From Actinomycetes bacterium (GTDB taxonomy: Bacteria > Actinomycetota > Acidimicrobiia > Acidimicrobiales > RAAP-2), in assembly GCA_021791895.1 (NCBI GenBank), contig JAJYVS010000006.1, positions 27,045 through 91,044 of the forward strand: 64,000 nt of DNA. Reading direction: 5' to 3'. A program made the position numbers and the translations under genes. This document shows positions 1 through 64,000 of the stretch, one piece after another. The notes below the pieces were generated by a model, which searched no databases, had not been told where the DNA came from, and saw only the letters and a list, made by a program, of their open reading frames with translations. Each line of letters opens with the position of its first letter. Within the stretch, counting starts at the first letter, position 1.

Positions 1-174
1 GCCGCGCCCCGACACGACGAACCAGTGCTCGGAGCGATGGCGGTGGCGCTGGTAGCTGAGGCGTCGACCGGGGTCGACGGTCAGGCGCTTCAGCTTGTGG
101 GTCGGCGCCTCGGCGAGCACCTCGAAGTGTCCCCAGGGTCGGCGTTCGATCCCCACGACGCGATTGTGGACCAA
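1..174 (-). CDS. cupin, mannose-6-phosphate isomerase-like (partial, runs off the left edge)
   Basis: Reverse-strand translation VVGIERRPWGHFEVLAEAPTHKLKRLTVDPGRRLSYQRHRHRSEHWFVVSGRG; RPWG..EVL and SYQRHRHRSEHW are typical of type II phosphomannose isomerase cupins. Absent from the ORF track because it is truncated. Confidence 0.6.
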   Translation of the reverse strand, partial: MVHNRVVGIERRPWGHFEVLAEAPTHKLKRLTVDPGRRLSYQRHRHRSEHWFVVSGRG

Positions 175-218
175 CTCGTCGGCGCCGTGCCGTCCGGGCC
201 TATGAGTCGTCTGGGCCT

Positions 219-1100
219 GTGCCGGGCTCGGCCGATACGCTGGTGCCGGTGGAGGTGACCTTCTTCGGGACCCGGGGGTCGTGCCCGTGCTCGGGCGGCG
301 CCTACCAGCGCTACGGCGGCAACACGCCGAGCGTGCTGGTCAAGACGAGCGACGAACTGATCGTCCTCGATCTCGGGACCGGGCTCCGGGCCCTCGGGGC
401 GCACGTGTCCTCCGACCACCCGGCCGGTGGGCCGCCGGTCCGGGCCACCGCCCTCCTCACGCACCTGCACTTCGACCACATCATCGGCCTGCCGTTCTTC
501 GGGCCGCTGCGCCACCACGACTCGGTCTTCGAGGTCTACGGACCACGACAACCGCGCGGCAACCTGGACAGCGCGTTGCGGGAGATCGTCCGACCGCCGT
601 TCTTCCCGGTGCAGCTCGACACGCTCCTGGCCGAGCTGCGCTTCCACGATCTCGCCGACGGCGACCACTTCGCCATCGGCGACGCCAAGGTGCGGGCCCG
701 GACGATCCAGCACCCGGGGACCACGCTCGGGTACCGGATCGACGCCGACGGCCGCTCGGTCGCGTACATCCCCGATCACCAGCAGGTCGGGGAGGGAGAG
801 CCCGAGGACGACGGCGCGCTCGAGCTGTGCGACGGGGCCGACCTGCTCGTGCACGACGCGCAGTACACCGACTTCGAGCTCTCGCACAAGCCCAAGTGGG
901 GGCACTGCACGGTCGACTACGCCGTGAACCTGGCCGTCCGGGCGGGCGTGGGCCACCTCGTCCTCTTCCACCACGACCCTTCGCACGACGACGAGATGCT
1001 GGACCGGATGCTCGAGCGGGCGGTCGAGCTGGCCCGGCCGAGCGGGCTCCGGGTGACCTCGGCCCGCGAGGGCGAGACCGTGCTCCCCGGAGGGCGCTGA
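219..1100 (+). CDS. MBL-fold metallo-hydrolase
   Basis: VTFFGTRGSCPCSG..YGGNTPS and THLHFDHIIGLPFF metal-binding motif; start may be about 12 codons downstream. Confidence 0.8.
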   Translation: MPGSADTLVPVEVTFFGTRGSCPCSGGAYQRYGGNTPSVLVKTSDELIVLDLGTGLRALGAHVSSDHPAGGPPVRATALLTHLHFDHIIGLPFFGPLRHHDSVFEVYGPRQPRGNLDSALREIVRPPFFPVQLDTLLAELRFHDLADGDHFAIGDAKVRARTIQHPGTTLGYRIDADGRSVAYIPDHQQVGEGEPEDDGALELCDGADLLVHDAQYTDFELSHKPKWGHCTVDYAVNLAVRAGVGHLVLFHHDPSHDDEMLDRMLERAVELARPSGLRVTSAREGETVLPGGR

Positions 1101-1124
1101 GCGCCCGGCTACCTTCGGCCGGCG

Positions 1125-1661
1125 ATGCCCAAGATCGTCCCCTCGGACACAATCGACGGCGTGGTCGTGGTCGAGCTCGACGTCCACGCCGATCAACGGG
1201 GCACCTTCGTCGAGCCGTGGCGCAAGGAGTGGTTCCCCGACCGGCCCGACATGGTCCAGGCCAACCACTCCGAGAAGGTCCTCGGGTCCCTGGTCGGCCT
1301 CCACTACCACCTGAAGCAGGCGGACTACTGGTACGTGGTCCGTGGTCGGGCCACGGTGGTGCTCAAAGACCTGCGGCCCGGCAGTCCGACGAGCACCCGG
1401 ACCCTGGTTCTCGAGCTCGGCGAGGCCGACCGCCGCGGGGTCTACATCCCCCCCGGGGTCGCCCACGGGTTCGCCGCCCACAGCGCACTCACCCTCTGGT
1501 ACATGGTGGACCGGACCTACGATCCCGACGACGAGCTCGGGGTGGCGTGGGACGACCCGGACCTGGCCATCGACTGGGGGATCCCGGACCCCGTGCTCTC
1601 GGTGCGGGACCAGCGCAATCCCCGCCTGGCCGAGATCCCCGCCGAGCTCCTCCCGTCCTAA
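1125..1661 (+). CDS. rfbC: dTDP-4-dehydrorhamnose 3,5-epimerase family
   Basis: DQRGTFVEPWR, QANHSEKVLGSLVGLHYH, YIPPGVAHGF motifs. Confidence 0.85.
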   Translation: MPKIVPSDTIDGVVVVELDVHADQRGTFVEPWRKEWFPDRPDMVQANHSEKVLGSLVGLHYHLKQADYWYVVRGRATVVLKDLRPGSPTSTRTLVLELGEADRRGVYIPPGVAHGFAAHSALTLWYMVDRTYDPDDELGVAWDDPDLAIDWGIPDPVLSVRDQRNPRLAEIPAELLPS

Positions 1662-1727
1662 GACCTCCCGGCGGCCCTGGCCGCGCGGCTGTGGGCGCCC
1701 CGTGGCGGTGGGGTCCCGTTTTTCCTG

Positions 1728-2618
1728 TTGAATTGGGTGGTGGTTGTCGTCGCCGTCCTGTTCGTCGTCGCGGTCCTCGCCGGACTCGCGTTTTGGGTCC
1801 TGCGTCGTCGCGGCTCCGACGAGATGCACTCGGTCGCCGGCTACCAGCACCGGTTGGAACGCCTCGAGGAGGTCCGTCGCCGCCAGCTCGGCTCGGTCCG
1901 GGTGATCGGGGGCACGAGCCCCGAGGAGGACCAGGCCAGCCAGCCGGTGATCGGCGAGAGCGGTCACCTCGAGATCTCCTCGTCGTCCTCGCGCCGACGG
2001 ATGCCCGAGGATTCCGACCGTCCCCGTGTCCGCGAACGGCGAGGTTCGCCGACCCACGGGCCCCGACGGGACATGGCCATCGCCCGGATGGGCCACCGCC
2101 CGCGCCGACTGGGCGCGCCGATCGCGGCCGCGGTGGCGGTCATCGTCCTCGTCACCGGGCTGGCGATCGCCGGGGCGCACTCGCGCACCCCGAGCTCGAC
2201 CACCCAGACCACGACCGGGCACCACCAGGGCGGGACCGCCGGGTCGAAGAGCACCACCACGACCACCACCACGACCCCGAAGCCGACGACCTTCACCGCC
2301 AGCTCGACCAGCGGTTCGAACGCCGACTACCCGTTGCCCTTTGCCTCGTACACGGTCGTGGTGACCGCCACCTCGGCCGATTGCTACGTCCAGGTCACCA
2401 ACGCATCGGGCCAGGTCCCCTACGCCGCGGTGCTCCACGCCGGCCAGCACCAGCAGCTGACCCTGACCGGGGACGCCACGATCGTGCTCGGGGCCCCGGC
2501 CTACGCCCAAGTGGAGGTCGACCGCACCCCGGTCACCTTCCCCTCACCCGTTCCGGCCCCGCTCAACCTCGTCTTCCAGGCGACCGCGCCGTCGTCGACG
2601 ACCTCCACCACCTCGTGA
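1728..2618 (+). CDS. hypothetical membrane protein with Thr-rich extracytoplasmic linker
   Basis: N-terminal TM segment, second TM near aa 130, then TTTTTTTTPKPTT linker. Confidence 0.6.
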   Translation: MNWVVVVVAVLFVVAVLAGLAFWVLRRRGSDEMHSVAGYQHRLERLEEVRRRQLGSVRVIGGTSPEEDQASQPVIGESGHLEISSSSSRRRMPEDSDRPRVRERRGSPTHGPRRDMAIARMGHRPRRLGAPIAAAVAVIVLVTGLAIAGAHSRTPSSTTQTTTGHHQGGTAGSKSTTTTTTTTPKPTTFTASSTSGSNADYPLPFASYTVVVTATSADCYVQVTNASGQVPYAAVLHAGQHQQLTLTGDATIVLGAPAYAQVEVDRTPVTFPSPVPAPLNLVFQATAPSSTTSTTS

Positions 2619-2775
2619 GGCGAGGGCCCTCTCGGTGGCCCGACGCCGGGCGGCACGCCAGGGGCGGTGCCCCCGGAACCGGGGCTTGATCCACCCGGCC
2701 GGCGGGCGAGGGCGACGGGAGGGGACGCGTCCTGCCTGTTGGCGGGGGCGCTCGCCTGCGGGTCTGAAGTTGTTA

Positions 2776-2787
2776 CTATCGAGATAG
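2776..2787. promoter_or_regulatory. candidate operator/-10 region upstream of sufB
   Basis: Inverted repeat CTATC-GA-GATAG overlapping a TACTAT -10-like hexamer, about 60 nt upstream of sufB in an AT-richer patch. Confidence 0.35.
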
Positions 2788-2848
2788 GGGAAATACCAAG
2801 GTGGTCGAGCGGCCCCGGGGGTCGCCCCGAGCCGAATACGGAGTCCTT

Positions 2849-4270
2849 ATGGCGTTGACGGATCTCGATCTCGGTCGTTACCAGCTCGGTTGGAGCGACG
2901 AGGAGGACTACGTCTTCAAGCCCAAGAAGGGGCTGAACCAGGACATCGTGCGGGAGATGTCGGCCATCAAGAAGGAACCCGATTGGATGCGGGACTTCCG
3001 CCTGAAGGCCCTCGGCCGCTTCGAGCGAAAGCCGATGTTCCCGCTGTTCCGGGGCATGGGCGAGCGGATCGCGCACGACCTGGCCGATCTCGACTTTTCC
3101 AACATCTTCTACTACGTGAAGCCGACCGAGTCCCAGGTGAAGGACTGGAACGACCTTCCCGACTCGATCAAGAGGACCTACGAGCGGCTGGGGATCCCCG
3201 AGGCCGAGCGCAAGTACCTCGCCGGGGTCACCGCCCAGTACGAGAGCGAGGTGGTGTTCCACCGCAACCGGGCGGACCTGGAGGCCCAGGGGGTGCTGTT
3301 CTGCGACATGGACACCGCGGTGCGGGAGTACCCCGACATCGTCCGTCGCTGGTTCGGCACGATCATCCCGCCCAACGACAACAAGTTCGCCGCCCTCAAC
3401 TCGGCGGTCTGGTCGGGCGGGTCGTTCATCTACGTGCCGCCGGGGGTGAAGGTCGACATGCCCTTGCAGGCCTACTTCCGGATCAACGCCGAGAACATGG
3501 GCCAGTTCGAGCGGACCCTCATCATCGCCGACGAGGGCGCCCAGGTGCACTACATCGAGGGGTGCTCAGCCCCGGTGTACTCGACCGACTCGCTGCACTC
3601 GGCGGTCGTCGAGCTGGTGGCCCTCCCCGGGAGCCGGATCACCTACACGACCATCCAGAACTGGTCGAACAACGTCTACAACCTGGTCACCAAGCGGGCC
3701 CGGGCCGAGGCCGAGGCCCGGGTCGAGTGGGTGGACGGGAACATCGGTTCCCGGCTGACCATGAAGTACCCCTCGGTCTACCTGATGGGCCCCAAGGCCT
3801 CGGGCGAGGTGCTCTCGGTGGCCTACGCCGGGCCGGGTCAGCACCAGGACGCCGGGGCCAAGATGATCCACGCCGCCCCCGAGACCACCTCGACGATCGT
3901 GTCGAAGTCGATCTCCAAGGACGGCGGGGCGACCACCTACCGGGGGACGGTCCACGTCGATCCGGGCGCCACCGGTGCCAAGTCGTTCGTCCGATGCGAC
4001 GCCCTGCTGCTCGACGACCTCTCGATCTCCGAGACCAAGCCCTACATGGAGGTGGGCGAGCGCGACGCCAGCATCGGCCACGAGGCCACGGTGGCGAAGA
4101 TCGGCGAGGACCAGCTCTTCTACCTGATGAGCCGGGGGCTCTCGGAGTCCGAGGCCATGGGCATGATCGTCAACGGCTTCATCGAGCCGGTGACCAAGAC
4201 TTTGCCGATGGAGTACGCGGTCGAGTGGAGCCGGCTGATCGAGCTGCAGATGGAGGGCTCGGTCGGCTGA
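2849..4270 (+). CDS. sufB: Fe-S cluster assembly protein SufB
   Basis: [69 protein letters not shown]-type C-terminus; ATG at 2849 preferred over the longer ORF. Confidence 0.95.
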
Positions 4271-4312
4271 ACCGGTGTCCGCGCCGCACCCTCTTGATGG
4301 CAGCATGGTTCG

Positions 4313-4657
4313 ATGCCGATGCGCGAGGAGTGCAAGCACTTCCAGAGCAGGACCTACCCCTCGGGCGAGGTGGCGCGCTTCTGCGTCCTCGACCTCGCAC
4401 CCGAGGCCCCGTGGCGTTGCCCGGAGGACTGTCCCCGCTACGAGCGGCGGTTGGCCGACGTCGGTTGGGTCCACGGGAGCTTGATCGAGCCACCGGTCGA
4501 GGACGAGCCCTCGGTGGAGGGGGAGCCGGTGGGCGACCTCTTGGAACGGGCCGAGGAGGTCGTGAACGACGTCTCGGAGGAGGCCCTGGCCGAGGCCAGG
4601 GCGAGAGACGCCCGCGAGTCCCGGGCCCGCCGGCGCTGGTTCGGGCGACGCCGCTGA
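4313..4657 (+). CDS. hypothetical 4-Cys protein between sufB and sufD
   Basis: MREECKHF...RFCVLDLAPEAPWRCPEDCPRYERR; co-directional, tight spacing in the suf operon. Confidence 0.7.
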   Translation: MPMREECKHFQSRTYPSGEVARFCVLDLAPEAPWRCPEDCPRYERRLADVGWVHGSLIEPPVEDEPSVEGEPVGDLLERAEEVVNDVSEEALAEARARDARESRARRRWFGRRR

Positions 4658-4699
4658 GTCGGCCCCAGGCCGTGTCCCCGATCGCTCCGGGAGGGTGCC

Positions 4700-5995
4700 G
4701 TGCGACACTTCGGCGCTGACGCCTCCGGCGCGCTCGGCGGCCCCGACTGGCTGAGCGAGCGGAGGAGGGCGGCGCTGGAGCGCCTCGACGAGCTCGCCCC
4801 GCCGACGGCCGACGGCGCCGAGGTGTGGCGCTACTCGCCGATCGATCAGCTCGACCTCGACGCCTTCACCCCGGCTGGGGCGGCACGAAGCGACCTGTCC
4901 GGTGCGCTCACCCTGGCCGAGGAGTTCGGCCGCGGCCCGCGGATCGTCGTGGCCAACGGGCGCATCGTCTCGGTGGAGCGGGGGACGCTGGCCCAGAGCG
5001 TCGGGTTCGGGCCCGCCCCGGGGTCGGGGGGGACGTCCGAGGCGCTCGGCACGGTGGCCGGCGCCAACGACTTCTTCGTGACCCTGAACGACGCCTTCCT
5101 CCCCGATGTCGCCGTGCTCGAGGTGCCGCCGAAGGTGGTGCTCGAGGAGCCGGTCGTGATCGTCCACTGGCACGACCCCGCCGGTCCGGACGGTCCGGCG
5201 CCGAGCACCTTCGCCCGCACGCTGGTCCACGTCTCCGAGGACGCCCAGGCCCAGGTGATCGAGGTGTACGCCGGAGGGCAAGGACCCGGTCGCTCACTCG
5301 TGGTCCCGGTCGGCGAGCTGGTGGTCGAGGACCGCGGCCGGCTGGCCTACGTCATGGTCCAGAACCTCGGTCCCCACTGCTGGACGCTGGCCCGGATCGG
5401 GGCCAGCGTCGGGCGGGACGCGACCCTGCGGACCTTCACGGCGGGGCTGGGTGCCGCCTACGGCCGTTGCCGCCTCGACGCGTCGGCGTCGGGCGAGGGC
5501 GGTTCCACCGAGATCACCAGCGTCTACCTCGGCTCGGGTGACCAGGTCCATGACGTCCGCACCATGCAGGACCACGTCGCCGCCCACACTACGAGCGACC
5601 TGCTCTGCAAGGGGGCGGTGGCCGAGCGCTCGAGCTCGATCTACTCCGGCCTGATCCGGGTCAGGAACGGCGCGGTGCGCTCGGACGCCGTGCAGACCAA
5701 TCACAACCTGGTGCTCGACGAGAGCGCCCACGCCTCGTCGTTGCCGATCCTCGACATCGAGGAGAACGACGTGCGGTGTGCCCACGCGTCGAGCGTCGGG
5801 CCCCTGAACGAGGACCAGCGCTACTACCTCGAATCGCGTGGCCTGTCTCCCGAGCGGGCCGAGCGGCTCATCGTCCTCGGCTTCTTCGAGGACATCGTGG
5901 CGCGGGCTCCGATCTCCTCTGCTCAGGGGCCGCTCAGGTCCCGCATCGGGCATCGCCTCGGGGCCCTGCTCGGCCGGGGGGGCGGCGATGGCTGA
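4700..5995 (+). CDS. sufD: Fe-S cluster assembly protein SufD
   Basis: C-terminal SufBD domain: LCKGAVAERSSSIYSGLIRVRNGAVRSDAVQTNHNLVLDESAHASSLPILDIEENDVRCAHASSVGPL. Confidence 0.93.
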   Translation: MRHFGADASGALGGPDWLSERRRAALERLDELAPPTADGAEVWRYSPIDQLDLDAFTPAGAARSDLSGALTLAEEFGRGPRIVVANGRIVSVERGTLAQSVGFGPAPGSGGTSEALGTVAGANDFFVTLNDAFLPDVAVLEVPPKVVLEEPVVIVHWHDPAGPDGPAPSTFARTLVHVSEDAQAQVIEVYAGGQGPGRSLVVPVGELVVEDRGRLAYVMVQNLGPHCWTLARIGASVGRDATLRTFTAGLGAAYGRCRLDASASGEGGSTEITSVYLGSGDQVHDVRTMQDHVAAHTTSDLLCKGAVAERSSSIYSGLIRVRNGAVRSDAVQTNHNLVLDESAHASSLPILDIEENDVRCAHASSVGPLNEDQRYYLESRGLSPERAERLIVLGFFEDIVARAPISSAQGPLRSRIGHRLGALLGRGGGDG

Positions 5996-6305
5996 GCGGG
6001 TGGTCCTGTGCAAGCGGGACGAGATCGCCCCCGGTGAGGCTCGCCGGTTCGACGTGGGGACCACGGCCGTCGCCCTCGTCCGGGTGGGAGACGACTTCTA
6101 CGTCCTCTCGGACCGCTGCAGCCACGAGGACTACTCGTTGTCCGAGGGGGAGGTCTGGGTCGACGAGTGCGAGCTCGAGTGCCCGCGTCACGGGAGCACG
6201 TTCGATCTCCGGACCGGGGAGCCCTGTTCGCTGCCGGCCACCACCCCGGTGCCGATCTACGAGGTCGAGGTGGAGGGCGGCGAGGTCGCGGTGATCCTGT
6301 CGTGA
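5988..6305 (+). CDS. Rieske-type (non-heme) ferredoxin
   Basis: CSH...CPRHGSTFDLRTGEP Rieske motif; overlaps sufD and sufC ends. Confidence 0.9.
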   Translation: MAERVVLCKRDEIAPGEARRFDVGTTAVALVRVGDDFYVLSDRCSHEDYSLSEGEVWVDECELECPRHGSTFDLRTGEPCSLPATTPVPIYEVEVEGGEVAVILS

Positions 6306-7063
6306 CGGCCGCGTCCACCGACACCCTCAGGGTCTCGGGCCTGGTCGCCGAGGTCGGCGGCGTGGAGATCCTCCACGGCGTCGATTTCGAGGTGGCCCCC
6401 GGCGAGGTCCACGTCGTCATGGGCCCGAACGGGTCGGGCAAGAGCACGCTGGCCCACGCCGTGATGGGCCGGCCGGGCACGACGGTGACCGCCGGTCGGA
6501 TCGCCATCGGTGACACCGATCTCGGCGCGCTCCCGAGCTGGCTCCGGGCCCGGGCCGGGCTGTTCCTGGCCCTGCAGCAGCCGATCGAGGTACCGGGCGT
6601 CGGCCTCGAAGCCCTGCTCACCGAGGCGCTCGAGGCGACCGGTCGGGTCGGCGCCCGGGTTTCCGAGGTGCTCGGGAGCGAGGCCGATCAGATCGGGTTC
6701 GACCGGCGCTTCCTCCAACGGGCGCTCAACGTCGATTTGTCGGGAGGGGAGCGCAAACGCAACGAGATCCTCCAGCTCGGGGTGATCCGCCCGCGCTTCG
6801 CCGTCCTCGACGAGATCGACTCGGGCCTCGACGTGGACGCGCTCGCCGCCGTCGCCCGACGGATCGAGCGGGCCACCTCGGAGTGGGGTCTCGGGGTCGT
6901 GGCCGTGACCCACTTCCGGCGGCTACTCGAGGAGCTCCGGGCCGACCGGGTGCACGTCATGGTCGGGGGTCGGATCGTGGCCGATGGCGGCCCGGAGCTC
7001 GCCGAGGAGCTCGACGCCTCCGGCTACGCCGGGTACGACCCCGGGGTCCCCACGGACCGCTGA
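6302..7063 (+). CDS. sufC: SUF ATPase SufC (copy 1)
   Basis: Walker A GPNGSGKST, LSGGERKRNEILQ signature, Walker B AVLDEIDSGLD; GTG start at 6302 overlapping the Rieske stop. Confidence 0.92.
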   Translation: MTAASTDTLRVSGLVAEVGGVEILHGVDFEVAPGEVHVVMGPNGSGKSTLAHAVMGRPGTTVTAGRIAIGDTDLGALPSWLRARAGLFLALQQPIEVPGVGLEALLTEALEATGRVGARVSEVLGSEADQIGFDRRFLQRALNVDLSGGERKRNEILQLGVIRPRFAVLDEIDSGLDVDALAAVARRIERATSEWGLGVVAVTHFRRLLEELRADRVHVMVGGRIVADGGPELAEELDASGYAGYDPGVPTDR

Positions 7064-7064
7064 C

Positions 7065-7095
7065 GCCGGCCGCTGGGCGGGGCCTCAGCGCCGGC
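7065..7095. terminator. hairpin between convergent genes, candidate bidirectional terminator
   Basis: GCCGGC-CGCTG / CAGC-GCCGGC, 10-bp stem with one bulge, directly after the sufC stop. Confidence 0.5.
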
Positions 7096-7112
7096 GCACC
7101 CGACCCGAGGGC

Positions 7113-7634
7113 TCAGGTCGGGCTACTCCCGCCCCCGCCGTTGGCGCACAGGGACCCGAGGAAGGTGCCGGTCCCCGCGTGCCCGGGGTCAGCGGCGTAG
7201 CCCGGGTCGGGCAGCACGGCACCGATGTCCACGAAGGTTCCCGAAATCGTCGAGCCCGACTTGGTGATGCTGGTGGCGATGAGGACGTGGACGATGCCAT
7301 CCATCAGAGGGAGGCTCGGGGGCGGTGCCGAGCTGTCGCCCGGCCTGGTCGTGAAGGTGAACGTCCCGCTGCAGTCGCCCATCGCCGGCACGTTGTCGGC
7401 GAAGCCCTTGAAGGAGCTGGGTGCGGGGCCCCCGCTGAGAAGGTTGTCCTGGGACCACTGGGCGCCCCAGAATTCGACCGTGCTCTGGGGCGTCGCACTG
7501 CCGTCCCCGATCACGAACCAGCTCGTGGAGGCGGCGCCGGCGCTCCCCGCTGCCGGGCCCAGCAACGGAACGAGGATCACGAGACCCGTGAGGGCCGCTC
7601 CGACCAGCAAACGGGGAATGCCGCGCACCTTCAT
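7113..7634 (-). CDS. secreted hypothetical protein
   Basis: Signal peptide MKVRGIPRLLVGAALTGLVILVPLLGPAAGSAGA; SD-like GGGAGGTGGCAC before ATG. Confidence 0.65.
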   Translation of the reverse strand: MKVRGIPRLLVGAALTGLVILVPLLGPAAGSAGAASTSWFVIGDGSATPQSTVEFWGAQWSQDNLLSGGPAPSSFKGFADNVPAMGDCSGTFTFTTRPGDSSAPPPSLPLMDGIVHVLIATSITKSGSTISGTFVDIGAVLPDPGYAADPGHAGTGTFLGSLCANGGGGSSPT

Positions 7635-7949
7635 GTGCCACCTCCCTGGAATGGAACCCTGAGGCTAGCCCTTGGAGCACTGATAGTGGTGGAATATCCA
7701 CTCTTCGTGACGATTTTGCGTCGCTAGCGCGCCGGCCAACGCTCAATGTGGTCGTAGTTCTACCCTGGGTGGTGGTTGGTCACGGACTTTCCCGGGGCGT
7801 TCCGGCATCGGCCTCCCGGGGCAGGGCAGGGTCTCGGGGACGCCCTTCGGCGGGGGATGACGGGTACCGGAAGTGGCCATGGCCGGGGCCGTCCACCGGC
7901 TGGAGGCAGTCCCGGGGTCGCCGGCACCGGGACGCCCTGCACCCGTTCA

Positions 7950-8280
7950 CCGACTCAGCGGTGCACGACATCGACCTCGACGGCCAGCTCTGGCTCGGGA
8001 CCGTCTCCGACCCGGCCACCTGGTACCACCCCGCTCACCGTCGCGGCTGGTGACCGACACCCTGCCGACCACCTCGGCGGCCAACGAGGGGGGTGACGTC
8101 CAGATCATTGCCGAATCGCGGGCCCAAGAGATGCCGACCGGGTTCGTCGGGAGAACACCGCCGACCAACCCCTCGAGGTCAACGACCAGCCGCTCGACGT
8201 GAACCCGTCGCTCCTGGCGTCTCCCGAGAGCGGTCCGGCCACGACCGTGCCGCGCCCGACCCCGTCCTTTCGACCCCGCG
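7950..8280 (+). pseudogene. possible decayed coding sequence
   Basis: Codon-like reading switches frame: HPFTDSAVHDIDLDGQLWLGTVSDPATWYHP..., then VTDTLPTTSAANEGGDVQIIAESRAQEM, then ENTADQPLEVNDQPLDVNPSLLASPESGP. Confidence 0.3.
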
Positions 8281-8334
8281 CGTGCCGAGCGACCGCCGGC
8301 GCACCACCCTCGCCCCGTTGGCCCCGGCCGGGGG

Positions 8335-8835
8335 TCAGGAAGCCTTGGCGAGCTCGTCGAGGCCCTGGACCAGCGCGTTCCAGCTCAAGGTGGCGCACTT
8401 GATGCGGACCGGGAACTTCACCACCCCCTGAAGGGCGGCCAGCTCGCCGAGCGAGGCCAGATCGACCGGCTCGGGCTCGGTTGGTGGGTCTTCGGTCCCG
8501 GTGGTGCGGTCGTCGTCGGAGAGCGACGCCTCGTGGACCGACATCATCGCCTTGAAGACCGCGACGAGCTCCCGGACCTCGGTGATCGACTTGCCCTTCA
8601 CGGCCGCCGACATGAGCGAACCCGAGGACTGGCTGATCGAGCACCCCGAGCCGGCGACCTTGATGTCCCGCAGCGTGCCGTCGACCACCTCGAGGCTGAG
8701 GACGACCTCGTCACCGCACAGCGGGTTGAAGCCCTCGACCCGGTGGGCCGGCGGGGTCGGCAGCTCCCCCCGGTTCCGGGGCGAGCGGTAGTGGTCGAGG
8801 ATGATCTCGCGGTAGAGCTCTTCGAGGTCGGGCAT
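8335..8835 (-). CDS. sufU: Fe-S assembly scaffold SufU
   Basis: MPDLEELYREIILDHYRSPRNRG, NPLCGDEVVL, GSGCSISQSSGSLM, Cys in RIKCATLSWNAL. Confidence 0.92.
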   Translation of the reverse strand: MPDLEELYREIILDHYRSPRNRGELPTPPAHRVEGFNPLCGDEVVLSLEVVDGTLRDIKVAGSGCSISQSSGSLMSAAVKGKSITEVRELVAVFKAMMSVHEASLSDDDRTTGTEDPPTEPEPVDLASLGELAALQGVVKFPVRIKCATLSWNALVQGLDELAKAS

Positions 8836-8860
8836 CAGCGCTGGTCGGGGGCTATCAGGC

Positions 8861-10108
8861 TCACCCGAACACTGTACCGACATGGGTCAGCCCTTCGATC
8901 AGGGTGTCGATGTCGGAGTCGTCGTTGTAGATGTCGATCGAGGCTCGGGCGGTGGCGCTTACCCCCAGGCGGCTCATGAGCGGTTTCGCGCAGTGGTGCC
9001 CGGGTCGAACGCACACCCCGAACTGGTCGAGCACCTGCGCGACGTCGTGGGCGTGGACGTCTCGGTAGTCGAGCGAGAGCACGCCGGCCCGGTCCCCGCC
9101 GACCGGCGGCCCGAACACCCTGCAGACCTCTCCGAGGCGATCGCCGATCGCCGTGAGCGCGTAGGCCGTGAGGGCACGCTCGTGGGTGACGATCTGCTCC
9201 ATGCCGACGGCATCCAGGTAGTCGACGGCCGCCGCCAGGCCCACGGCCTCGGCGATGGGCGGGGTGCCGGCCTCGAAGCGCCACGGCGCCTCGGCCGGGG
9301 TGAAGCGCTCAAGGGTGACGTCGAGGATCATGCCGCCCCCGCCAAGGAAGGGCGGCATCGCATCCAGCAGCTCCCGGCGTCCCCACAGCACGCCGATCCC
9401 GGTGGGTCCGAGCATCTTGTGGGCCGAGAAGGCGAGGAAGTCGGCACCGAGGGCGGCGACGTCGGTGACCAGATGGGGGACCGACTGGGCGCCGTCGACC
9501 ACCGTGATCGCCCCGTGGCGGTGGGCCGCCTCGGTGATCAGGGGGACCGGGTTGATGGTCCCGAGCACGTTGGACATCGCGCTGACCGAGACCGCGCTGG
9601 CGCCGTCGAGGATGCGGTCGAGGTCGCAAAGGTCGAGCCGGCCCTGCCCGTCCACCGGCAGGTAGCGCAGCTCGATGCCGACGTTTTGGGCGAGGGCGAG
9701 CCAGGGGACCAGGTTGGAGTGGTGCTCCATCTCCGTCAGCACCACCACGTCGCCCCGCTTGAGGTTTGCCCGTCCCCAGCTGTTCACGACCAGGTTGAGC
9801 GCCTCGGTGGCGTTCTTGGTGAAGATCACCTCGTGCCTCGGGTCGGGGGCCCCGATGAAGCGGCCGACCTTGCGCCGCGCCCCTTCGTAGAGGGCGGTCG
9901 CCTCCTCGGCGGTCGCGTACACCCCACGATGGACGTTGGCGTGGGTGCTCTCGTAGTAGCGCTCCATGGCCGCCAGGACCGGGCGGGGCTGGAGGGAGGA
10001 CGAGGCCGAGTCGAGGTAAACGATCGGGCGGTCGTGGACCCGCTGGGCCAGGAGGGGGAAATCCTTGCGGATCACCTCGGCGTCGAGCGGTTCGGGGACC
10101 GGGGTCAT
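8861..10108 (-). CDS. sufS: cysteine desulfurase SufS
   Basis: VYLDSASSSLQPRPVLAAM, SAHKMLGPTGIGVLWGR PLP lysine motif, RPGHHCAKPL active-site Cys region. Confidence 0.93.
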   Translation of the reverse strand: MTPVPEPLDAEVIRKDFPLLAQRVHDRPIVYLDSASSSLQPRPVLAAMERYYESTHANVHRGVYATAEEATALYEGARRKVGRFIGAPDPRHEVIFTKNATEALNLVVNSWGRANLKRGDVVVLTEMEHHSNLVPWLALAQNVGIELRYLPVDGQGRLDLCDLDRILDGASAVSVSAMSNVLGTINPVPLITEAAHRHGAITVVDGAQSVPHLVTDVAALGADFLAFSAHKMLGPTGIGVLWGRRELLDAMPPFLGGGGMILDVTLERFTPAEAPWRFEAGTPPIAEAVGLAAAVDYLDAVGMEQIVTHERALTAYALTAIGDRLGEVCRVFGPPVGGDRAGVLSLDYRDVHAHDVAQVLDQFGVCVRPGHHCAKPLMSRLGVSATARASIDIYNDDSDIDTLIEGLTHVGTVFG

Positions 10109-10869
10109 CGGGCCCGCCAGGCGTCGTAGCCGCCGGCCTCGATCCGTGCGGCGAGCTCGGCACCGCCGCTCTCGGCGATGCGCCCGTCGACCATGAGGTG
10201 GACCCGGTCGGGAATCAGGTCCACCAGGATCCGCTGGTAGTGGGTCACGACCAGGACACCCATGGCCGGCCGGAGCTCCCGCACCGTCCTCACCCCGCTG
10301 CCGACCACCTTCAAGGCGTCGACGTCGAGACCCGAGTCGGTCTCGTCGAGGACCGCCACCTCCGGGTCGAGCAGCGCCATCTGGAGGATCTCGTTGCGCT
10401 TGCGCTCTCCGCCGGAGAACCCCTCGTTGAGGTAGCGCTCACCGAAGGCCGGGTCCATGCCCAGGCGCTCCATCCACTCGGTCATCGCCAGCCGGACCTC
10501 GAGCACCGAGACCTCGGTGCCGCGTCGGGCCGACATGGCCTGCCGGAGGAACTGGGTCACCGAGACCCCGCTCAGGGCCTCGGGGTGCTGGAAGGCGAGG
10601 AACATCCCGGCCTTGCCTCGCACCTCGGTCGGCCAGGTCGTCACGTCCTCGCCCTTCACGCGGATGGCACCGCCGGTGACCCGGTAGCCGGGGTGGCCGA
10701 GCAGGACGTTGGCCAAAGTCGATTTGCCGGCTCCGTTCGGTCCCATGAGGGCGTGGACCTCGCCCGGTGCGATCTCGAAGGTGACGCCGCGCAGGATCTC
10801 GTTGTCGTCGGCGACGACCCGGAGGTCCTCGACGGCCAGGAGCGGAACGGGCACGGCATCGGTGGCCAC
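10105..10869 (-). CDS. sufC: SUF ATPase SufC (copy 2)
   Basis: GPNGAGKST, FSGGERKRNEILQMALLDPEVAVLDETDSGLDVDALK; 4-nt overlap with sufS. Confidence 0.92.
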   Translation of the reverse strand: MATDAVPVPLLAVEDLRVVADDNEILRGVTFEIAPGEVHALMGPNGAGKSTLANVLLGHPGYRVTGGAIRVKGEDVTTWPTEVRGKAGMFLAFQHPEALSGVSVTQFLRQAMSARRGTEVSVLEVRLAMTEWMERLGMDPAFGERYLNEGFSGGERKRNEILQMALLDPEVAVLDETDSGLDVDALKVVGSGVRTVRELRPAMGVLVVTHYQRILVDLIPDRVHLMVDGRIAESGGAELAARIEAGGYDAWRAR

Positions 10870-10947
10870 GGCTAAAACCTTACCGGACCGGTCACCTTTT
10901 CCGAACGGGTCCGACGCCCCGGGCCGGGCCCGTTGGGTCGCGCCGGC

Positions 10948-11565
10948 TCACCAACCGCGCGCCACCCACTCTTCGAGGCTCGGCGACTCGGCGCCGATGG
11001 TCGTGGAGGCCCCATGGCCCGGGAGTACCACGGTGTCGCCGGCGAACCGGGAGAACAGGCGCTGCTCGATGGAACGAATGATGGTCGGGAAGTCCCCCCC
11101 GGGGAACTTGGTGGCGCCGGGACCCCCGGGGAACAGGGTGTCGCCGGTGAGCAAGAGCGGGGTCCCCTCGACCGCGAAGCACATCGAGCCCTGGGTGTGG
11201 CCGGGGGTGGCGATGGTCCGGACCCGCAAGCGCCCGAGCTCGATCACCGAGTCGTCCTCGAGGAGCAGGTCGTAGCTCGGCAGCATGTCGGCGTCGGCGG
11301 CGGTCACCGACACGCTGATGCCCGCGTCGCGCACCGCTGGGACCGCCTGGATGTGGTCCCAGTGGCCGTGAGTCTCGACCACGGTGCGCACCCCCAGGCG
11401 CTCACAGACCTCGAGGAGCGCCTCGTGCTCGTTGGCCGCGTCGACCAGCATCGCTTCACCGCTCCGGCGGCAACGGAGCACGTAGACGTTGTTGTCCATC
11501 GGCCCGACCACCATGCGGTGGAGCTCGCAGGCGGCGTCCTCCCAGATCCGTGCCAACTCGGGCAT
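10948..11565 (-). CDS. MBL-fold hydrolase, glyoxalase II-like
   Basis: THGHWDHI, TPGHTQGSMCF, LLTGDTLFPGG, LPGHGASTTIG. Confidence 0.85.
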   Translation of the reverse strand: MPELARIWEDAACELHRMVVGPMDNNVYVLRCRRSGEAMLVDAANEHEALLEVCERLGVRTVVETHGHWDHIQAVPAVRDAGISVSVTAADADMLPSYDLLLEDDSVIELGRLRVRTIATPGHTQGSMCFAVEGTPLLLTGDTLFPGGPGATKFPGGDFPTIIRSIEQRLFSRFAGDTVVLPGHGASTTIGAESPSLEEWVARGW

Positions 11566-11722
11566 GACCCCAGGATCGCACAGCGGGGGCCCGGTGGGAA
11601 CGCCGGGTCCGGCCGGGCCCGGCTGGGAACGTTCCCGTTGTCGGTCCGGGCCCATTTCTGGTAGACAGCGCACAGAAGCGTCGGTGGCGGGCCCGCCCTC
11701 GGCGCAGCCGGCGCCCCTCGGC

Positions 11723-11758
11723 GCTCGGACGCCAGGAGAAGCTCGAACGCCAGGAGAA
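11723..11758 (+). repeat. 18-bp tandem duplication upstream of acyl-CoA dehydrogenase
   Basis: GCTCGGACGCCAGGAGAA / GCTCGAACGCCAGGAGAA (17/18 identical), each containing AGGAGA. Confidence 0.85.
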
Positions 11759-11770
11759 GAGAGAGCCACC

Positions 11771-12886
11771 ATGAACTTTGCCTTCAGCGAGGAGCAAGAG
11801 GAGCTGCGGACCGCCGTGCGGCGCTTCCTGCAGGAAAAGTCGCCCGAGACCGAGGTCCGGCGGCTCATGGAGACCGAGGACGGCTACGACCCGGCGGTCT
11901 GGTCCCAGATGGCCGACCAGCTCGGCCTGCAGTCTCTGACCGTCCCCGAGGAGTACGGGGGCTCGGGGTTCTCCTACGTGGAGCTGATCGTGGTGCTCGA
12001 GGAGATGGGCAACGTGCTCCTGTGCGCCCCCTTCTTCTCGACCGTCGCCCTGGCCACCAACGCCCTGCTCACCTCGGGCGACGAGCAGGCCAAGAAGGAC
12101 CTGCTGCCGGGCCTGGCTTCGGGACAGACGATCGGGACCCTGGCCATCACCGAGGACAACGGACGCTGGGACTTCGACGGCATCGCGCTCGCCGCCCGGG
12201 AGTCGGGTGGCACCTGGACCCTCGACGGGCACAAGTCCTTCGTCATCGACGGCCACACGGCCAACCTGATCCTGGTGGTCGGGCGGACCCCGGCCGGGCT
12301 CAGCCTGTTCGCCGTGGACGGGGACGCCGCCGGGCTGACCCGGACGTCGCTGCCGACCATGGACCAGACCCGCAAGCAGGCCCGGCTGGTCTTCGAGTCG
12401 ACGCCGGCCCGGCTGATCGGCACGGACGGCGGCGCCGCCGAGGGCCTGACCAAGACCCTCGACCTGGCGGCGGTGGCGCTCGCCGCCGAGCAGGTCGGTG
12501 GGGCCCAGCACTGCCTGGACAGCTCGGTCGACTACGCCAAGAACCGGATCCAGTTCGGCCGCCCGATCGGCAGCTTCCAGGCCATCAAGCACAAGTGCGC
12601 CGACATGCTGCTCGAGGTGGAGTCGGCTAAGTCCGCCGCCTACTACGCCGGTTGGGCCGCCGCCGAGGACTCCGACGAGCTTCCGGTCGTTGCCAGCTTG
12701 GCCAAGTCGTACTGCTCGGAGGCCTACTTCCACGCGGCGGCCGAGAACATCCAGATCCACGGCGGGATCGGCTTCACCTGGGAGCACGACGCCCACTTGT
12801 ACTTCAAGCGGGCCAAGTCCTCCGAGCTCTTGTTCGGTGACCCCGCCTACCACCGCGAGTTGCTCGCGCAACGGATCGGGATCTGA
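11771..12886 (+). CDS. acyl-CoA dehydrogenase
   Basis: MNFAFSEEQEELRTAVRRFLQE, VPEEYGGSG, FGRPIGSFQAIKHKCADM, IQIHGGIGFTWEHDAHLYFKRAK. Confidence 0.93.
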   Translation: MNFAFSEEQEELRTAVRRFLQEKSPETEVRRLMETEDGYDPAVWSQMADQLGLQSLTVPEEYGGSGFSYVELIVVLEEMGNVLLCAPFFSTVALATNALLTSGDEQAKKDLLPGLASGQTIGTLAITEDNGRWDFDGIALAARESGGTWTLDGHKSFVIDGHTANLILVVGRTPAGLSLFAVDGDAAGLTRTSLPTMDQTRKQARLVFESTPARLIGTDGGAAEGLTKTLDLAAVALAAEQVGGAQHCLDSSVDYAKNRIQFGRPIGSFQAIKHKCADMLLEVESAKSAAYYAGWAAAEDSDELPVVASLAKSYCSEAYFHAAAENIQIHGGIGFTWEHDAHLYFKRAKSSELLFGDPAYHRELLAQRIGI

Positions 12887-12915
12887 CCTGACCGAGCGGT
12901 CGGCCCGCCGGTGAC

Positions 12916-13656
12916 GTGAGCGGCCAGTGGTCGCAGACCGCTGGCCCCGCTGGCGCTCTCCGCTACTACGTGGCCGGCGCCGCCCGGCGTCCGGCCGCGC
13001 CGCTCCTCTTGGTCTGCCCGGAGCTGCCGACGGTCGAAGGCGCCCACGGGGACGTCGGGCTGCCCTATGAGGCGGTCGCCGAACGGGTGGCGCAGGAATC
13101 GGGGTGGCAGGTGTTGGCGGCCATGTTCCGTGGGGTCGGAGGTTCGGCCGGCAGCTTCTCGGCCCGCGGCTGGCTCGAGGACGCCGGTGACGTGATGGCG
13201 GCCGAGCTGGCCGGGCGGAGCGGGCTACGGGCGGCCGGGTTCGGATTCGGGGGGGCCGTGGCCCTTGCCCTCGCCGCCGCCGACGAGCGGGTCCGGGGCG
13301 TGGCCTGCTTCGCCGCCCCGACCCGCCTGGCCGAGTGGGCCGACGACCCTGCCGGCCTGGCCGAGCGGTGTCGCAGCGCCGGGGTGATCCAGGCCGGCTT
13401 CCCCGAGGACGTCGTCGCCTGGGCGGCCGAGCTGCGGACCCTCGAGCCGCTGGCTTCGGCGCCGCGGCTCGGCGCCCGCCCCCTCCTCGTGGTCCAAGGC
13501 TCCGAGGACGACGACGTCCCCCCGGCGTCGGCCCGGGCGCTGGTGGAAGCGGCCCAGCACGCCGAGCTGCGAATGGTGCTCGGTGCCGGCCACTGGCTCC
13601 GGGCCGACCCCCGCGCCGTCGCGACCCTGATCGGGTGGCTCGAGCGTCAGAACTGA
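12916..13656 (+). CDS. alpha/beta hydrolase
   Basis: GFGFGGAVALALAAA nucleophile-elbow-like region, VVQGSEDDDVPP, GAGHWL. Confidence 0.7.
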   Translation: MSGQWSQTAGPAGALRYYVAGAARRPAAPLLLVCPELPTVEGAHGDVGLPYEAVAERVAQESGWQVLAAMFRGVGGSAGSFSARGWLEDAGDVMAAELAGRSGLRAAGFGFGGAVALALAAADERVRGVACFAAPTRLAEWADDPAGLAERCRSAGVIQAGFPEDVVAWAAELRTLEPLASAPRLGARPLLVVQGSEDDDVPPASARALVEAAQHAELRMVLGAGHWLRADPRAVATLIGWLERQN

Positions 13657-14297
13657 GGTCCACCCCCCACCCGCTCGAGCGACGAGGTGAGGGCCTCCCG
13701 CAGGTGTCGGGCGGCTCGCTCGGCGTCGTCGGCCTCGGTTAGGTAGCGGACCACGACGAAGTGACGCGCCCCGGCGGCCACCAGATCGGGGAGGGTCTCG
13801 GGGGTCACGCCACCGGTCACGAACACCGGCCACGGGGACCGGGCGACGGCGAGCGAGAGGTAGCCGGTCCCGGTGCCGGCCCGACCGGGCTTGGTCGGGG
13901 TCGAGACGACCGGGCCGGCCGAGAGGTAGTCGACCGGCTCGCCCATGGCCTCGAGGAGGTCGGTCTCCGAGTGGGTCGAGGTCCCGACGATGGCGCCGGC
14001 CCCGAGCAGGCGCCGGGCCAGGGCGCGGGGGGCGTCATCCCGTCCGAGGTGGACCCCGTCGGCGCCGGCCTCGAGGGCGAGGTCCGGGCGGTCGTTCAAG
14101 ATGAACGGGACCCCGAGGTCCGCGCACACCCTCGCCACCAGCCGGGCCCGCTCGAGAAGCGGCTTCGCCTCGAGCGTCTTGTCCCGCAGCTGGACGACGT
14201 CGACCCCGCCGGCGATGCACGACTCGACGAAGGCGGCCAGGTCGGGCCGGTCCGGCGTGCACAGGTAGAGCTGGCGGCCGGTGATGCCCCCGGTCAC
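13647..14297 (-). CDS. thiE: thiamine phosphate synthase
   Basis: QLRDKTLEAKPLLERA, FILNDRPDLALEAGADGVHLGRDD, VGTSTHS, YLSAGPVVSTPTKP, VTGGVTPE. Confidence 0.9.
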   Translation of the reverse strand: MTGGITGRQLYLCTPDRPDLAAFVESCIAGGVDVVQLRDKTLEAKPLLERARLVARVCADLGVPFILNDRPDLALEAGADGVHLGRDDAPRALARRLLGAGAIVGTSTHSETDLLEAMGEPVDYLSAGPVVSTPTKPGRAGTGTGYLSLAVARSPWPVFVTGGVTPETLPDLVAAGARHFVVVRYLTEADDAERAARHLREALTSSLERVGGGPQF

Positions 14298-14863
14298 TGC
14301 GAGGTCTTGGCGGCCGCCTTCATCGCCTTCTTGAAGTCCCGCACCTTGGCCAGGCTGGCATCGTCGACGATGTCGGCTACCGAACGGTAGGAGCCCCGCT
14401 CCCCGTAGGGGGTCGAGGCCTCGGTCCAGCCCTTGGGGCGCACGCCGAGTTGCTTGCCGAGCAGGGCGACGAAGATCCGGGCCTTCTGGTCGCCGAAGCC
14501 CGGCAGCGCCTTCACCCGGGCGAGCAGTTCCTTGCCGGTCCCGACGCCGTTCCACACGTTGGCCACGTCCCCGCCGTAGGTGTCGGCGACCTCGACCGCC
14601 AGGGCCTGGACCCGCTTGGACATCGACGCCGGGTACCTGTGCAGCGAGGGCTTCTCGGCGAAGATCCCCGCCAGCTCCTCGGGATCCATGCCGGCCAGGG
14701 TGGCGGCGTCCAGCGTCCCGCCGAGGCGCCGGGCGAGTTCGCTCGGGCCGCGGAAGGCCCATTCGAGGGGGATCTGCTGGTCGAGGACCATGCCGACGAC
14801 GAGGGCCAAGGGGTTCTCCGAGAGGAGCCGGTCGGCCGCCTGGTCCTGGGCGAGATGGAGCAT
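14294..14863 (-). CDS. HhH-GPD-type base excision repair family protein
   Basis: LVVGMVLDQQIPLEWAFRGP, LPGFGDQKARIFVALLGKQLG. Confidence 0.75.
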   Translation of the reverse strand: MLHLAQDQAADRLLSENPLALVVGMVLDQQIPLEWAFRGPSELARRLGGTLDAATLAGMDPEELAGIFAEKPSLHRYPASMSKRVQALAVEVADTYGGDVANVWNGVGTGKELLARVKALPGFGDQKARIFVALLGKQLGVRPKGWTEASTPYGERGSYRSVADIVDDASLAKVRDFKKAMKAAAKTSQ

Positions 14864-15002
14864 GGGCCGCAGCCTAACCCCGGAGGTCGGCGACCGGCCC
14901 GGGGAGTGCTCGATCACCCACCGCCGGTGACGGCGAACAGCCTCGATCGAGAACCGGGCCCGGCGCGAAGACGCGGCACCGACCGGTTGCTCATGGTGGG
15001 GG

Positions 15003-15344
15003 CTAGGTCAGTGCCCCCAACGCGTTCATGTAGCGGGCCATGAAGGCGTCGGACGCCTCACCGGCCGTGTAGAAGTCGACACCGAAGTCGCTGAGGAGCA
15101 GCTGGCCTCGCATGATCAGCAGCTGGGCCTCGTCGGAGTCGTGGATGGAGAGCAGGACGTCTCGATCACCCTTGACCATCCACATCCCGACCCCTCGCTC
15201 CGAGAAGAAGAGCTCGGGGTCGGTGCACTTCCCTGCTTCGGCCTGCTTGGTCCAGAATGCGGCGACGTCCGCGCCGTACTCGAGCGCCTTTGCCTCCCGC
15301 CCGGGTATGGGCTCCGTCCAGGTCACGATCATTGCTGAGTGCAT
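15003..15344 (-). CDS. hypothetical protein
   Basis: MHSAMIVTWTEPIPGREAKALEYGADVAAFWTKQAEAGKC...; clean ORF with upstream purine-rich GGAGGCC. Confidence 0.6.
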   Translation of the reverse strand: MHSAMIVTWTEPIPGREAKALEYGADVAAFWTKQAEAGKCTDPELFFSERGVGMWMVKGDRDVLLSIHDSDEAQLLIMRGQLLLSDFGVDFYTAGEASDAFMARYMNALGALT

Positions 15345-15482
15345 CTCAAGGCCTCCTTCACGAGTGCCCGCCGACAAGTCAAATGTGCGCTCGGCGCAAC
15401 GGCGATACAACGACGAACGGGTTACGAAGAGCGGGGCGCGAGGTCCCGTGCTCGAATGGCGATTTTCGGTGGGTCCGGATCC

Positions 15483-15824
15483 TCAGGAGCTGGCCACGGC
15501 GCCAGTCGTCGGGCACACCCGTCGGTGTGTGTCCCCCGGCGGCTGGAAAAAGACCCGGGAGCCGGCCACGAGATCCTTCAGCGTTCTCGTGACGAGCACC
15601 TCATGCTCAGCCGCCTTGGCCTCGACCCGGACGGCGATGCGGACGGCGATCCGGTCGGCGTCCGTGCCCAGGACGCTCGATCTCCCCGGTGTGCAGAGGA
15701 CCTCGATGTTGGAGATGATCGGCTGCAGGCCGACGAACACGGTCTCGCGCTCGCGCTCACCGAAGGCCCGGTACGCGACGTGCACATCACCGTTGCGCGC
15801 GTCGCGAACATCGGGTGTCTCCAC
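15483..15824 (-). pseudogene. internally deleted adenylate/guanylate cyclase (alpha/beta hydrolase-cyclase type) remnant
   Basis: N-terminus VETPDVRDARNGDVHVAYRAFGERERETVFVGLQPIISNIEVL is joined directly to the cyclase C-terminus DRIAVRIAVRVEAKAAEHEVLVTRTLKDLVAGSRVFFQPPGDTH. Confidence 0.65.
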
Positions 15825-15957
15825 GACGCCCCCTTCCCAGGCCGTCGCTTCCAGGGTACGGCCCGACGACAAACTCGTGTCGGCTGCTCGGCTAGTGCCC
15901 TGAGGCAGGCCCGGTCGCCTCCCGACACCGGTGACGCCGCCGGCCGACGCGGAAGTG

Positions 15958-18681
15958 TCAGAGTCCGAGCGGCCCGGCCACGTCGGCATCCACGCCGAAG
16001 GCGCCGATGGCGTCGGCGACCTCGGTCGGGTCGGCCAGCCCGTTGGCCGCGAGGGAGGACAGGACCGCGACCACCGTGTGGGCGGCGTCAGTCTCGAAGT
16101 AGCGGCGCAGCGCGGGGCGGGCGTCAGAACGGCCGAAGCCGTCGGTGCCGAGCGAGGTGTAGGGGCGCCTGACCCATCGGGCCACCTGATCGGGTACCGC
16201 CCGCAGGTAGTCGGTGACCGCGACCACCGGGTCGGTTCCGTCGCCCAAGGCGCCGGTCACATAGGGGACCGCGCGCTTCGAGGCCGGGTGGAGCCGGTTG
16301 TGCCGTTCGACCGCCAGGGCGTCGGCCCGCAACTCGGACCACGAGGTCACCGACCAGGTGTCGCAGCCCACCCCGTAGCGCTCGGCCAGGATGGCCCTGG
16401 CCTCCTCGGCCACCTGCCACATGGGTCCGGAGAACAGGATCGTCGCCCGGCGGGGCTGGGCCGGCTCGGCGGCGGCGGAGAAGCGGTACATGCCGCGCAG
16501 CACCCCGGCCCGGACCTCCTCGCCCGCCTGGCCCTCGGGCAGGGCGGGCATCGGGTAGCTCTCGTTGTAGAGGGTGAGGTAGAAGAAGCGGTCCTCGGCG
16601 TCGGGTCCGACGGTCTTCGCGACCGCCTCTTCGACCACGATCGCGAGCTCGTAGGCGAAAGCGGGGTCGTAGATCCGGGCCGCAGGGTTGGTGGAGGCGA
16701 GCAACGGGGAGTGGCCGTCGTCGTGCTGGAGCCCCTCACCCTGGAGGGTCGTGCGCCCGGCCGTGCATCCGGCCAGGATCCCCCGGCCGCGGGTGTCGCC
16801 GAGGGCCCATGCCAGATCGCCCACCCGTTGGAAGCCGAACATGGAGTAGAAGAGGTACACCGGCACCATGGGTCGGCCCCAAGTGGCGTACGAGGTCGCC
16901 AGTGCGATGAAGCTGGCCATCCCCCCCGCCTCGGTGATGCCCTCTTGGAGGATCTGTCCCGACGTGCTCTCCACGTAGCGGAGCGGGAGGTCGAAGTCGA
17001 CCGGCGTGTAGCGCTGACCCTCGGGGGCGTAGATCTTCGACTCGGCGATGATGGCCTCGAGCCCGAAGGTCCGGGCTTCGTCGGGGACGATGGGCACGAT
17101 CATCTCGCCGACCACCGGGTCCCGGACCAGGTTCCGCAGCAGCCGGGCGAACGCCATGGTGGTGGAGACCGCCTGGCCGCCGGAGCCGGCGAGCAGATCG
17201 GCGAAGGTCTTGGGGTTGGCCGTCCGCGGCGGGCTCGGCCGGACCACCCTGGCGGGAACGGGGCCGTTGAGGATCTGGCGACGGGCCATCAGGTACTGGT
17301 GCGCGTCGGAGTGCTCGGCGGGCCGGTAGTAGGGGGGGAGGTCGGCCTCGAGGGCCGAGTCCGGGATCTCCTCGCCGAGGTAGAGACGGTCGCGGAGGGC
17401 CACCAGCTGGGCCTTGGTCATCTTCTTGATCTGATGGGTGGCGTTGCGGGCTTCGATCTCGGGGCCGAGTGTCCAGCCCTTGATCGTTTTGGCCAGGATG
17501 ACCGTCGGTGCGCCGCGCTGCTCGGTCGCCAGCCGGTAGGCGGCGTAGAGCTTCCGGTAGTCGTGCCCGCCCCGGGGCAGGGTGCGCAGGTCGTCGTCGC
17601 TCAGGTGCTCGACCAGACGCCGCAACCTCGGGTCGGGGCCGAAGAAGTGCTCCCGGATGTAGGAGCCCGACTCGGTCGCGTACTTCTGGAACTCGCCGTC
17701 GACCGTCGTGTTCATCCGGTTTAGGAGCACCCCGTCGACGTCGCGGGCCAAGAGGTCGTCCCAGCGCCGGCCCCAGATCACCTTGATGACGTTCCAGCCG
17801 GCCCCCCGGAAGACCGCCTCGAGCTCCTGGATGACCTTGCCGTTCCCGCGGACCGGGCCGTCCAATCGCTGCAGGTTGCAGTTGACGACGAAGATCAGGT
17901 TGTCGAGGTGCTCGCGGCCGGCCACCCCGAGGGCTCCGATGGACTCGGGTTCGTCCATCTCCCCGTCCCCGACAAAGCACCAGACCCGGCTCTCGCTCGT
18001 GTCCACCAGCTCGCGCAGGTGCAGGTAGCGGTTGACGTGGGCCTGGTAGATGGCGGCGATCGGTCCGAGGCCCATCGACACCGTCGGGAACTCCCAGAAG
18101 TCGGGGAGTAGCCGCGGATGGGGGTAGCTCGGCAGTCCGTTGCCGCCGACCTCGTGGCGGAAGTTGTCGAGCTGTGCCTCGCTCAGTCGGCCCTCGACGA
18201 AGGCTCGGGCGTAGATGCCCGGCGACGCGTGGCCCTGGATGAAGACCTGGTCGCCGGCGCCGCCGCTGGCCTTCCCCCGGAAGAAGTGGTTAAACCCGAC
18301 CTCGTAGAGGGATGCGGAGCTGGCGTAGGTGGACAGGTGGCCGCCGATGCCCTCGGTCCGCGCGTTCGCCCTGGTCACCATGACGGCGGCGTTCCACCTG
18401 ATGTAGGCGCGGATCCGTCGTTCGAGGTCCTCGTCGCCGGGGAACCACGGTTCGTCGGCGGCGGGAATGGTGTTGACATAGGGCGTCGACACCGTGGCCG
18501 GGAAGTCGACCTGGAGGGTGCGGGCCCGTTCGAGCAGCTTCATGAGCAGGTAGCGGGCACGGGCCCGCCCACGGGTGTCGACGACGGCGTCGAAGGAGTC
18601 GAGCCATTCGTCGGTCTCGACCGGGTCGATGTCGGGGATCTGGTGCGAGATGCCGTCGAAGAGCATGACCAATGATCCCAC
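15958..18681 (-). CDS. aceE: pyruvate dehydrogenase E1 component (homodimeric)
   Basis: Full-length about 900 aa: GHLSTYASSASLYEVGFNHFFRGK, FVGDGEMDEPESIGAL, YDPAFAYELAIVVEEA, FYLTLYNESYPMPALPEG. Confidence 0.95.
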   Translation of the reverse strand: MGSLVMLFDGISHQIPDIDPVETDEWLDSFDAVVDTRGRARARYLLMKLLERARTLQVDFPATVSTPYVNTIPAADEPWFPGDEDLERRIRAYIRWNAAVMVTRANARTEGIGGHLSTYASSASLYEVGFNHFFRGKASGGAGDQVFIQGHASPGIYARAFVEGRLSEAQLDNFRHEVGGNGLPSYPHPRLLPDFWEFPTVSMGLGPIAAIYQAHVNRYLHLRELVDTSESRVWCFVGDGEMDEPESIGALGVAGREHLDNLIFVVNCNLQRLDGPVRGNGKVIQELEAVFRGAGWNVIKVIWGRRWDDLLARDVDGVLLNRMNTTVDGEFQKYATESGSYIREHFFGPDPRLRRLVEHLSDDDLRTLPRGGHDYRKLYAAYRLATEQRGAPTVILAKTIKGWTLGPEIEARNATHQIKKMTKAQLVALRDRLYLGEEIPDSALEADLPPYYRPAEHSDAHQYLMARRQILNGPVPARVVRPSPPRTANPKTFADLLAGSGGQAVSTTMAFARLLRNLVRDPVVGEMIVPIVPDEARTFGLEAIIAESKIYAPEGQRYTPVDFDLPLRYVESTSGQILQEGITEAGGMASFIALATSYATWGRPMVPVYLFYSMFGFQRVGDLAWALGDTRGRGILAGCTAGRTTLQGEGLQHDDGHSPLLASTNPAARIYDPAFAYELAIVVEEAVAKTVGPDAEDRFFYLTLYNESYPMPALPEGQAGEEVRAGVLRGMYRFSAAAEPAQPRRATILFSGPMWQVAEEARAILAERYGVGCDTWSVTSWSELRADALAVERHNRLHPASKRAVPYVTGALGDGTDPVVAVTDYLRAVPDQVARWVRRPYTSLGTDGFGRSDARPALRRYFETDAAHTVVAVLSSLAANGLADPTEVADAIGAFGVDADVAGPLGL

Positions 18682-18823
18682 CCTCCCGTGTCACCGGGTC
18701 GACGCCCCGATCCGGCCGACCTGGACGGGGAGCCCGGTCACCTCGGAAGCCCGGGGCTCGGTAGTACACAGTGGGGGTGACTTCTCTCAGGGCCGAGGCG
18801 GCCCGTCCCCCGGAGGCGGAGTG

Positions 18824-19288
18824 ATGGCCGAGGACGTCGAGCCGGTCGTCGTCTACACCGACGGATCGTGCCTCGGGAACCCCGGGCCCGGTGGATGGGC
18901 ATGGGCGATCCCCGGCGGGCGGAGCGACAGCGGCGGTGAGGTCCTCACCACGAACCAGCGGATGGAGATCACCGCCGTGCTCCAGGCGTTACGGACGATC
19001 GGCGAGGACGATCCGACCGGGCCGATCACGGTGGTCAGCGACTCGAACTACGTCGTCCGCTGCTTCCACGACCGCTGGTGGGAGGGCTGGCTGCGGCGGG
19101 GCTGGCGCAACTCGGGAGGCAAACCAGTAGCGAACCGGGACCTCTGGGAGCCTCTGTTCGATCTGGCGCTCGGGTCCCGGCGCACGGTCGGCTTCCGGTG
19201 GGTGAAGGGCCACAGCGGGGATCCGTGGAACGACTTCGTCGACGAGCTGGCGGTCGCCGCCGCCACCGAGGCCCGTTCGAGCGCCTGA
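18824..19288 (+). CDS. rnhA: ribonuclease HI
   Basis: VVVYTDGSCLGNPGPGGWAW, TTNQRMEITAVLQAL, SDSNYVV, WVKGHSGDPWND. Confidence 0.93.
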   Translation: MAEDVEPVVVYTDGSCLGNPGPGGWAWAIPGGRSDSGGEVLTTNQRMEITAVLQALRTIGEDDPTGPITVVSDSNYVVRCFHDRWWEGWLRRGWRNSGGKPVANRDLWEPLFDLALGSRRTVGFRWVKGHSGDPWNDFVDELAVAAATEARSSA

Positions 19289-19331
19289 TCCGGTTTGGTG
19301 TCCATTCGCCGGGGCCGTACCATCGAGCTCC

Positions 19332-20093
19332 ATGGAACTGACCAACAGCTCGGCCATTGTCACTGGCGGTGCCTCGGGGCTCGGGGCGGCGACGGTCCGG
19401 GCGCTCGCCGAGCGGGGAGCCCGGGTTGTCGTGTTCGACCGGAACGAAGCCGGGGCCAAGCAGGTCGCCGACGAGGCCGGTGGCGAGCCGTTCGCCGGTG
19501 ACGTCACCGATCCGGAGGCCTGCCAGAAGGCGGTCGACTTGGCGGCCGAGGGAGGTGTGCTGCGGGTCGCCGTCAACTGCGCCGGAACGGGTTGGGCGGA
19601 GCGGGTCATCAACCGTGAGGGCAAGCCGCACGACATCAGGGGTTTCGAGTTCCTCATGCGGCTGAATGTCATCGGCACCTTCAACGTGATGACCAAGGCG
19701 GCCGCCGCGATCGCCAAGACCGAGCCCTCGGTGGACGGTGAGCGGGGAGTCATCGTGAACACCGCATCGGTCGCGGCCTTCGACGGTCAGATCGGTCAGC
19801 TCGCCTACTCGGCCTCCAAGGGGGCGGTCGTCGGGATGACCCTGCCGGCCGCCCGCGACCTCTCGGTCGTCGGGATCCGGGTGCTCACAATCGCCCCGGG
19901 GCTCTTCGACACACCCCTGCTCGCCTCCCTGCCCGAGGAGCAGCGCAGAGCGCTGGGCGAATCGGTGCTGTTCCCCAAGCTCCTCGGTCAGCCGTCGCAG
20001 TTCGCCCAGTTGGTGGTGGACATCGTCGGCAACCGGTACCTGAACGGCGAAGTGATCCGTCTCGACGGCGGCATTCGGATGCCGCCACGGTGA
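19332..20093 (+). CDS. SDR family oxidoreductase (3-hydroxyacyl-CoA dehydrogenase type)
   Basis: AIVTGGASGLGAATVRAL, YSASKGAVVGMTLPAARDL, APGLFDTPLLASLPEE. Confidence 0.88.
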   Translation: MELTNSSAIVTGGASGLGAATVRALAERGARVVVFDRNEAGAKQVADEAGGEPFAGDVTDPEACQKAVDLAAEGGVLRVAVNCAGTGWAERVINREGKPHDIRGFEFLMRLNVIGTFNVMTKAAAAIAKTEPSVDGERGVIVNTASVAAFDGQIGQLAYSASKGAVVGMTLPAARDLSVVGIRVLTIAPGLFDTPLLASLPEEQRRALGESVLFPKLLGQPSQFAQLVVDIVGNRYLNGEVIRLDGGIRMPPR

Positions 20094-20103
20094 GCTGCCA
20101 CCG

Positions 20104-21111
20104 GTGAAGTATCGGGAGGCCGCCGGGGTGCGGCTCTCGGCCATCGGGCTCGGCTGCTGGCAGTTCGGGTCGCGCGAGTGGGGCTACGGCGAGCCCTACG
20201 CCAAGGAGATCGCCCCGGCCGTCGTCCGGCGCTGCCTGGACCTCGGGGTCAACCTCTTCGACACCGCCGAGGCCTACGGGTTCGGACGATCCGAACGCAT
20301 CCTCGGTGCCGCCCTGGGCGACCGCCGGCCCGAGGCCTTCGTGGCCACCAAGCTCTTCCCGGTGCTCCCGATCGACCCGATCGTCGGGCGCCGGGCCCGG
20401 GCCAGCGCCCGTCGGCTCGACGTCGAGATCCTCGATCTCTACCAGCTCCACTGGCCGAACCCGGTCGTGCCGCTCACGAAGAGCGTCGAGGCGCTCGCCC
20501 GCCTCCGCGCTGAGGGCCTGATCGCCAACGTGGGTGTGTCGAACTTCAACCTCGCCCAGTGGCGGCGGGCCGAGGACCTCCTCGGGTCCCCGGTGCTTTC
20601 CAACCAACTCCGTTACAACCTGATCGACCGTCGCATCGAGCGGGAGGTGCTGCCCTGGGCCCAGGAGCACGGACGGCTGGTCATCGCCTACAGCCCGCTG
20701 GCCCAAGGGCTGCTCTCCGCTCGCTACGGCGCCGAGACGACGCCGCGGAACCTGCGGGCGAACAGCCCGGCGTTCCTGCCCGAGAACCTCCGCCGGGTCG
20801 AGCCGTTGCTGGCCGCCCTGCGCCGGATTGCCGCCGCGCACGGGGCCTCCCCGGCCCAGGTCTCCCTGGCGTGGCTCCTGCGGCGCGACGGCGTGGTCGT
20901 CATCCCCGGTGCCTCCTCGGTGGCCCAGGCCGAGTCGAACGCCACCGCCGCCGACCTGGAGCTGACCGACGACGAGGACGCCGAGCTCACGGCGGCCTCG
21001 GACGCGTTCGAGCCGGTCGGGGGGGTCGAGGCCTACCGGACCATCACCCGCCTGGCGGCCCAGCGGTTCCGGGCCCGCCTCGCGGGCATCGCGAGCGGGC
21101 TCCGGGCCTAG
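20104..21111 (+). CDS. aldo/keto reductase
   Basis: FDTAEAYGFGRSERILG, LYQLHWP, GVSNFN, YSPLAQGLLS. Confidence 0.92.
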   Translation: MKYREAAGVRLSAIGLGCWQFGSREWGYGEPYAKEIAPAVVRRCLDLGVNLFDTAEAYGFGRSERILGAALGDRRPEAFVATKLFPVLPIDPIVGRRARASARRLDVEILDLYQLHWPNPVVPLTKSVEALARLRAEGLIANVGVSNFNLAQWRRAEDLLGSPVLSNQLRYNLIDRRIEREVLPWAQEHGRLVIAYSPLAQGLLSARYGAETTPRNLRANSPAFLPENLRRVEPLLAALRRIAAAHGASPAQVSLAWLLRRDGVVVIPGASSVAQAESNATAADLELTDDEDAELTAASDAFEPVGGVEAYRTITRLAAQRFRARLAGIASGLRA

Positions 21112-21259
21112 CCCTCAACAAGAGCGACGCTCGGCCCCCGGTATGGTGGGCGTGAGCGACCCGATGGGTGGCGCTTGGCGGGTCGAAGGCGGGTGTGCGG
21201 TGCCGACCTCGGCCGCCGGGGGAGGACGAAGCCGAGACAGCGACGAAGGAGCGGGAGAG

Positions 21260-22681
21260 GTGACGACCACGGGAGCCCAGTTCGACGTCGTGGTCATCGG
21301 GGGCGGCCCGGGCGGGTACGCGACCGCACTCTACGGTGCCGCCGCCGGGCTCTCGATCGCCATCGTCGAACGGGACAAGGTCGGCGGCACCTGCTTGCAC
21401 CGAGGGTGCGTCCCGGCGAAGGAGTTCTTAGAGACGGCATCGGTGTACCGGACCGTCCGGGGCTCCTCGGAGTTCGGCATCGAGGCCGGCGAGCCGACCG
21501 TGGACTTCTCGGTCAGCCAAGCTCGGAAGAACGCCGTGGTGGACCGGCTCTTTCGTGGCCTCTCCGGCCTCCTGAAGGGGCGCAAGGTCACCGTGTTCCA
21601 CGGGAACGGCACCCTCTTGCGCGGACACCGGGTCCGGATCAGCGAGGGCGCCGACGCCGGGAACGAGATCGTGGGGCGGGCGATCGTCCTCGCCGCCGGC
21701 TCGGTGCCGAGAACACTCCCGGGGCTCCCCGTTGACGGTCGCAGCGTGGTCACCTCCGACGAGTTCTTGGACTTGGACCGGATCCCCGAGTCCGTCGCCG
21801 TGGTGGGCGGTGGCGCGATCGGCTGTGAGTTCGCGTCGCTCCTGTCCGATCTGGGCTCCCAGGTCAGCGTGGTCGAGGCGCTTCCCTCCATCCTGAGCGG
21901 GTGCGACGCCGACGTCGCCGCGGTCGTCCACCGGTCGTTTCGCAAGCGCGGGATCGACGTCCACCTTGGGACCCAGATCGAGGGCTTCGTGCCCCGCCCG
22001 AACGGCACCGGCGGCGTTCTGCACCTGAGCGACGGGCCAGAGATCGACGTCGACATGGTGGTGATCTCGGTCGGTCGCCGGCCGAGGAGCGAGGGCTTGG
22101 TCGCGGAGGGCACGGCCGTCGTCATCGACGACCGGGGGTTCGTGGTCTCCGATCGTTACCAGCGCACGCACGAGCCGGGGGTGTGGGCCGTCGGCGACAT
22201 CGTCGCCGGGACGCCGCAGCTCGCCCACGTCGGGTTCGCCGAGGCGATCGTGGCCGTGCAGTGCATGCTCGGCGAGCGGACGACCCCGGTCGACTACGAG
22301 CGGGTTCCGTGGGCCATCTACTGCCACCCGGAGGTGGCCTTCGCCGGGCTCACAGAGGAGCACGCGCGGTCCCGGGGGCTGGACATCGTGGTCAAGAAGG
22401 ACCCCTTCGGCGGGAACAGTCGGGCCCAGATCCTGGGCGACACCGAGGGCCTGGTGAAGGTGGTCGCCGAGCGGGCACCCGACGGCAGCGCCAGACGGAT
22501 CCTCGGGGTGCACATGGTCGGACCGTGGGTCACCGAACAAATCGGCGCTGGCTACCTCGCCGTGAACTGGGAGGCCACCCCGCTCGAAGTCGCGCAGTTC
22601 ATCCAGCCGCATCCGTCGTTGTCCGAGACCTTCGGTGAGACGGTGCTGGCACTCACCGGAAGGGGTCTCCACGTTGGCTGA
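21260..22681 (+). CDS. lpdA: dihydrolipoyl dehydrogenase (E3)
   Basis: VVVIGGGPGGYATALYGA, GGTCLHRGCVPAKEFLE, VVGGGAIGCEFA, AVGDIVAGTPQLAHVGF, HPHPSLSE-type C-terminus. Confidence 0.93.
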   Translation: MTTTGAQFDVVVIGGGPGGYATALYGAAAGLSIAIVERDKVGGTCLHRGCVPAKEFLETASVYRTVRGSSEFGIEAGEPTVDFSVSQARKNAVVDRLFRGLSGLLKGRKVTVFHGNGTLLRGHRVRISEGADAGNEIVGRAIVLAAGSVPRTLPGLPVDGRSVVTSDEFLDLDRIPESVAVVGGGAIGCEFASLLSDLGSQVSVVEALPSILSGCDADVAAVVHRSFRKRGIDVHLGTQIEGFVPRPNGTGGVLHLSDGPEIDVDMVVISVGRRPRSEGLVAEGTAVVIDDRGFVVSDRYQRTHEPGVWAVGDIVAGTPQLAHVGFAEAIVAVQCMLGERTTPVDYERVPWAIYCHPEVAFAGLTEEHARSRGLDIVVKKDPFGGNSRAQILGDTEGLVKVVAERAPDGSARRILGVHMVGPWVTEQIGAGYLAVNWEATPLEVAQFIQPHPSLSETFGETVLALTGRGLHVG

Positions 22682-24104
22682 CGTCACGATGCCGCAACTC
22701 GGCGAGACGGTGACCGAGGGGACCATCACCCGATGGATGAAGGGGGTCGGCGACCACGTGGAGCGGGACGAGCCGCTCTTCGAGGTGTCCACCGACAAGG
22801 TCGACAGCGAGGTTCCTTCGCCGGCCACCGGCGTGATCACCGAGATCGTTGTGCCCGAGGGCGAGACCGTCGACGTCGGTACCACACTGGCCGTGATCGG
22901 AGACGGCCAGGTGAGCCCGGCGCCCGCCGCTCCGAGGGAGGAGCCGGTGCCCGAGGTGCCGGCCGAACCGCCCCCGGAGCCGGAGGTCGCGGCGCCGCCG
23001 CCGGTCACCGCGGCGACCCAGGTGCCGCCCGAACCGCGCCGGGCGCCGGAGCCGCCCCCGCCGGCACCACCGGGCTTCGCCGCCGGGGTTCCGGGCATCC
23101 CCGACGGGACCCCCGAGGAGGAGCCCCTGCTCCTCTCGCCGATGGTCCGTCGGCTGTTGGCCGAGAACGGGATCAACGCCGCCGAGATCCGCGGTTCGGG
23201 CCCCGCGGGCAGGATCACGCGGGAGGACGTGCTCGACTACATCGACGCCCATCGGCGAGAGGGGGGTTCGACCCCGCAGCCGCCGCAAGAACCGTCGACG
23301 CCGGTCGCGAGCCAGCCGGGGGTGGCCGAGCAGATCGCCGAGAGTCGGCTGGTGTCGGCAGCGACCACGGCTGAAGTGGTCGTGCCGACGGCGGGCGACC
23401 GGGTGGTGCCGTTCTCGAACGTGAGACGGCGGACCGCCGAGCACATGGTCCGTTCCAAGGCGACCTCACCGCACGCGTTCATCGCGGCCGAGACCGATTT
23501 CGAGAACGTGGAGCGAGTTCGTCGGGCCCAAGGGGGGCGCTTCCGTGCCGAAGAGGGCTTCTCGCTCACCTACCTGCCGTTCGTGGCTCGAGCCGCGGTG
23601 GAGGCGCTGCGGGAGTACCCGAACCTCAACGCGTCGGTGATCGAGGATTCGCTTGTCGTGCACAGCGAGATCAATCTCGGCATCGCGGTGGACCTGGACC
23701 ACGAAGGCTTGATCGTGCCGGTCGTCCACCGAGCAGAGGAGGTCACCTTGCGGGGGATCGCTCGCCGGGTGCGCGATCTCGCCGATCGGGCCCGATCCCG
23801 CCAGCTCAGTGCGGACGACATCGCCGGGGGAACGTTCTCGATCACCAACGACGGCCCCTTCGGGACCTACTTCACGGTTCCGATCATCAACCAGCCGCAG
23901 GTCGCGATCTTGGCCACCGACGGGATCAAGCGGCGGCCGGTCGTGGTGACGAGCGAGGACGGGAGCGAGTCGATCGCCATCCATTCGGTCGGAGTCCTCG
24001 GCATGTCCTGGGACCATCGGGCGGTCGACGGCGCCTACGTGTCCGAGTACCTCCATCGGGTCGGAGTGATCCTGTCCTCACGGGATTGGGCGGCCGAGCT
24101 CTGA
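22674..24104 (+). CDS. 2-oxo acid dehydrogenase E2 acyltransferase (one lipoyl domain)
   Basis: DVTMPQLGETVTEGTITRW...FEVSTDKVDSEV lipoyl domain, SPMVRRLLAENGI PSBD, WDHRAVDGAY catalytic motif. Confidence 0.92.
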   Translation: MADVTMPQLGETVTEGTITRWMKGVGDHVERDEPLFEVSTDKVDSEVPSPATGVITEIVVPEGETVDVGTTLAVIGDGQVSPAPAAPREEPVPEVPAEPPPEPEVAAPPPVTAATQVPPEPRRAPEPPPPAPPGFAAGVPGIPDGTPEEEPLLLSPMVRRLLAENGINAAEIRGSGPAGRITREDVLDYIDAHRREGGSTPQPPQEPSTPVASQPGVAEQIAESRLVSAATTAEVVVPTAGDRVVPFSNVRRRTAEHMVRSKATSPHAFIAAETDFENVERVRRAQGGRFRAEEGFSLTYLPFVARAAVEALREYPNLNASVIEDSLVVHSEINLGIAVDLDHEGLIVPVVHRAEEVTLRGIARRVRDLADRARSRQLSADDIAGGTFSITNDGPFGTYFTVPIINQPQVAILATDGIKRRPVVVTSEDGSESIAIHSVGVLGMSWDHRAVDGAYVSEYLHRVGVILSSRDWAAEL

Positions 24105-24109
24105 CCCCG

Positions 24110-25765
24110 ATGTTGCGGGTTCGTCGGTTGGGGACCGTCCCCTTCGAGGAGGCCTACACGCTGCAGCGTGCTCTCGCCGAGCGGGCGGAGGCTGACTACC
24201 TGCTCGTCCTCGAACATCACCACGTCTTCACCCTCGGCGTTCGCGCCGATCCGGCGCACGTGGTCGGTGACCCGGCCACCCTGGGGGTGTCGGTGGTGAG
24301 GACCGACCGGGGTGGGGACGTCACCTATCACGGGCCGGGCCAGCTCGTCGTGTACCCGATCCTGACCGTCCCCGACCATCCTTCGGCCGGGAGGGACCAT
24401 GTCCGCCGCCTCGAGCAGGTGGTCATCGACGCCCTGGCGTCGGTCGGGGTTGAGGGTGCGGGCCGGCTGCCCGGCTACCCGGGGATCTGGCTCGATCCGG
24501 GCGGCCCGCGGCCAGCCAAGGTGGCGGCGATCGGTGTCCGCACCCGCCGCCGATCCGACGGTCGACGGCGAAGCCTCCACGGGGTGGCCCTCAACGTCGA
24601 GCCCGACATGGAGATGTTCGCCCAGATCGTGCCGTGCGGGATCAGTGAGCTCCCGGTCACCTCGCTCACGGAAGCCGGCTTTGCCATCACCATGCCCGAG
24701 GTTGCCGATGCCGTCGTGGCCCGTGCCGTCGCCGAGTGGGGCCACGGCACGGTGGACGACCGCGCCGTGGCCCCGAACATCCCGGCCCCTCGTCGGGTCA
24801 CGCTGGCCGGCACGGTCGAGGGGCTCGGGTTGCGCCGGCTCCGCCAAGCCGGGGTGGACCCGACCCGGTCACTCTCGATCTCGGATCGCAAGCCGCCCTG
24901 GCTTCGGGTCCGGGCCCGGCTGGGGGAGGAGTACCTCGCCACGGCCAGGACCGTGGGGTCCCTCTCCTTGGCCACGGTGTGCGAGGAAGCGGGGTGCCCG
25001 AACATCTACGAGTGCTGGGCCGAGGGGACGGCGACGTTCATGGTGAATGGGTCCCGGTGCACCCGGTCCTGCGGGTTCTGCAAGGTCGACACCGGGCGTC
25101 CCCTGCCGCTCGATCCGGACGAGCCCGAGCGGGTCGCCGAGGCGGTGGCCAGGCTCGGGCTCGCCCACGCCGTGGTGACCTGCGTTGCTCGGGACGATCT
25201 GACCGACGGCGGGGCCGGTGCCATCGCCGAGACGGTCGGGGCCATCCGCCGTCGCCGTCCGGGGACCGCAGTCGAGATCCTCGTCTCGGACTGCAAGGGT
25301 GACCCGGGTGCGCTGGAGCTGCTCCTCGGGGTCCGGCCCGACGTCTTCAACCACAACATCGAGACGGTCGCCCGCCTCCAGCGGGCCGTTCGCCCGTCGG
25401 CCGGCTACGCCCGCAGTCTGGCCGTCCTCGCCCGGGCCGCTGATGCCGGCCTGGTGGTGAAGTCGGGGCTCATGGTCGGCCTCGGCGAGACCGAGGACGA
25501 GGTGGTCTCCACGCTGGCCGATTTGGCCGGCGTGGGCGTACGCGTCGCCACCGTCGGGCAGTACCTCCGGCCGAGTGCCGCGCATCTCCCGGTCGAGCGT
25601 TGGTGGCGACCGGAGGAGTTCGACCGACTTCGGCGGGCAGGTGAAGGGGTTGGCCTGGCCCACGTCGAGGCCTCGCCGCTCACGCGCTCCTCGTATCACG
25701 CACGCGCCGCTGCCGATGCAGCGCTTGAACCGGCCAGGTCTTTCGCCGTCGCACCGCCTGGCTGA
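24110..25765 (+). CDS. fused lipoyl(octanoyl) transferase LipB and lipoyl synthase LipA
   Basis: Single ORF; LipB motifs TDRGGDVTYHGPGQLVVYPI, AKVAAIGVR, PCGISELPVTSL; LipA motifs CEEAGCPNIYEC (CX4CX5C), CTRSCGFC (radical SAM CX3CX2C), FNHNIETV, terminal RSSYHA. Confidence 0.93.
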   Translation: MLRVRRLGTVPFEEAYTLQRALAERAEADYLLVLEHHHVFTLGVRADPAHVVGDPATLGVSVVRTDRGGDVTYHGPGQLVVYPILTVPDHPSAGRDHVRRLEQVVIDALASVGVEGAGRLPGYPGIWLDPGGPRPAKVAAIGVRTRRRSDGRRRSLHGVALNVEPDMEMFAQIVPCGISELPVTSLTEAGFAITMPEVADAVVARAVAEWGHGTVDDRAVAPNIPAPRRVTLAGTVEGLGLRRLRQAGVDPTRSLSISDRKPPWLRVRARLGEEYLATARTVGSLSLATVCEEAGCPNIYECWAEGTATFMVNGSRCTRSCGFCKVDTGRPLPLDPDEPERVAEAVARLGLAHAVVTCVARDDLTDGGAGAIAETVGAIRRRRPGTAVEILVSDCKGDPGALELLLGVRPDVFNHNIETVARLQRAVRPSAGYARSLAVLARAADAGLVVKSGLMVGLGETEDEVVSTLADLAGVGVRVATVGQYLRPSAAHLPVERWWRPEEFDRLRRAGEGVGLAHVEASPLTRSSYHARAAADAALEPARSFAVAPPG

Positions 25766-25788
25766 TCCGGCCCCTCACCGGTTCGGCC

Positions 25789-25804
25789 CCCGGCCTCAGC
25801 CGGG
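25789..25804. terminator. short hairpin between convergent genes
   Basis: CCCGGC-CTCA-GCCGGG. Confidence 0.35.
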
Positions 25805-25816
25805 CGTCGTGCCGGG

Positions 25817-26254
25817 TCAGGAACGAGTGGCGACGTGCTGGGTCCAGCTGGCGCCGTCCCAGTAGCGCAACGTGTCCGGCGCCCCACTCGGGTCGGGCAT
25901 CCACCCGGCCGGGGTGCCGACCGGTGGCATCTGCGGCATCGATGCGGGAGCCGGAGGGGGAGGCGGTGGCGGTGCCTGTGCTGGCGGCGGTCCGCCGAAC
26001 TGCGGGCCGGCGCCGAAGCCGGCGAAGGGGTCTGACTGGCCGTGACCTCCACCGACACCCACGGGTGCCTGCATCGTGCCGACGTCGGCGTAGTACGACG
26101 CCGGTGAGGCCGCTGACGCTGCATGGCTGCCGCTCTTGGCCGGCCTGCTCTGGCGTCGGTAGAGGACGAGGATGGTGCCGAGGAGGATGACCACGACCAC
26201 AAGGATCACCACCTCGATCATCTTCGTCGAGCTCGAGAGGGCCGCCAGCATCAA
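25817..26254 (-). CDS. membrane protein with DUF2510-like C-terminal motif
   Basis: N-terminal TM, Pro-rich linker, GWMPDPSGAPDTLRYWDGASWTQHV. Confidence 0.7.
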   Translation of the reverse strand: MMLAALSSSTKMIEVVILVVVVILLGTILVLYRRQSRPAKSGSHAASAASPASYYADVGTMQAPVGVGGGHGQSDPFAGFGAGPQFGGPPPAQAPPPPPPPAPASMPQMPPVGTPAGWMPDPSGAPDTLRYWDGASWTQHVATRS

Positions 26255-26527
26255 GGCTCTGCCCCCAGCATCGCAATCCGGTGTCTACCCACGGACGAAC
26301 GGTATCGCTCCAGACCTGCCAGATCGGGGATATCAGCCCCTCCGTGGGGTCGTCCGGCGCGCTCCCCCGTGCGCCGCTGACCAGTGCCCGGGTCGGAGCG
26401 GACTCGCCGGGCCGCTTCGAGCAGCCGGACGCGGGTTATCGTGAGGTGGTAACCGCGGGCCCGGGGGCCTTCGCGGTCGGTCCGGACGGTGCGCCAGCAC
26501 CAACGGGCAGGAAAGAGGGGGATTGCG

Positions 26528-27355
26528 ATGAAGAGGTTCCTTCCCGTCGACCAGGTGGCCCGCGACGCCCGCTTCCGCTGGGTGAAGGACGCCGAGCGTG
26601 CCGAGGACCCGAGAGAGGGTGACCTCGGCAACGGCAACTACCAGCGGGCCGGCCGCTTCTCGACCGAGTCCGAAGACGCACCGGAGCGCACCCGTCGTCT
26701 CATGCACGGGATCTTCATGGGTGAGGTCCAGGCGCTGGAGGGGGCCGGACGAACCTGCTGGGACTTCGACACCGGGGAGCAGACCGACCAGGCCCCCTAC
26801 GCCTTGAAGCTGGACATGGCCAGGCAATGCTGGGACGAGTCCCGCCACGTCGAGATCTCGGTGAAGCTGTCGGACTGGATGGGCACCGAGATCGGCGAGT
26901 TCGGCGAGGGTCGCGGCCTGTACGAGGCGGCGTGCAACCGGGACCCCGCCTTACGGCTCACCGCGGTCAACCGGGGCATCGAGGGGTTGGCGATCGACGT
27001 GTTCGCCACGATGCGCAAGTTCGGGCTCGAGGCCGGGGACGCGGTGCTCTCGTTCTGCGAAGACTGGATGCTGGCCGACGAGGTCACCCACGTGAAGATG
27101 GGGTCGGACTGGCTGCGGCGTCTCACCGCCGAGGACCCCGAGCGCCGGGAGCGGGCCCTCGAGTTCCAGCGCCTGGTGGACAAGATCTTCAGCCGGGCCG
27201 GTCGTGGCGACAGCGCCGAGGACGCCCGCCGCTACCGCCGTCTGGCCGGCTTCACCGACGAGGACATCGACGAGGCCCACGACTTCTTGTCCCCGGAGGC
27301 CGAGCGTGCGTTCCGGCGAGAGATGACGGCAGACGCCCACGTCGCCCGAGCGTGA
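26528..27355 (+). CDS. ferritin-like (DUF455-like) protein
   Basis: Repeated EXXH-type sites DESRHVEIS and ADEVTHVKMGSDWLRRL; GGAAAGAGGGGG SD. Confidence 0.65.
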   Translation: MKRFLPVDQVARDARFRWVKDAERAEDPREGDLGNGNYQRAGRFSTESEDAPERTRRLMHGIFMGEVQALEGAGRTCWDFDTGEQTDQAPYALKLDMARQCWDESRHVEISVKLSDWMGTEIGEFGEGRGLYEAACNRDPALRLTAVNRGIEGLAIDVFATMRKFGLEAGDAVLSFCEDWMLADEVTHVKMGSDWLRRLTAEDPERRERALEFQRLVDKIFSRAGRGDSAEDARRYRRLAGFTDEDIDEAHDFLSPEAERAFRREMTADAHVARA

Positions 27356-27439
27356 TCGGCGCCGACCCGCGCGCCGTTCTTTTCGACCGGGTGGGGCTGG
27401 GCCAATAGACCCTGGGTGCGCCGGTCTCGGCGCTGGTGA

Positions 27440-28672
27440 TCAGGGGAAGGAGACCGGGAGCGACCGGGGTCCGCGGACCTGGCCCCCCGCCCAGGTCACC
27501 TCAGCACCCTCGACCGGCCGGAAGGTGGGGATCCTCGCCAGCCACTCTTCCAGGGCGACCTTGAGTTCCATCCTGGCGAGGTTGGAGCCTGCGCACCGAT
27601 GGATCCCCACGCCGAAGGCGACGTGGCGGTTGTGCTTCCGGTCCAAGACCACCTCGTCGGGGCGTTCGAACGCCTCGGGATCGCGATTGGCGGCCGGGAA
27701 GCTGAGGAGGACCTTGTCGCCCTCGCGCATCGGACAGCCCGAGAACTCGGTGTCCGACTTGACCTGCCTGGCCATCGTGACCGGGGAATAGGCGCGGAGC
27801 AGTTCCTCCACCGCCAGCGGCATCAGCATCGGCTCGTCGACCAACCGGGCGGCGTCCTCGGGGTGGTTGGCGAGGTGCCACAGGGAGGAGCCGATCCCGC
27901 TCCACGTGGTGTCGATCCCGGCGATGAGCACCAGGGCCACGATGCCGAGGACGATCCCCACGTCGATTGGCTCTCCGTCGTGGGTGGCACCGAGCAGCTC
28001 GCTGATCAGGTCGTCACCCGGCTCCACCTTGCGCTGCTCGACCTGCTCGAGCAGGTAGGACAGGAGCCCCATGGCCCCGGCCTGGGCGCGGTCGGTGTCG
28101 TCGCTGAACTCGAGGACGTCGCGCACCCAACCGGTGAAGGTGTCGGACATGTCCTCGGGCACGCCGAGGACCTTGGCGATGACCCGGACCGGGATCTGCT
28201 GGGCGTAGTCGGCGGCGGCGTCGGCGCTCCCTTCATCGATGAACTTGTCGATCAAGGACTGGCAGAGCGACCTGGTCATGGGCTCGTAGCTGGCAACCCG
28301 CTTGTGCGAGAACCAGGGCAGCAGGAGCCGACGGGTCCAGGTGTGCACCGGCGGATCGACCGAGATCGGCGGCAGCGGGATGTCCCCGAGGGCGGCGAGC
28401 TCGGGCGGGACACCGGACTCGTCGGGGGGCGCATCGGACCCGACGACGGCCACGTCGACCGAGCTGAATCGGTCGACGTCGTGGGCCACGGCCGTGACGT
28501 CGCCGTAGCGGGTGAGGAGCCACGCGCCGCCGTGACGGTCTGAGCGCGCCACCGGACAGGCCTCGCGCAGCAGGTCCCAGATGGGGAACGGCGTCTCGAT
28601 GTAGCCCTGGTCCAGGACGTCGAAGTCGCCCGCCCAGTCCTCGACCGGCGGCGTCCGTCGGGTCATCGCCAT
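27440..28672 (-). CDS. cytochrome P450
   Basis: AGIDTTWSGIGSSLWHL I-helix, ExxR in VEELLRAYSPV, heme loop AFGVGIHRCAGSNLARMEL. Confidence 0.95.
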   Translation of the reverse strand: MAMTRRTPPVEDWAGDFDVLDQGYIETPFPIWDLLREACPVARSDRHGGAWLLTRYGDVTAVAHDVDRFSSVDVAVVGSDAPPDESGVPPELAALGDIPLPPISVDPPVHTWTRRLLLPWFSHKRVASYEPMTRSLCQSLIDKFIDEGSADAAADYAQQIPVRVIAKVLGVPEDMSDTFTGWVRDVLEFSDDTDRAQAGAMGLLSYLLEQVEQRKVEPGDDLISELLGATHDGEPIDVGIVLGIVALVLIAGIDTTWSGIGSSLWHLANHPEDAARLVDEPMLMPLAVEELLRAYSPVTMARQVKSDTEFSGCPMREGDKVLLSFPAANRDPEAFERPDEVVLDRKHNRHVAFGVGIHRCAGSNLARMELKVALEEWLARIPTFRPVEGAEVTWAGGQVRGPRSLPVSFP

Positions 28673-28899
28673 CTGCCGTCCCCCTTCTGCGCTGGGCCCC
28701 CGGTCTTTGGGCCGATGGGTCCGGTCGCCATGGCGCCGTCGCCACCCCTGAGATCATGCACCGCCCACGCCGCCCTCGGCATCGGGGATGTCCCTCAGTG
28801 GACCCCCAGGGTAGCGGGGCGCCCCCCGGGGGGATTCCGTTCTGCGCTCGGTGCTCGACTCGGGGTACCCGGCCGCCCGGTCGGCGCCGTCCGACCAGC

Positions 28900-31800
28900 T
28901 CAGAGCACGAAGTACTTGGCCGCCGGGTGGGAGCAGATGATGGCGTCGGTCGTCTGCTCCGGCTCCAGCTGGAAGTGCTCGCTGACGCTCACCCCGATGC
29001 GGCCCCCGTCGAGCAGGTCGACGACCTTGGCGTTGTCGGCGAGGTCGGGGCAGGCGGGATAGCCCCACGAGTAGCGACCGCCCCGGTACTGCTGGCGGAA
29101 GAGCCCGGTCAGGGTGGGACCGTCCTCGTCGGCGAAGCCGAGCTCCTCGCGGACCCGCCGGTGCCAGTACTCGGCCAGCGCCTCGGTCATCTCGACGCCC
29201 AGGCCGTGGAGGAACAGGTAGCGCTGGTACTGGTCCGTCTGGAACAGCCGTGCCGTCTCCTCGGAGACCGCCTGCCCCATCGTCACCAGCTGGAAGCTGG
29301 CCCAGTCGGCCTCGCCCGAGGAGACGGGGCGGAAGAAGTCGGCGATGCACAGCCACGGCTCCTTGGCCTGACGGGGGAAGGAGAACCGGGCCAGTTCTTC
29401 GGCGCGGCCCTCGTCCTTGTAGAGCACCAGGTCGTCGCCGTCGGCGTTGGCGGGGAAGTGGCCCCAGACCACCTGGGGGACGAGGAGGTCCGCCTGCTTG
29501 GCCAGGTCCAGCTGGTCGCGCAGGACCGCCGAGACCCGCTCCTTGAACTCGGCGTCGGACTCCTGGCGGGCCTTGTCGGGGCGGAAGCCCCACTGGTTGC
29601 GGAACAAGGAGGTCAGGTTGAGGTACTCGGCGATGTCGTCGAGCGGGATGCCCTTGGCCACCCGGGCCCCGATGAAGGGCGGGGGGAAGAGCTTGTTGTC
29701 GGTGGCGACGGCCGGCGAGCGGTCGGGCGCGTCGTCCGGACGGACCTTCACCGACAACCCGGAGCGGGCCGGCACGTTGCGTTCCGAGACCACTCGCCCG
29801 AAGTCCGCGTCGTCCGCGCCGGCCTTGATCTCCATCAGCCGGTCCATCGTCCGCAGGCCCTCGAAAGCGTCGCGTCCGTAGAAGACCCGGCCCTGGTACA
29901 CGGTGCGCAGGTCGCGCTCGACGTAGGTGCGGGTGAGCGCGGCCCCGCCGAGCAGCACGGGGATCGTCGAGAGCTTGCGGTCGTTCAGCTCCTCGAGGTT
30001 GTCCCGCATGATCAGGGTCGACTTGACCAGGAGGCCGCTCATGCCGATGGCGTCGGCCCCCCGTTCCTCGGCCGCCGCGATCATCTCGCCGATGCCCACC
30101 TTGATGCCCAGGTTGACCACGTCGTAGCCGTTGTTGGTGAAGATGATGTCGACCAGGTTCTTGCCGATGTCGTGCACGTCGCCCTTCACCGTCGCGAGCA
30201 CGATCGTCCCCTTGCCGCTCTGGTCGGTGCGGGCCATGTGGGGCTCGAGGTAGGCGACGGCCATCTTCATGGTCTCGGCCGAGGAGAGGACGAAGGGGAG
30301 CTGCATCTCCCCGGAGGCGAAGAGATCGCCCACCGTGCGCATCCCGGCCAATAAGAAGTTGTTGATGATTGAGAGGGCTTCGAAGCCGCCGTCGAGCGCG
30401 GTGTCGAGGTCCGCCTCGAGGCCGGTCCGGTTGCCGTCGACGATGCGCTGCTCGAGGCGCTGTTCGACCGGCCAGTCCAGGTGCTCGTCCCTCGGTCCCG
30501 AGGAGACCGAGACCCCTTCGAAGAGGGCCAGGAGCTCCTGGAGGGGGTCGTAGTCGGCGCGTCGGCGGTCGTAGACGAGGTCCAGGCACACCTCCTTGGC
30601 CCGGTCGTCGATCTTGGCCAAAGGCAGGATCTTGGAGGGTTGCACGATGGCGGCGTCCAGGCCGGCCTCGACGCACTCGTGCAGGAACACCGAGTTCAGC
30701 ACCTGTCTGGCGGCCGGGTTGAGGCCGAAGGAGACGTTGGAGAGCCCGAGGATGGTCGACACCCCGGGCAGCTCGGCCTTGATGCGCCGGATGCCCTCGA
30801 TGGTCTCGAGCCCGTCGCGGCGGCTCTCGGCCATGCCGGTCGAGAGGGGCAGGGCCAAGGGGTCGAAGAAGAGGTCCTCGGGCTCGAGCCCGTAGCGCTC
30901 AAGCGCGATGGACGCGATCTGGCTGGCCGCCCGCAGCTTCCACTCCGCCGTCCGGGCCTGGCCCTCGGCGTCGATGCACGTGCACACCACGGCTGCGCCG
31001 TAGGTGCGGGCCAGCCGCAGGAAGGTGTCGAGCCGGGTGCCGTCCCCGTCGCCCTCCTCCAGATTGACCGAGTTGAGGACGGGCCGGCCCCCCAGCCAGC
31101 GCAGCGCGGTCTCGGCGACCGGGCCCTCGGTCGTGTCCACCATGACCGGCACGCTCGACTGGGTGGCGAGTCGGCTGGCGAGCTGCTCCATGTCGGCGAC
31201 GCCGTCGGCACCGGTGTAGTCGGCGCACAGGTCGATCAGGTGCGCGCCCTCCTTCACCTGGTCCCGGGCGATCGCCACGCAGGTGTCCCAATCGCCCGAG
31301 AGCATGGCCTCCCGGAATTGCCGGGAACCGGTGGCGTTGGCCCGCTCGCCGACGACGAGGAACGAGGTGTCCTGGCGGAACGGCGTGGCCGAGTAGATCG
31401 AGGCGGCCGCCGGCTCGGGGTCGGGGTGCCGGCGAGCCGGCACGGCGTCGGCGCAGGCCGCCACCACCGCGGCCAGGTGGGCCGGGGTGGTGCCGCAGCA
31501 GCCCCCGACGGCGCTGACGCCGAACTCGGTGATGAAGCGGTGGTGGTACTCGGCCAGCTCCTCGGGCTTGAGGTCGTAGTGCATGGCCCCGTCGACCACG
31601 CTCGGGAGCCCGGCGTTGGGCTGGACGGCGATCGGGACGGTCGAGTTGGCCGACAGGTGGCGGATGGCCTCGCCCATTTCGGCCGGACCGGTCGCGCAGT
31701 TGAGGCCGACGGCGTCGACCCGCATCGCCTCCAAGGTGGTGAGGGCGGCCGCGATCTCGGTGCCCGGCAGCATCCGCCCGGTCAGCTCGATCGTGACCTG

Positions 31801-32409
31801 GACCTGGATGGGGACCTGGGTGCCACGGGCCACCATCGCCGCCCGCGCACCGTTGATCGCGGCCTTCGCCCCGAGCAGGTCGTAGACCGTCTCGATCAGC
31901 AGCAGGTCGACGCCGCCCTCGAGGAGACCGAGTGCCTGCTCCTCGTAGGCGTCCCGCAGGTCGGCATAGGAGATCTGGCCGAGGGTGGCGAACTTCGTCC
32001 CCGGGCCCATGCTCCCGGCCACCCAGATCGGCCGCCGCGGCGTCTCGTAGTCCTTTGCCACCGCCTTGGCCAGCTCGGCCGCGGCCCGGTTGATCTCCCT
32101 CGCCCGCTCGGCGATGCCGTACTCGGCCAGGACCACAGAGAACGCGCCGAAGGTGTTGGTCTCGATGGCGTCCACCCCGACGTCGAGGAACGAGCGGTGC
32201 AGTCGCTCGACGATCTCGGGAGCGGAGAGGGACAGGATCTCGAAGCAGCCCTCGAGGTGGGGGTCGCCGAAGACGTCGGCGTCCAGCCCGAGCGCCTGGA
32301 AGCTGGTGCCCGCCGGGCCGTCGAAGATCACCACCCGCTCGCGCAGCGCACGCAGGTAGCTCGAGGAGGCCGCGTCGAGGCGGCCCAGAAGCTGGCCGAC
32401 GGAGGTCAT
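28900..32409 (-). CDS. metH: cobalamin-dependent methionine synthase
   Basis: 1169 aa with Hcy-binding (VGGCCGTTPAHL), pterin, B12-binding (VKGDVHDIGKNLVDIIFTNNGYDVVNLG) and activation domains (FSWGYPACPDLADNAKV). Confidence 0.95.
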   Translation of the reverse strand: MTSVGQLLGRLDAASSSYLRALRERVVIFDGPAGTSFQALGLDADVFGDPHLEGCFEILSLSAPEIVERLHRSFLDVGVDAIETNTFGAFSVVLAEYGIAERAREINRAAAELAKAVAKDYETPRRPIWVAGSMGPGTKFATLGQISYADLRDAYEEQALGLLEGGVDLLLIETVYDLLGAKAAINGARAAMVARGTQVPIQVQVTIELTGRMLPGTEIAAALTTLEAMRVDAVGLNCATGPAEMGEAIRHLSANSTVPIAVQPNAGLPSVVDGAMHYDLKPEELAEYHHRFITEFGVSAVGGCCGTTPAHLAAVVAACADAVPARRHPDPEPAAASIYSATPFRQDTSFLVVGERANATGSRQFREAMLSGDWDTCVAIARDQVKEGAHLIDLCADYTGADGVADMEQLASRLATQSSVPVMVDTTEGPVAETALRWLGGRPVLNSVNLEEGDGDGTRLDTFLRLARTYGAAVVCTCIDAEGQARTAEWKLRAASQIASIALERYGLEPEDLFFDPLALPLSTGMAESRRDGLETIEGIRRIKAELPGVSTILGLSNVSFGLNPAARQVLNSVFLHECVEAGLDAAIVQPSKILPLAKIDDRAKEVCLDLVYDRRRADYDPLQELLALFEGVSVSSGPRDEHLDWPVEQRLEQRIVDGNRTGLEADLDTALDGGFEALSIINNFLLAGMRTVGDLFASGEMQLPFVLSSAETMKMAVAYLEPHMARTDQSGKGTIVLATVKGDVHDIGKNLVDIIFTNNGYDVVNLGIKVGIGEMIAAAEERGADAIGMSGLLVKSTLIMRDNLEELNDRKLSTIPVLLGGAALTRTYVERDLRTVYQGRVFYGRDAFEGLRTMDRLMEIKAGADDADFGRVVSERNVPARSGLSVKVRPDDAPDRSPAVATDNKLFPPPFIGARVAKGIPLDDIAEYLNLTSLFRNQWGFRPDKARQESDAEFKERVSAVLRDQLDLAKQADLLVPQVVWGHFPANADGDDLVLYKDEGRAEELARFSFPRQAKEPWLCIADFFRPVSSGEADWASFQLVTMGQAVSEETARLFQTDQYQRYLFLHGLGVEMTEALAEYWHRRVREELGFADEDGPTLTGLFRQQYRGGRYSWGYPACPDLADNAKVVDLLDGGRIGVSVSEHFQLEPEQTTDAIICSHPAAKYFVL

Positions 32410-32451
32410 GGGCCTCCCAGGGTACTGGGCCCCCCGGTAGCATCCGCGACG

Positions 32452-33012
32452 ATGCCCATTTACACGCGCAAGGGCGACGACGGCACGACCGGGCTGCTCT
32501 TCGGCGGCCGGGTCCCGAAGGACTCCTCGCGCATCGAGACCAACGGTGCCGTCGACGAGGCGCAGGCGGCGATGGGGATGGCCCGGGCGGAGGCAGCTCC
32601 CGGCTCCGAGCTCGACGGGCTCCTGGTCCTCTTAGAGCACGACCTCTACGTGCTGATGGCCGAGGTGGCCACGGCCGATGAGAACCGTCACAAGCTGGTT
32701 GCCGGAACCTCCCTCGTGACCGCGGCCATGGTGGAGGAGCTCGAGCGGCGGATCGACGAGCTCACGGCGCGCGCCGCCATGCCCGCCGAGTTCGTGATCC
32801 CCGGGGCCAATCGTCGGTCGGCCGCTCTGGACCTCGCCCGGACGGCCGTCCGTCGGGCCGAGCGGGTCGCGCTCGGCCACGCCGTCGCCGGCTCGTTGGT
32901 CACCACGTACCTCAACCGGCTCTCCGACCTCCTCTGGACGATGGCCCGGTGGCAGGAGGGCGACGAGCACCCGGCAGCACGGCGGGCCGGCAAGACAGGA
33001 GAGCGGTCGTGA
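32452..33012 (+). CDS. PduO-type cob(I)alamin adenosyltransferase
   Basis: MPIYTRKGDDGTTGLLFGGRVPKDS, VIPGANRRSAALDLARTAVRRAER. Confidence 0.93.
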   Translation: MPIYTRKGDDGTTGLLFGGRVPKDSSRIETNGAVDEAQAAMGMARAEAAPGSELDGLLVLLEHDLYVLMAEVATADENRHKLVAGTSLVTAAMVEELERRIDELTARAAMPAEFVIPGANRRSAALDLARTAVRRAERVALGHAVAGSLVTTYLNRLSDLLWTMARWQEGDEHPAARRAGKTGERS

Positions 33013-34514
33013 CCCTGGTGATTGAGGTCCTCGGGGCGTCCCTGGCGCCCGAGGGCGGTCCGATCGGGCTGTTCGCGCTGGCGCCGGAGGGCGAGGGCAC
33101 ATCGAGCGTCCAGACCGGCCCGTCGGCGGAACAGGTGGACCCGGGGCTCCCTGCCCAGCTCGACGCCGCCGAGTGCGCCCGGGAGGGGTTCGCGGCCAAG
33201 GTCGGCCAGGTTCTGCGGGTCTCCGTCTCGCCGGGGCGGCGGGCCCACGTCGTCGGCCTCGGCGAGCCCGACCGGCTCGAGCCCGACCGCTATCGGCGCG
33301 CCGCGGCCGCCTTCGTGCGCTCGGCCGGGCAGGGGGGCGAGGCCACCATGATCGTGCCGTCGGGGGCCCCGGGGGCGGCGCTAGCCGAAGGTGCGATGCT
33401 CGCCACCTACCGGTTCGATCCTTACCGCAGCCAACCTCCCCCCGGACCGCTCGAACGGCTGGTCCTGGTGCCGGCCTCGCCCGAGGACGAGGCGGCGCTG
33501 CGCGACGAGGTGGCGCTCGGGGTGGCCCGGGCCGACGCCGTGGCGTTCGCCCGCGACCTGGTCAACACGCCACCGAGCGACCTCGATCCGAGCGAGTTCG
33601 CCGACCGGGTGGCCGAACGTCTGGCCGGTCGGGCACGCACGAGCGTCGAGATCTGGGATCGTGACCGCATCGTGTCCGAGCGCCTGGGCGGCCTGTTGGC
33701 GGTCGCCCGCGGCTCCTCGGAGCCGCCGCGTCTCGTCCTGGCCAGCTACGAACCGGCGTCGCTCCCCGAGGGCGGAGCCGGGCCCCACGTCGTGCTGGTG
33801 GGGAAGGGGATCACCTTCGACTCCGGCGGGCTGTCGCTCAAGACGCCCGAGGGCATGACGACGATGAAGACCGACATGAGTGGCGCGGCGGCGGTCATGG
33901 CGGCGCTGTCGGCCTGCGCCGAGCTGTCGGTCGGCGTCCGGGTCACGGCCATCGCCATGGTGACCGAGAACATGCCCGGCCCGAGCGCGCTCAAGCCCGG
34001 CGACGTGTTCCGGGCCCGCAACGGCAAGACCATCGAGGTCCTGAACACCGACGCCGAGGGGCGGTTGGTACTGGCCGACGGGTTGTCGTTGGCGTCCGAG
34101 CTCGAACCCGACGCGATCGTCGACGTGGCGACGCTGACCGGTGCCCAGGTGGTCGCCCTCGGCCGCTCCATCGGGGCGCTGTTCGGCAACGACCCCCCAC
34201 TGACCGAGGCGCTGCGCGAGGCCGGCCGGCGTGCCGGTGAGCCCCTATGGCCGATGCCGCTTCCCGAGGAGTACGCCGAGCACATCGACTCGGACGTCGC
34301 CGACATGAAGAACACCGGCCGCACCGGCGAAGCCGGCTCCATCGCCGCCGCCATGCTCCTGTCCCGGTTCGTCGGCGAGGGGCCGTGGGCGCACCTCGAC
34401 ATCGCCGGCCCGGCGCGTTCGGCCGAGTCGTCGGGCTACCTCACCAAGGGCGGCACGGGTTTCGGGGTCCGGACCCTGCTTGAGTACCTCCAGGAGCTTT
34501 CCGCCGGCCGTTGA
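33009..34514 (+). CDS. pepA: leucyl aminopeptidase
   Basis: VGKGITFDSGGLSLKTPEGMTTMKTDMSGAAAV, NTDAEGRLVLADGL, ADMKNTGRTGEAGSIAAAMLLSRFV. Confidence 0.93.
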   Translation: MTLVIEVLGASLAPEGGPIGLFALAPEGEGTSSVQTGPSAEQVDPGLPAQLDAAECAREGFAAKVGQVLRVSVSPGRRAHVVGLGEPDRLEPDRYRRAAAAFVRSAGQGGEATMIVPSGAPGAALAEGAMLATYRFDPYRSQPPPGPLERLVLVPASPEDEAALRDEVALGVARADAVAFARDLVNTPPSDLDPSEFADRVAERLAGRARTSVEIWDRDRIVSERLGGLLAVARGSSEPPRLVLASYEPASLPEGGAGPHVVLVGKGITFDSGGLSLKTPEGMTTMKTDMSGAAAVMAALSACAELSVGVRVTAIAMVTENMPGPSALKPGDVFRARNGKTIEVLNTDAEGRLVLADGLSLASELEPDAIVDVATLTGAQVVALGRSIGALFGNDPPLTEALREAGRRAGEPLWPMPLPEEYAEHIDSDVADMKNTGRTGEAGSIAAAMLLSRFVGEGPWAHLDIAGPARSAESSGYLTKGGTGFGVRTLLEYLQELSAGR

Positions 34515-34677
34515 GGGCTGCGGGTCGCCGCTCGGACGCCGCAGAAGCGACCGTCGCCGAACCCAGTCTCGAGGTGGCCACCGGCCGGTGCCTCTGGTCT
34601 GGACATTTGACAAGGCGGTCGAACACATGTTCGCTACCTGGCACCGGGGCACTCCAGCCCCCGCGAAAGGAGTGGAC

Positions 34678-34908
34678 GTGGGGAAGATGCGCATTCTGGA
34701 CACCAGCGGAGACACGGTCATCGCGTGGGAAATCGACAACGACATCTCGGTGAGGGAGGCCGAGGCGGTCTTCCGGCGCCAACTGCTCGCTCGCCAGTTC
34801 GCCTTTGCCCGGCGGTCGGGAGGGACCGCCGAAGAAGCGGAACGTATCGTCTCGTTCGATCCGAGGGCAGATGAAATCCTCTGGGTGCGTCCCATCCAGG
34901 GTGGGTAG
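34678..34908 (+). CDS. small conserved-looking hypothetical protein (cassette ORF 1)
   Basis: VGKMRILDTSGDTVIAWEIDNDISVREAEAVFRRQLLARQFAFARR...IVSFDPRADEILWVRPIQGG; GTG start with AAAGGAG SD. Confidence 0.65.
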   Translation: MGKMRILDTSGDTVIAWEIDNDISVREAEAVFRRQLLARQFAFARRSGGTAEEAERIVSFDPRADEILWVRPIQGG

Positions 34909-35403
34909 TTGGCCGAGTACGAGATCGTCGAAGTACTCGCTGACGGCAGAAGGACGCTTCGGTTCGCCACCGGGCCGCTCGCCGGTCGGATGGTCGTCGC
35001 CTATCCAGCGTCGGAGCTGCACCGACTGCCGCCGACGCCCCGGCCACTTCCTCGTCAACGGACGGAGTCGGCTGACGCCCGCGCCGCGCAACTCCTCAGG
35101 TCCTTGTTGCGACCCGATCAACGGACCGAATGGGTGAGTCGGCATCGATTCACGGTCGCCACGCCGTTCGGGGAAGTGGAGTTCGGCAAGCTGTTGGATA
35201 TCGGGTTCTGGCCACCGACCGGCGAGGAGCTCCGACTTTGCGTGGTTCCAACAGGTGCGGAGCTGCCGATTGCCGACATCTGGACGAACCTGCTCCTTGC
35301 GCTGAAGGCGGATCCCAGATGGTTCTTCACGGTCGCCAACTGGCGCCGCCCCGGTGGTCAGTGGCACCTCGGTCCGGTGCCCGGGTTCGAACGGCGGACC
35401 TGA
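34909..35403 (+). CDS. hypothetical protein (cassette ORF 2)
   Basis: TTG start directly abutting the ORF 1 stop; AEYEIVEVLADGRRTLRFATGPLAGRMVVAYP... Confidence 0.65.
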   Translation: MAEYEIVEVLADGRRTLRFATGPLAGRMVVAYPASELHRLPPTPRPLPRQRTESADARAAQLLRSLLRPDQRTEWVSRHRFTVATPFGEVEFGKLLDIGFWPPTGEELRLCVVPTGAELPIADIWTNLLLALKADPRWFFTVANWRRPGGQWHLGPVPGFERRT

Positions 35404-35411
35404 GGTTGGAA

Positions 35412-35558
35412 ATGGCGATCGCCGGGACCGGGCATGTGTCGGATCGTCCGGGGGGCGGCGAGGTCCGAGGCGCTGATGGGGAGGCGAATCGTGGCTCCGG
35501 GCGCGAGCAGAATCGGCAGGGCCAGCTAGCGCGGGCCATCGTCGGCGCGATGCGGTGA
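35412..35558 (+). CDS. possible small ORF (cassette ORF 3)
   Basis: ATG 9 nt after the preceding stop; 48 aa; overlaps the next ORF in a GTGA arrangement. Confidence 0.35.
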   Translation: MAIAGTGHVSDRPGGGEVRGADGEANRGSGREQNRQGQLARAIVGAMR

Positions 35559-35797
35559 ACGAGGAACGGTCCGACCGGTTCCGCGTGCCCCGTCCTCTCG
35601 AGCTCCCTCACCGTCTGAGGGTGCGCCGATCGCCCACCGCCGGGGGAACGAGCACCCTGGCGCCGGCGGCTCCGGTCAGAAGGCGGAACGTCGCGGCCGA
35701 TGCTGGAGGCGACGTCCGGCGCTACGGTGAGCGCCGAGCAGGGGGGGGAGCGAGGTGCGAGGCGGTTCGCGATCCGATACGTCGCCGCTCGGCGTAG
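35555..35797 (+). CDS. possible small Arg-rich ORF (cassette ORF 4)
   Basis: GTG start overlapping the previous stop by 4 nt; 80 aa. Confidence 0.35.
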   Translation: MNEERSDRFRVPRPLELPHRLRVRRSPTAGGTSTLAPAAPVRRRNVAADAGGDVRRYGERRAGGGARCEAVRDPIRRRSA

Positions 35798-37704
35798 ACG
35801 AGGCCGTGACCTGCTTCTTTGACGATCCGATCGAGCTCGACGCAGCGGCATCGCTCCTCGATCGTTGGTTGCGACCCGACGAGGCGGCGGCAATCGTCGG
35901 CGGTTCCTACGGCCGCCGGCGCGCGCTCGCGTTGGCCGTCGCCCTTGGAGCCGTCGCGCAAGGGGCGCGGGTGCTCGTTGCGAGTCCGGACCCTGGCGGC
36001 ACCCGCCTCGCCGCGGTGCTCGCCGGCATGGCGGAGGAATCCGGTCTGCCCGCCGGCGAGGTGGTCGGGATGGACCTTTCCCGTGGGCCGACGCTCGTCG
36101 AGCTCTGGAAGGCCGCAGCGGCGCTCCTGGCGTCCGAGCCGTCCCGGGGTCGCCGCACCCTCGTCCTCATCGACGCCTTCGACGCCTTCGTGCCCTGCCG
36201 CGAGGAGCTGGCCAACCTCCGCAGCACGGCGCAGTTCCTCGGTGCACAACTGATCGTCACCGATCGCACGGGTGGTGACTCGGCGGATCTGGTCACCGCA
36301 TCCGACGTGGCGTTGTTGGTCGCGGAACGGGCGCCCGAGGGGCCAGTTCCGGCCACGATCGCCGCCTGGATCGGTCGGACGACGCGAACGGGTCCGGCGG
36401 ACCACATCAAGCGCTTTGCCCGGCAGAGGGGGCTCCTGGTCGACCCGGCGAGCGCCGAGGAGCAGCGGGACGGGGACGGGGCGCTCTTCGGGTGGCGCCT
36501 GCTGGACCTCACCGTCGGGCTCGCTGGTTCGCTGCGGCTCCGGTCGCCCGCCATGGCGACGATCTGGCCGCACCCGGTCCAAGAAGCGCGTTGCTCACAC
36601 CACCACCCGGTCCCCAATCCCACGTGCGGGTGTGGGATCTACGCCTTCTCATCTCTGGAGGAGGCCTTGGCGAACCACCCACTCAATCGACCGTGCTTGG
36701 TCACCCTGGTCAAGGGCTGGGGACGGGTGGCTCACCACGAGCGGGGCTGGCGGGCCCAGTTCTGCCAGCCGGTGGCGATCTTCGGCGATGTGCCGGTCTC
36801 GGTGAAGACGGAACTGGAGCAGCGCTACGAGTGCGACGTCGTGTCGCTCTACATGGGAAGGAGAGTCCGGTCATGGACATCGGGGCGTTCGTCAGCGTCG
36901 AGGAGATCTCCATCGACAACCAGATCCCAGCCGAAGGCCGAGACGAGGCGGCGGCCCCCGACCCCGACCGAGAGTGCCCGCAGGACGCGGTCGTCGCGCC
37001 GGCAGCCGCCCGCTGAGCTGGACGGGTCTCGGGCAGCCCCCGACGGCCCGCCAGATCCGGGCGATGTCCCCGGAGCGGCCGAGCCGCTGTTCCGGATGCC
37101 GGCCGCGTTCAGAGCGCTGGTCGATTCCGCCCGAGGCCCGAACCCGATCCTGCTGTGGGGTCCGACCGGCTCGGGCAAGTCGTTCCTCACCGACCGCATC
37201 GTCGCCGGTCGCCTACAGGAGAACCCGGGGCTGCGGCTTCTCCGCTCGAGTGCCCGAGGCTGCCTGGCCGAGTGGGTCGACGCGTTGCGGCACAGCAGAG
37301 ATGGTCGGTTCGAACACATTTGGCGCTCTGCCGACCTGGTCGTGCTGGAGCACTTCGAGGAGATCCACAAGAATCGCGAACTTACGGACGCGTTTTGGCG
37401 AGCCGTCATCGTTCCGGCAATCGACGCCGGCTGCCGGCTGATCATGACCTCCTCGTCCCCGCCGCAGGAGATCGACGTGCTCGAGCGTGCGCTGGCCGGC
37501 TGCCCGGATGCCCGGATTGTCAGGCTCCACAGACCCGGGCGCCTCGTGCGCTACCGGTTCGCCGAGCGGCTGGCCCAGGGACGGCTGCCCGAGTCCGAGC
37601 TCGATGATGTCGCCGCCGAGAGCGACAACTTCCATGCGGTCCGCGGCCAGGTGGTCACCCGCCTCGCCCGACGAGCGCTGGAGGGGGCGTCGGCGATCGG
37701 GTGA
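35755..37704 (+). CDS. continuous 649-aa ORF: Walker-A-less DnaB/RecA-like domain + GCGIYA-type domain + DnaA/Hda-like AAA+ domain (may be more than one gene)
   Basis: N-term VGGSYGRRRALALAVALGAVAQGARVLVAS...LVLIDAFDAF...ANLRSTAQFLGAQLIVTDR...ASDVALLVAER; middle WPHPVQEARCSHHHPVPNPTCGCGIYAF...GRVAHHERGWRAQF; C-term LLWGPTGSGKSFLTDRI...IWRSADLVVLEHFEEIHKNRELTDAFWRAV...RLIMTSSSPPQEIDVLERAL. Confidence 0.6.
   Translation: MRGGSRSDTSPLGVDEAVTCFFDDPIELDAAASLLDRWLRPDEAAAIVGGSYGRRRALALAVALGAVAQGARVLVASPDPGGTRLAAVLAGMAEESGLPAGEVVGMDLSRGPTLVELWKAAAALLASEPSRGRRTLVLIDAFDAFVPCREELANLRSTAQFLGAQLIVTDRTGGDSADLVTASDVALLVAERAPEGPVPATIAAWIGRTTRTGPADHIKRFARQRGLLVDPASAEEQRDGDGALFGWRLLDLTVGLAGSLRLRSPAMATIWPHPVQEARCSHHHPVPNPTCGCGIYAFSSLEEALANHPLNRPCLVTLVKGWGRVAHHERGWRAQFCQPVAIFGDVPVSVKTELEQRYECDVVSLYMGRRVRSWTSGRSSASRRSPSTTRSQPKAETRRRPPTPTESARRTRSSRRQPPAELDGSRAAPDGPPDPGDVPGAAEPLFRMPAAFRALVDSARGPNPILLWGPTGSGKSFLTDRIVAGRLQENPGLRLLRSSARGCLAEWVDALRHSRDGRFEHIWRSADLVVLEHFEEIHKNRELTDAFWRAVIVPAIDAGCRLIMTSSSPPQEIDVLERALAGCPDARIVRLHRPGRLVRYRFAERLAQGRLPESELDDVAAESDNFHAVRGQVVTRLARRALEGASAIG
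36873..37016 (+). CDS. small acidic ORF in a different frame inside the 649-aa ORF
   Basis: ATG preceded by GGAAGGAGAG; MDIGAFVSVEEISIDNQIPAEGRDEAAAPDPDRECPQDAVVAPAAAR; codon choice more genome-like here than in the long frame. Confidence 0.45.
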   Translation: MDIGAFVSVEEISIDNQIPAEGRDEAAAPDPDRECPQDAVVAPAAAR

Positions 37705-37928
37705 ACCCGCGCCGCCCCGGTCGGACAGCTCGCCGACGCCATCGGGACGGACTTCCCGGCCCCCTCGCCGGCCGTACGCCCCGGGCTCGCGGAGTTGCGT
37801 GGGCATCGTGACGGTGAACCGGGAGGAGACCCCGCCCCGGACGAACCCCAGAGGTGCTCCAGGAGGTGGCCGTGATCTGGCGTGCTCGCTGGCCGGCCAA
37901 GATGTCCAACCGGAGCCCGCGGGCGCGC

Positions 37929-38612
37929 TCAGTCGGCCTGGTCGACCTCGCCCTCCGAGGTCCACGCCCACCGGGCGGCCTCGAAGGCGATCGCCGGATG
38001 CGAACCCTGGCGGATGAGATGCCGTTCGATGGCGGCAGCGTCGACGCCGAGCTCGCAAAGGTCCAGGGCGACTAACTTGGCGTGGCGACGCCGACGGGCC
38101 GACGGGTCCGACGCCGCCATCTCGGCCAACCAGTCCCGGTGTTCGATCTGCAGGGTGAAGGGGAGCCGGACCACCAGGCGTCGCCACAACATGGGCATCC
38201 GGGTCCGGACCGCGAGGACCCCGGGTCCGGACCATCGGACCAAGCCGAAGTGGAAGCATCGACGTAGGCTTCGGCCCAACGGGCAGCGATCGTTTCCGGT
38301 CCAAACGAGCCCGAGGCACGTCGCCATCTCGGGCATGTCGACGGTCGATCCTTCCGGGACGGCCTCTAGGAGGTCGGACAACCTGCGGATGAGCCAGGTG
38401 GCAGTGGGTCCGAGCACCGGCAACCAGAACCGCTCGACGTAGCGCGAGCGCGGGTCGAAGCCACGGAGCGGCTCACGGAGCCCCGGGTCCTCCCACGCCT
38501 CGACCCAGACGGTGCGAGATCGCCAGTTGACCACCGGTTCGAGCGGCGCCGCTCCGGTCCTCGGTTGGTCGATGGCCACGACGCATGGTCGGGCAGCGTC
38601 TTTGCCGCGCAC
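37929..38612 (-). CDS. hypothetical protein
   Basis: DPRSRYVERFWLPVLGPTATWLIRRLSDLLEA...; 227-aa ORF opposite to the cassette. Confidence 0.65.
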   Translation of the reverse strand: MRGKDAARPCVVAIDQPRTGAAPLEPVVNWRSRTVWVEAWEDPGLREPLRGFDPRSRYVERFWLPVLGPTATWLIRRLSDLLEAVPEGSTVDMPEMATCLGLVWTGNDRCPLGRSLRRCFHFGLVRWSGPGVLAVRTRMPMLWRRLVVRLPFTLQIEHRDWLAEMAASDPSARRRRHAKLVALDLCELGVDAAAIERHLIRQGSHPAIAFEAARWAWTSEGEVDQAD

Positions 38613-38704
38613 CTTGCCAAGGAGCTTGCCGCCGAGGGCCAGCGGAGCTGGGCGGTCCTGGACAGGCCCATTAGGGTTCTGCCAGGTTGGAGATTGGAGG
38701 AGCG

Positions 38705-39673
38705 ATGGAGCGGTTCGAGGGGCGCATCGCGGTCGTCACCGGCGGTGGGACCGGCATGGGGCGAGAGCTGGTCCGACAGCTCGCCAGAGACGGGTGCCAT
38801 GTGGCCACCTGTGACGTGTTCGCCGAACCGTTGGACGAGACGCGGGTGTCAGCTCTGGCCGACGCCCCGTCTGGCACCCGGGTCAGCACCTTCGTGGCCG
38901 ATGTCTCCGACGAGCGCCAGGTGCTGTCGTTCCGGGACGCCGTCTCGACCGAGCACGCCACCGACCACATCAACCTGCTCTTCAACAACGCGGGCATCGG
39001 GGGCGGGGGAAGCATGATCGGCGACGACCGCGCCGACTGGGAGCGCACCTTCGGCGTCGACTGGGGCGGGGTCTACAACTGCACCCGGGTCTTTCTCCCC
39101 ATGCTCCTCGCATCCGAGGAGGGCCACCTGGTCAACACGTCGAGCATCAACGGTGTGTGGGGCTCGATCGGACCGACCACGCCCCACACCTCCTACAGCG
39201 CGGCGAAGTTCGCCGTTCGCGGCTTCTCGGAGGCGCTCATCGCCGACTTCCGGGTGAACGCTCCGCACCTGCGCGTGTCGGTGGTCATGCCCGGCCATAT
39301 CGGGACGTCGATCGTGCTCAACTCGGCGAAGGTGTTCGGTCGAGACGCCGACTCGATGGACGACGAGGATCTCGAGCGGGTGCGGCGCCAGCTCGTCTCC
39401 CGGGGCCTGCCGGCCGACGGGGTGTCCGACGAGGACCTGCGCAAGGGAGTCCAGATGATGGGGGAGGCGTTCCGTGACCACGCGCCCACCACTGCGGCCC
39501 AGGCGGCCACCATCATCTTGAACGGGGTGCGGGAGAACCGGTGGCGGATCCTCGTCGGCGAGGATGCCGAGCGGATCGACGCCGAGGTTCGGGCCGACCC
39601 CGAGCACGCCTACGACGTTGAGTTCTGGGAACGCATCCGGGCCAAGGGCCTTTTCGGCGGCTTCGGCTCCTGA
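38705..39673 (+). CDS. SDR family NAD(P)-dependent oxidoreductase
   Basis: AVVTGGGTGMGRELVRQLA, LLFNNAGIGGGG, YSAAKFAVRGFSEAL. Confidence 0.9.
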   Translation: MERFEGRIAVVTGGGTGMGRELVRQLARDGCHVATCDVFAEPLDETRVSALADAPSGTRVSTFVADVSDERQVLSFRDAVSTEHATDHINLLFNNAGIGGGGSMIGDDRADWERTFGVDWGGVYNCTRVFLPMLLASEEGHLVNTSSINGVWGSIGPTTPHTSYSAAKFAVRGFSEALIADFRVNAPHLRVSVVMPGHIGTSIVLNSAKVFGRDADSMDDEDLERVRRQLVSRGLPADGVSDEDLRKGVQMMGEAFRDHAPTTAAQAATIILNGVRENRWRILVGEDAERIDAEVRADPEHAYDVEFWERIRAKGLFGGFGS

Positions 39674-39686
39674 GCGAACCGGGTCG

Positions 39687-40307
39687 TCACCACCGCGACC
39701 GGTGCAGCGCGCCGGCACCGGGGGCCGGTCGTCGGGCGAGCGAGGGCGAGGTGGCGTCCCGACCGTCGGGTCGGCCCATGACGACCGCCCCGAAGAGCCG
39801 CCACCCCCCGGGTACCCCGAGTGAGCTGAGCAGCCCGGTCTCCCCCCGGAAGCTCCCCAGGAAGACCGCTCCCAGGCCGGCGTCTTCTGCGCCGAGGAGA
39901 AGCAGCATGGTCGAGAAGGCGGCGTCGCCGAACCAGTACGGCACCGGCCAGGCGTTCTCGCCGCCCTCCCCGAGGTCGAGCGGACCGAGTCCCGCCCCCA
40001 GCTTGTCGGCCTCGCCGTATCGCTCGACATAGGCGCTCGGCGAGCACAGCGAGAGGGCGACGACCGGCGCCCTGGCCAGTCCGGCGAAGCGCCTCGAAGT
40101 ACGCCGCCACTCGGGCGTGGTGGTGCTCGCCCAGTACTCGGCGGTGTCGGGCCCCTCGAGAACCAGCCAGGCCACCCCCCTCGTGTTCCCGGCCGAGGGT
40201 GCCCGCAGGGCGTCGCCGACCAGGCGCCCGACCAGGTCGGGGTCCAGACGGTCGGCGGCGAAGCTGCGGACCATCCGGCGCATTCGGATTGCCTGGGTGA
40301 GCTCCAC
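39687..40307 (-). CDS. nitroreductase family protein
   Basis: IRMRRMVRSFAADRLDPDLV...ALRAPSAGNTRGVAWLV; GTG start with GAAAGGAG SD. Confidence 0.85.
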   Translation of the reverse strand: MELTQAIRMRRMVRSFAADRLDPDLVGRLVGDALRAPSAGNTRGVAWLVLEGPDTAEYWASTTTPEWRRTSRRFAGLARAPVVALSLCSPSAYVERYGEADKLGAGLGPLDLGEGGENAWPVPYWFGDAAFSTMLLLLGAEDAGLGAVFLGSFRGETGLLSSLGVPGGWRLFGAVVMGRPDGRDATSPSLARRPAPGAGALHRSRW

Positions 40308-40408
40308 TGGGCTCCTTTCGCCCGCCGACCAGCGTGCCTGGGGGCGGGAATCATGAGCGGACTGGTAGGGTTTTACCTCGAGCAAGTTCGTCCCAGTCTG
40401 GGGGTCCG

Positions 40409-41590
40409 ATGCCTAGTCCGCGAGATCTGCTGAACGCCATCAAGGCCGTCATCGCCGAGATCGAGCCAGAAGACGCCGAGCGCAGGGTCGGCACCTCGAT
40501 CTTCCTCGATGTCCGGGAGCCCGACGAGTACGACCAGGGGGCGGTGGTCGGAGCGGTGCACCTGCCCCGTGGGAACCTGGAATTCCAGGTGGAGGGCAAG
40601 CTTCCCGACAAGAGCGCGCCGATCGTCGTCTACTGCGCTGGCGGGGTCCGCTCCGCCTTCGCCGTGCACACGATGGAGCAGCTCGGCTACACCAACGTGT
40701 CGTCGCTGATCGGGGGCTTCAACAGGTGGAAGGAGGGCGGCCACCCCTGGGAGACGCCCCGCACCCTCACCCACGAGCAGCGGAATCGTTACCAGCGCCA
40801 CCTGCTGCTCCCCGAGGTCGGTGAGACCGGCCAGCAGAAGCTCCTCGACTCCAAGGTGCTCCTCCTCGGGGCTGGCGGCCTCGGATCTCCGGCCGCCCTC
40901 TACCTCGCCGCGGCCGGGGTGGGCACCATCGGGATCATCGACATGGACGTCGTGGACGCCTCGAACCTCCAGCGTCAGATCCTGCACAACATGGACCGGA
41001 TCGGCGAGCGCAAGGTGGACTCGGCCAAGAAGACTCTGACCGCCATCAACCCCGACGTGAACGTGTCGACCTACGACGTGCGCCTCGGCGCCGACAACAT
41101 CCTGGAGATCATCGACGGCTACGACCTCATCGTCGACGGCACCGACAACTTCCCGACCCGGTATCTGGTCAACGACGCGTCCCTGCTCAAGCGGATCCCG
41201 GTCGTGCACGGCTCGATCTTCCGCTTCGAGGGCCAGGTGACCGTCTTCGATCCCTACAACGGTCCCTGCTACCGGTGCCTCATCCCCGAGCCGCCCCCCG
41301 CCGAGCTCGCCCCGTCGTGTGCGGAGGCCGGGGTGTTCGGGGTGCTGCCCGGGATCGTCGGCTCCATCCAGGCGCTGGAGGCGATCAAGCTCCTACTCGG
41401 CCTGGGCGACTCCTTGGTCGGCCGGCTCCTCGCCTTCGATGCGTTGGAGGAGACCTTCCGGGTCTTCAAGGTCCAGCGCGACCCGGAGTGCCCGGCCTGC
41501 GGTGTCGACGCCGGAGAGATCGTCATCGCCGAGTACGACGAGCTCTGCATGCCCCACCCGAAGGAGGCTCCCTCGCTCGCGCGGGCGTAA
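40409..41590 (+). CDS. rhodanese-MoeB/ThiF-type adenylyltransferase
   Basis: N-term rhodanese FLDVREPDEYDQGAVVGAVHLPRG...VVYCAGGVRSAFA; C-term RYQRHLLLPEVGETGQQKLLDSKVLLLGAGGLGSPAALYLAAAGVG, DGTDNFPTRYLVND, zinc Cys pairs CYRC and CPAC. Confidence 0.93.
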   Translation: MPSPRDLLNAIKAVIAEIEPEDAERRVGTSIFLDVREPDEYDQGAVVGAVHLPRGNLEFQVEGKLPDKSAPIVVYCAGGVRSAFAVHTMEQLGYTNVSSLIGGFNRWKEGGHPWETPRTLTHEQRNRYQRHLLLPEVGETGQQKLLDSKVLLLGAGGLGSPAALYLAAAGVGTIGIIDMDVVDASNLQRQILHNMDRIGERKVDSAKKTLTAINPDVNVSTYDVRLGADNILEIIDGYDLIVDGTDNFPTRYLVNDASLLKRIPVVHGSIFRFEGQVTVFDPYNGPCYRCLIPEPPPAELAPSCAEAGVFGVLPGIVGSIQALEAIKLLLGLGDSLVGRLLAFDALEETFRVFKVQRDPECPACGVDAGEIVIAEYDELCMPHPKEAPSLARA

Positions 41591-41599
41591 CCTGGGTCG

Positions 41600-43192
41600 G
41601 TGACCCCCGATCGCCAGGGAACCGAGCGCCGCACCGACTCGGGTATCGAGATCCGTCCCCTCTACGGTCCCGGCGACCTCGGGACCTGGGACCCCGAGGT
41701 CGCATTGGGCGAGCCTGGCCGGGCGCCCTACACGAGGGGCGTCCGGAGCGACATGTACCGGGGGCGTCTGTGGACCATGCGCCAGTACGCCGGGTTCGGG
41801 ACGGCCGAGGCCACCAACGAGCGGTTCAAGTTCCTGCTCGGGGCGGGGCAGACCGGGCTCTCCTGCGCGTTCGACCTGCCGACCCAGATGGGGTATGACT
41901 CCGACCACCCGCGTTCGGAGGGCGAGGTGGGCAAGGTCGGCGTCGCCATCGACTCGCTCGCCGACATGCGGCTCTTGCTGGCCGGCCTCCCGCTCGACAA
42001 GGTCACCACGTCGATGACCATCAACTCGACTGCGGCCATCCTGCTCCTCCTCTACCAGCTGGTCGCCGAGGAGCAGGGGGTCTCCGGTGAGCACCTCGGC
42101 GGCACCATCCAGAACGACATCTTGAAGGAGTACGTCGCACGGGGGACCTACATCTACCCACCGCGCCCGTCGATGCGGCTCATCACCGACACCTTCAATT
42201 ACTGCGCCGCCAACCTGCCCAACTGGAACACCATCTCGATCTCGGGCTACCACATCAGGGAGGCCGGTTCGACGGCGGTCCAGGAGCTGGCGTTCACGCT
42301 GGCCAACGGGATCGCGTACGTGGAGGCGGCGATCGCCGCCGGCCTTCAGGTCGACGCCTTCGCGCCGAGGCTCTCGTTCTTCTGGAACGCCCACAACAAC
42401 CTCTTCGAGGAGGTCGCCAAGTTCCGCGCCGCCCGACGGATGTGGGCCCGGATCATGACCGACCGCTTCGGCGCCAAGGACGAGCGCTCGAAGATGCTGC
42501 GCTTCCACACCCAGACCGGGGGCTCGACCCTCACCGCCCAGCAACCCGAGAACAACGTCGTCCGGGTGTCGATCCAGGCGCTGAGCGCGGTGCTCGGGGG
42601 CACCCAGAGCCTCCACACCAACGGTTTCGACGAAGCATTGGGCCTGCCGACGGAGCGAGCGGCCAAGATCGCCCTGCGGACCCAGCAGGTCATCGCCTAC
42701 GAGTCCGGGGTGGTCGACACCGTCGACCCGCTGGCCGGCTCGTACTTCGTCGAGTCGCTGACCAACGAGGTCGAACGGGCCGCCTCCCAGTACCTCGACC
42801 GTATCGACGCCCTGGGGGGGGCGGTGGCCGCGATCGAGGGCCGCTTCATGCAGGACGAGATCGAGCAGGCGGCCTACGCCCACGCCAAGTCGGTCGACGA
42901 CGGCGAGACCATCGTGGTCGGGGTGAACCAGTTCGTCGAGGAGACCCACGAGCCGACCGACGTCTTCCCGATCGACGCTGCGCTGCAACGGGCCCAGGTC
43001 GAGCGCACCGGGCGGGTGCGGGCCGAACGGGACCAGCGTGCGGTGGACGAGGCGCTCGGCAAGGTGGCCCGGGCAGCGGCGGGTACCGAGAACCTCCTCG
43101 TCCCGATGAAAGAGGCTCTGCGGGCGATGGCCACCCTGGGCGAGGTCTCCGACGTGCTGCGGGCCGAGTTCGGCGTCTACGAACCGGTCTGA
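41600..43192 (+). CDS. methylmalonyl-CoA mutase family, large (catalytic) subunit
   Basis: [61 protein letters not shown]; ends before any B12-binding domain. Confidence 0.92.
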
Positions 43193-43226
43193 GCAGGCCG
43201 GGTTCCGATCGACCGCCGCCACGCCG

Positions 43227-44402
43227 TCATGGCCGCGAGCGGTTGAGCAGGCGTTCCCGCACCTTCGGTGTGGTGGCGGCGTCGATCGCGGTCCAGGCCA
43301 GCGCCAGCGCCCCGTCGTAGAGCGCCGCGTCGGCTGAGGGCGTCGCACAGGCCGAGGCGAACTCACGCTGGTGGTTGACCGCCCCCTTGGCGTCGATCCC
43401 GATGAGCGGGTGGATCGTGGGCACCTGGAGCGAGACATTGGCCATGTCGGTCGACACGGTGGGGAGGTCGTCTCCCTGGTCGTCGGGGCCGAAGCTGCGC
43501 CCGAGCGTCTCGGCGTTGGCCCGGTAGGCGCCCAGCAGGTCGGGGTCCGACTCCATGTGGGTGTAGATCGGGGAGAGGACCTCGAAGGAGACTTGCGCCC
43601 CGGTGGCCAGCGCCCCCGCCTCGAAGCAGCGCCGCACCCGGGGCTCGAGCCGCTCGAGACCCTCGAGCGACGGGGCCCGGCACATGAACCGGCCGCTCAC
43701 GCGGGCCGGGATGACGTTGGCGGCCTGGCCGCCCTCGGACACGACCCCGTGTGCCTGATCACCCGGGTGGAACTGCTGGCGCAGCAGCGACAGCGCGACC
43801 TGGGCGACCACCATCGCGTCGCTGGCGTTGATGCCCTCGTAGGGGGCGGCCGAGGCGTGGGCCTCCTTACCAGTGAAGTGGACGTCGAAGTGGGAAACGG
43901 CCAGGCATTGTGCCGCCAGCCAGTCTGCCGGCCATGGGTGCACCATCATCGCCAGGTGGGCGTCGTCAAACGCCCCGCGCTCGAGCATGAGCACCTTCCC
44001 GCCGCCACCTTCTTCGGCCGGCGTCCCCAAGACCTTGACTGTCAGGGCGAGGTCGTCGGCCACCTCGGCCAGCGCCAGGGCGGCGCCGACGGAGGACGCA
44101 GCGATGATGTTGTGCCCGCAGGCGTGGCCGACTCCGGGGAGCGCGTCGTACTCGGCGCACAACGCCACCACCAGCGGGCCCTCGCCAGAGTGGGCGCTGA
44201 ACGCGGTCGGCAGCTCGCAGACGCCGGCGTCGACGGCCATGCCGTGACCGGCAAGGGTCCCGGTCAGCCGTTCGAGGGCAAAGTATTCCTCGAAGGCCAG
44301 CTCCGGGTGGTCGTGGATGTCGTGGCTGAGCTCGACCAGCTCGTCGCGCTGACGTTCGAGGGCTCGCCGGGCCCGGTCCTTCAGTTCTGCGGCGGCTGGC
44401 AT
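43227..44402 (-). CDS. M20 family amidohydrolase/peptidase
   Basis: SHDIHDHPELAFEEY, CAEYDALPGVGHACGHNIIAA, HASAAPYEGINASDAMV. Confidence 0.9.
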   Translation of the reverse strand: MPAAAELKDRARRALERQRDELVELSHDIHDHPELAFEEYFALERLTGTLAGHGMAVDAGVCELPTAFSAHSGEGPLVVALCAEYDALPGVGHACGHNIIAASSVGAALALAEVADDLALTVKVLGTPAEEGGGGKVLMLERGAFDDAHLAMMVHPWPADWLAAQCLAVSHFDVHFTGKEAHASAAPYEGINASDAMVVAQVALSLLRQQFHPGDQAHGVVSEGGQAANVIPARVSGRFMCRAPSLEGLERLEPRVRRCFEAGALATGAQVSFEVLSPIYTHMESDPDLLGAYRANAETLGRSFGPDDQGDDLPTVSTDMANVSLQVPTIHPLIGIDAKGAVNHQREFASACATPSADAALYDGALALAWTAIDAATTPKVRERLLNRSRP

Positions 44403-44412
44403 GGGGCCAGGT

Positions 44413-46167
44413 CTACTCGATGACCGCGACGACGTCGCCGCCGCCGACCGAGGCCCCCTCGGTCACCCGCAGCTCGGCGACGGTCCCGTCCTTGTCGGCG
44501 GCGATGGCGTTCTCCATCTTCATCGCCTCGAGGATGCAGATCGTCTGGCCCGCCTCGACGGTGTCTCCCACCGATACGAGCACCCGCACGATCGTCCCCT
44601 GCATGGGCACGGTGACCGTTCCGGTGCCGGTCGCGCTCGGCGTGTGGCTCCGGCTTCGTCGCGGGGCCGGACGGGCGAGCGAACCCCGGGGGCCTGGCTC
44701 GAGGGCCGGAACCCACAGCTTGACCCGGTAGAGCCGACCGTCCACCTCTGCCGTCACCTCCCGGAGCACCTTGGCGTCGCCCTCAGGGTCGGGATCGGCG
44801 ACCTCGGGGGCGGAGGTGACCCCGGAGAGGTCGAGGGTGTCCTCGACCCAGCGGGTGGAGTGCGTGGCCCGCGCGAAATCCGGGTGGCTCAGGATGGCGG
44901 TGTCGGCCGGGATGGTGCTGGCCACCCCTTCGATCCGGGTCTCCTCGAGGGCCCGGAGCATCCGCTTGCGTGCCGCCTCCCGGTCGGGCGCCCACACCGA
45001 GAGCTTGGCCATCAGGTTGTCGTAGTGCTGGCTCACCGTATCGCCGGCCTCGTACCCGGTGTCGAAGCGGACGCCGGGTCCGGCCGGCGGGGTGAACCGG
45101 AGGATCGTTCCGGGGGACGGGAGGAAGCGCCCGCCGGCCGGGTCCTCGGCGTTCAACCGGACCTCGATGGCGTGACCGTTCGTCATCACGTCGCCCTGGG
45201 TGAAGTCCAGGGCCTCACCGCCCGCGATCTTGAGCTGCCACGCGACCAGGTCGAGCCCGGTCACGAGCTCGGTGATGGGGTGTTCGACCTGTAGGCGGGT
45301 GTTCATCTCCAAGAAGTAGAACTGCCCGTCCTGGTACAGGAACTCGACTGTGCCGGCGTTGGTGTAGTTGCATGCCCGGGCGACCTTGACCGCCGCCTCG
45401 CCCATGGCCACCCGGATCCCCTCGGGGAAATCGGGGGCCGGGCACTCCTCGATTAGCTTCTGGTGGCGCCGCTGGCAGGAGCAGTCGCGCTCGCCCAGCC
45501 ACAGGACGTTGCCGTGACCGTCCGCCAAGACCTGCATCTCGATGTGCCTCGGCCACTCCAAGTAGCGCTCGAGGTAGATCTCGTCCCTCCCGAAGGAAGC
45601 CTTGGCCTCCCGCTGGGCCGAGGCCATCGCGTCGGCCGCTTCGGCGGGTGCCAGGACCACCTTCATGCCCCGTCCGCCACCGCCGTAGGCCGCCTTGATC
45701 GCGACCGGCCAGCCGAATTCCTCGCCGAACGCGACGATCTCGGCCGGATCGGTGACGGCTTCGGAACGTCCGGGAACCCCGTTCACGTCGGCCCGCTCGG
45801 CGGCCAGCCGGGCGCTGATCTTGTCGCCCATGATCTCGATGGCCTCGGGCGGTGGGCCGACGAAGGTCACCCCCTTGGCCACGATGGCCCGGGCGAAGTC
45901 GGCGTTCTCGGAGAAGAAGCCGTACCCCGGGTGCACCGCGTCGGCCCCACTGGCCTCGACGGCGTCGAGGATCGCCTCGACGTTCAGGTAGCTCTCGGTG
46001 GCGGTCTGGCCCCCGAGCGCGTACGCCTCGTCAGCCATCCGCACGTGGAGTGCGTCCCGGTCCAGCTCCGAGTAGACGGCCACAGTCCCGACGCCGAGTT
46101 CCCGGCAGGTTCGCATGATCCGCACAGCGATCTCGCCCCGGTTGGCGATCAGTACCTTGTCCAGCAC
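44413..46167 (-). CDS. acyl-CoA carboxylase alpha subunit (biotin carboxylase + BCCP)
   Basis: [52 protein letters not shown]-terminal biotinyl EAMKMENAI. Confidence 0.94.
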
Positions 46168-46298
46168 CTGGTTCCTCTTGGTCGCCGCTCGACGGCTGAA
46201 CACGGCGTGCCGCCACGATCCGGTCTCTTCGGCGCATACACTGGCACGGCACCGAGGGCGGTCGCCACGTCGGCCCCGGACCGGAGGGACCACCGGCG

Positions 46299-47078
46299 GT
46301 GACTGGCCAGGCACCCATGAACGACCCCGGTCCCCGGCGCAGGTTCGTCCACATCCTCTGGTTCGATCAGCTGGACTCCACCAACACCTGGCTCCTCGAC
46401 GCGGCCGGCACCGGGGCGCCGGAGGGGACGGTGGCCGTGGCTGACCACCAGAGCGCCGGGCGCGGCCGGCTCCGGCGGCGCTGGGAGTCCCCCCCGGGTT
46501 CGGGTCTCTTGGCCTCGATCCTGTTCCGTGTCCATCTCGACCCGACCGAGCTGTTCAGTGTCTCGGCGCTGGTCACCCTCGCCGCCAGAGACGCCATCGC
46601 CGGGGAGATCGGCGTGTCGGTCGGGGCGAAGTGGCCCAACGACCTGGTCACCGACAACCGCAAGCTGGCCGGGGTCTTGGCCGAGACCCGGGGGTTGGGG
46701 GGCGAGGACGTTGCGGTGGTGGTGGGGATCGGGATCAACGTGAGTTGGCCCGCCCCAGGACCAGAGGCGACGGAGCTCAACGCCACCTGCTTAGAGTCGC
46801 TGTGCGGGCACCCGGTCGACCGCAGGAGGCTGCTCGAAGCGATGCTCGACTTGGTCGAGCGCCGACGGCACCAGCTCGACGTGGCCGACGGGCGGGCCTC
46901 GCTCCTCCATGAGCTGGAGTCCGTCACGGTGACCGTGGGTCGCCGGGTCAGGGTGCAGACCTCGACGTCCACGCTCGTCGGCACGGCGGTGGGCCTGGAC
47001 CCGAGGGGCCAGCTCATCGTCGAGGTCGACGGCGTCCAGCGGGTGGTGTCGGTCGGCGATGTCGTGCACCTGCGCTGA
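46299..47078 (+). CDS. birA: biotin-[acetyl-CoA-carboxylase] ligase
   Basis: [67 protein letters not shown]; no N-terminal HTH. Confidence 0.93.
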
Positions 47079-47133
47079 TCACTCACCCGCCCCTCGGGAC
47101 GCGCCAGGTGGGACGGGTACGCTGGAGCCCGCT

Positions 47134-48153
47134 ATGCGGCTCCTGGTCACCGGGGGGGCGGGTTTCATCGGCTCCAATTTCGTCCGCCACTGGGTCCACG
47201 AGCACCCGGGCGACAAGGTGGTCGTCTACGACGCCCTGACCTATGCCGGCAACCGGGAAAGCCTGAGCGACCTCGAGGGCGCGTTCGAGTTCGTGCACGG
47301 CGACGTGGCCGACGCCGACCGGGCCGCCTGGGCCCTGCGGGAGCACCGGATCGACGCGATCGTCCACTTCGCCGCCGAGTCGCACAACAGCCGGGCGGCG
47401 CTCGACCCGGGGCTCTTCTTCCGCACCAACGTGATCGGGACCCAGACTCTGCTCGAAGCGGCCCGCCAGCGCGGCGTGGCCCGGTTCCACCACATCTCGA
47501 CCTGCGAGGTGTACGGGCAGATGGCGTTGGACGATCCCCTCGCCTTCACCGAGTCGAGTCCGTACCGCCCCCGCACGCCCTACAGCGCCTCCAAGGCCGG
47601 CGCCGATCACGCCGTCCGCTGCTACGCCGAGACCTTCGGGCTCCCGGTGACCATCACCAACTGCGCCAACAACTACGGGCCCTACCAGTTCCCCGAGAAG
47701 CTCGTAGCGTTGTGCACCACCAGAGCCCTCGACGACCACCCCCTCCCGCTCTACGCGTCGCTCGACCACCGTCGGGAGTGGCTGCACGTCCTCGACCACT
47801 GCCGGGCCATCGAGACGGTGCTCCTCGAGGGGAAGGAGGGCGAGACCTACCTGGTCGGCAGCGGCGTGGAGGCGACGATCGAGCAGATGGCCGACCTGGT
47901 CCTCGCCGCCGCGGGCAAGCCCCTCTCGTTGAAGGAGATCGTCCCGGACCGTCCGGGCCACGATTCCCGCTACCTGCTCGACTCGACCAAGCTGCGTCGT
48001 GAGCTCGGTTGGGCCCCGCAGATCCCCCTCGAGGAGGGGGTGGCCGCCACCGTGGACTGGTACCGCGCCAACCGGGCCTGGTGGGAGCCGTTGGCCCACC
48101 TGACCTCGGTCGACGAGCACGCCTGGAGCAACGGGAGCACCGGAGGCCAGTAA
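47134..48153 (+). CDS. rfbB: dTDP-glucose 4,6-dehydratase
   Basis: MRLLVTGGAGFIGSNFVRHW, YDALTYAGNRESL, YSASKAGADHAVR, NNYGPYQFPEKL. Confidence 0.94.
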   Translation: MRLLVTGGAGFIGSNFVRHWVHEHPGDKVVVYDALTYAGNRESLSDLEGAFEFVHGDVADADRAAWALREHRIDAIVHFAAESHNSRAALDPGLFFRTNVIGTQTLLEAARQRGVARFHHISTCEVYGQMALDDPLAFTESSPYRPRTPYSASKAGADHAVRCYAETFGLPVTITNCANNYGPYQFPEKLVALCTTRALDDHPLPLYASLDHRREWLHVLDHCRAIETVLLEGKEGETYLVGSGVEATIEQMADLVLAAAGKPLSLKEIVPDRPGHDSRYLLDSTKLRRELGWAPQIPLEEGVAATVDWYRANRAWWEPLAHLTSVDEHAWSNGSTGGQ

Positions 48154-48164
48154 AGTTTTCCGGC

Positions 48165-49028
48165 GTGCCGGAGGGTCTCACCGCGGTGAAGGTCCTCGTG
48201 ACCGGCTCGGCCGGGCAGCTCGGCCGGGACGTCGTGGCGGTCCTCGAGCGAGACGAATCGATCGAACCCTTCGCGGCCGACGCCTTGGTCGACGACCCGG
48301 TCGCAATCGCGTCCTCGGTGGACGCCGTCGGGCCCGACGTGGTCATCCACTGCGCGGCCATGACCGACGTCGACCGGTGCGAGCGGGATCCCGAGCGAGC
48401 CCGGGCCGTCAACGCCACCGGGACACAGAACGTCGCCCGGGCCGCCGCCGCGGCTGGGGCCCATCTGGTCTACGTCTCCACCGACTACGTGTTCGACGGC
48501 CGGTCGTGGCGCCCGTACACCGAGACCGACGAACCCAACCCGATCTCGGTCTACGGAGCGACCAAGCTGGCCGGCGAACGGGCGTGTCCACCGGAAGCCA
48601 CCGTGGTGCGCACCTCCTGGCTCTCGGGGGTCCACGGCGCCAACTTCGTCACGGCGATCTTGAGACTGGCCGACTCGCCGGGGGAGTTGCGGATTGTCGA
48701 CGACCAGCGGGGTTCGCCGACCTGCACCGCCGACCTCGCCGACGCGCTCGTCGCGCTCGCTCGCGACCGTCGTCCCGGTTGCTTCCACGTGACCAACGCC
48801 GGCGACGCGAGCCGCTACGAGCTCGCCCGGGAGGTGGTGGCCCGCTCCGGCGGTGACCCGGGCCGGGTCCGGCCGATCGCCACCGCCGAGCTCGACCCGC
48901 CGCGCCCCGCGGCCCGCCCCGCCTACTCGGTGCTCGACAACTCGACGTTCGTGGCCGCCGGGTACAAAGCACTGCCCGATTGGCGCGACGGCCTCGCCCG
49001 CCTGCTCGTGGCCCTGGAGAGGCGGTGA
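48165..49028 (+). CDS. rfbD: dTDP-4-dehydrorhamnose reductase
   Basis: VLVTGSAGQLGRDV, VDRCERDPERARAVNATGTQNVA, STDYVFDG, NPISVYGATKLAGE. Confidence 0.92.
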   Translation: MPEGLTAVKVLVTGSAGQLGRDVVAVLERDESIEPFAADALVDDPVAIASSVDAVGPDVVIHCAAMTDVDRCERDPERARAVNATGTQNVARAAAAAGAHLVYVSTDYVFDGRSWRPYTETDEPNPISVYGATKLAGERACPPEATVVRTSWLSGVHGANFVTAILRLADSPGELRIVDDQRGSPTCTADLADALVALARDRRPGCFHVTNAGDASRYELAREVVARSGGDPGRVRPIATAELDPPRPAARPAYSVLDNSTFVAAGYKALPDWRDGLARLLVALERR

Positions 49029-49927
49029 GCCCGGAACAGCGCTCGTGCTCGGCGGTCGTCGTCGACTACGACACCGGGTCGTACCTGTCCGAATGCCTGC
49101 GCTCGCTGAACGACGAGGGGGTCGCCCGGCCGGTGGTGGTGGAGAACGGCGACGCCGACGACGCCCGAGCCGCGCTCGGGGCCGCCGGTTTCGAGCGGAC
49201 CCCGCTGATCGCTACCGGCCGGAATCTCGGCTACGGGGCCGGGGCCAACCGGGGGGTCGCCGCCACCGGGGAGTCCGAGTACCTGCTCATCTGCAACGCC
49301 GATCTGGCGCTCCACGCCGGGGCGTTGGCGGCCCTGGTCTCGGCACTCGACGACCATCCGGACTGGGCGGTGGTCGGCCCCCGGATCCTCACCACCGAGG
49401 GCGTCCCCTACCCCTCGGCCCGGCTCTTCCCCGGACCGGTGGTGGCCGCCGGCCATGCCCTGTTCGGCGCGGTGTTCCCGAACAACGCGTTCACCCGCCG
49501 CTACCGGACCCCGTACCTCCAGGGGCAGTCGGCCGAGGTTGACTGGGTCTCGGGCTCGTGCTTCCTCGCCCGCCGCAGCGCCCTGGAGCAGGTGGGTGGG
49601 TTCGACGAGCGGTACTTCATGTTCGCCGAGGACATGGATCTGTGCTGGCGGTTGGGCCGGGCCGGCTGGAGGGTGGGATTCGAGCCGTCGGCCGAGGTCA
49701 CCCACCACGAGGGGGTCTCGCGCCAGCACCATCCCTACAAGATGGTGCTGGCCCACCACCTCTCGGCCCTGCGCTTCGCCACCGGCACCCTGGTCGGCCC
49801 CCGCCGCGTCCTCCTGCCCGCCGTCGCCCTCGGCCTCGCCGCACGCCTGGGGGCGGTCTGGTCGGCGACCTTTCTGCGGCGGGCCCGGGCGCGGCGCCGG
49901 ACACCGATCGGGCCCCGGCCCGCGTAG
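49025..49927 (+). CDS. GT2 family glycosyltransferase (rhamnosyltransferase-like)
   Basis: NLGYGAGANRGVA, LLICNADLALHAGAL, DWVSGSCFLARRSALEQVGGFDERYFMFAEDMDLCWRL. Confidence 0.9.
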   Translation: MSPEQRSCSAVVVDYDTGSYLSECLRSLNDEGVARPVVVENGDADDARAALGAAGFERTPLIATGRNLGYGAGANRGVAATGESEYLLICNADLALHAGALAALVSALDDHPDWAVVGPRILTTEGVPYPSARLFPGPVVAAGHALFGAVFPNNAFTRRYRTPYLQGQSAEVDWVSGSCFLARRSALEQVGGFDERYFMFAEDMDLCWRLGRAGWRVGFEPSAEVTHHEGVSRQHHPYKMVLAHHLSALRFATGTLVGPRRVLLPAVALGLAARLGAVWSATFLRRARARRRTPIGPRPA

Positions 49928-49950
49928 GATCGGTGCGGGCTCGGTACGGG

Positions 49951-50170
49951 TCTGTGGTTGAAAGTCGAGGCCAGTCGCAGGCGAAACGACCCACGTAAGG
50001 CAACTCTTGGTTGCTGAGCATGGTGCGATTTAGACGTAAGTCCTGCCCGTCGCACCCGACGGTCGGGTGATGACGGAGACGGGGTGACGCGAGCCGTGGT
50101 CGGGACCGAAGGGCCGAAGGCCGCCGGTCCCGGGGCCGCCAGCCCTGCAGCAGGCGAGTGTGGGGGCAAA
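49951..50170 (+). ncRNA. candidate structured RNA / 5' leader upstream of secA
   Basis: Successive helices: GCAGG(49977-49981)/CCTGC(50042-50046) enclosing GGCAAC(49999-50004)/GTTGCT(50010-50015); CACCCGA-CGG-TCGGGTG (50053-50069) extended by CCGTC/GACGG; GGGACCG(50102-50108)/CGGTCCC(50125-50131) with inner GGCC/GGCC; no convincing CDS. Confidence 0.6.
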
Positions 50171-50249
50171 GACCAGGTCAGCCGTACCCAGCCCACGACC
50201 TCCGCCCGGCCCGATCGGGCGAGAACCCCCAGGTAGGATCGACAAAAGC

Positions 50250-53022
<2,773 letters not shown>

Positions 53023-53036
<14 letters not shown>

Positions 53037-54174
53037 GGCGCCGGCGGCAGCCGAGCGTCGGGACCTCCACGCCGAGCTCGACCGGTTGGCGGGCCGGCTC
53101 GAGGAGGCGGAGGGGTACCTGGGCATCGAGTCGTTGCGCCGGCGTCGGGGCGAGCTCGAGGCCGAGGCGGGCCGCCCGACCCTCTGGGACGACCCCGAGC
53201 ACGGCCGCGCCGTCACCACCGAGCTCGGGCGGGTCGCCGACGACGTCGACCACTTCGACGCCCTGAGCACGAGTCTCGAGGACGCCCAGGTGCTGCTCGA
53301 ATTGGTCGAGGAGGCCGTTTCCGGGGGGACGCCGGATGCCAGCCTGACCCAGGAGCTCGAGGAGACGATCGACCAGCTCGACGCCAGGCTCGGACGCCTG
53401 GAACTCCAGTCCCTGCTCTCGGGCGAGTACGACGAGCGCGACGCCGTCGCCGAGGTCCACGCCGGGGCGGGGGGTACCGACGCCCAGGACTGGACCGAGA
53501 TGCTGCTGCGGATGTACAGCCGCTGGGCCGAGCGACGTGGGTTCGTCGTCGAGATCGACGAGGTGACCGAGGGCAAGGAGGCCGGCCTGCTCTCGGCCAC
53601 CTTCATCGTGAAAGGTCGCTTCGCGTTCGGTCTGCTCTCGGCCGAGCGTGGCGTCCACCGACTGGTGCGGATCTCGCCGTTCGACTCACAGAGCCGGCGC
53701 CAGACGAGCTTCGCCTCGCTCGACGTCATCCCGTTCCTCGAGGACCTCTCCGACGAGGTGCCCATCGACGAGAAGGACCTCCGGGTGGACACCTATCGTT
53801 CGTCGGGGGCGGGGGGCCAACACGTCAACAAGACGGACTCGGCCGTCCGGCTGACCCACCTGCCCACCGGCATCGTGGTCTCGTGCCAGAACGAGCGGAG
53901 CCAGCATCAGAACAAGGCCCGGGCCATGCAGATCCTGGCGGCGAAGCTGGCGCAGCGGAACCGGGAGGAGCGCCAGGCCGAACTCGATCAGCTCTCGGGC
54001 GATCGCACCGAGAACGCATGGGGGAACCAGATTCGCTCCTACACGCTGGCGCCGTTCCAACTGGTGAAAGACGTACGCACGAGGGTGGAGACCGGCAACG
54101 TCGAGGCGGTGCTGGACGGGAACCTCGACGAGTTCATCGAGGCCGAGCTCCGCCGGCGCCGAGCCGCGGGCTAG
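53023..54174 (+). CDS. prfB: peptide chain release factor 2
   Basis: [58 protein letters not shown]; no in-frame TGA. Confidence 0.94.
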
Positions 54175-54404
54175 ACCGGCCATGTCCAGTCCCTCGCGCA
54201 TCGGCCGCGTCCGCAGGCCGTGGGGTGACGATGCCCGACCGGTGCTCCGGCCGGGACCCCGTCGCTCCTTCGGGGAGGTCAAGACCGCTTTTCCACCCCC
54301 TGCCATCCCGACTGGCTAGTCTTGGTCGGTCTGATGCTCCTTCCCTGCGTGCCCGACCGTCCGCTCGTGCTGACGGCACCCGAGCCGGTGGGGACGCGGT
54401 ACCC

Positions 54405-55136
54405 ATGATTCGCTTCGAGAACGTCACCAAGGTCTACAAGAGCGGGACCGTCGCGGTTCGGAACGTCTCCCTCGATATCCAGAAGGGTGAGTTCGTCTTC
54501 ATCGTCGGCCCCTCGGGCTCGGGGAAGACCACCTGCATCCGGATGCTGCTGCGCGAGGAACTCCCCGACCGCGGCCGGATCTGGGTCGCCGGACGCGAGA
54601 TCATCCACATGCCCAAGTGGCGGGTGCCCTACCTACGGCGAAACGTCGGGTGTGTGTTCCAGGACTTCCGCCTGCTCCCGAACAAGACCGTGTTCCAGAA
54701 TGTGGCCTTCGCCCTCGAGGTCATCGGGCGCCCGAAGAGCGTCGTCGACACCCAGGTCCCCCAGGTGCTCGACCTGGTCGGGCTGGCCAAGAAGCGCGAC
54801 AACCTCCCGAGCGAGCTCTCGGGTGGCGAACAGCAGCGGGTGGCCGTCGCCCGGGCCTTCGTCAACCGGCCGCTGATCCTCCTGGCCGACGAGCCGACGG
54901 GCAACCTCGACCCGGGGACCAGCCAGGGGATCATGCGACTGCTGGACCGGATCAATCGCACCGGCACGACCGTGCTGATCGCCACCCACGACGCGGCGCT
55001 CGTCGACTGGATGCGCCGCCGGGTCGTCGAGCTCGATCAGGGCACGGTGGTGCGAGACCAGGCGCGTGGCGTCTACGGCATCGACGCCGCCACCGGGCCG
55101 GTTCCCCGGACCGAGGTCGCCGCCCGAAGGAGTTAG
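54405..55136 (+). CDS. ftsE: cell division ATP-binding protein FtsE
   Basis: [56 protein letters not shown]; followed by ftsX. Confidence 0.94.
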
Positions 55137-55140
55137 CGGG

Positions 55141-56025
55141 TTGCCCCTTTCCGCCGATTACATCGTCCGGGAGACGACCACCAACCTCTGGCGCAATCGC
55201 CTGATGACGATCGCCGCGGTGCTCACCGTGGCCGTCTCGCTCGCCCTGGTCGGCGCGGCCCTGCTGCTCAAGCAGGGGGCGGCCAACGCCGAGGTCGACT
55301 GGCAGCGCGGGGTCCAGGTCACCGTCTGGATGAAGCCCACCGCCAGCACTTCGGAGATCAACGCCGTCCGATCGGAGCTGAAGCAGTTGCCCTACGTGCA
55401 CGGCTGCGCGTTCTGGTCCCAAGCCCAGGACTATCACGAGGCCTCCAAGCTGCTCCCCGCCTCGGAGTTCTCGGCCCTCACGGTGGGCTCCACGCCGAGT
55501 TCGTTCCGGTGCACCCCGAACCAGCCTCAGTACGCGACGGCGGTGTACGACCGCTTCGTCCACCAACCCGGCGTCTACGCCGTCGGCTCGCCGAACTCGG
55601 CCATCCACGCCATGGAGGAGACCATCACCATCTTGCAGTGGGTCTTCGTGTCGGTGGCCCTGGTGCTCCTGCTCTCGGCCGGCGTCCTGATCCTCAACAC
55701 CATCCGGATGGCCATCTTCGCCCGTCGCCGGGAGGTCTCGGTGATGAAGCTGGTCGGTGCCACCAACTGGTTTATCCGGTTGCCCTTCATGTCCGAGGGT
55801 CTCGTCCAGGGGCTCATCGGCTCGGCGGTGGCCGCGGCCATCGTCTTCGGCCTGCACGCTCTGCTCAACGGGCTGGCAAATCCGGACCAGCCCGGCTCCG
55901 TGCTCTCGCAGATGCGCCTGAGCGGGTGGCAGCTGTTCAGCACTGACGCGGTGGTGGTGGTGATCGGTGTGCTCATCGGCTCCATCGGCTCGGCGGTAGC
56001 GATCCGCCGATTCCTCGAAGTCTGA
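55141..56025 (+). CDS. ftsX: permease-like cell division protein FtsX
   Basis: TTG start; four TM segments, RRREVSVMKLVGATNWFIRLPFMSEGLVQGLIGS. Confidence 0.92.
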   Translation: MPLSADYIVRETTTNLWRNRLMTIAAVLTVAVSLALVGAALLLKQGAANAEVDWQRGVQVTVWMKPTASTSEINAVRSELKQLPYVHGCAFWSQAQDYHEASKLLPASEFSALTVGSTPSSFRCTPNQPQYATAVYDRFVHQPGVYAVGSPNSAIHAMEETITILQWVFVSVALVLLLSAGVLILNTIRMAIFARRREVSVMKLVGATNWFIRLPFMSEGLVQGLIGSAVAAAIVFGLHALLNGLANPDQPGSVLSQMRLSGWQLFSTDAVVVVIGVLIGSIGSAVAIRRFLEV

Positions 56026-56221
56026 GCGCGCCGCCCGGACCCTTTCGCGTCGACCCTGGTCCGGGGTCCCGACCATCCCCGTCCGCTCTGGCGCCACGCC
56101 GTAGCGTTTGGACGGGACCGTTCCGTGGGGACGCGAGACCGGCTACCCGGAGAACCCGTGCGTGACTCGGTGCTGACATCGGGTCGAACCAACATCCCAC
56201 TTCTGGGTGAGAGAGAAGGAC

Positions 56222-58447
56222 ATGGTGAGATCGAGGTCGTTCAGCTTCCGTAGATCGTTGGGACTGGTGGCCGGCAGTCTCCTCGCCGTCGGCACCTTGG
56301 CCGTCGTCGGTGCCGGACCGGCCGGCGCCGCCGTGAACGTGTCGAACTTCGCGATCTCGCCGTCGCCGGCGGCCTTCGTGTACACCGGCGCGACCAGCCA
56401 GACGGCCTCGAGCGAGACCTTCACGCTCACCAACAACTGGACGCCGGGTGCCACGCTGACCTTCACCGTGGCCCCCTCCGATGCTGCGGCCGGTCCGACC
56501 GGGAACTGTCTCGCCGGCACCTCGGACTACGTCGAGTACGCCGCCGCCCCGACGGTCAGCGCGACCGGCGCCACCGGCAACAGCACGAGCGACACCACCC
56601 CGACCTTCTCCACCGCGCTCAGCAGCAACACCGCCAACGACCACTCGTGCACCGGCACGAGCAGCCTCAACGACATCCTGAGCGTGATCATCACCAACAC
56701 CCCCACCGGGACCAACACCGACACCTTCGCCGTCACCATCTCGAACATCACCTACTCGGTCGGATCGGCCGCGGTGACAGGCCCCATCTACATGGTCTCC
56801 TCGCCGGCCGGAGCGGCGGCCAACGCCAACGTCGTGATTAAGGCATCGGCCACCGCCAGCGGGAACAGCCCGGCGACCATCGTCACCAGTGGTGCAGCGA
56901 GCACGGCGGTCAGCAACATCGTGGTGACCGAGACCGCGGCCAGGGCCGTCTCCGGGTCCATCTGCGTCACCCCGCTCAGCGGGGTGACCAGCTTCACCTT
57001 CAGCGGGACCCCGACCACGACCGCCTCCACCGGCACCGGGGCGGGCACGGTGTCGGGAACCGCCATCGCCGCCGGCGACATCGTCGTCACCGTGACCGCA
57101 TCGACCACCGCGGCCACCACCTACACGATCAGCGGCGTCAGCGTGATCAACTCGGGGGCGGGGACCGGCCTCGCCTACGCCTCGGTCACGACCGGGGGTT
57201 CCAGCTGCGCAAATGACACCGGAACCGTTGTCGCCGCCCAGATCCCGGTCTTCAACTCGGCACCGAAGCTCAAGGCATCGATCTCGGGGCCCGACACCGA
57301 CGCCACGGCGATCGCCGAGCTCGAGGCCGCCTACCCTCCGACCATTGCGGCCGGGTGTGTGCCGTCCAAGACGGTGGTGCTGGCCACGGACCAGAACTTC
57401 CCCGACGCCCTGTCGGCGAGCTACCTGGCCGGCTACCTCCACACCGGGTTGCTCCTCACCCCGACGGCCAGCCTGTCCAGTGAGACCCGAGCGGCCATCC
57501 AGGCCGAGGGCATCACGAACGTGTACGTGGTCGGCGGCCCGCTCGCGGTGAGCCAGAACACCATCAGCCAGATCACCTCCACCCCCGCCTACAGCTGTGG
57601 TGGCCCGGGAGTCGGGACGGCGACCGGGGCCGACATCAACGTCACCGGCCCGATCTTCGGCCAGACCCAGTACGACACCTCCCAGGACATCGCCGTCACC
57701 CCGCCGCTGTCGAACGTGGGCTCGATCGACCTGGCCGGCGCCTACGCCAACCAGTACAACGACACCACCGGGAACGACTCGGGGTCCCCCGAGTCCACCG
57801 GCGCCCTGAAGACGGCCATCGTCGCCTCGGGTGCCAACTTCCCCGACGCGTCGGCGGCCAGCGTGATGGCGTACTACGACCAGTTCCCCCTGGTGTTGAC
57901 CGACCCCAACACCCTGTCCTCCCAGGCGTCCTCGGCGCTCTCCGCCCTCGGGATCAAGCAGGTCATCGTGCTCGGTGGGCCACTGGCGGTGTCCAATGCC
58001 GACGTCACCTCGATCATCGGCATGGGGATCTCGGTGATCCGCATCGCCGGCCAGGACGCGACCGACACCGCGCTCAACCTGGCCTCCTTCGAGCTCAACC
58101 AACAGGGGACGACGTTCAGCGGTCTGGGTTGGGGCGCCACGACCGGATCCACCCAGTGGGGCAACACGGTGCTCGTGGCCCGGGGTGACTTCTACTCCGA
58201 CGCCCTGGCGGGCAGCGTGCTGGCCCACATTGCGCCGACGCCCCTTCTCCTCACCGAGGACCCGACCTCGATCGGGACCTACCTCCCCGCCTTCTTGAAC
58301 TCCGGCGGGAGCACGGCGGGGATCGACAACCTCAACCTGGTCACCGGGTACAGCGGCAACATCCAGGTCGTGCAGCCCCTGGGCGGCCCGCTGGCGCTCA
58401 ACGCCTCCACCCTCATAGCGCTGGTGGACGCCGTGGCGACCGGATAG
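56222..58447 (+). CDS. secreted cell wall-binding repeat 2 (CW_binding_2-like) protein
   Basis: Signal peptide ending GPAGAA; three repeats of type VVLATDQNFPDALSASYLAG...VYVVGGPLAVS, IVASGANFPDASAASVMA...VIVLGGPLAVS, LVARGDFYSDALAGSVLA...PLGGPLAL; Thr/Ser-rich N-terminal half. Confidence 0.85.
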   Translation: MVRSRSFSFRRSLGLVAGSLLAVGTLAVVGAGPAGAAVNVSNFAISPSPAAFVYTGATSQTASSETFTLTNNWTPGATLTFTVAPSDAAAGPTGNCLAGTSDYVEYAAAPTVSATGATGNSTSDTTPTFSTALSSNTANDHSCTGTSSLNDILSVIITNTPTGTNTDTFAVTISNITYSVGSAAVTGPIYMVSSPAGAAANANVVIKASATASGNSPATIVTSGAASTAVSNIVVTETAARAVSGSICVTPLSGVTSFTFSGTPTTTASTGTGAGTVSGTAIAAGDIVVTVTASTTAATTYTISGVSVINSGAGTGLAYASVTTGGSSCANDTGTVVAAQIPVFNSAPKLKASISGPDTDATAIAELEAAYPPTIAAGCVPSKTVVLATDQNFPDALSASYLAGYLHTGLLLTPTASLSSETRAAIQAEGITNVYVVGGPLAVSQNTISQITSTPAYSCGGPGVGTATGADINVTGPIFGQTQYDTSQDIAVTPPLSNVGSIDLAGAYANQYNDTTGNDSGSPESTGALKTAIVASGANFPDASAASVMAYYDQFPLVLTDPNTLSSQASSALSALGIKQVIVLGGPLAVSNADVTSIIGMGISVIRIAGQDATDTALNLASFELNQQGTTFSGLGWGATTGSTQWGNTVLVARGDFYSDALAGSVLAHIAPTPLLLTEDPTSIGTYLPAFLNSGGSTAGIDNLNLVTGYSGNIQVVQPLGGPLALNASTLIALVDAVATG

Positions 58448-58486
58448 CGCGCCCCGCCCTACGGGTCAGTGCGCACACACTCGAGG

Positions 58487-58516
58487 GAGAGGAGGGCCCG
58501 GAAGGGCCCTCCTCTC
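58487..58516. terminator. perfect 13-bp hairpin with GGAA tetraloop, likely bidirectional terminator
   Basis: GAGGAGGGCCC-type arm 58487-58499, loop GGAA 58500-58503, complementary arm 58504-58516; between convergent genes. Confidence 0.75.
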
Positions 58517-58530
58517 GCGTCGAGGGATCC

Positions 58531-59277
58531 CTAACCGGTGAGCCCGGCGGCGAACATCTCCAGTGCCTGCTCGTAGGACCGGGACGCCGCGTGGTCGTGG
58601 TAGGCGGGTCCGGGGACGGCGAAGCCGTGGTTGGCCCCCTCGTGGACTTCGGCCCGGCCCCGGTCGCCGAGCGCGCGAACCGCGTCGATGAGCGGCTGGT
58701 TCATCTCCGCCGATTGCATGCGGTCTTCGGCGCCGATGCCCACGTACAGGAGGCCGTCGTAGTGCTCGACGACGTGGTGGGGTGACTCGGCGTCGTCGGT
58801 CACGCAGTAGGAAGGGTGGAGGAGAACCCCGACGCCGAACTGATCGGGATGGGCGCCGATCGTGCGGAGCACGGAACGAGCGCCGATGCAGTACCCGATG
58901 CAGCCCATCGGTCCCTTTCCGGCGGCGGAGTCCGTCTTCACGTAGTCCAGCAACGCCTGGACGTCGCGCTCGACGTGTTCGTCGGTCGTGCCGTTGAAGA
59001 TCCCCATGACCCGATCCCGCTCGGACGGGTCCGCCCCGGGCGCCATGGCCGCCCGCATGTCGATGACCAGGAACTCCCCGAACCGGTGGTAGCGGTCGGG
59101 AGCGATGACGTAGTAGCCGGTTTCGGCGATCCGTCGGATTGCCGCTTTCGATCCATCGTCCAGGCCCGGCCCGTGGTGGAAGAAGAGGACGACCGGGTAC
59201 GGACCGTCGCCGTCCGGGTGGTCGACGACCACCCCCATCGGACCGTCGCTCGTCGGAATCACGCGGGTCTCGTTCAT
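58531..59277 (-). CDS. dienelactone hydrolase family protein
   Basis: VVLFFHHGPGLDDGSK, GCIGYCIGARSV nucleophile Cys, GAEDRM, GANHGFAVP. Confidence 0.88.
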   Translation of the reverse strand: MNETRVIPTSDGPMGVVVDHPDGDGPYPVVLFFHHGPGLDDGSKAAIRRIAETGYYVIAPDRYHRFGEFLVIDMRAAMAPGADPSERDRVMGIFNGTTDEHVERDVQALLDYVKTDSAAGKGPMGCIGYCIGARSVLRTIGAHPDQFGVGVLLHPSYCVTDDAESPHHVVEHYDGLLYVGIGAEDRMQSAEMNQPLIDAVRALGDRGRAEVHEGANHGFAVPGPAYHDHAASRSYEQALEMFAAGLTG

Positions 59278-59426
59278 CGCTGACCTCCTGGCCAATGTCG
59301 GAAGGTACACGAGAGGAGGCTCGAGGGCCGAAACCGGGCGTGAAGCGACCGGGTCGGCCGGCGGAGGACCGGTCGGAAAGGTGCCGGGCAAGGTGAGTTC
59401 GCCAGGGTGACCAAAGGAGGAAGCGC

Positions 59427-59855
59427 ATGACCGCAACGATCACCCTGATCGGCAACCTGACCCGGGAGCCCGAGATCCGCTACACGCGTGACGGCCAAGC
59501 GACGGCGACCTTCGGGGTGGCCGTCAATCGGCGACGCCAGGACCGCGACACCGACCAACGGGAGGAGTCCACCTCGTTCTTCGACGTGGTCTGTTGGCGG
59601 GATCTGGCCGAGAACGCCGTCCTCAGCTTGACCAAAGGGTCGAGGGTGTTGGTCGTGGGTCGTCTCGAGCAACGCAGCTGGGAGCAGGATGGGGGCACGC
59701 AGCGCACGAAAGTCGAGGTGGTCGCCGACGACCTGGGCCCGAGCCTGCGCTCCGCCACGGCCGAGATCCAACCCAACGAGCGCCGTCATGCCGGCGGGCC
59801 CTCCGCTACACCAGGTGCCGGCCACTCCTCCGTGCCGGCCCGGGTACGTCGGTGA
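59427..59855 (+). CDS. ssb: single-stranded DNA-binding protein (short paralog)
   Basis: MTATITLIGNLTREPEIRYTRDGQATATFGVAVNRR, FFDVVCWRDLAENAVLSLTKGSRVLVVGRLEQRSW. Confidence 0.9.
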   Translation: MTATITLIGNLTREPEIRYTRDGQATATFGVAVNRRRQDRDTDQREESTSFFDVVCWRDLAENAVLSLTKGSRVLVVGRLEQRSWEQDGGTQRTKVEVVADDLGPSLRSATAEIQPNERRHAGGPSATPGAGHSSVPARVRR

Positions 59856-59929
59856 GCCGGGACTGCGACCGGCGACGCCCGCCGGGTGACGTCCACCCGC
59901 CATCGTTCCGGCCGGCCGGGTTCCGGAGT

Positions 59930-60076
59930 GTGATCGAGCTCTCGAGGGACGAGGCGTTCGAGCTGTGCGGCCGGCTGGTCCTGGCCCACAGCTGTCTGGT
60001 GCGGGCCGGCGACGGCTTGGCTGCCTACGAGGTCGCCTCGGTGCTCGCGCTGATCGGGCGGCGCGTGGCGATCTGA
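59930..60076 (+). CDS. small hypothetical protein
   Basis: VIELSRDEAFELCGRLVLAHSCLVRAGDGLAAYEVASVLALIGRRVAI; GTG start uncertain (an upstream GTG at 59852 is also in frame). Confidence 0.45.
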   Translation: MIELSRDEAFELCGRLVLAHSCLVRAGDGLAAYEVASVLALIGRRVAI

Positions 60077-60082
60077 GGCCGA

Positions 60083-60490
60083 CTAAGAGGTCTCGTTCTC
60101 GGGCGTGAATTCCAGGGCCAGAGAGTTGACGCAGAAGCGCTGCCCGGTCTCGGTCGGCCCGTCCTGGAAGACGTGCCCGAGATGTCCGCCGCACCGGGCG
60201 CAACTGATCTCGATGCGGACCATCCCAAGCGACCGGTCGACGTGCTCCTCGACCGTGCCGTCGCGCATCGCGCGGTCGAAGCTCGGCCAGCCGGAGCCCG
60301 ATTCGAACTTGTGCTCGGTCGAGAACAGCGCGGCACCGCAACCGGCACAGTGGAAGACCCCGTCGGAGTCGACGTGCAGGAGCTTCCCGGACCATGCCGG
60401 CTCGGTCGCGCTCCGGCGCAGGACCGCGAACTGGTCGGGACTGAGCTTGTCCTTCCATTCCTTTTCGGTGAGCTCGACCTCACGCGCCAT
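60083..60490 (-). CDS. msrB: peptide-methionine (R)-S-oxide reductase
   Basis: CAGCGAALFSTEHKFESGSGWPSFDRA, CARCGGHLGHVFQDGP, QRFCVNSLALEF. Confidence 0.95.
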   Translation of the reverse strand: MAREVELTEKEWKDKLSPDQFAVLRRSATEPAWSGKLLHVDSDGVFHCAGCGAALFSTEHKFESGSGWPSFDRAMRDGTVEEHVDRSLGMVRIEISCARCGGHLGHVFQDGPTETGQRFCVNSLALEFTPENETS

Positions 60491-60612
60491 GGGCACCGTC
60501 CTTTTCCGGATCGCTTCTGTTGGGACCGTACCGGGCGCGGGGCTCGGAACGCGACCTCGTCACAATTGTTCCCTGCGACCAGGGATGATGACTCTTGGCT
60601 AGGGTTGGCGCG

Positions 60613-61356
60613 GTGAGGGGCGTGATCCTTGCCGGCGGGAGCGGAACCCGGCTCCTCCCGCTCACCCGCATCACCAACAAGCACCTGCTGCCCATCTACG
60701 ACCGCCCGATGATCCAGTGGGCCATCGAGGCGGTGGTCAAGGCCGGGGTCACCGAGGTGATGCTCGTCACCGGCGGCGCCCACGCCGGGGAGTTCCTCCG
60801 GTTGCTCGGCAACGGCCACGAGGTCGGCCTGGACCTCCTGACCTACGCCTACCAGGAACGTGAGGGTGGGGTGGCCGACGCCCTGGCCCTGGCCGAACGG
60901 TTTGGCGGCGACGAACCGGTGCTCGTGATGCTCGCCGACAACATCGTCGAGCGCTCCATCGCGCCGACCGTCCGCGCCTTCGCCGCCGATCCGATCGGCG
61001 CCAGGATCCTGCTCAGCCCGGTCGAGCAGCCCGAACACCTTCGACATCTCGGGGTCCCCGAGCTCGACGAAGAAGGAAGGGTGCTGCGCATCGTCGAGAA
61101 GCCCGACGACCCCCCCAGTCGCTACGCCGTGACCGGCGTCTACTGCTACGACCCCAGTGTCTTCTCGGTGATCTCGATGCTCACCCCCTCGGCTCGTGGC
61201 GAGCTCGAGATCGCCGACGTGAACAACCACTATGCCGAGCGGGGCCGTCTCCGCTACGACGTACTCGAGGGGTTCTGGGGCGACGCCGGCGAGTCGATCG
61301 ACGTCTACTACGCCGTCAACGACTTCGTCCGAGCCCACGGGGCGAACAAGGGCTGA
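60613..61356 (+). CDS. rfbA: glucose-1-phosphate thymidylyltransferase-type nucleotidyltransferase
   Basis: VILAGGSGTRLLPLTRITNKHLLPIYDRPMIQWAIEAVVKAG, VMLADNI, ELEIADVNNHY. Confidence 0.85.
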   Translation: MRGVILAGGSGTRLLPLTRITNKHLLPIYDRPMIQWAIEAVVKAGVTEVMLVTGGAHAGEFLRLLGNGHEVGLDLLTYAYQEREGGVADALALAERFGGDEPVLVMLADNIVERSIAPTVRAFAADPIGARILLSPVEQPEHLRHLGVPELDEEGRVLRIVEKPDDPPSRYAVTGVYCYDPSVFSVISMLTPSARGELEIADVNNHYAERGRLRYDVLEGFWGDAGESIDVYYAVNDFVRAHGANKG

Positions 61357-61407
61357 GGTCCGGGGCACGGCCGGGGCTCGCCACGAGCCTGGACCGAAGC
61401 GGGTGCC

Positions 61408-63393
61408 CTACTCGAGCCCCTGGCGCTCGCTCAGCCTGGGTCCTGTGACGCGCCGTCCGGACCGGTCGACCAGCTGGCGCACCGAGGCCGCGATCCCGCG
61501 CCCGTCCAGGCCCAGCTCGGCCAGGAGATCGTCCGGACGACCCTGGGGGATGTAGGCCCGGGGGATGCCAAGGTTGGCTACCGTCGGCACGGGTACCCCT
61601 TCGCCCCGGGCCCAGGAGGCCAGGGCGTCGGCCAGGAACATGCCGGCTCCGCCGAAGCGGACCCCGTCTTCGACCGTGACCACGAGGTCGTGTCTGGCCG
61701 CGTCGGCCAACAGGTCGGGGTCGGGGGGGCTGACCACCCGGACGTCCCACACGCTCGGGGCCATACCTTCGGCGTCGAGCTCTCGGGCCGCGTCCTCGCA
61801 CGCCGCCAGCATCTTGCCCACCGCGAGCAGGCACACCGAGCCGTCTCCGACCCGACTCCGGCGACCGGACAGGCCCTGCCCGATCTTTTCTAGGCCTCGG
61901 TGCGGTGGCGGCGTGGTCGGGAACCGGATCACTGAGGGGCCGTCCAGGCCGAGAGCCTCGGCCAGCATCACGGGGACCTCCTCGGCGCACGAGGGGGCGA
62001 AGACGGTCATGTTGGGCATGGTCAGGGTGAGGGCGAGGTCCCAGATGCCGTGGTGGCTCGGCCCGTTCTCCCCGGTGATCCCGGCCCGGTCGAGCACGAA
62101 GACGACCGGCAGGTTGTGGAGGCCGACGTCCAGGTTGGCCTGGTCGAAGGCGCGGGAGAAGAACGTCGAGTACACCGCGACCACCGGCTTGCGACCGCCC
62201 ATGGCCAGGCCGGCCGCCGCGGTGACCTCGTGCTGCTCGGCGATCCCGACGTCGAAGCAGCGCTCCGGGAAGCGTTGCTGGAAGGCGAGCAGGCCGGTCG
62301 GCCCGGGCATGGCGGCGGTCAGGGCGACCACCCGGGGGTCGCGTTCGGCTTCGGCGATGAGGGCCCGGGTGAAGGCGTCGGTGTAGGTGGCCGCCGGCAC
62401 GCTCGCCCCGACCGGACCGCTCGGTTCCATCGCTGGGGGGGTGCCCTCCACGGTGTCGGGGGGGGAGAGGCGGGTCGCCTTCACGTCGTGGAGCCGCTGG
62501 ACCTCGTCCTCCTCCGCCGGGGCGTAGCCACGACCCTTCTGGGTGAGCACGTGGACCACGATCGGCCCGTCCCAGGCCGCGGCGTTGGCGAACGCCTGTT
62601 CCATCTGGGCGATGTCATGGCCGTCGATCGGCCCCGCGTACCGGACGCCAAGGGCCTCGAAGAAGACGTGGGGGGCCACGATCTCGCGCAGGGCGCTCGT
62701 CAGGCCGTGGACGCCGGTGGCGGCCATCTCGCCCAGGGCCGGGATGCTCTTGATGTGCCGCCGCACCCGTTCCCTGGTCTGCACGTAGGCAGGGTGGAGC
62801 CGCAGGCTCGTGAGGCTTTGGGACAGGTAGGACACGGTCGGGGCATAGGAGCGCCCGTTGTCGTTGAGCACGACCACCACCCGGCTGGCGGAGTGGCCCA
62901 GGTTGTTGAGCGCCTCGTAGGCCATGCCCCCGGTGAGGGCTCCGTCGCCCACCACCGCCACCACCCGGCGGCTCCCGCCGAACCCGACCAGTTCGCCGCT
63001 CAGCGCCAGCGCCGTGGCCAGGCCGTGGGCGTAGGAGAGGGCAGTGGAGGCGTGACTGTTCTCGATCCAGTCGTGGTCGGACTCCGACCGGTTGGGGTAG
63101 CCCGACAGCCCCCCCTCCCTGCGGAGGTCGACGAACCGGTGCCGGCGCCCGGTGAGCAGCTTGTGGACGTAGGCCTGGTGCCCGGTGTCCCACAGGATGG
63201 GGTCGTGGGGGGAGTCGAACACCCGGTGCAGGGCCAGGGTGAGCTCGACGGCGCCGAGGTTGGAGCCGAGGTGACCCCCGGTCTTGGTCACCGTCTCGAC
63301 GATGAAGGCGCGAATTTCGGTGGCCAGCTCGCTGAGCTGCTCGTATTCGAGAGACCGGAGGTCGGCTGGCGTCTCGATGCTCGGCAGGATCAT
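61408..63393 (-). CDS. dxs: 1-deoxy-D-xylulose-5-phosphate synthase
   Basis: TGGHLGSNLGAVELTLALHRVFD, WDTGHQAYVHKLLTGR, VVGDGALTGGMAYEALNN, FDVGIAEQHEVTAAAGLA, ENGPSHHGIWDLAL. Confidence 0.95.
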   Translation of the reverse strand: MILPSIETPADLRSLEYEQLSELATEIRAFIVETVTKTGGHLGSNLGAVELTLALHRVFDSPHDPILWDTGHQAYVHKLLTGRRHRFVDLRREGGLSGYPNRSESDHDWIENSHASTALSYAHGLATALALSGELVGFGGSRRVVAVVGDGALTGGMAYEALNNLGHSASRVVVVLNDNGRSYAPTVSYLSQSLTSLRLHPAYVQTRERVRRHIKSIPALGEMAATGVHGLTSALREIVAPHVFFEALGVRYAGPIDGHDIAQMEQAFANAAAWDGPIVVHVLTQKGRGYAPAEEDEVQRLHDVKATRLSPPDTVEGTPPAMEPSGPVGASVPAATYTDAFTRALIAEAERDPRVVALTAAMPGPTGLLAFQQRFPERCFDVGIAEQHEVTAAAGLAMGGRKPVVAVYSTFFSRAFDQANLDVGLHNLPVVFVLDRAGITGENGPSHHGIWDLALTLTMPNMTVFAPSCAEEVPVMLAEALGLDGPSVIRFPTTPPPHRGLEKIGQGLSGRRSRVGDGSVCLLAVGKMLAACEDAARELDAEGMAPSVWDVRVVSPPDPDLLADAARHDLVVTVEDGVRFGGAGMFLADALASWARGEGVPVPTVANLGIPRAYIPQGRPDDLLAELGLDGRGIAASVRQLVDRSGRRVTGPRLSERQGLE

Positions 63394-63628
63394 CGGCTCA
63401 CGTCGAAGAGGGGAGGGGTGGGATCGGAGCGATGAGGCCAGGCTACCCGGCCGGTCGACCCCGATCGGGCTCGTCCGGGGCCCGGCCCCCCGGCCGGGCG
63501 AATTCCGGGGCGACCGACGCCGTCGGGCTCGGTAACCTGGTCGATCGACCGGCGCGGGCGGCCGAGCCCTCCGCCCCCTTCCCGCCACCGCCCCAGGGGG
63601 TGCCGGGGGCGGTCGGTACGATACGCCG

Positions 63629-64000
63629 ATGGTTTCTCCCCTCATCGATGCCGACGTTCTCGAACGGGTGCTGTCGACGGCGCTGGTCAAGGGCGGCGAG
63701 ATGGCCGAGGTCTTCGCCGAGGACCGGCAGAGCACCGGGGCGGTGCTCGACGACCGCCGGGTCGAGGAGCTCTCGTCGGGTCGTGAGCGAGGCGCCGGCA
63801 TCCGGGTGGTGGTCGGCGAGACGACCGGCTTCGCCCACACCGCCGACCTCTCCGAGCCGGGCCTCCTGGCGGCGGCCGAGACGGCGGCGGCGGTCGCCCG
63901 CCAAGGCGGCCAGGGGCGGTCGGTGGCGGTCGGGGCGCCCACCGGGGCGAGGCCGCGGGCGCGGGTCCTGCCCGAGACCGTCGGCAAGGCCCGCAAGCTC
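63629..64000 (+). CDS. TldD/PmbA family metalloprotease (partial, runs off the right edge)
   Basis: MVSPLIDADVLERVLSTALVKGGEMAEVFAEDRQSTGAVLDDRRVEELSSGRERGAGIRVVVGETTGFAHTADL; absent from the ORF track because it is truncated. Confidence 0.8.
   Translation, partial: MVSPLIDADVLERVLSTALVKGGEMAEVFAEDRQSTGAVLDDRRVEELSSGRERGAGIRVVVGETTGFAHTADLSEPGLLAAAETAAAVARQGGQGRSVAVGAPTGARPRARVLPETVGKARKL

Follow-up and report, generated by a model that had tools for sequence, protein, structure and literature searches.

The 322-nt gap in front of secA in the analyzed DNA (a window of 64,000 nucleotides from a genome of the family Acidimicrobiaceae; all positions are those of the window) is assigned here to the raiA (ModT) RNA, a known and widespread class of folded bacterial RNA. 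The gap extends from the end of a GT2 glycosyltransferase ORF (49927) to the secA ATG (50250), and the ORF list contains no ORF-like gene between the two. In a cmscan search, Rfam family RF03072 (raiA) spans 49941-50190 on the + strand with the complete model (1-209), at 155.1 bits compared to the gathering score of 101.3, that is, 54 bits over it (E 9.6e-41); no other Rfam model is above threshold within the window, and the genome contains a single raiA RNA. A preliminary description of this DNA had offered an RNA of the raiA-motif class as one hypothesis, with an Infernal scan against Rfam and covariation among homologues as the checks; the end-to-end match to RF03072, along with homologues that covary as the fold requires, bears this hypothesis out. 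We consider it highly probable that this raiA/ModT RNA gene encodes a separate trans-acting noncoding RNA that has its own promoter, performs a role of the clostridial type and works without HPF. The features of the locus, with the nomenclature of the helices taken from the published structure (PMC11751092), are the following:

49941-50190, + strand: raiA (ModT) RNA, full Rfam model 1-209 (RF03072 match; covariation in 30 homologues)
49925-49930, + strand: TAGGAT, putative -10 element of the promoter serving the RNA; it overlaps the stop codon of the GT2 ORF (predicted from positional conservation of TAnnnT)
49941-49949, + strand: 5' strand of P1a, partner 50182-50190 (7 pairs of the P1a/P1b helix changed on both sides)
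49952-49958, + strand: 5' strand of P1b/P1c, partners 50179-50181 and 50172-50174 (structure layout and alignment)
49964-49990, + strand: P3 stem-loop, with P3a GUCG/CGAC and P3b GCC/GGC (layout and alignment)
49973-49979, + strand: P3 loop, one half of pk-1, pairing with 50024-50030
49991-49994, + strand: 5' strand of P4, partner 50160-50163 (invariant in 30 sequences)
49999-50015, + strand: P5 hairpin GGCAAC-UCUUG-GUUGCU (4 pairs changed on both sides)
50021-50022, + strand: UG half of pk-2, partner CA at 50167-50168 (kept in 28-30 of 30 sequences)
50024-50030, + strand: second half of pk-1, partner 49973-49979 (99.0% of cells paired)
50042-50046, + strand: 5' strand of P6, CCUGC, partner GCAGG at 50150-50154 (invariant)
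50047-50076, + strand: P7 hairpin (basal pairs covary strongly)
50080-50147, + strand: P8 hairpin, proximal pairs 50080-50083/50144-50147, distal GGGACCG/CGGUCCC 50102-50108/50125-50131
50234-50239, + strand: putative -10 element TAGGAT of the promoter of secA itself, 16 nt before the ATG (predicted from TAnnnT conservation)
50250-53036, + strand: secA, the next gene downstream of the RNA (ORF; SecA_DEAD match at G000:C34:77306-78439)

The fold is supported by the comparison of 30 homologues from the family, which were aligned with MAFFT and scored on a structure built from the cryo-EM description (PMC11751092) and the Rfam model. Standard pairs occupy 92.6% of the cells, compared to 34-44% when the partner is slid by 1-3 columns; both partners have changed in 25 pairs, and the score for covariation reaches 0.265 vs 0.116 in shuffled alignments. 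Covariation is seen in P1a and P5, at the base of both P7 and P8, and in a single pair of pk-1; P3, P4 and P6 are invariant and hence give no covariation signal. Pairing is maintained in 97-100% of the cells in P1 and P3-P6 and in 92.5% at the base of P8, where all 4 proximal pairs are changed on both sides; the distal part of P8 differs in length among the relatives. In P7, the basal pairs covary but the outer part drifts, with 67% of the cells paired overall in this alignment. RNAalifold gave a nested fold with other, invariant pairings in place of P1b/P1c and P3; it was rejected because each of its pairs is either unchanged or altered on a single side, and the published structure accounts for more.

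Both pseudoknots of the published structure are preserved. The 7 pairs of pk-1, between the P3 loop and the pk-loop, are formed in 99.0% of the cells, and one of them shows a double change from A-U to G-C in 12 of the 30 sequences. The 2 pairs of pk-2, between the pk-loop and J4-1c, are formed in 96.7% of the cells and are nearly invariant, hence no covariation signal; the bases involved (U82/G83 with C181/A182) are kept. Nearly all bases that make tertiary contacts in the cryo-EM structure are retained at equivalent positions in the 30 homologues, including U19-G20-N21-A22-A23, A28, A44-A46, A57, A58, G179, A183, A184, G190 and G191. In particular, the A-minor adenines A57/A58 are conserved, and the discontinuous GNRA turn is kept, with variation within the motif confined to the N position (A or C); among the named contact bases, only this N and A43 vary freely.

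Most of the helices that had been noticed earlier are parts of this conserved fold. The complementary segments listed in the preliminary description are present where it placed them: the GGCAAC/GTTGCT hairpin corresponds to P5, the CACCCGA/TCGGGTG stem together with its CCGTC/GACGG extension to P7, and the GGGACCG/CGGTCCC stem to distal P8. Two of its assignments have to be revised. The supposed closure of a domain by GCAGG and CCTGC does not hold, as CCTGC (50042-50046) pairs instead with a second GCAGG (50150-50154) to form P6, and the first GCAGG (49977-49981) falls in P3b and pk-1. The 12-nt palindrome GCCCGATCGGGC (50209-50220), which had been listed last among the complementary segments, lies outside the RNA and the conserved fold. 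This palindrome is found at 3 of the 156 loci including that of the window, the others being confined to a 97%-identical sister species, and CCGATCGG is not enriched within the window (8 occurrences vs 5.7 expected). Given this restriction to the sister species and the lack of enrichment, we discarded GCCCGATCGGGC as an operator or terminator.

That the gap codes for a small protein, or is unconstrained GC-rich sequence folding by chance, is conceivable insofar as the folding energy barely beats that of shuffled sequence: the signal is modest, with z = -1.15 for 331 nt and -2.26 for the exact RNA, and folding energy alone is weak evidence. The covariation is decisive and refutes folding by chance, with compensatory changes far above the control. 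As for coding, a forward frame is open over the whole RNA in at most 1 of the 30 homologues, and therefore the RNA is non-coding; the lengths of the homologues (223-268 nt) are not multiples of three. The earlier remark that the gap holds no convincing ORF is thus substantiated, and a coding or chance origin can be dismissed almost entirely.

Conserved promoter-like motifs are located before both the RNA and secA. A TAnnnT motif lies 15-19 nt before position 1 of the RNA in all 49 named relatives (3.5 expected from shuffled sequence), with 0-1 occurrences in the neighbouring bands. The same motif precedes the start codon of secA by 15-17 nt in 26 of the 26 relatives in which secA directly follows the RNA (1.9 expected). 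These -10 assignments rest on position-specific conservation of the motif; a sigma-70 scan recognized no promoter and no -35 element. The RNA thus seems to have its own promoter, and on the simplest reading the secA mRNA is transcribed from a second one. With a putative promoter right before the start codon (50234-50250 in the window, and in the 26 relatives), the secA mRNA is apparently leaderless or nearly so.

These motifs bear directly on the possibility that the RNA acts in cis on secA, as a leader, riboswitch or attenuator that is co-transcribed with this gene and controls its expression through the fold. Such a role would fit the proximity of the two, since in 110 of the 136 RNA-bearing genomes of the family the 3' end of the RNA is 23-180 nt from the SecA domain and hpf does not intervene. 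Furthermore, no terminator was found between the RNA and secA, so that read-through into secA is possible, and Rfam still labels RF03072 'Cis-reg; riboswitch', which counts against the explanation that we prefer. However, in 26 of 26 relatives secA has a conserved TAnnnT of its own between the RNA and the ATG, about 16 nt from the latter, and therefore a separate RNA is favoured. Moreover, hpf is inserted between the RNA and secA in the hpf-bearing relatives, a 963-aa ORF separates them in one genome (G010), many raiA RNAs outside the order are not beside the same gene, and the clostridial homologues are complemented in trans (PMC11706538). On balance, a leader of secA appears unlikely, and a separate RNA remains the preferred reading.

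Within the Acidimicrobiaceae, actinobacteria of acid soils, the RNA is far more common than hpf. Among the 150 sampled genomes of the family, the raiA RNA is found in 136, SecA in 147 and hpf (Ribosomal_S30AE) in about 24-26. Loci with hpf are arranged RNA-hpf-secA, as seen in the 22 genomes in which a single contig carries all three; in the hpf-less loci the RNA directly precedes secA, at 23-180 nt from the SecA domain in 110 genomes and at 2.9 kb in a single exception. In this exception (G010), the ORF between the raiA RNA and secA (L124:537-3428, - strand; G010:C64) encodes a protein in which InlB-like repeats, a candidate reading by eye, are abundant. The nearest named relative of the window genome is a metagenome-assembled Acidimicrobiaceae bacterium with a 97% identical SecA. 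In the genus of the window, all 7 genomes (completeness 87-95%) contain the RNA, and none yields hpf when searched with PF02482, with PF16321 for the C-terminal domain or with a profile built on HPF sequences of the family itself. The RNA and secA are 71-80 nt apart on one contig in all 7 and therefore the local loss of hpf is not an assembly gap. Within the limits of this 87-95% completeness, the absence of the hibernation factor gene that had been remarked on earlier extends beyond the locus, as hpf was detected neither elsewhere in the genome nor in the 7 genomes of the genus.

Several weaker or unusual matches were encountered in the family. Weak PF02482 matches in G008, G012, G013, G070 and G079 were considered as candidates for the hpf of the locus and rejected; the one examined, in G013, is a longer protein of about 475 aa (L121:1124-2551, - strand; G013:C11) that combines a SnoaL-like domain, a degenerate S30AE domain and two tandem S30AE C-terminal domains. 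This protein has a RafH-like or HPF-like architecture, PF16321 also matches G008, G012, G024, G042, G064, G070 and G079, and the SnoaL/S30AE protein is absent from the genus to which the window belongs. Partial raiA RNA matches under the gathering score (G067:C111:15-95 and G111:C133:5633-5744) might be second or decayed copies. In one relative without the raiA RNA, a Transposase-2 RNA (RF03015; L113:834-900) is located upstream of secA.

The wider comparison points to a loss of hpf from a locus that formerly contained it. Of 397 Actinomycetota genomes sampled, 138 contain the RNA and 341 contain hpf; outside the class of the window, all 130 RNA-bearing genomes also encode hpf, often but not always adjoining the RNA. 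In one genome of the same order (L125, G277:C55), the order is comFC-RNA-hpf-LuxR-secA, and in another (L126, G224:C36) it is RNA-LuxR-secA, with hpf not detected in this genome, possibly a second loss. In these two genomes, which represent other families of the order, the gene that separates secA from the RNA (or from hpf) encodes a LuxR-type response regulator. The ancestral arrangement in the order is reconstructed as comFC-RNA-hpf-(LuxR)-secA. In a SecA tree, which was built by a quick method and labelled at the level of the locus (presence of hpf in the 3 kb upstream of secA), the window belongs to a clade of 30 rows with an SH-aLRT support of 99, of which 27 have the RNA and no hpf, and 3 lack both; the RNA-bearing rows of the tree require at least 3 changes of the local hpf state. 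The pattern in the clade fits a single loss of hpf, after which the RNA was kept over a long time.

The same history raises the question of whether the RNA is a former cis-regulator of hpf/raiA, as the motif was first interpreted, that was left behind after the loss and is now decaying or functionless. Both the ancestral gene order, as seen in G277, and the presence of hpf in 130 of the 130 RNA-bearing genomes sampled outside the class are compatible with such an origin, but the covariation, the pseudoknots and the key bases are intact over many hpf-less species, and complementation in trans in clostridia rules out a purely cis role (PMC11706538). We regard a relic as very unlikely. Since hpf was lost and the RNA kept in a well-supported clade, the function of the RNA is probably independent of HPF, and the retention argues against the view that the RNA works for HPF, either in cis on its gene or in trans on the protein. 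We have not found clade-wide retention of the RNA after the loss of hpf stated in the openly licensed literature, and claim no priority.

Given the conserved fold and the separate putative promoter, a trans-acting noncoding RNA of the ModT kind would be the best reading of the locus. Under this scenario, a separate structured noncoding RNA of about 250 nt would be encoded just upstream of secA and transcribed from a promoter of its own, would fold into the compact raiA architecture with two pseudoknots, and would act in trans as its clostridial counterparts do. The role of the clostridial class in timing the passage from growth to stationary phase, extrapolated here from spore-forming Firmicutes, would then apply. 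In this clade, the RNA would work without HPF, the hpf gene having once been located between the RNA and secA and subsequently lost. The usual position of the raiA RNA beside the ribosome-hibernation gene from which it takes its name has been a lead on its function, and the clade is a natural experiment in which hpf is gone and the RNA is kept with its full structure. A bolder, improbable proposal is that in this large acidophilic actinobacterial clade the raiA RNA replaces HPF in the stationary-phase protection of ribosomes and translation, or performs this function without the partner protein; if so, the RNA, not the protein, would be the retained element of an ancient locus.

Compared with known systems, the RNA described here is an addition to a known class, the presence of which in the phylum has been reported before (PMC11706538). 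It shares with the raiA motif (RF03072) the full-length match, helices P1 and P3-P8, pk-1 and pk-2, the GNRA-like turn and the conserved adenines, but differs in adjoining secA rather than raiA/hpf, in the undetectable hpf and in the clade-specific P7 and P8 arms. According to Soares et al. (as cited in PMC11706538), frequent neighbours of the raiA RNA are comFC upstream (74%) and raiA/hpf downstream (66%); here, the GT2 gene and secA flank the RNA instead. This neighbourhood is typical of the raiA RNA and not defining, and the ModT RNA of Clostridioides difficile, which belongs to the same family, is likewise not followed by raiA (PMC11706538). In C. difficile, ModT acts in trans with a role in the growth transition; this clostridial homologue, found in a spore-forming host, is very abundant and stable, has its own transcription unit, and controls, partly via cyclic di-GMP, when growth gives way to stationary phase (PMC11706538). 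Cryo-EM shows that the raiA RNA is a compact monomer with two pseudoknots (PMC11751092; PMC12286853). The RNA of C. acetobutylicum (PMC11751092; 9ELY in PMC12286853) differs from the present one in that A43 is a G in most of the Acidimicrobiaceae, in the unlike P7 and P8 sequences, and in the E-loop of P8, which is not identified in the window RNA; the two share the tertiary-contact nucleotides at equivalent positions.
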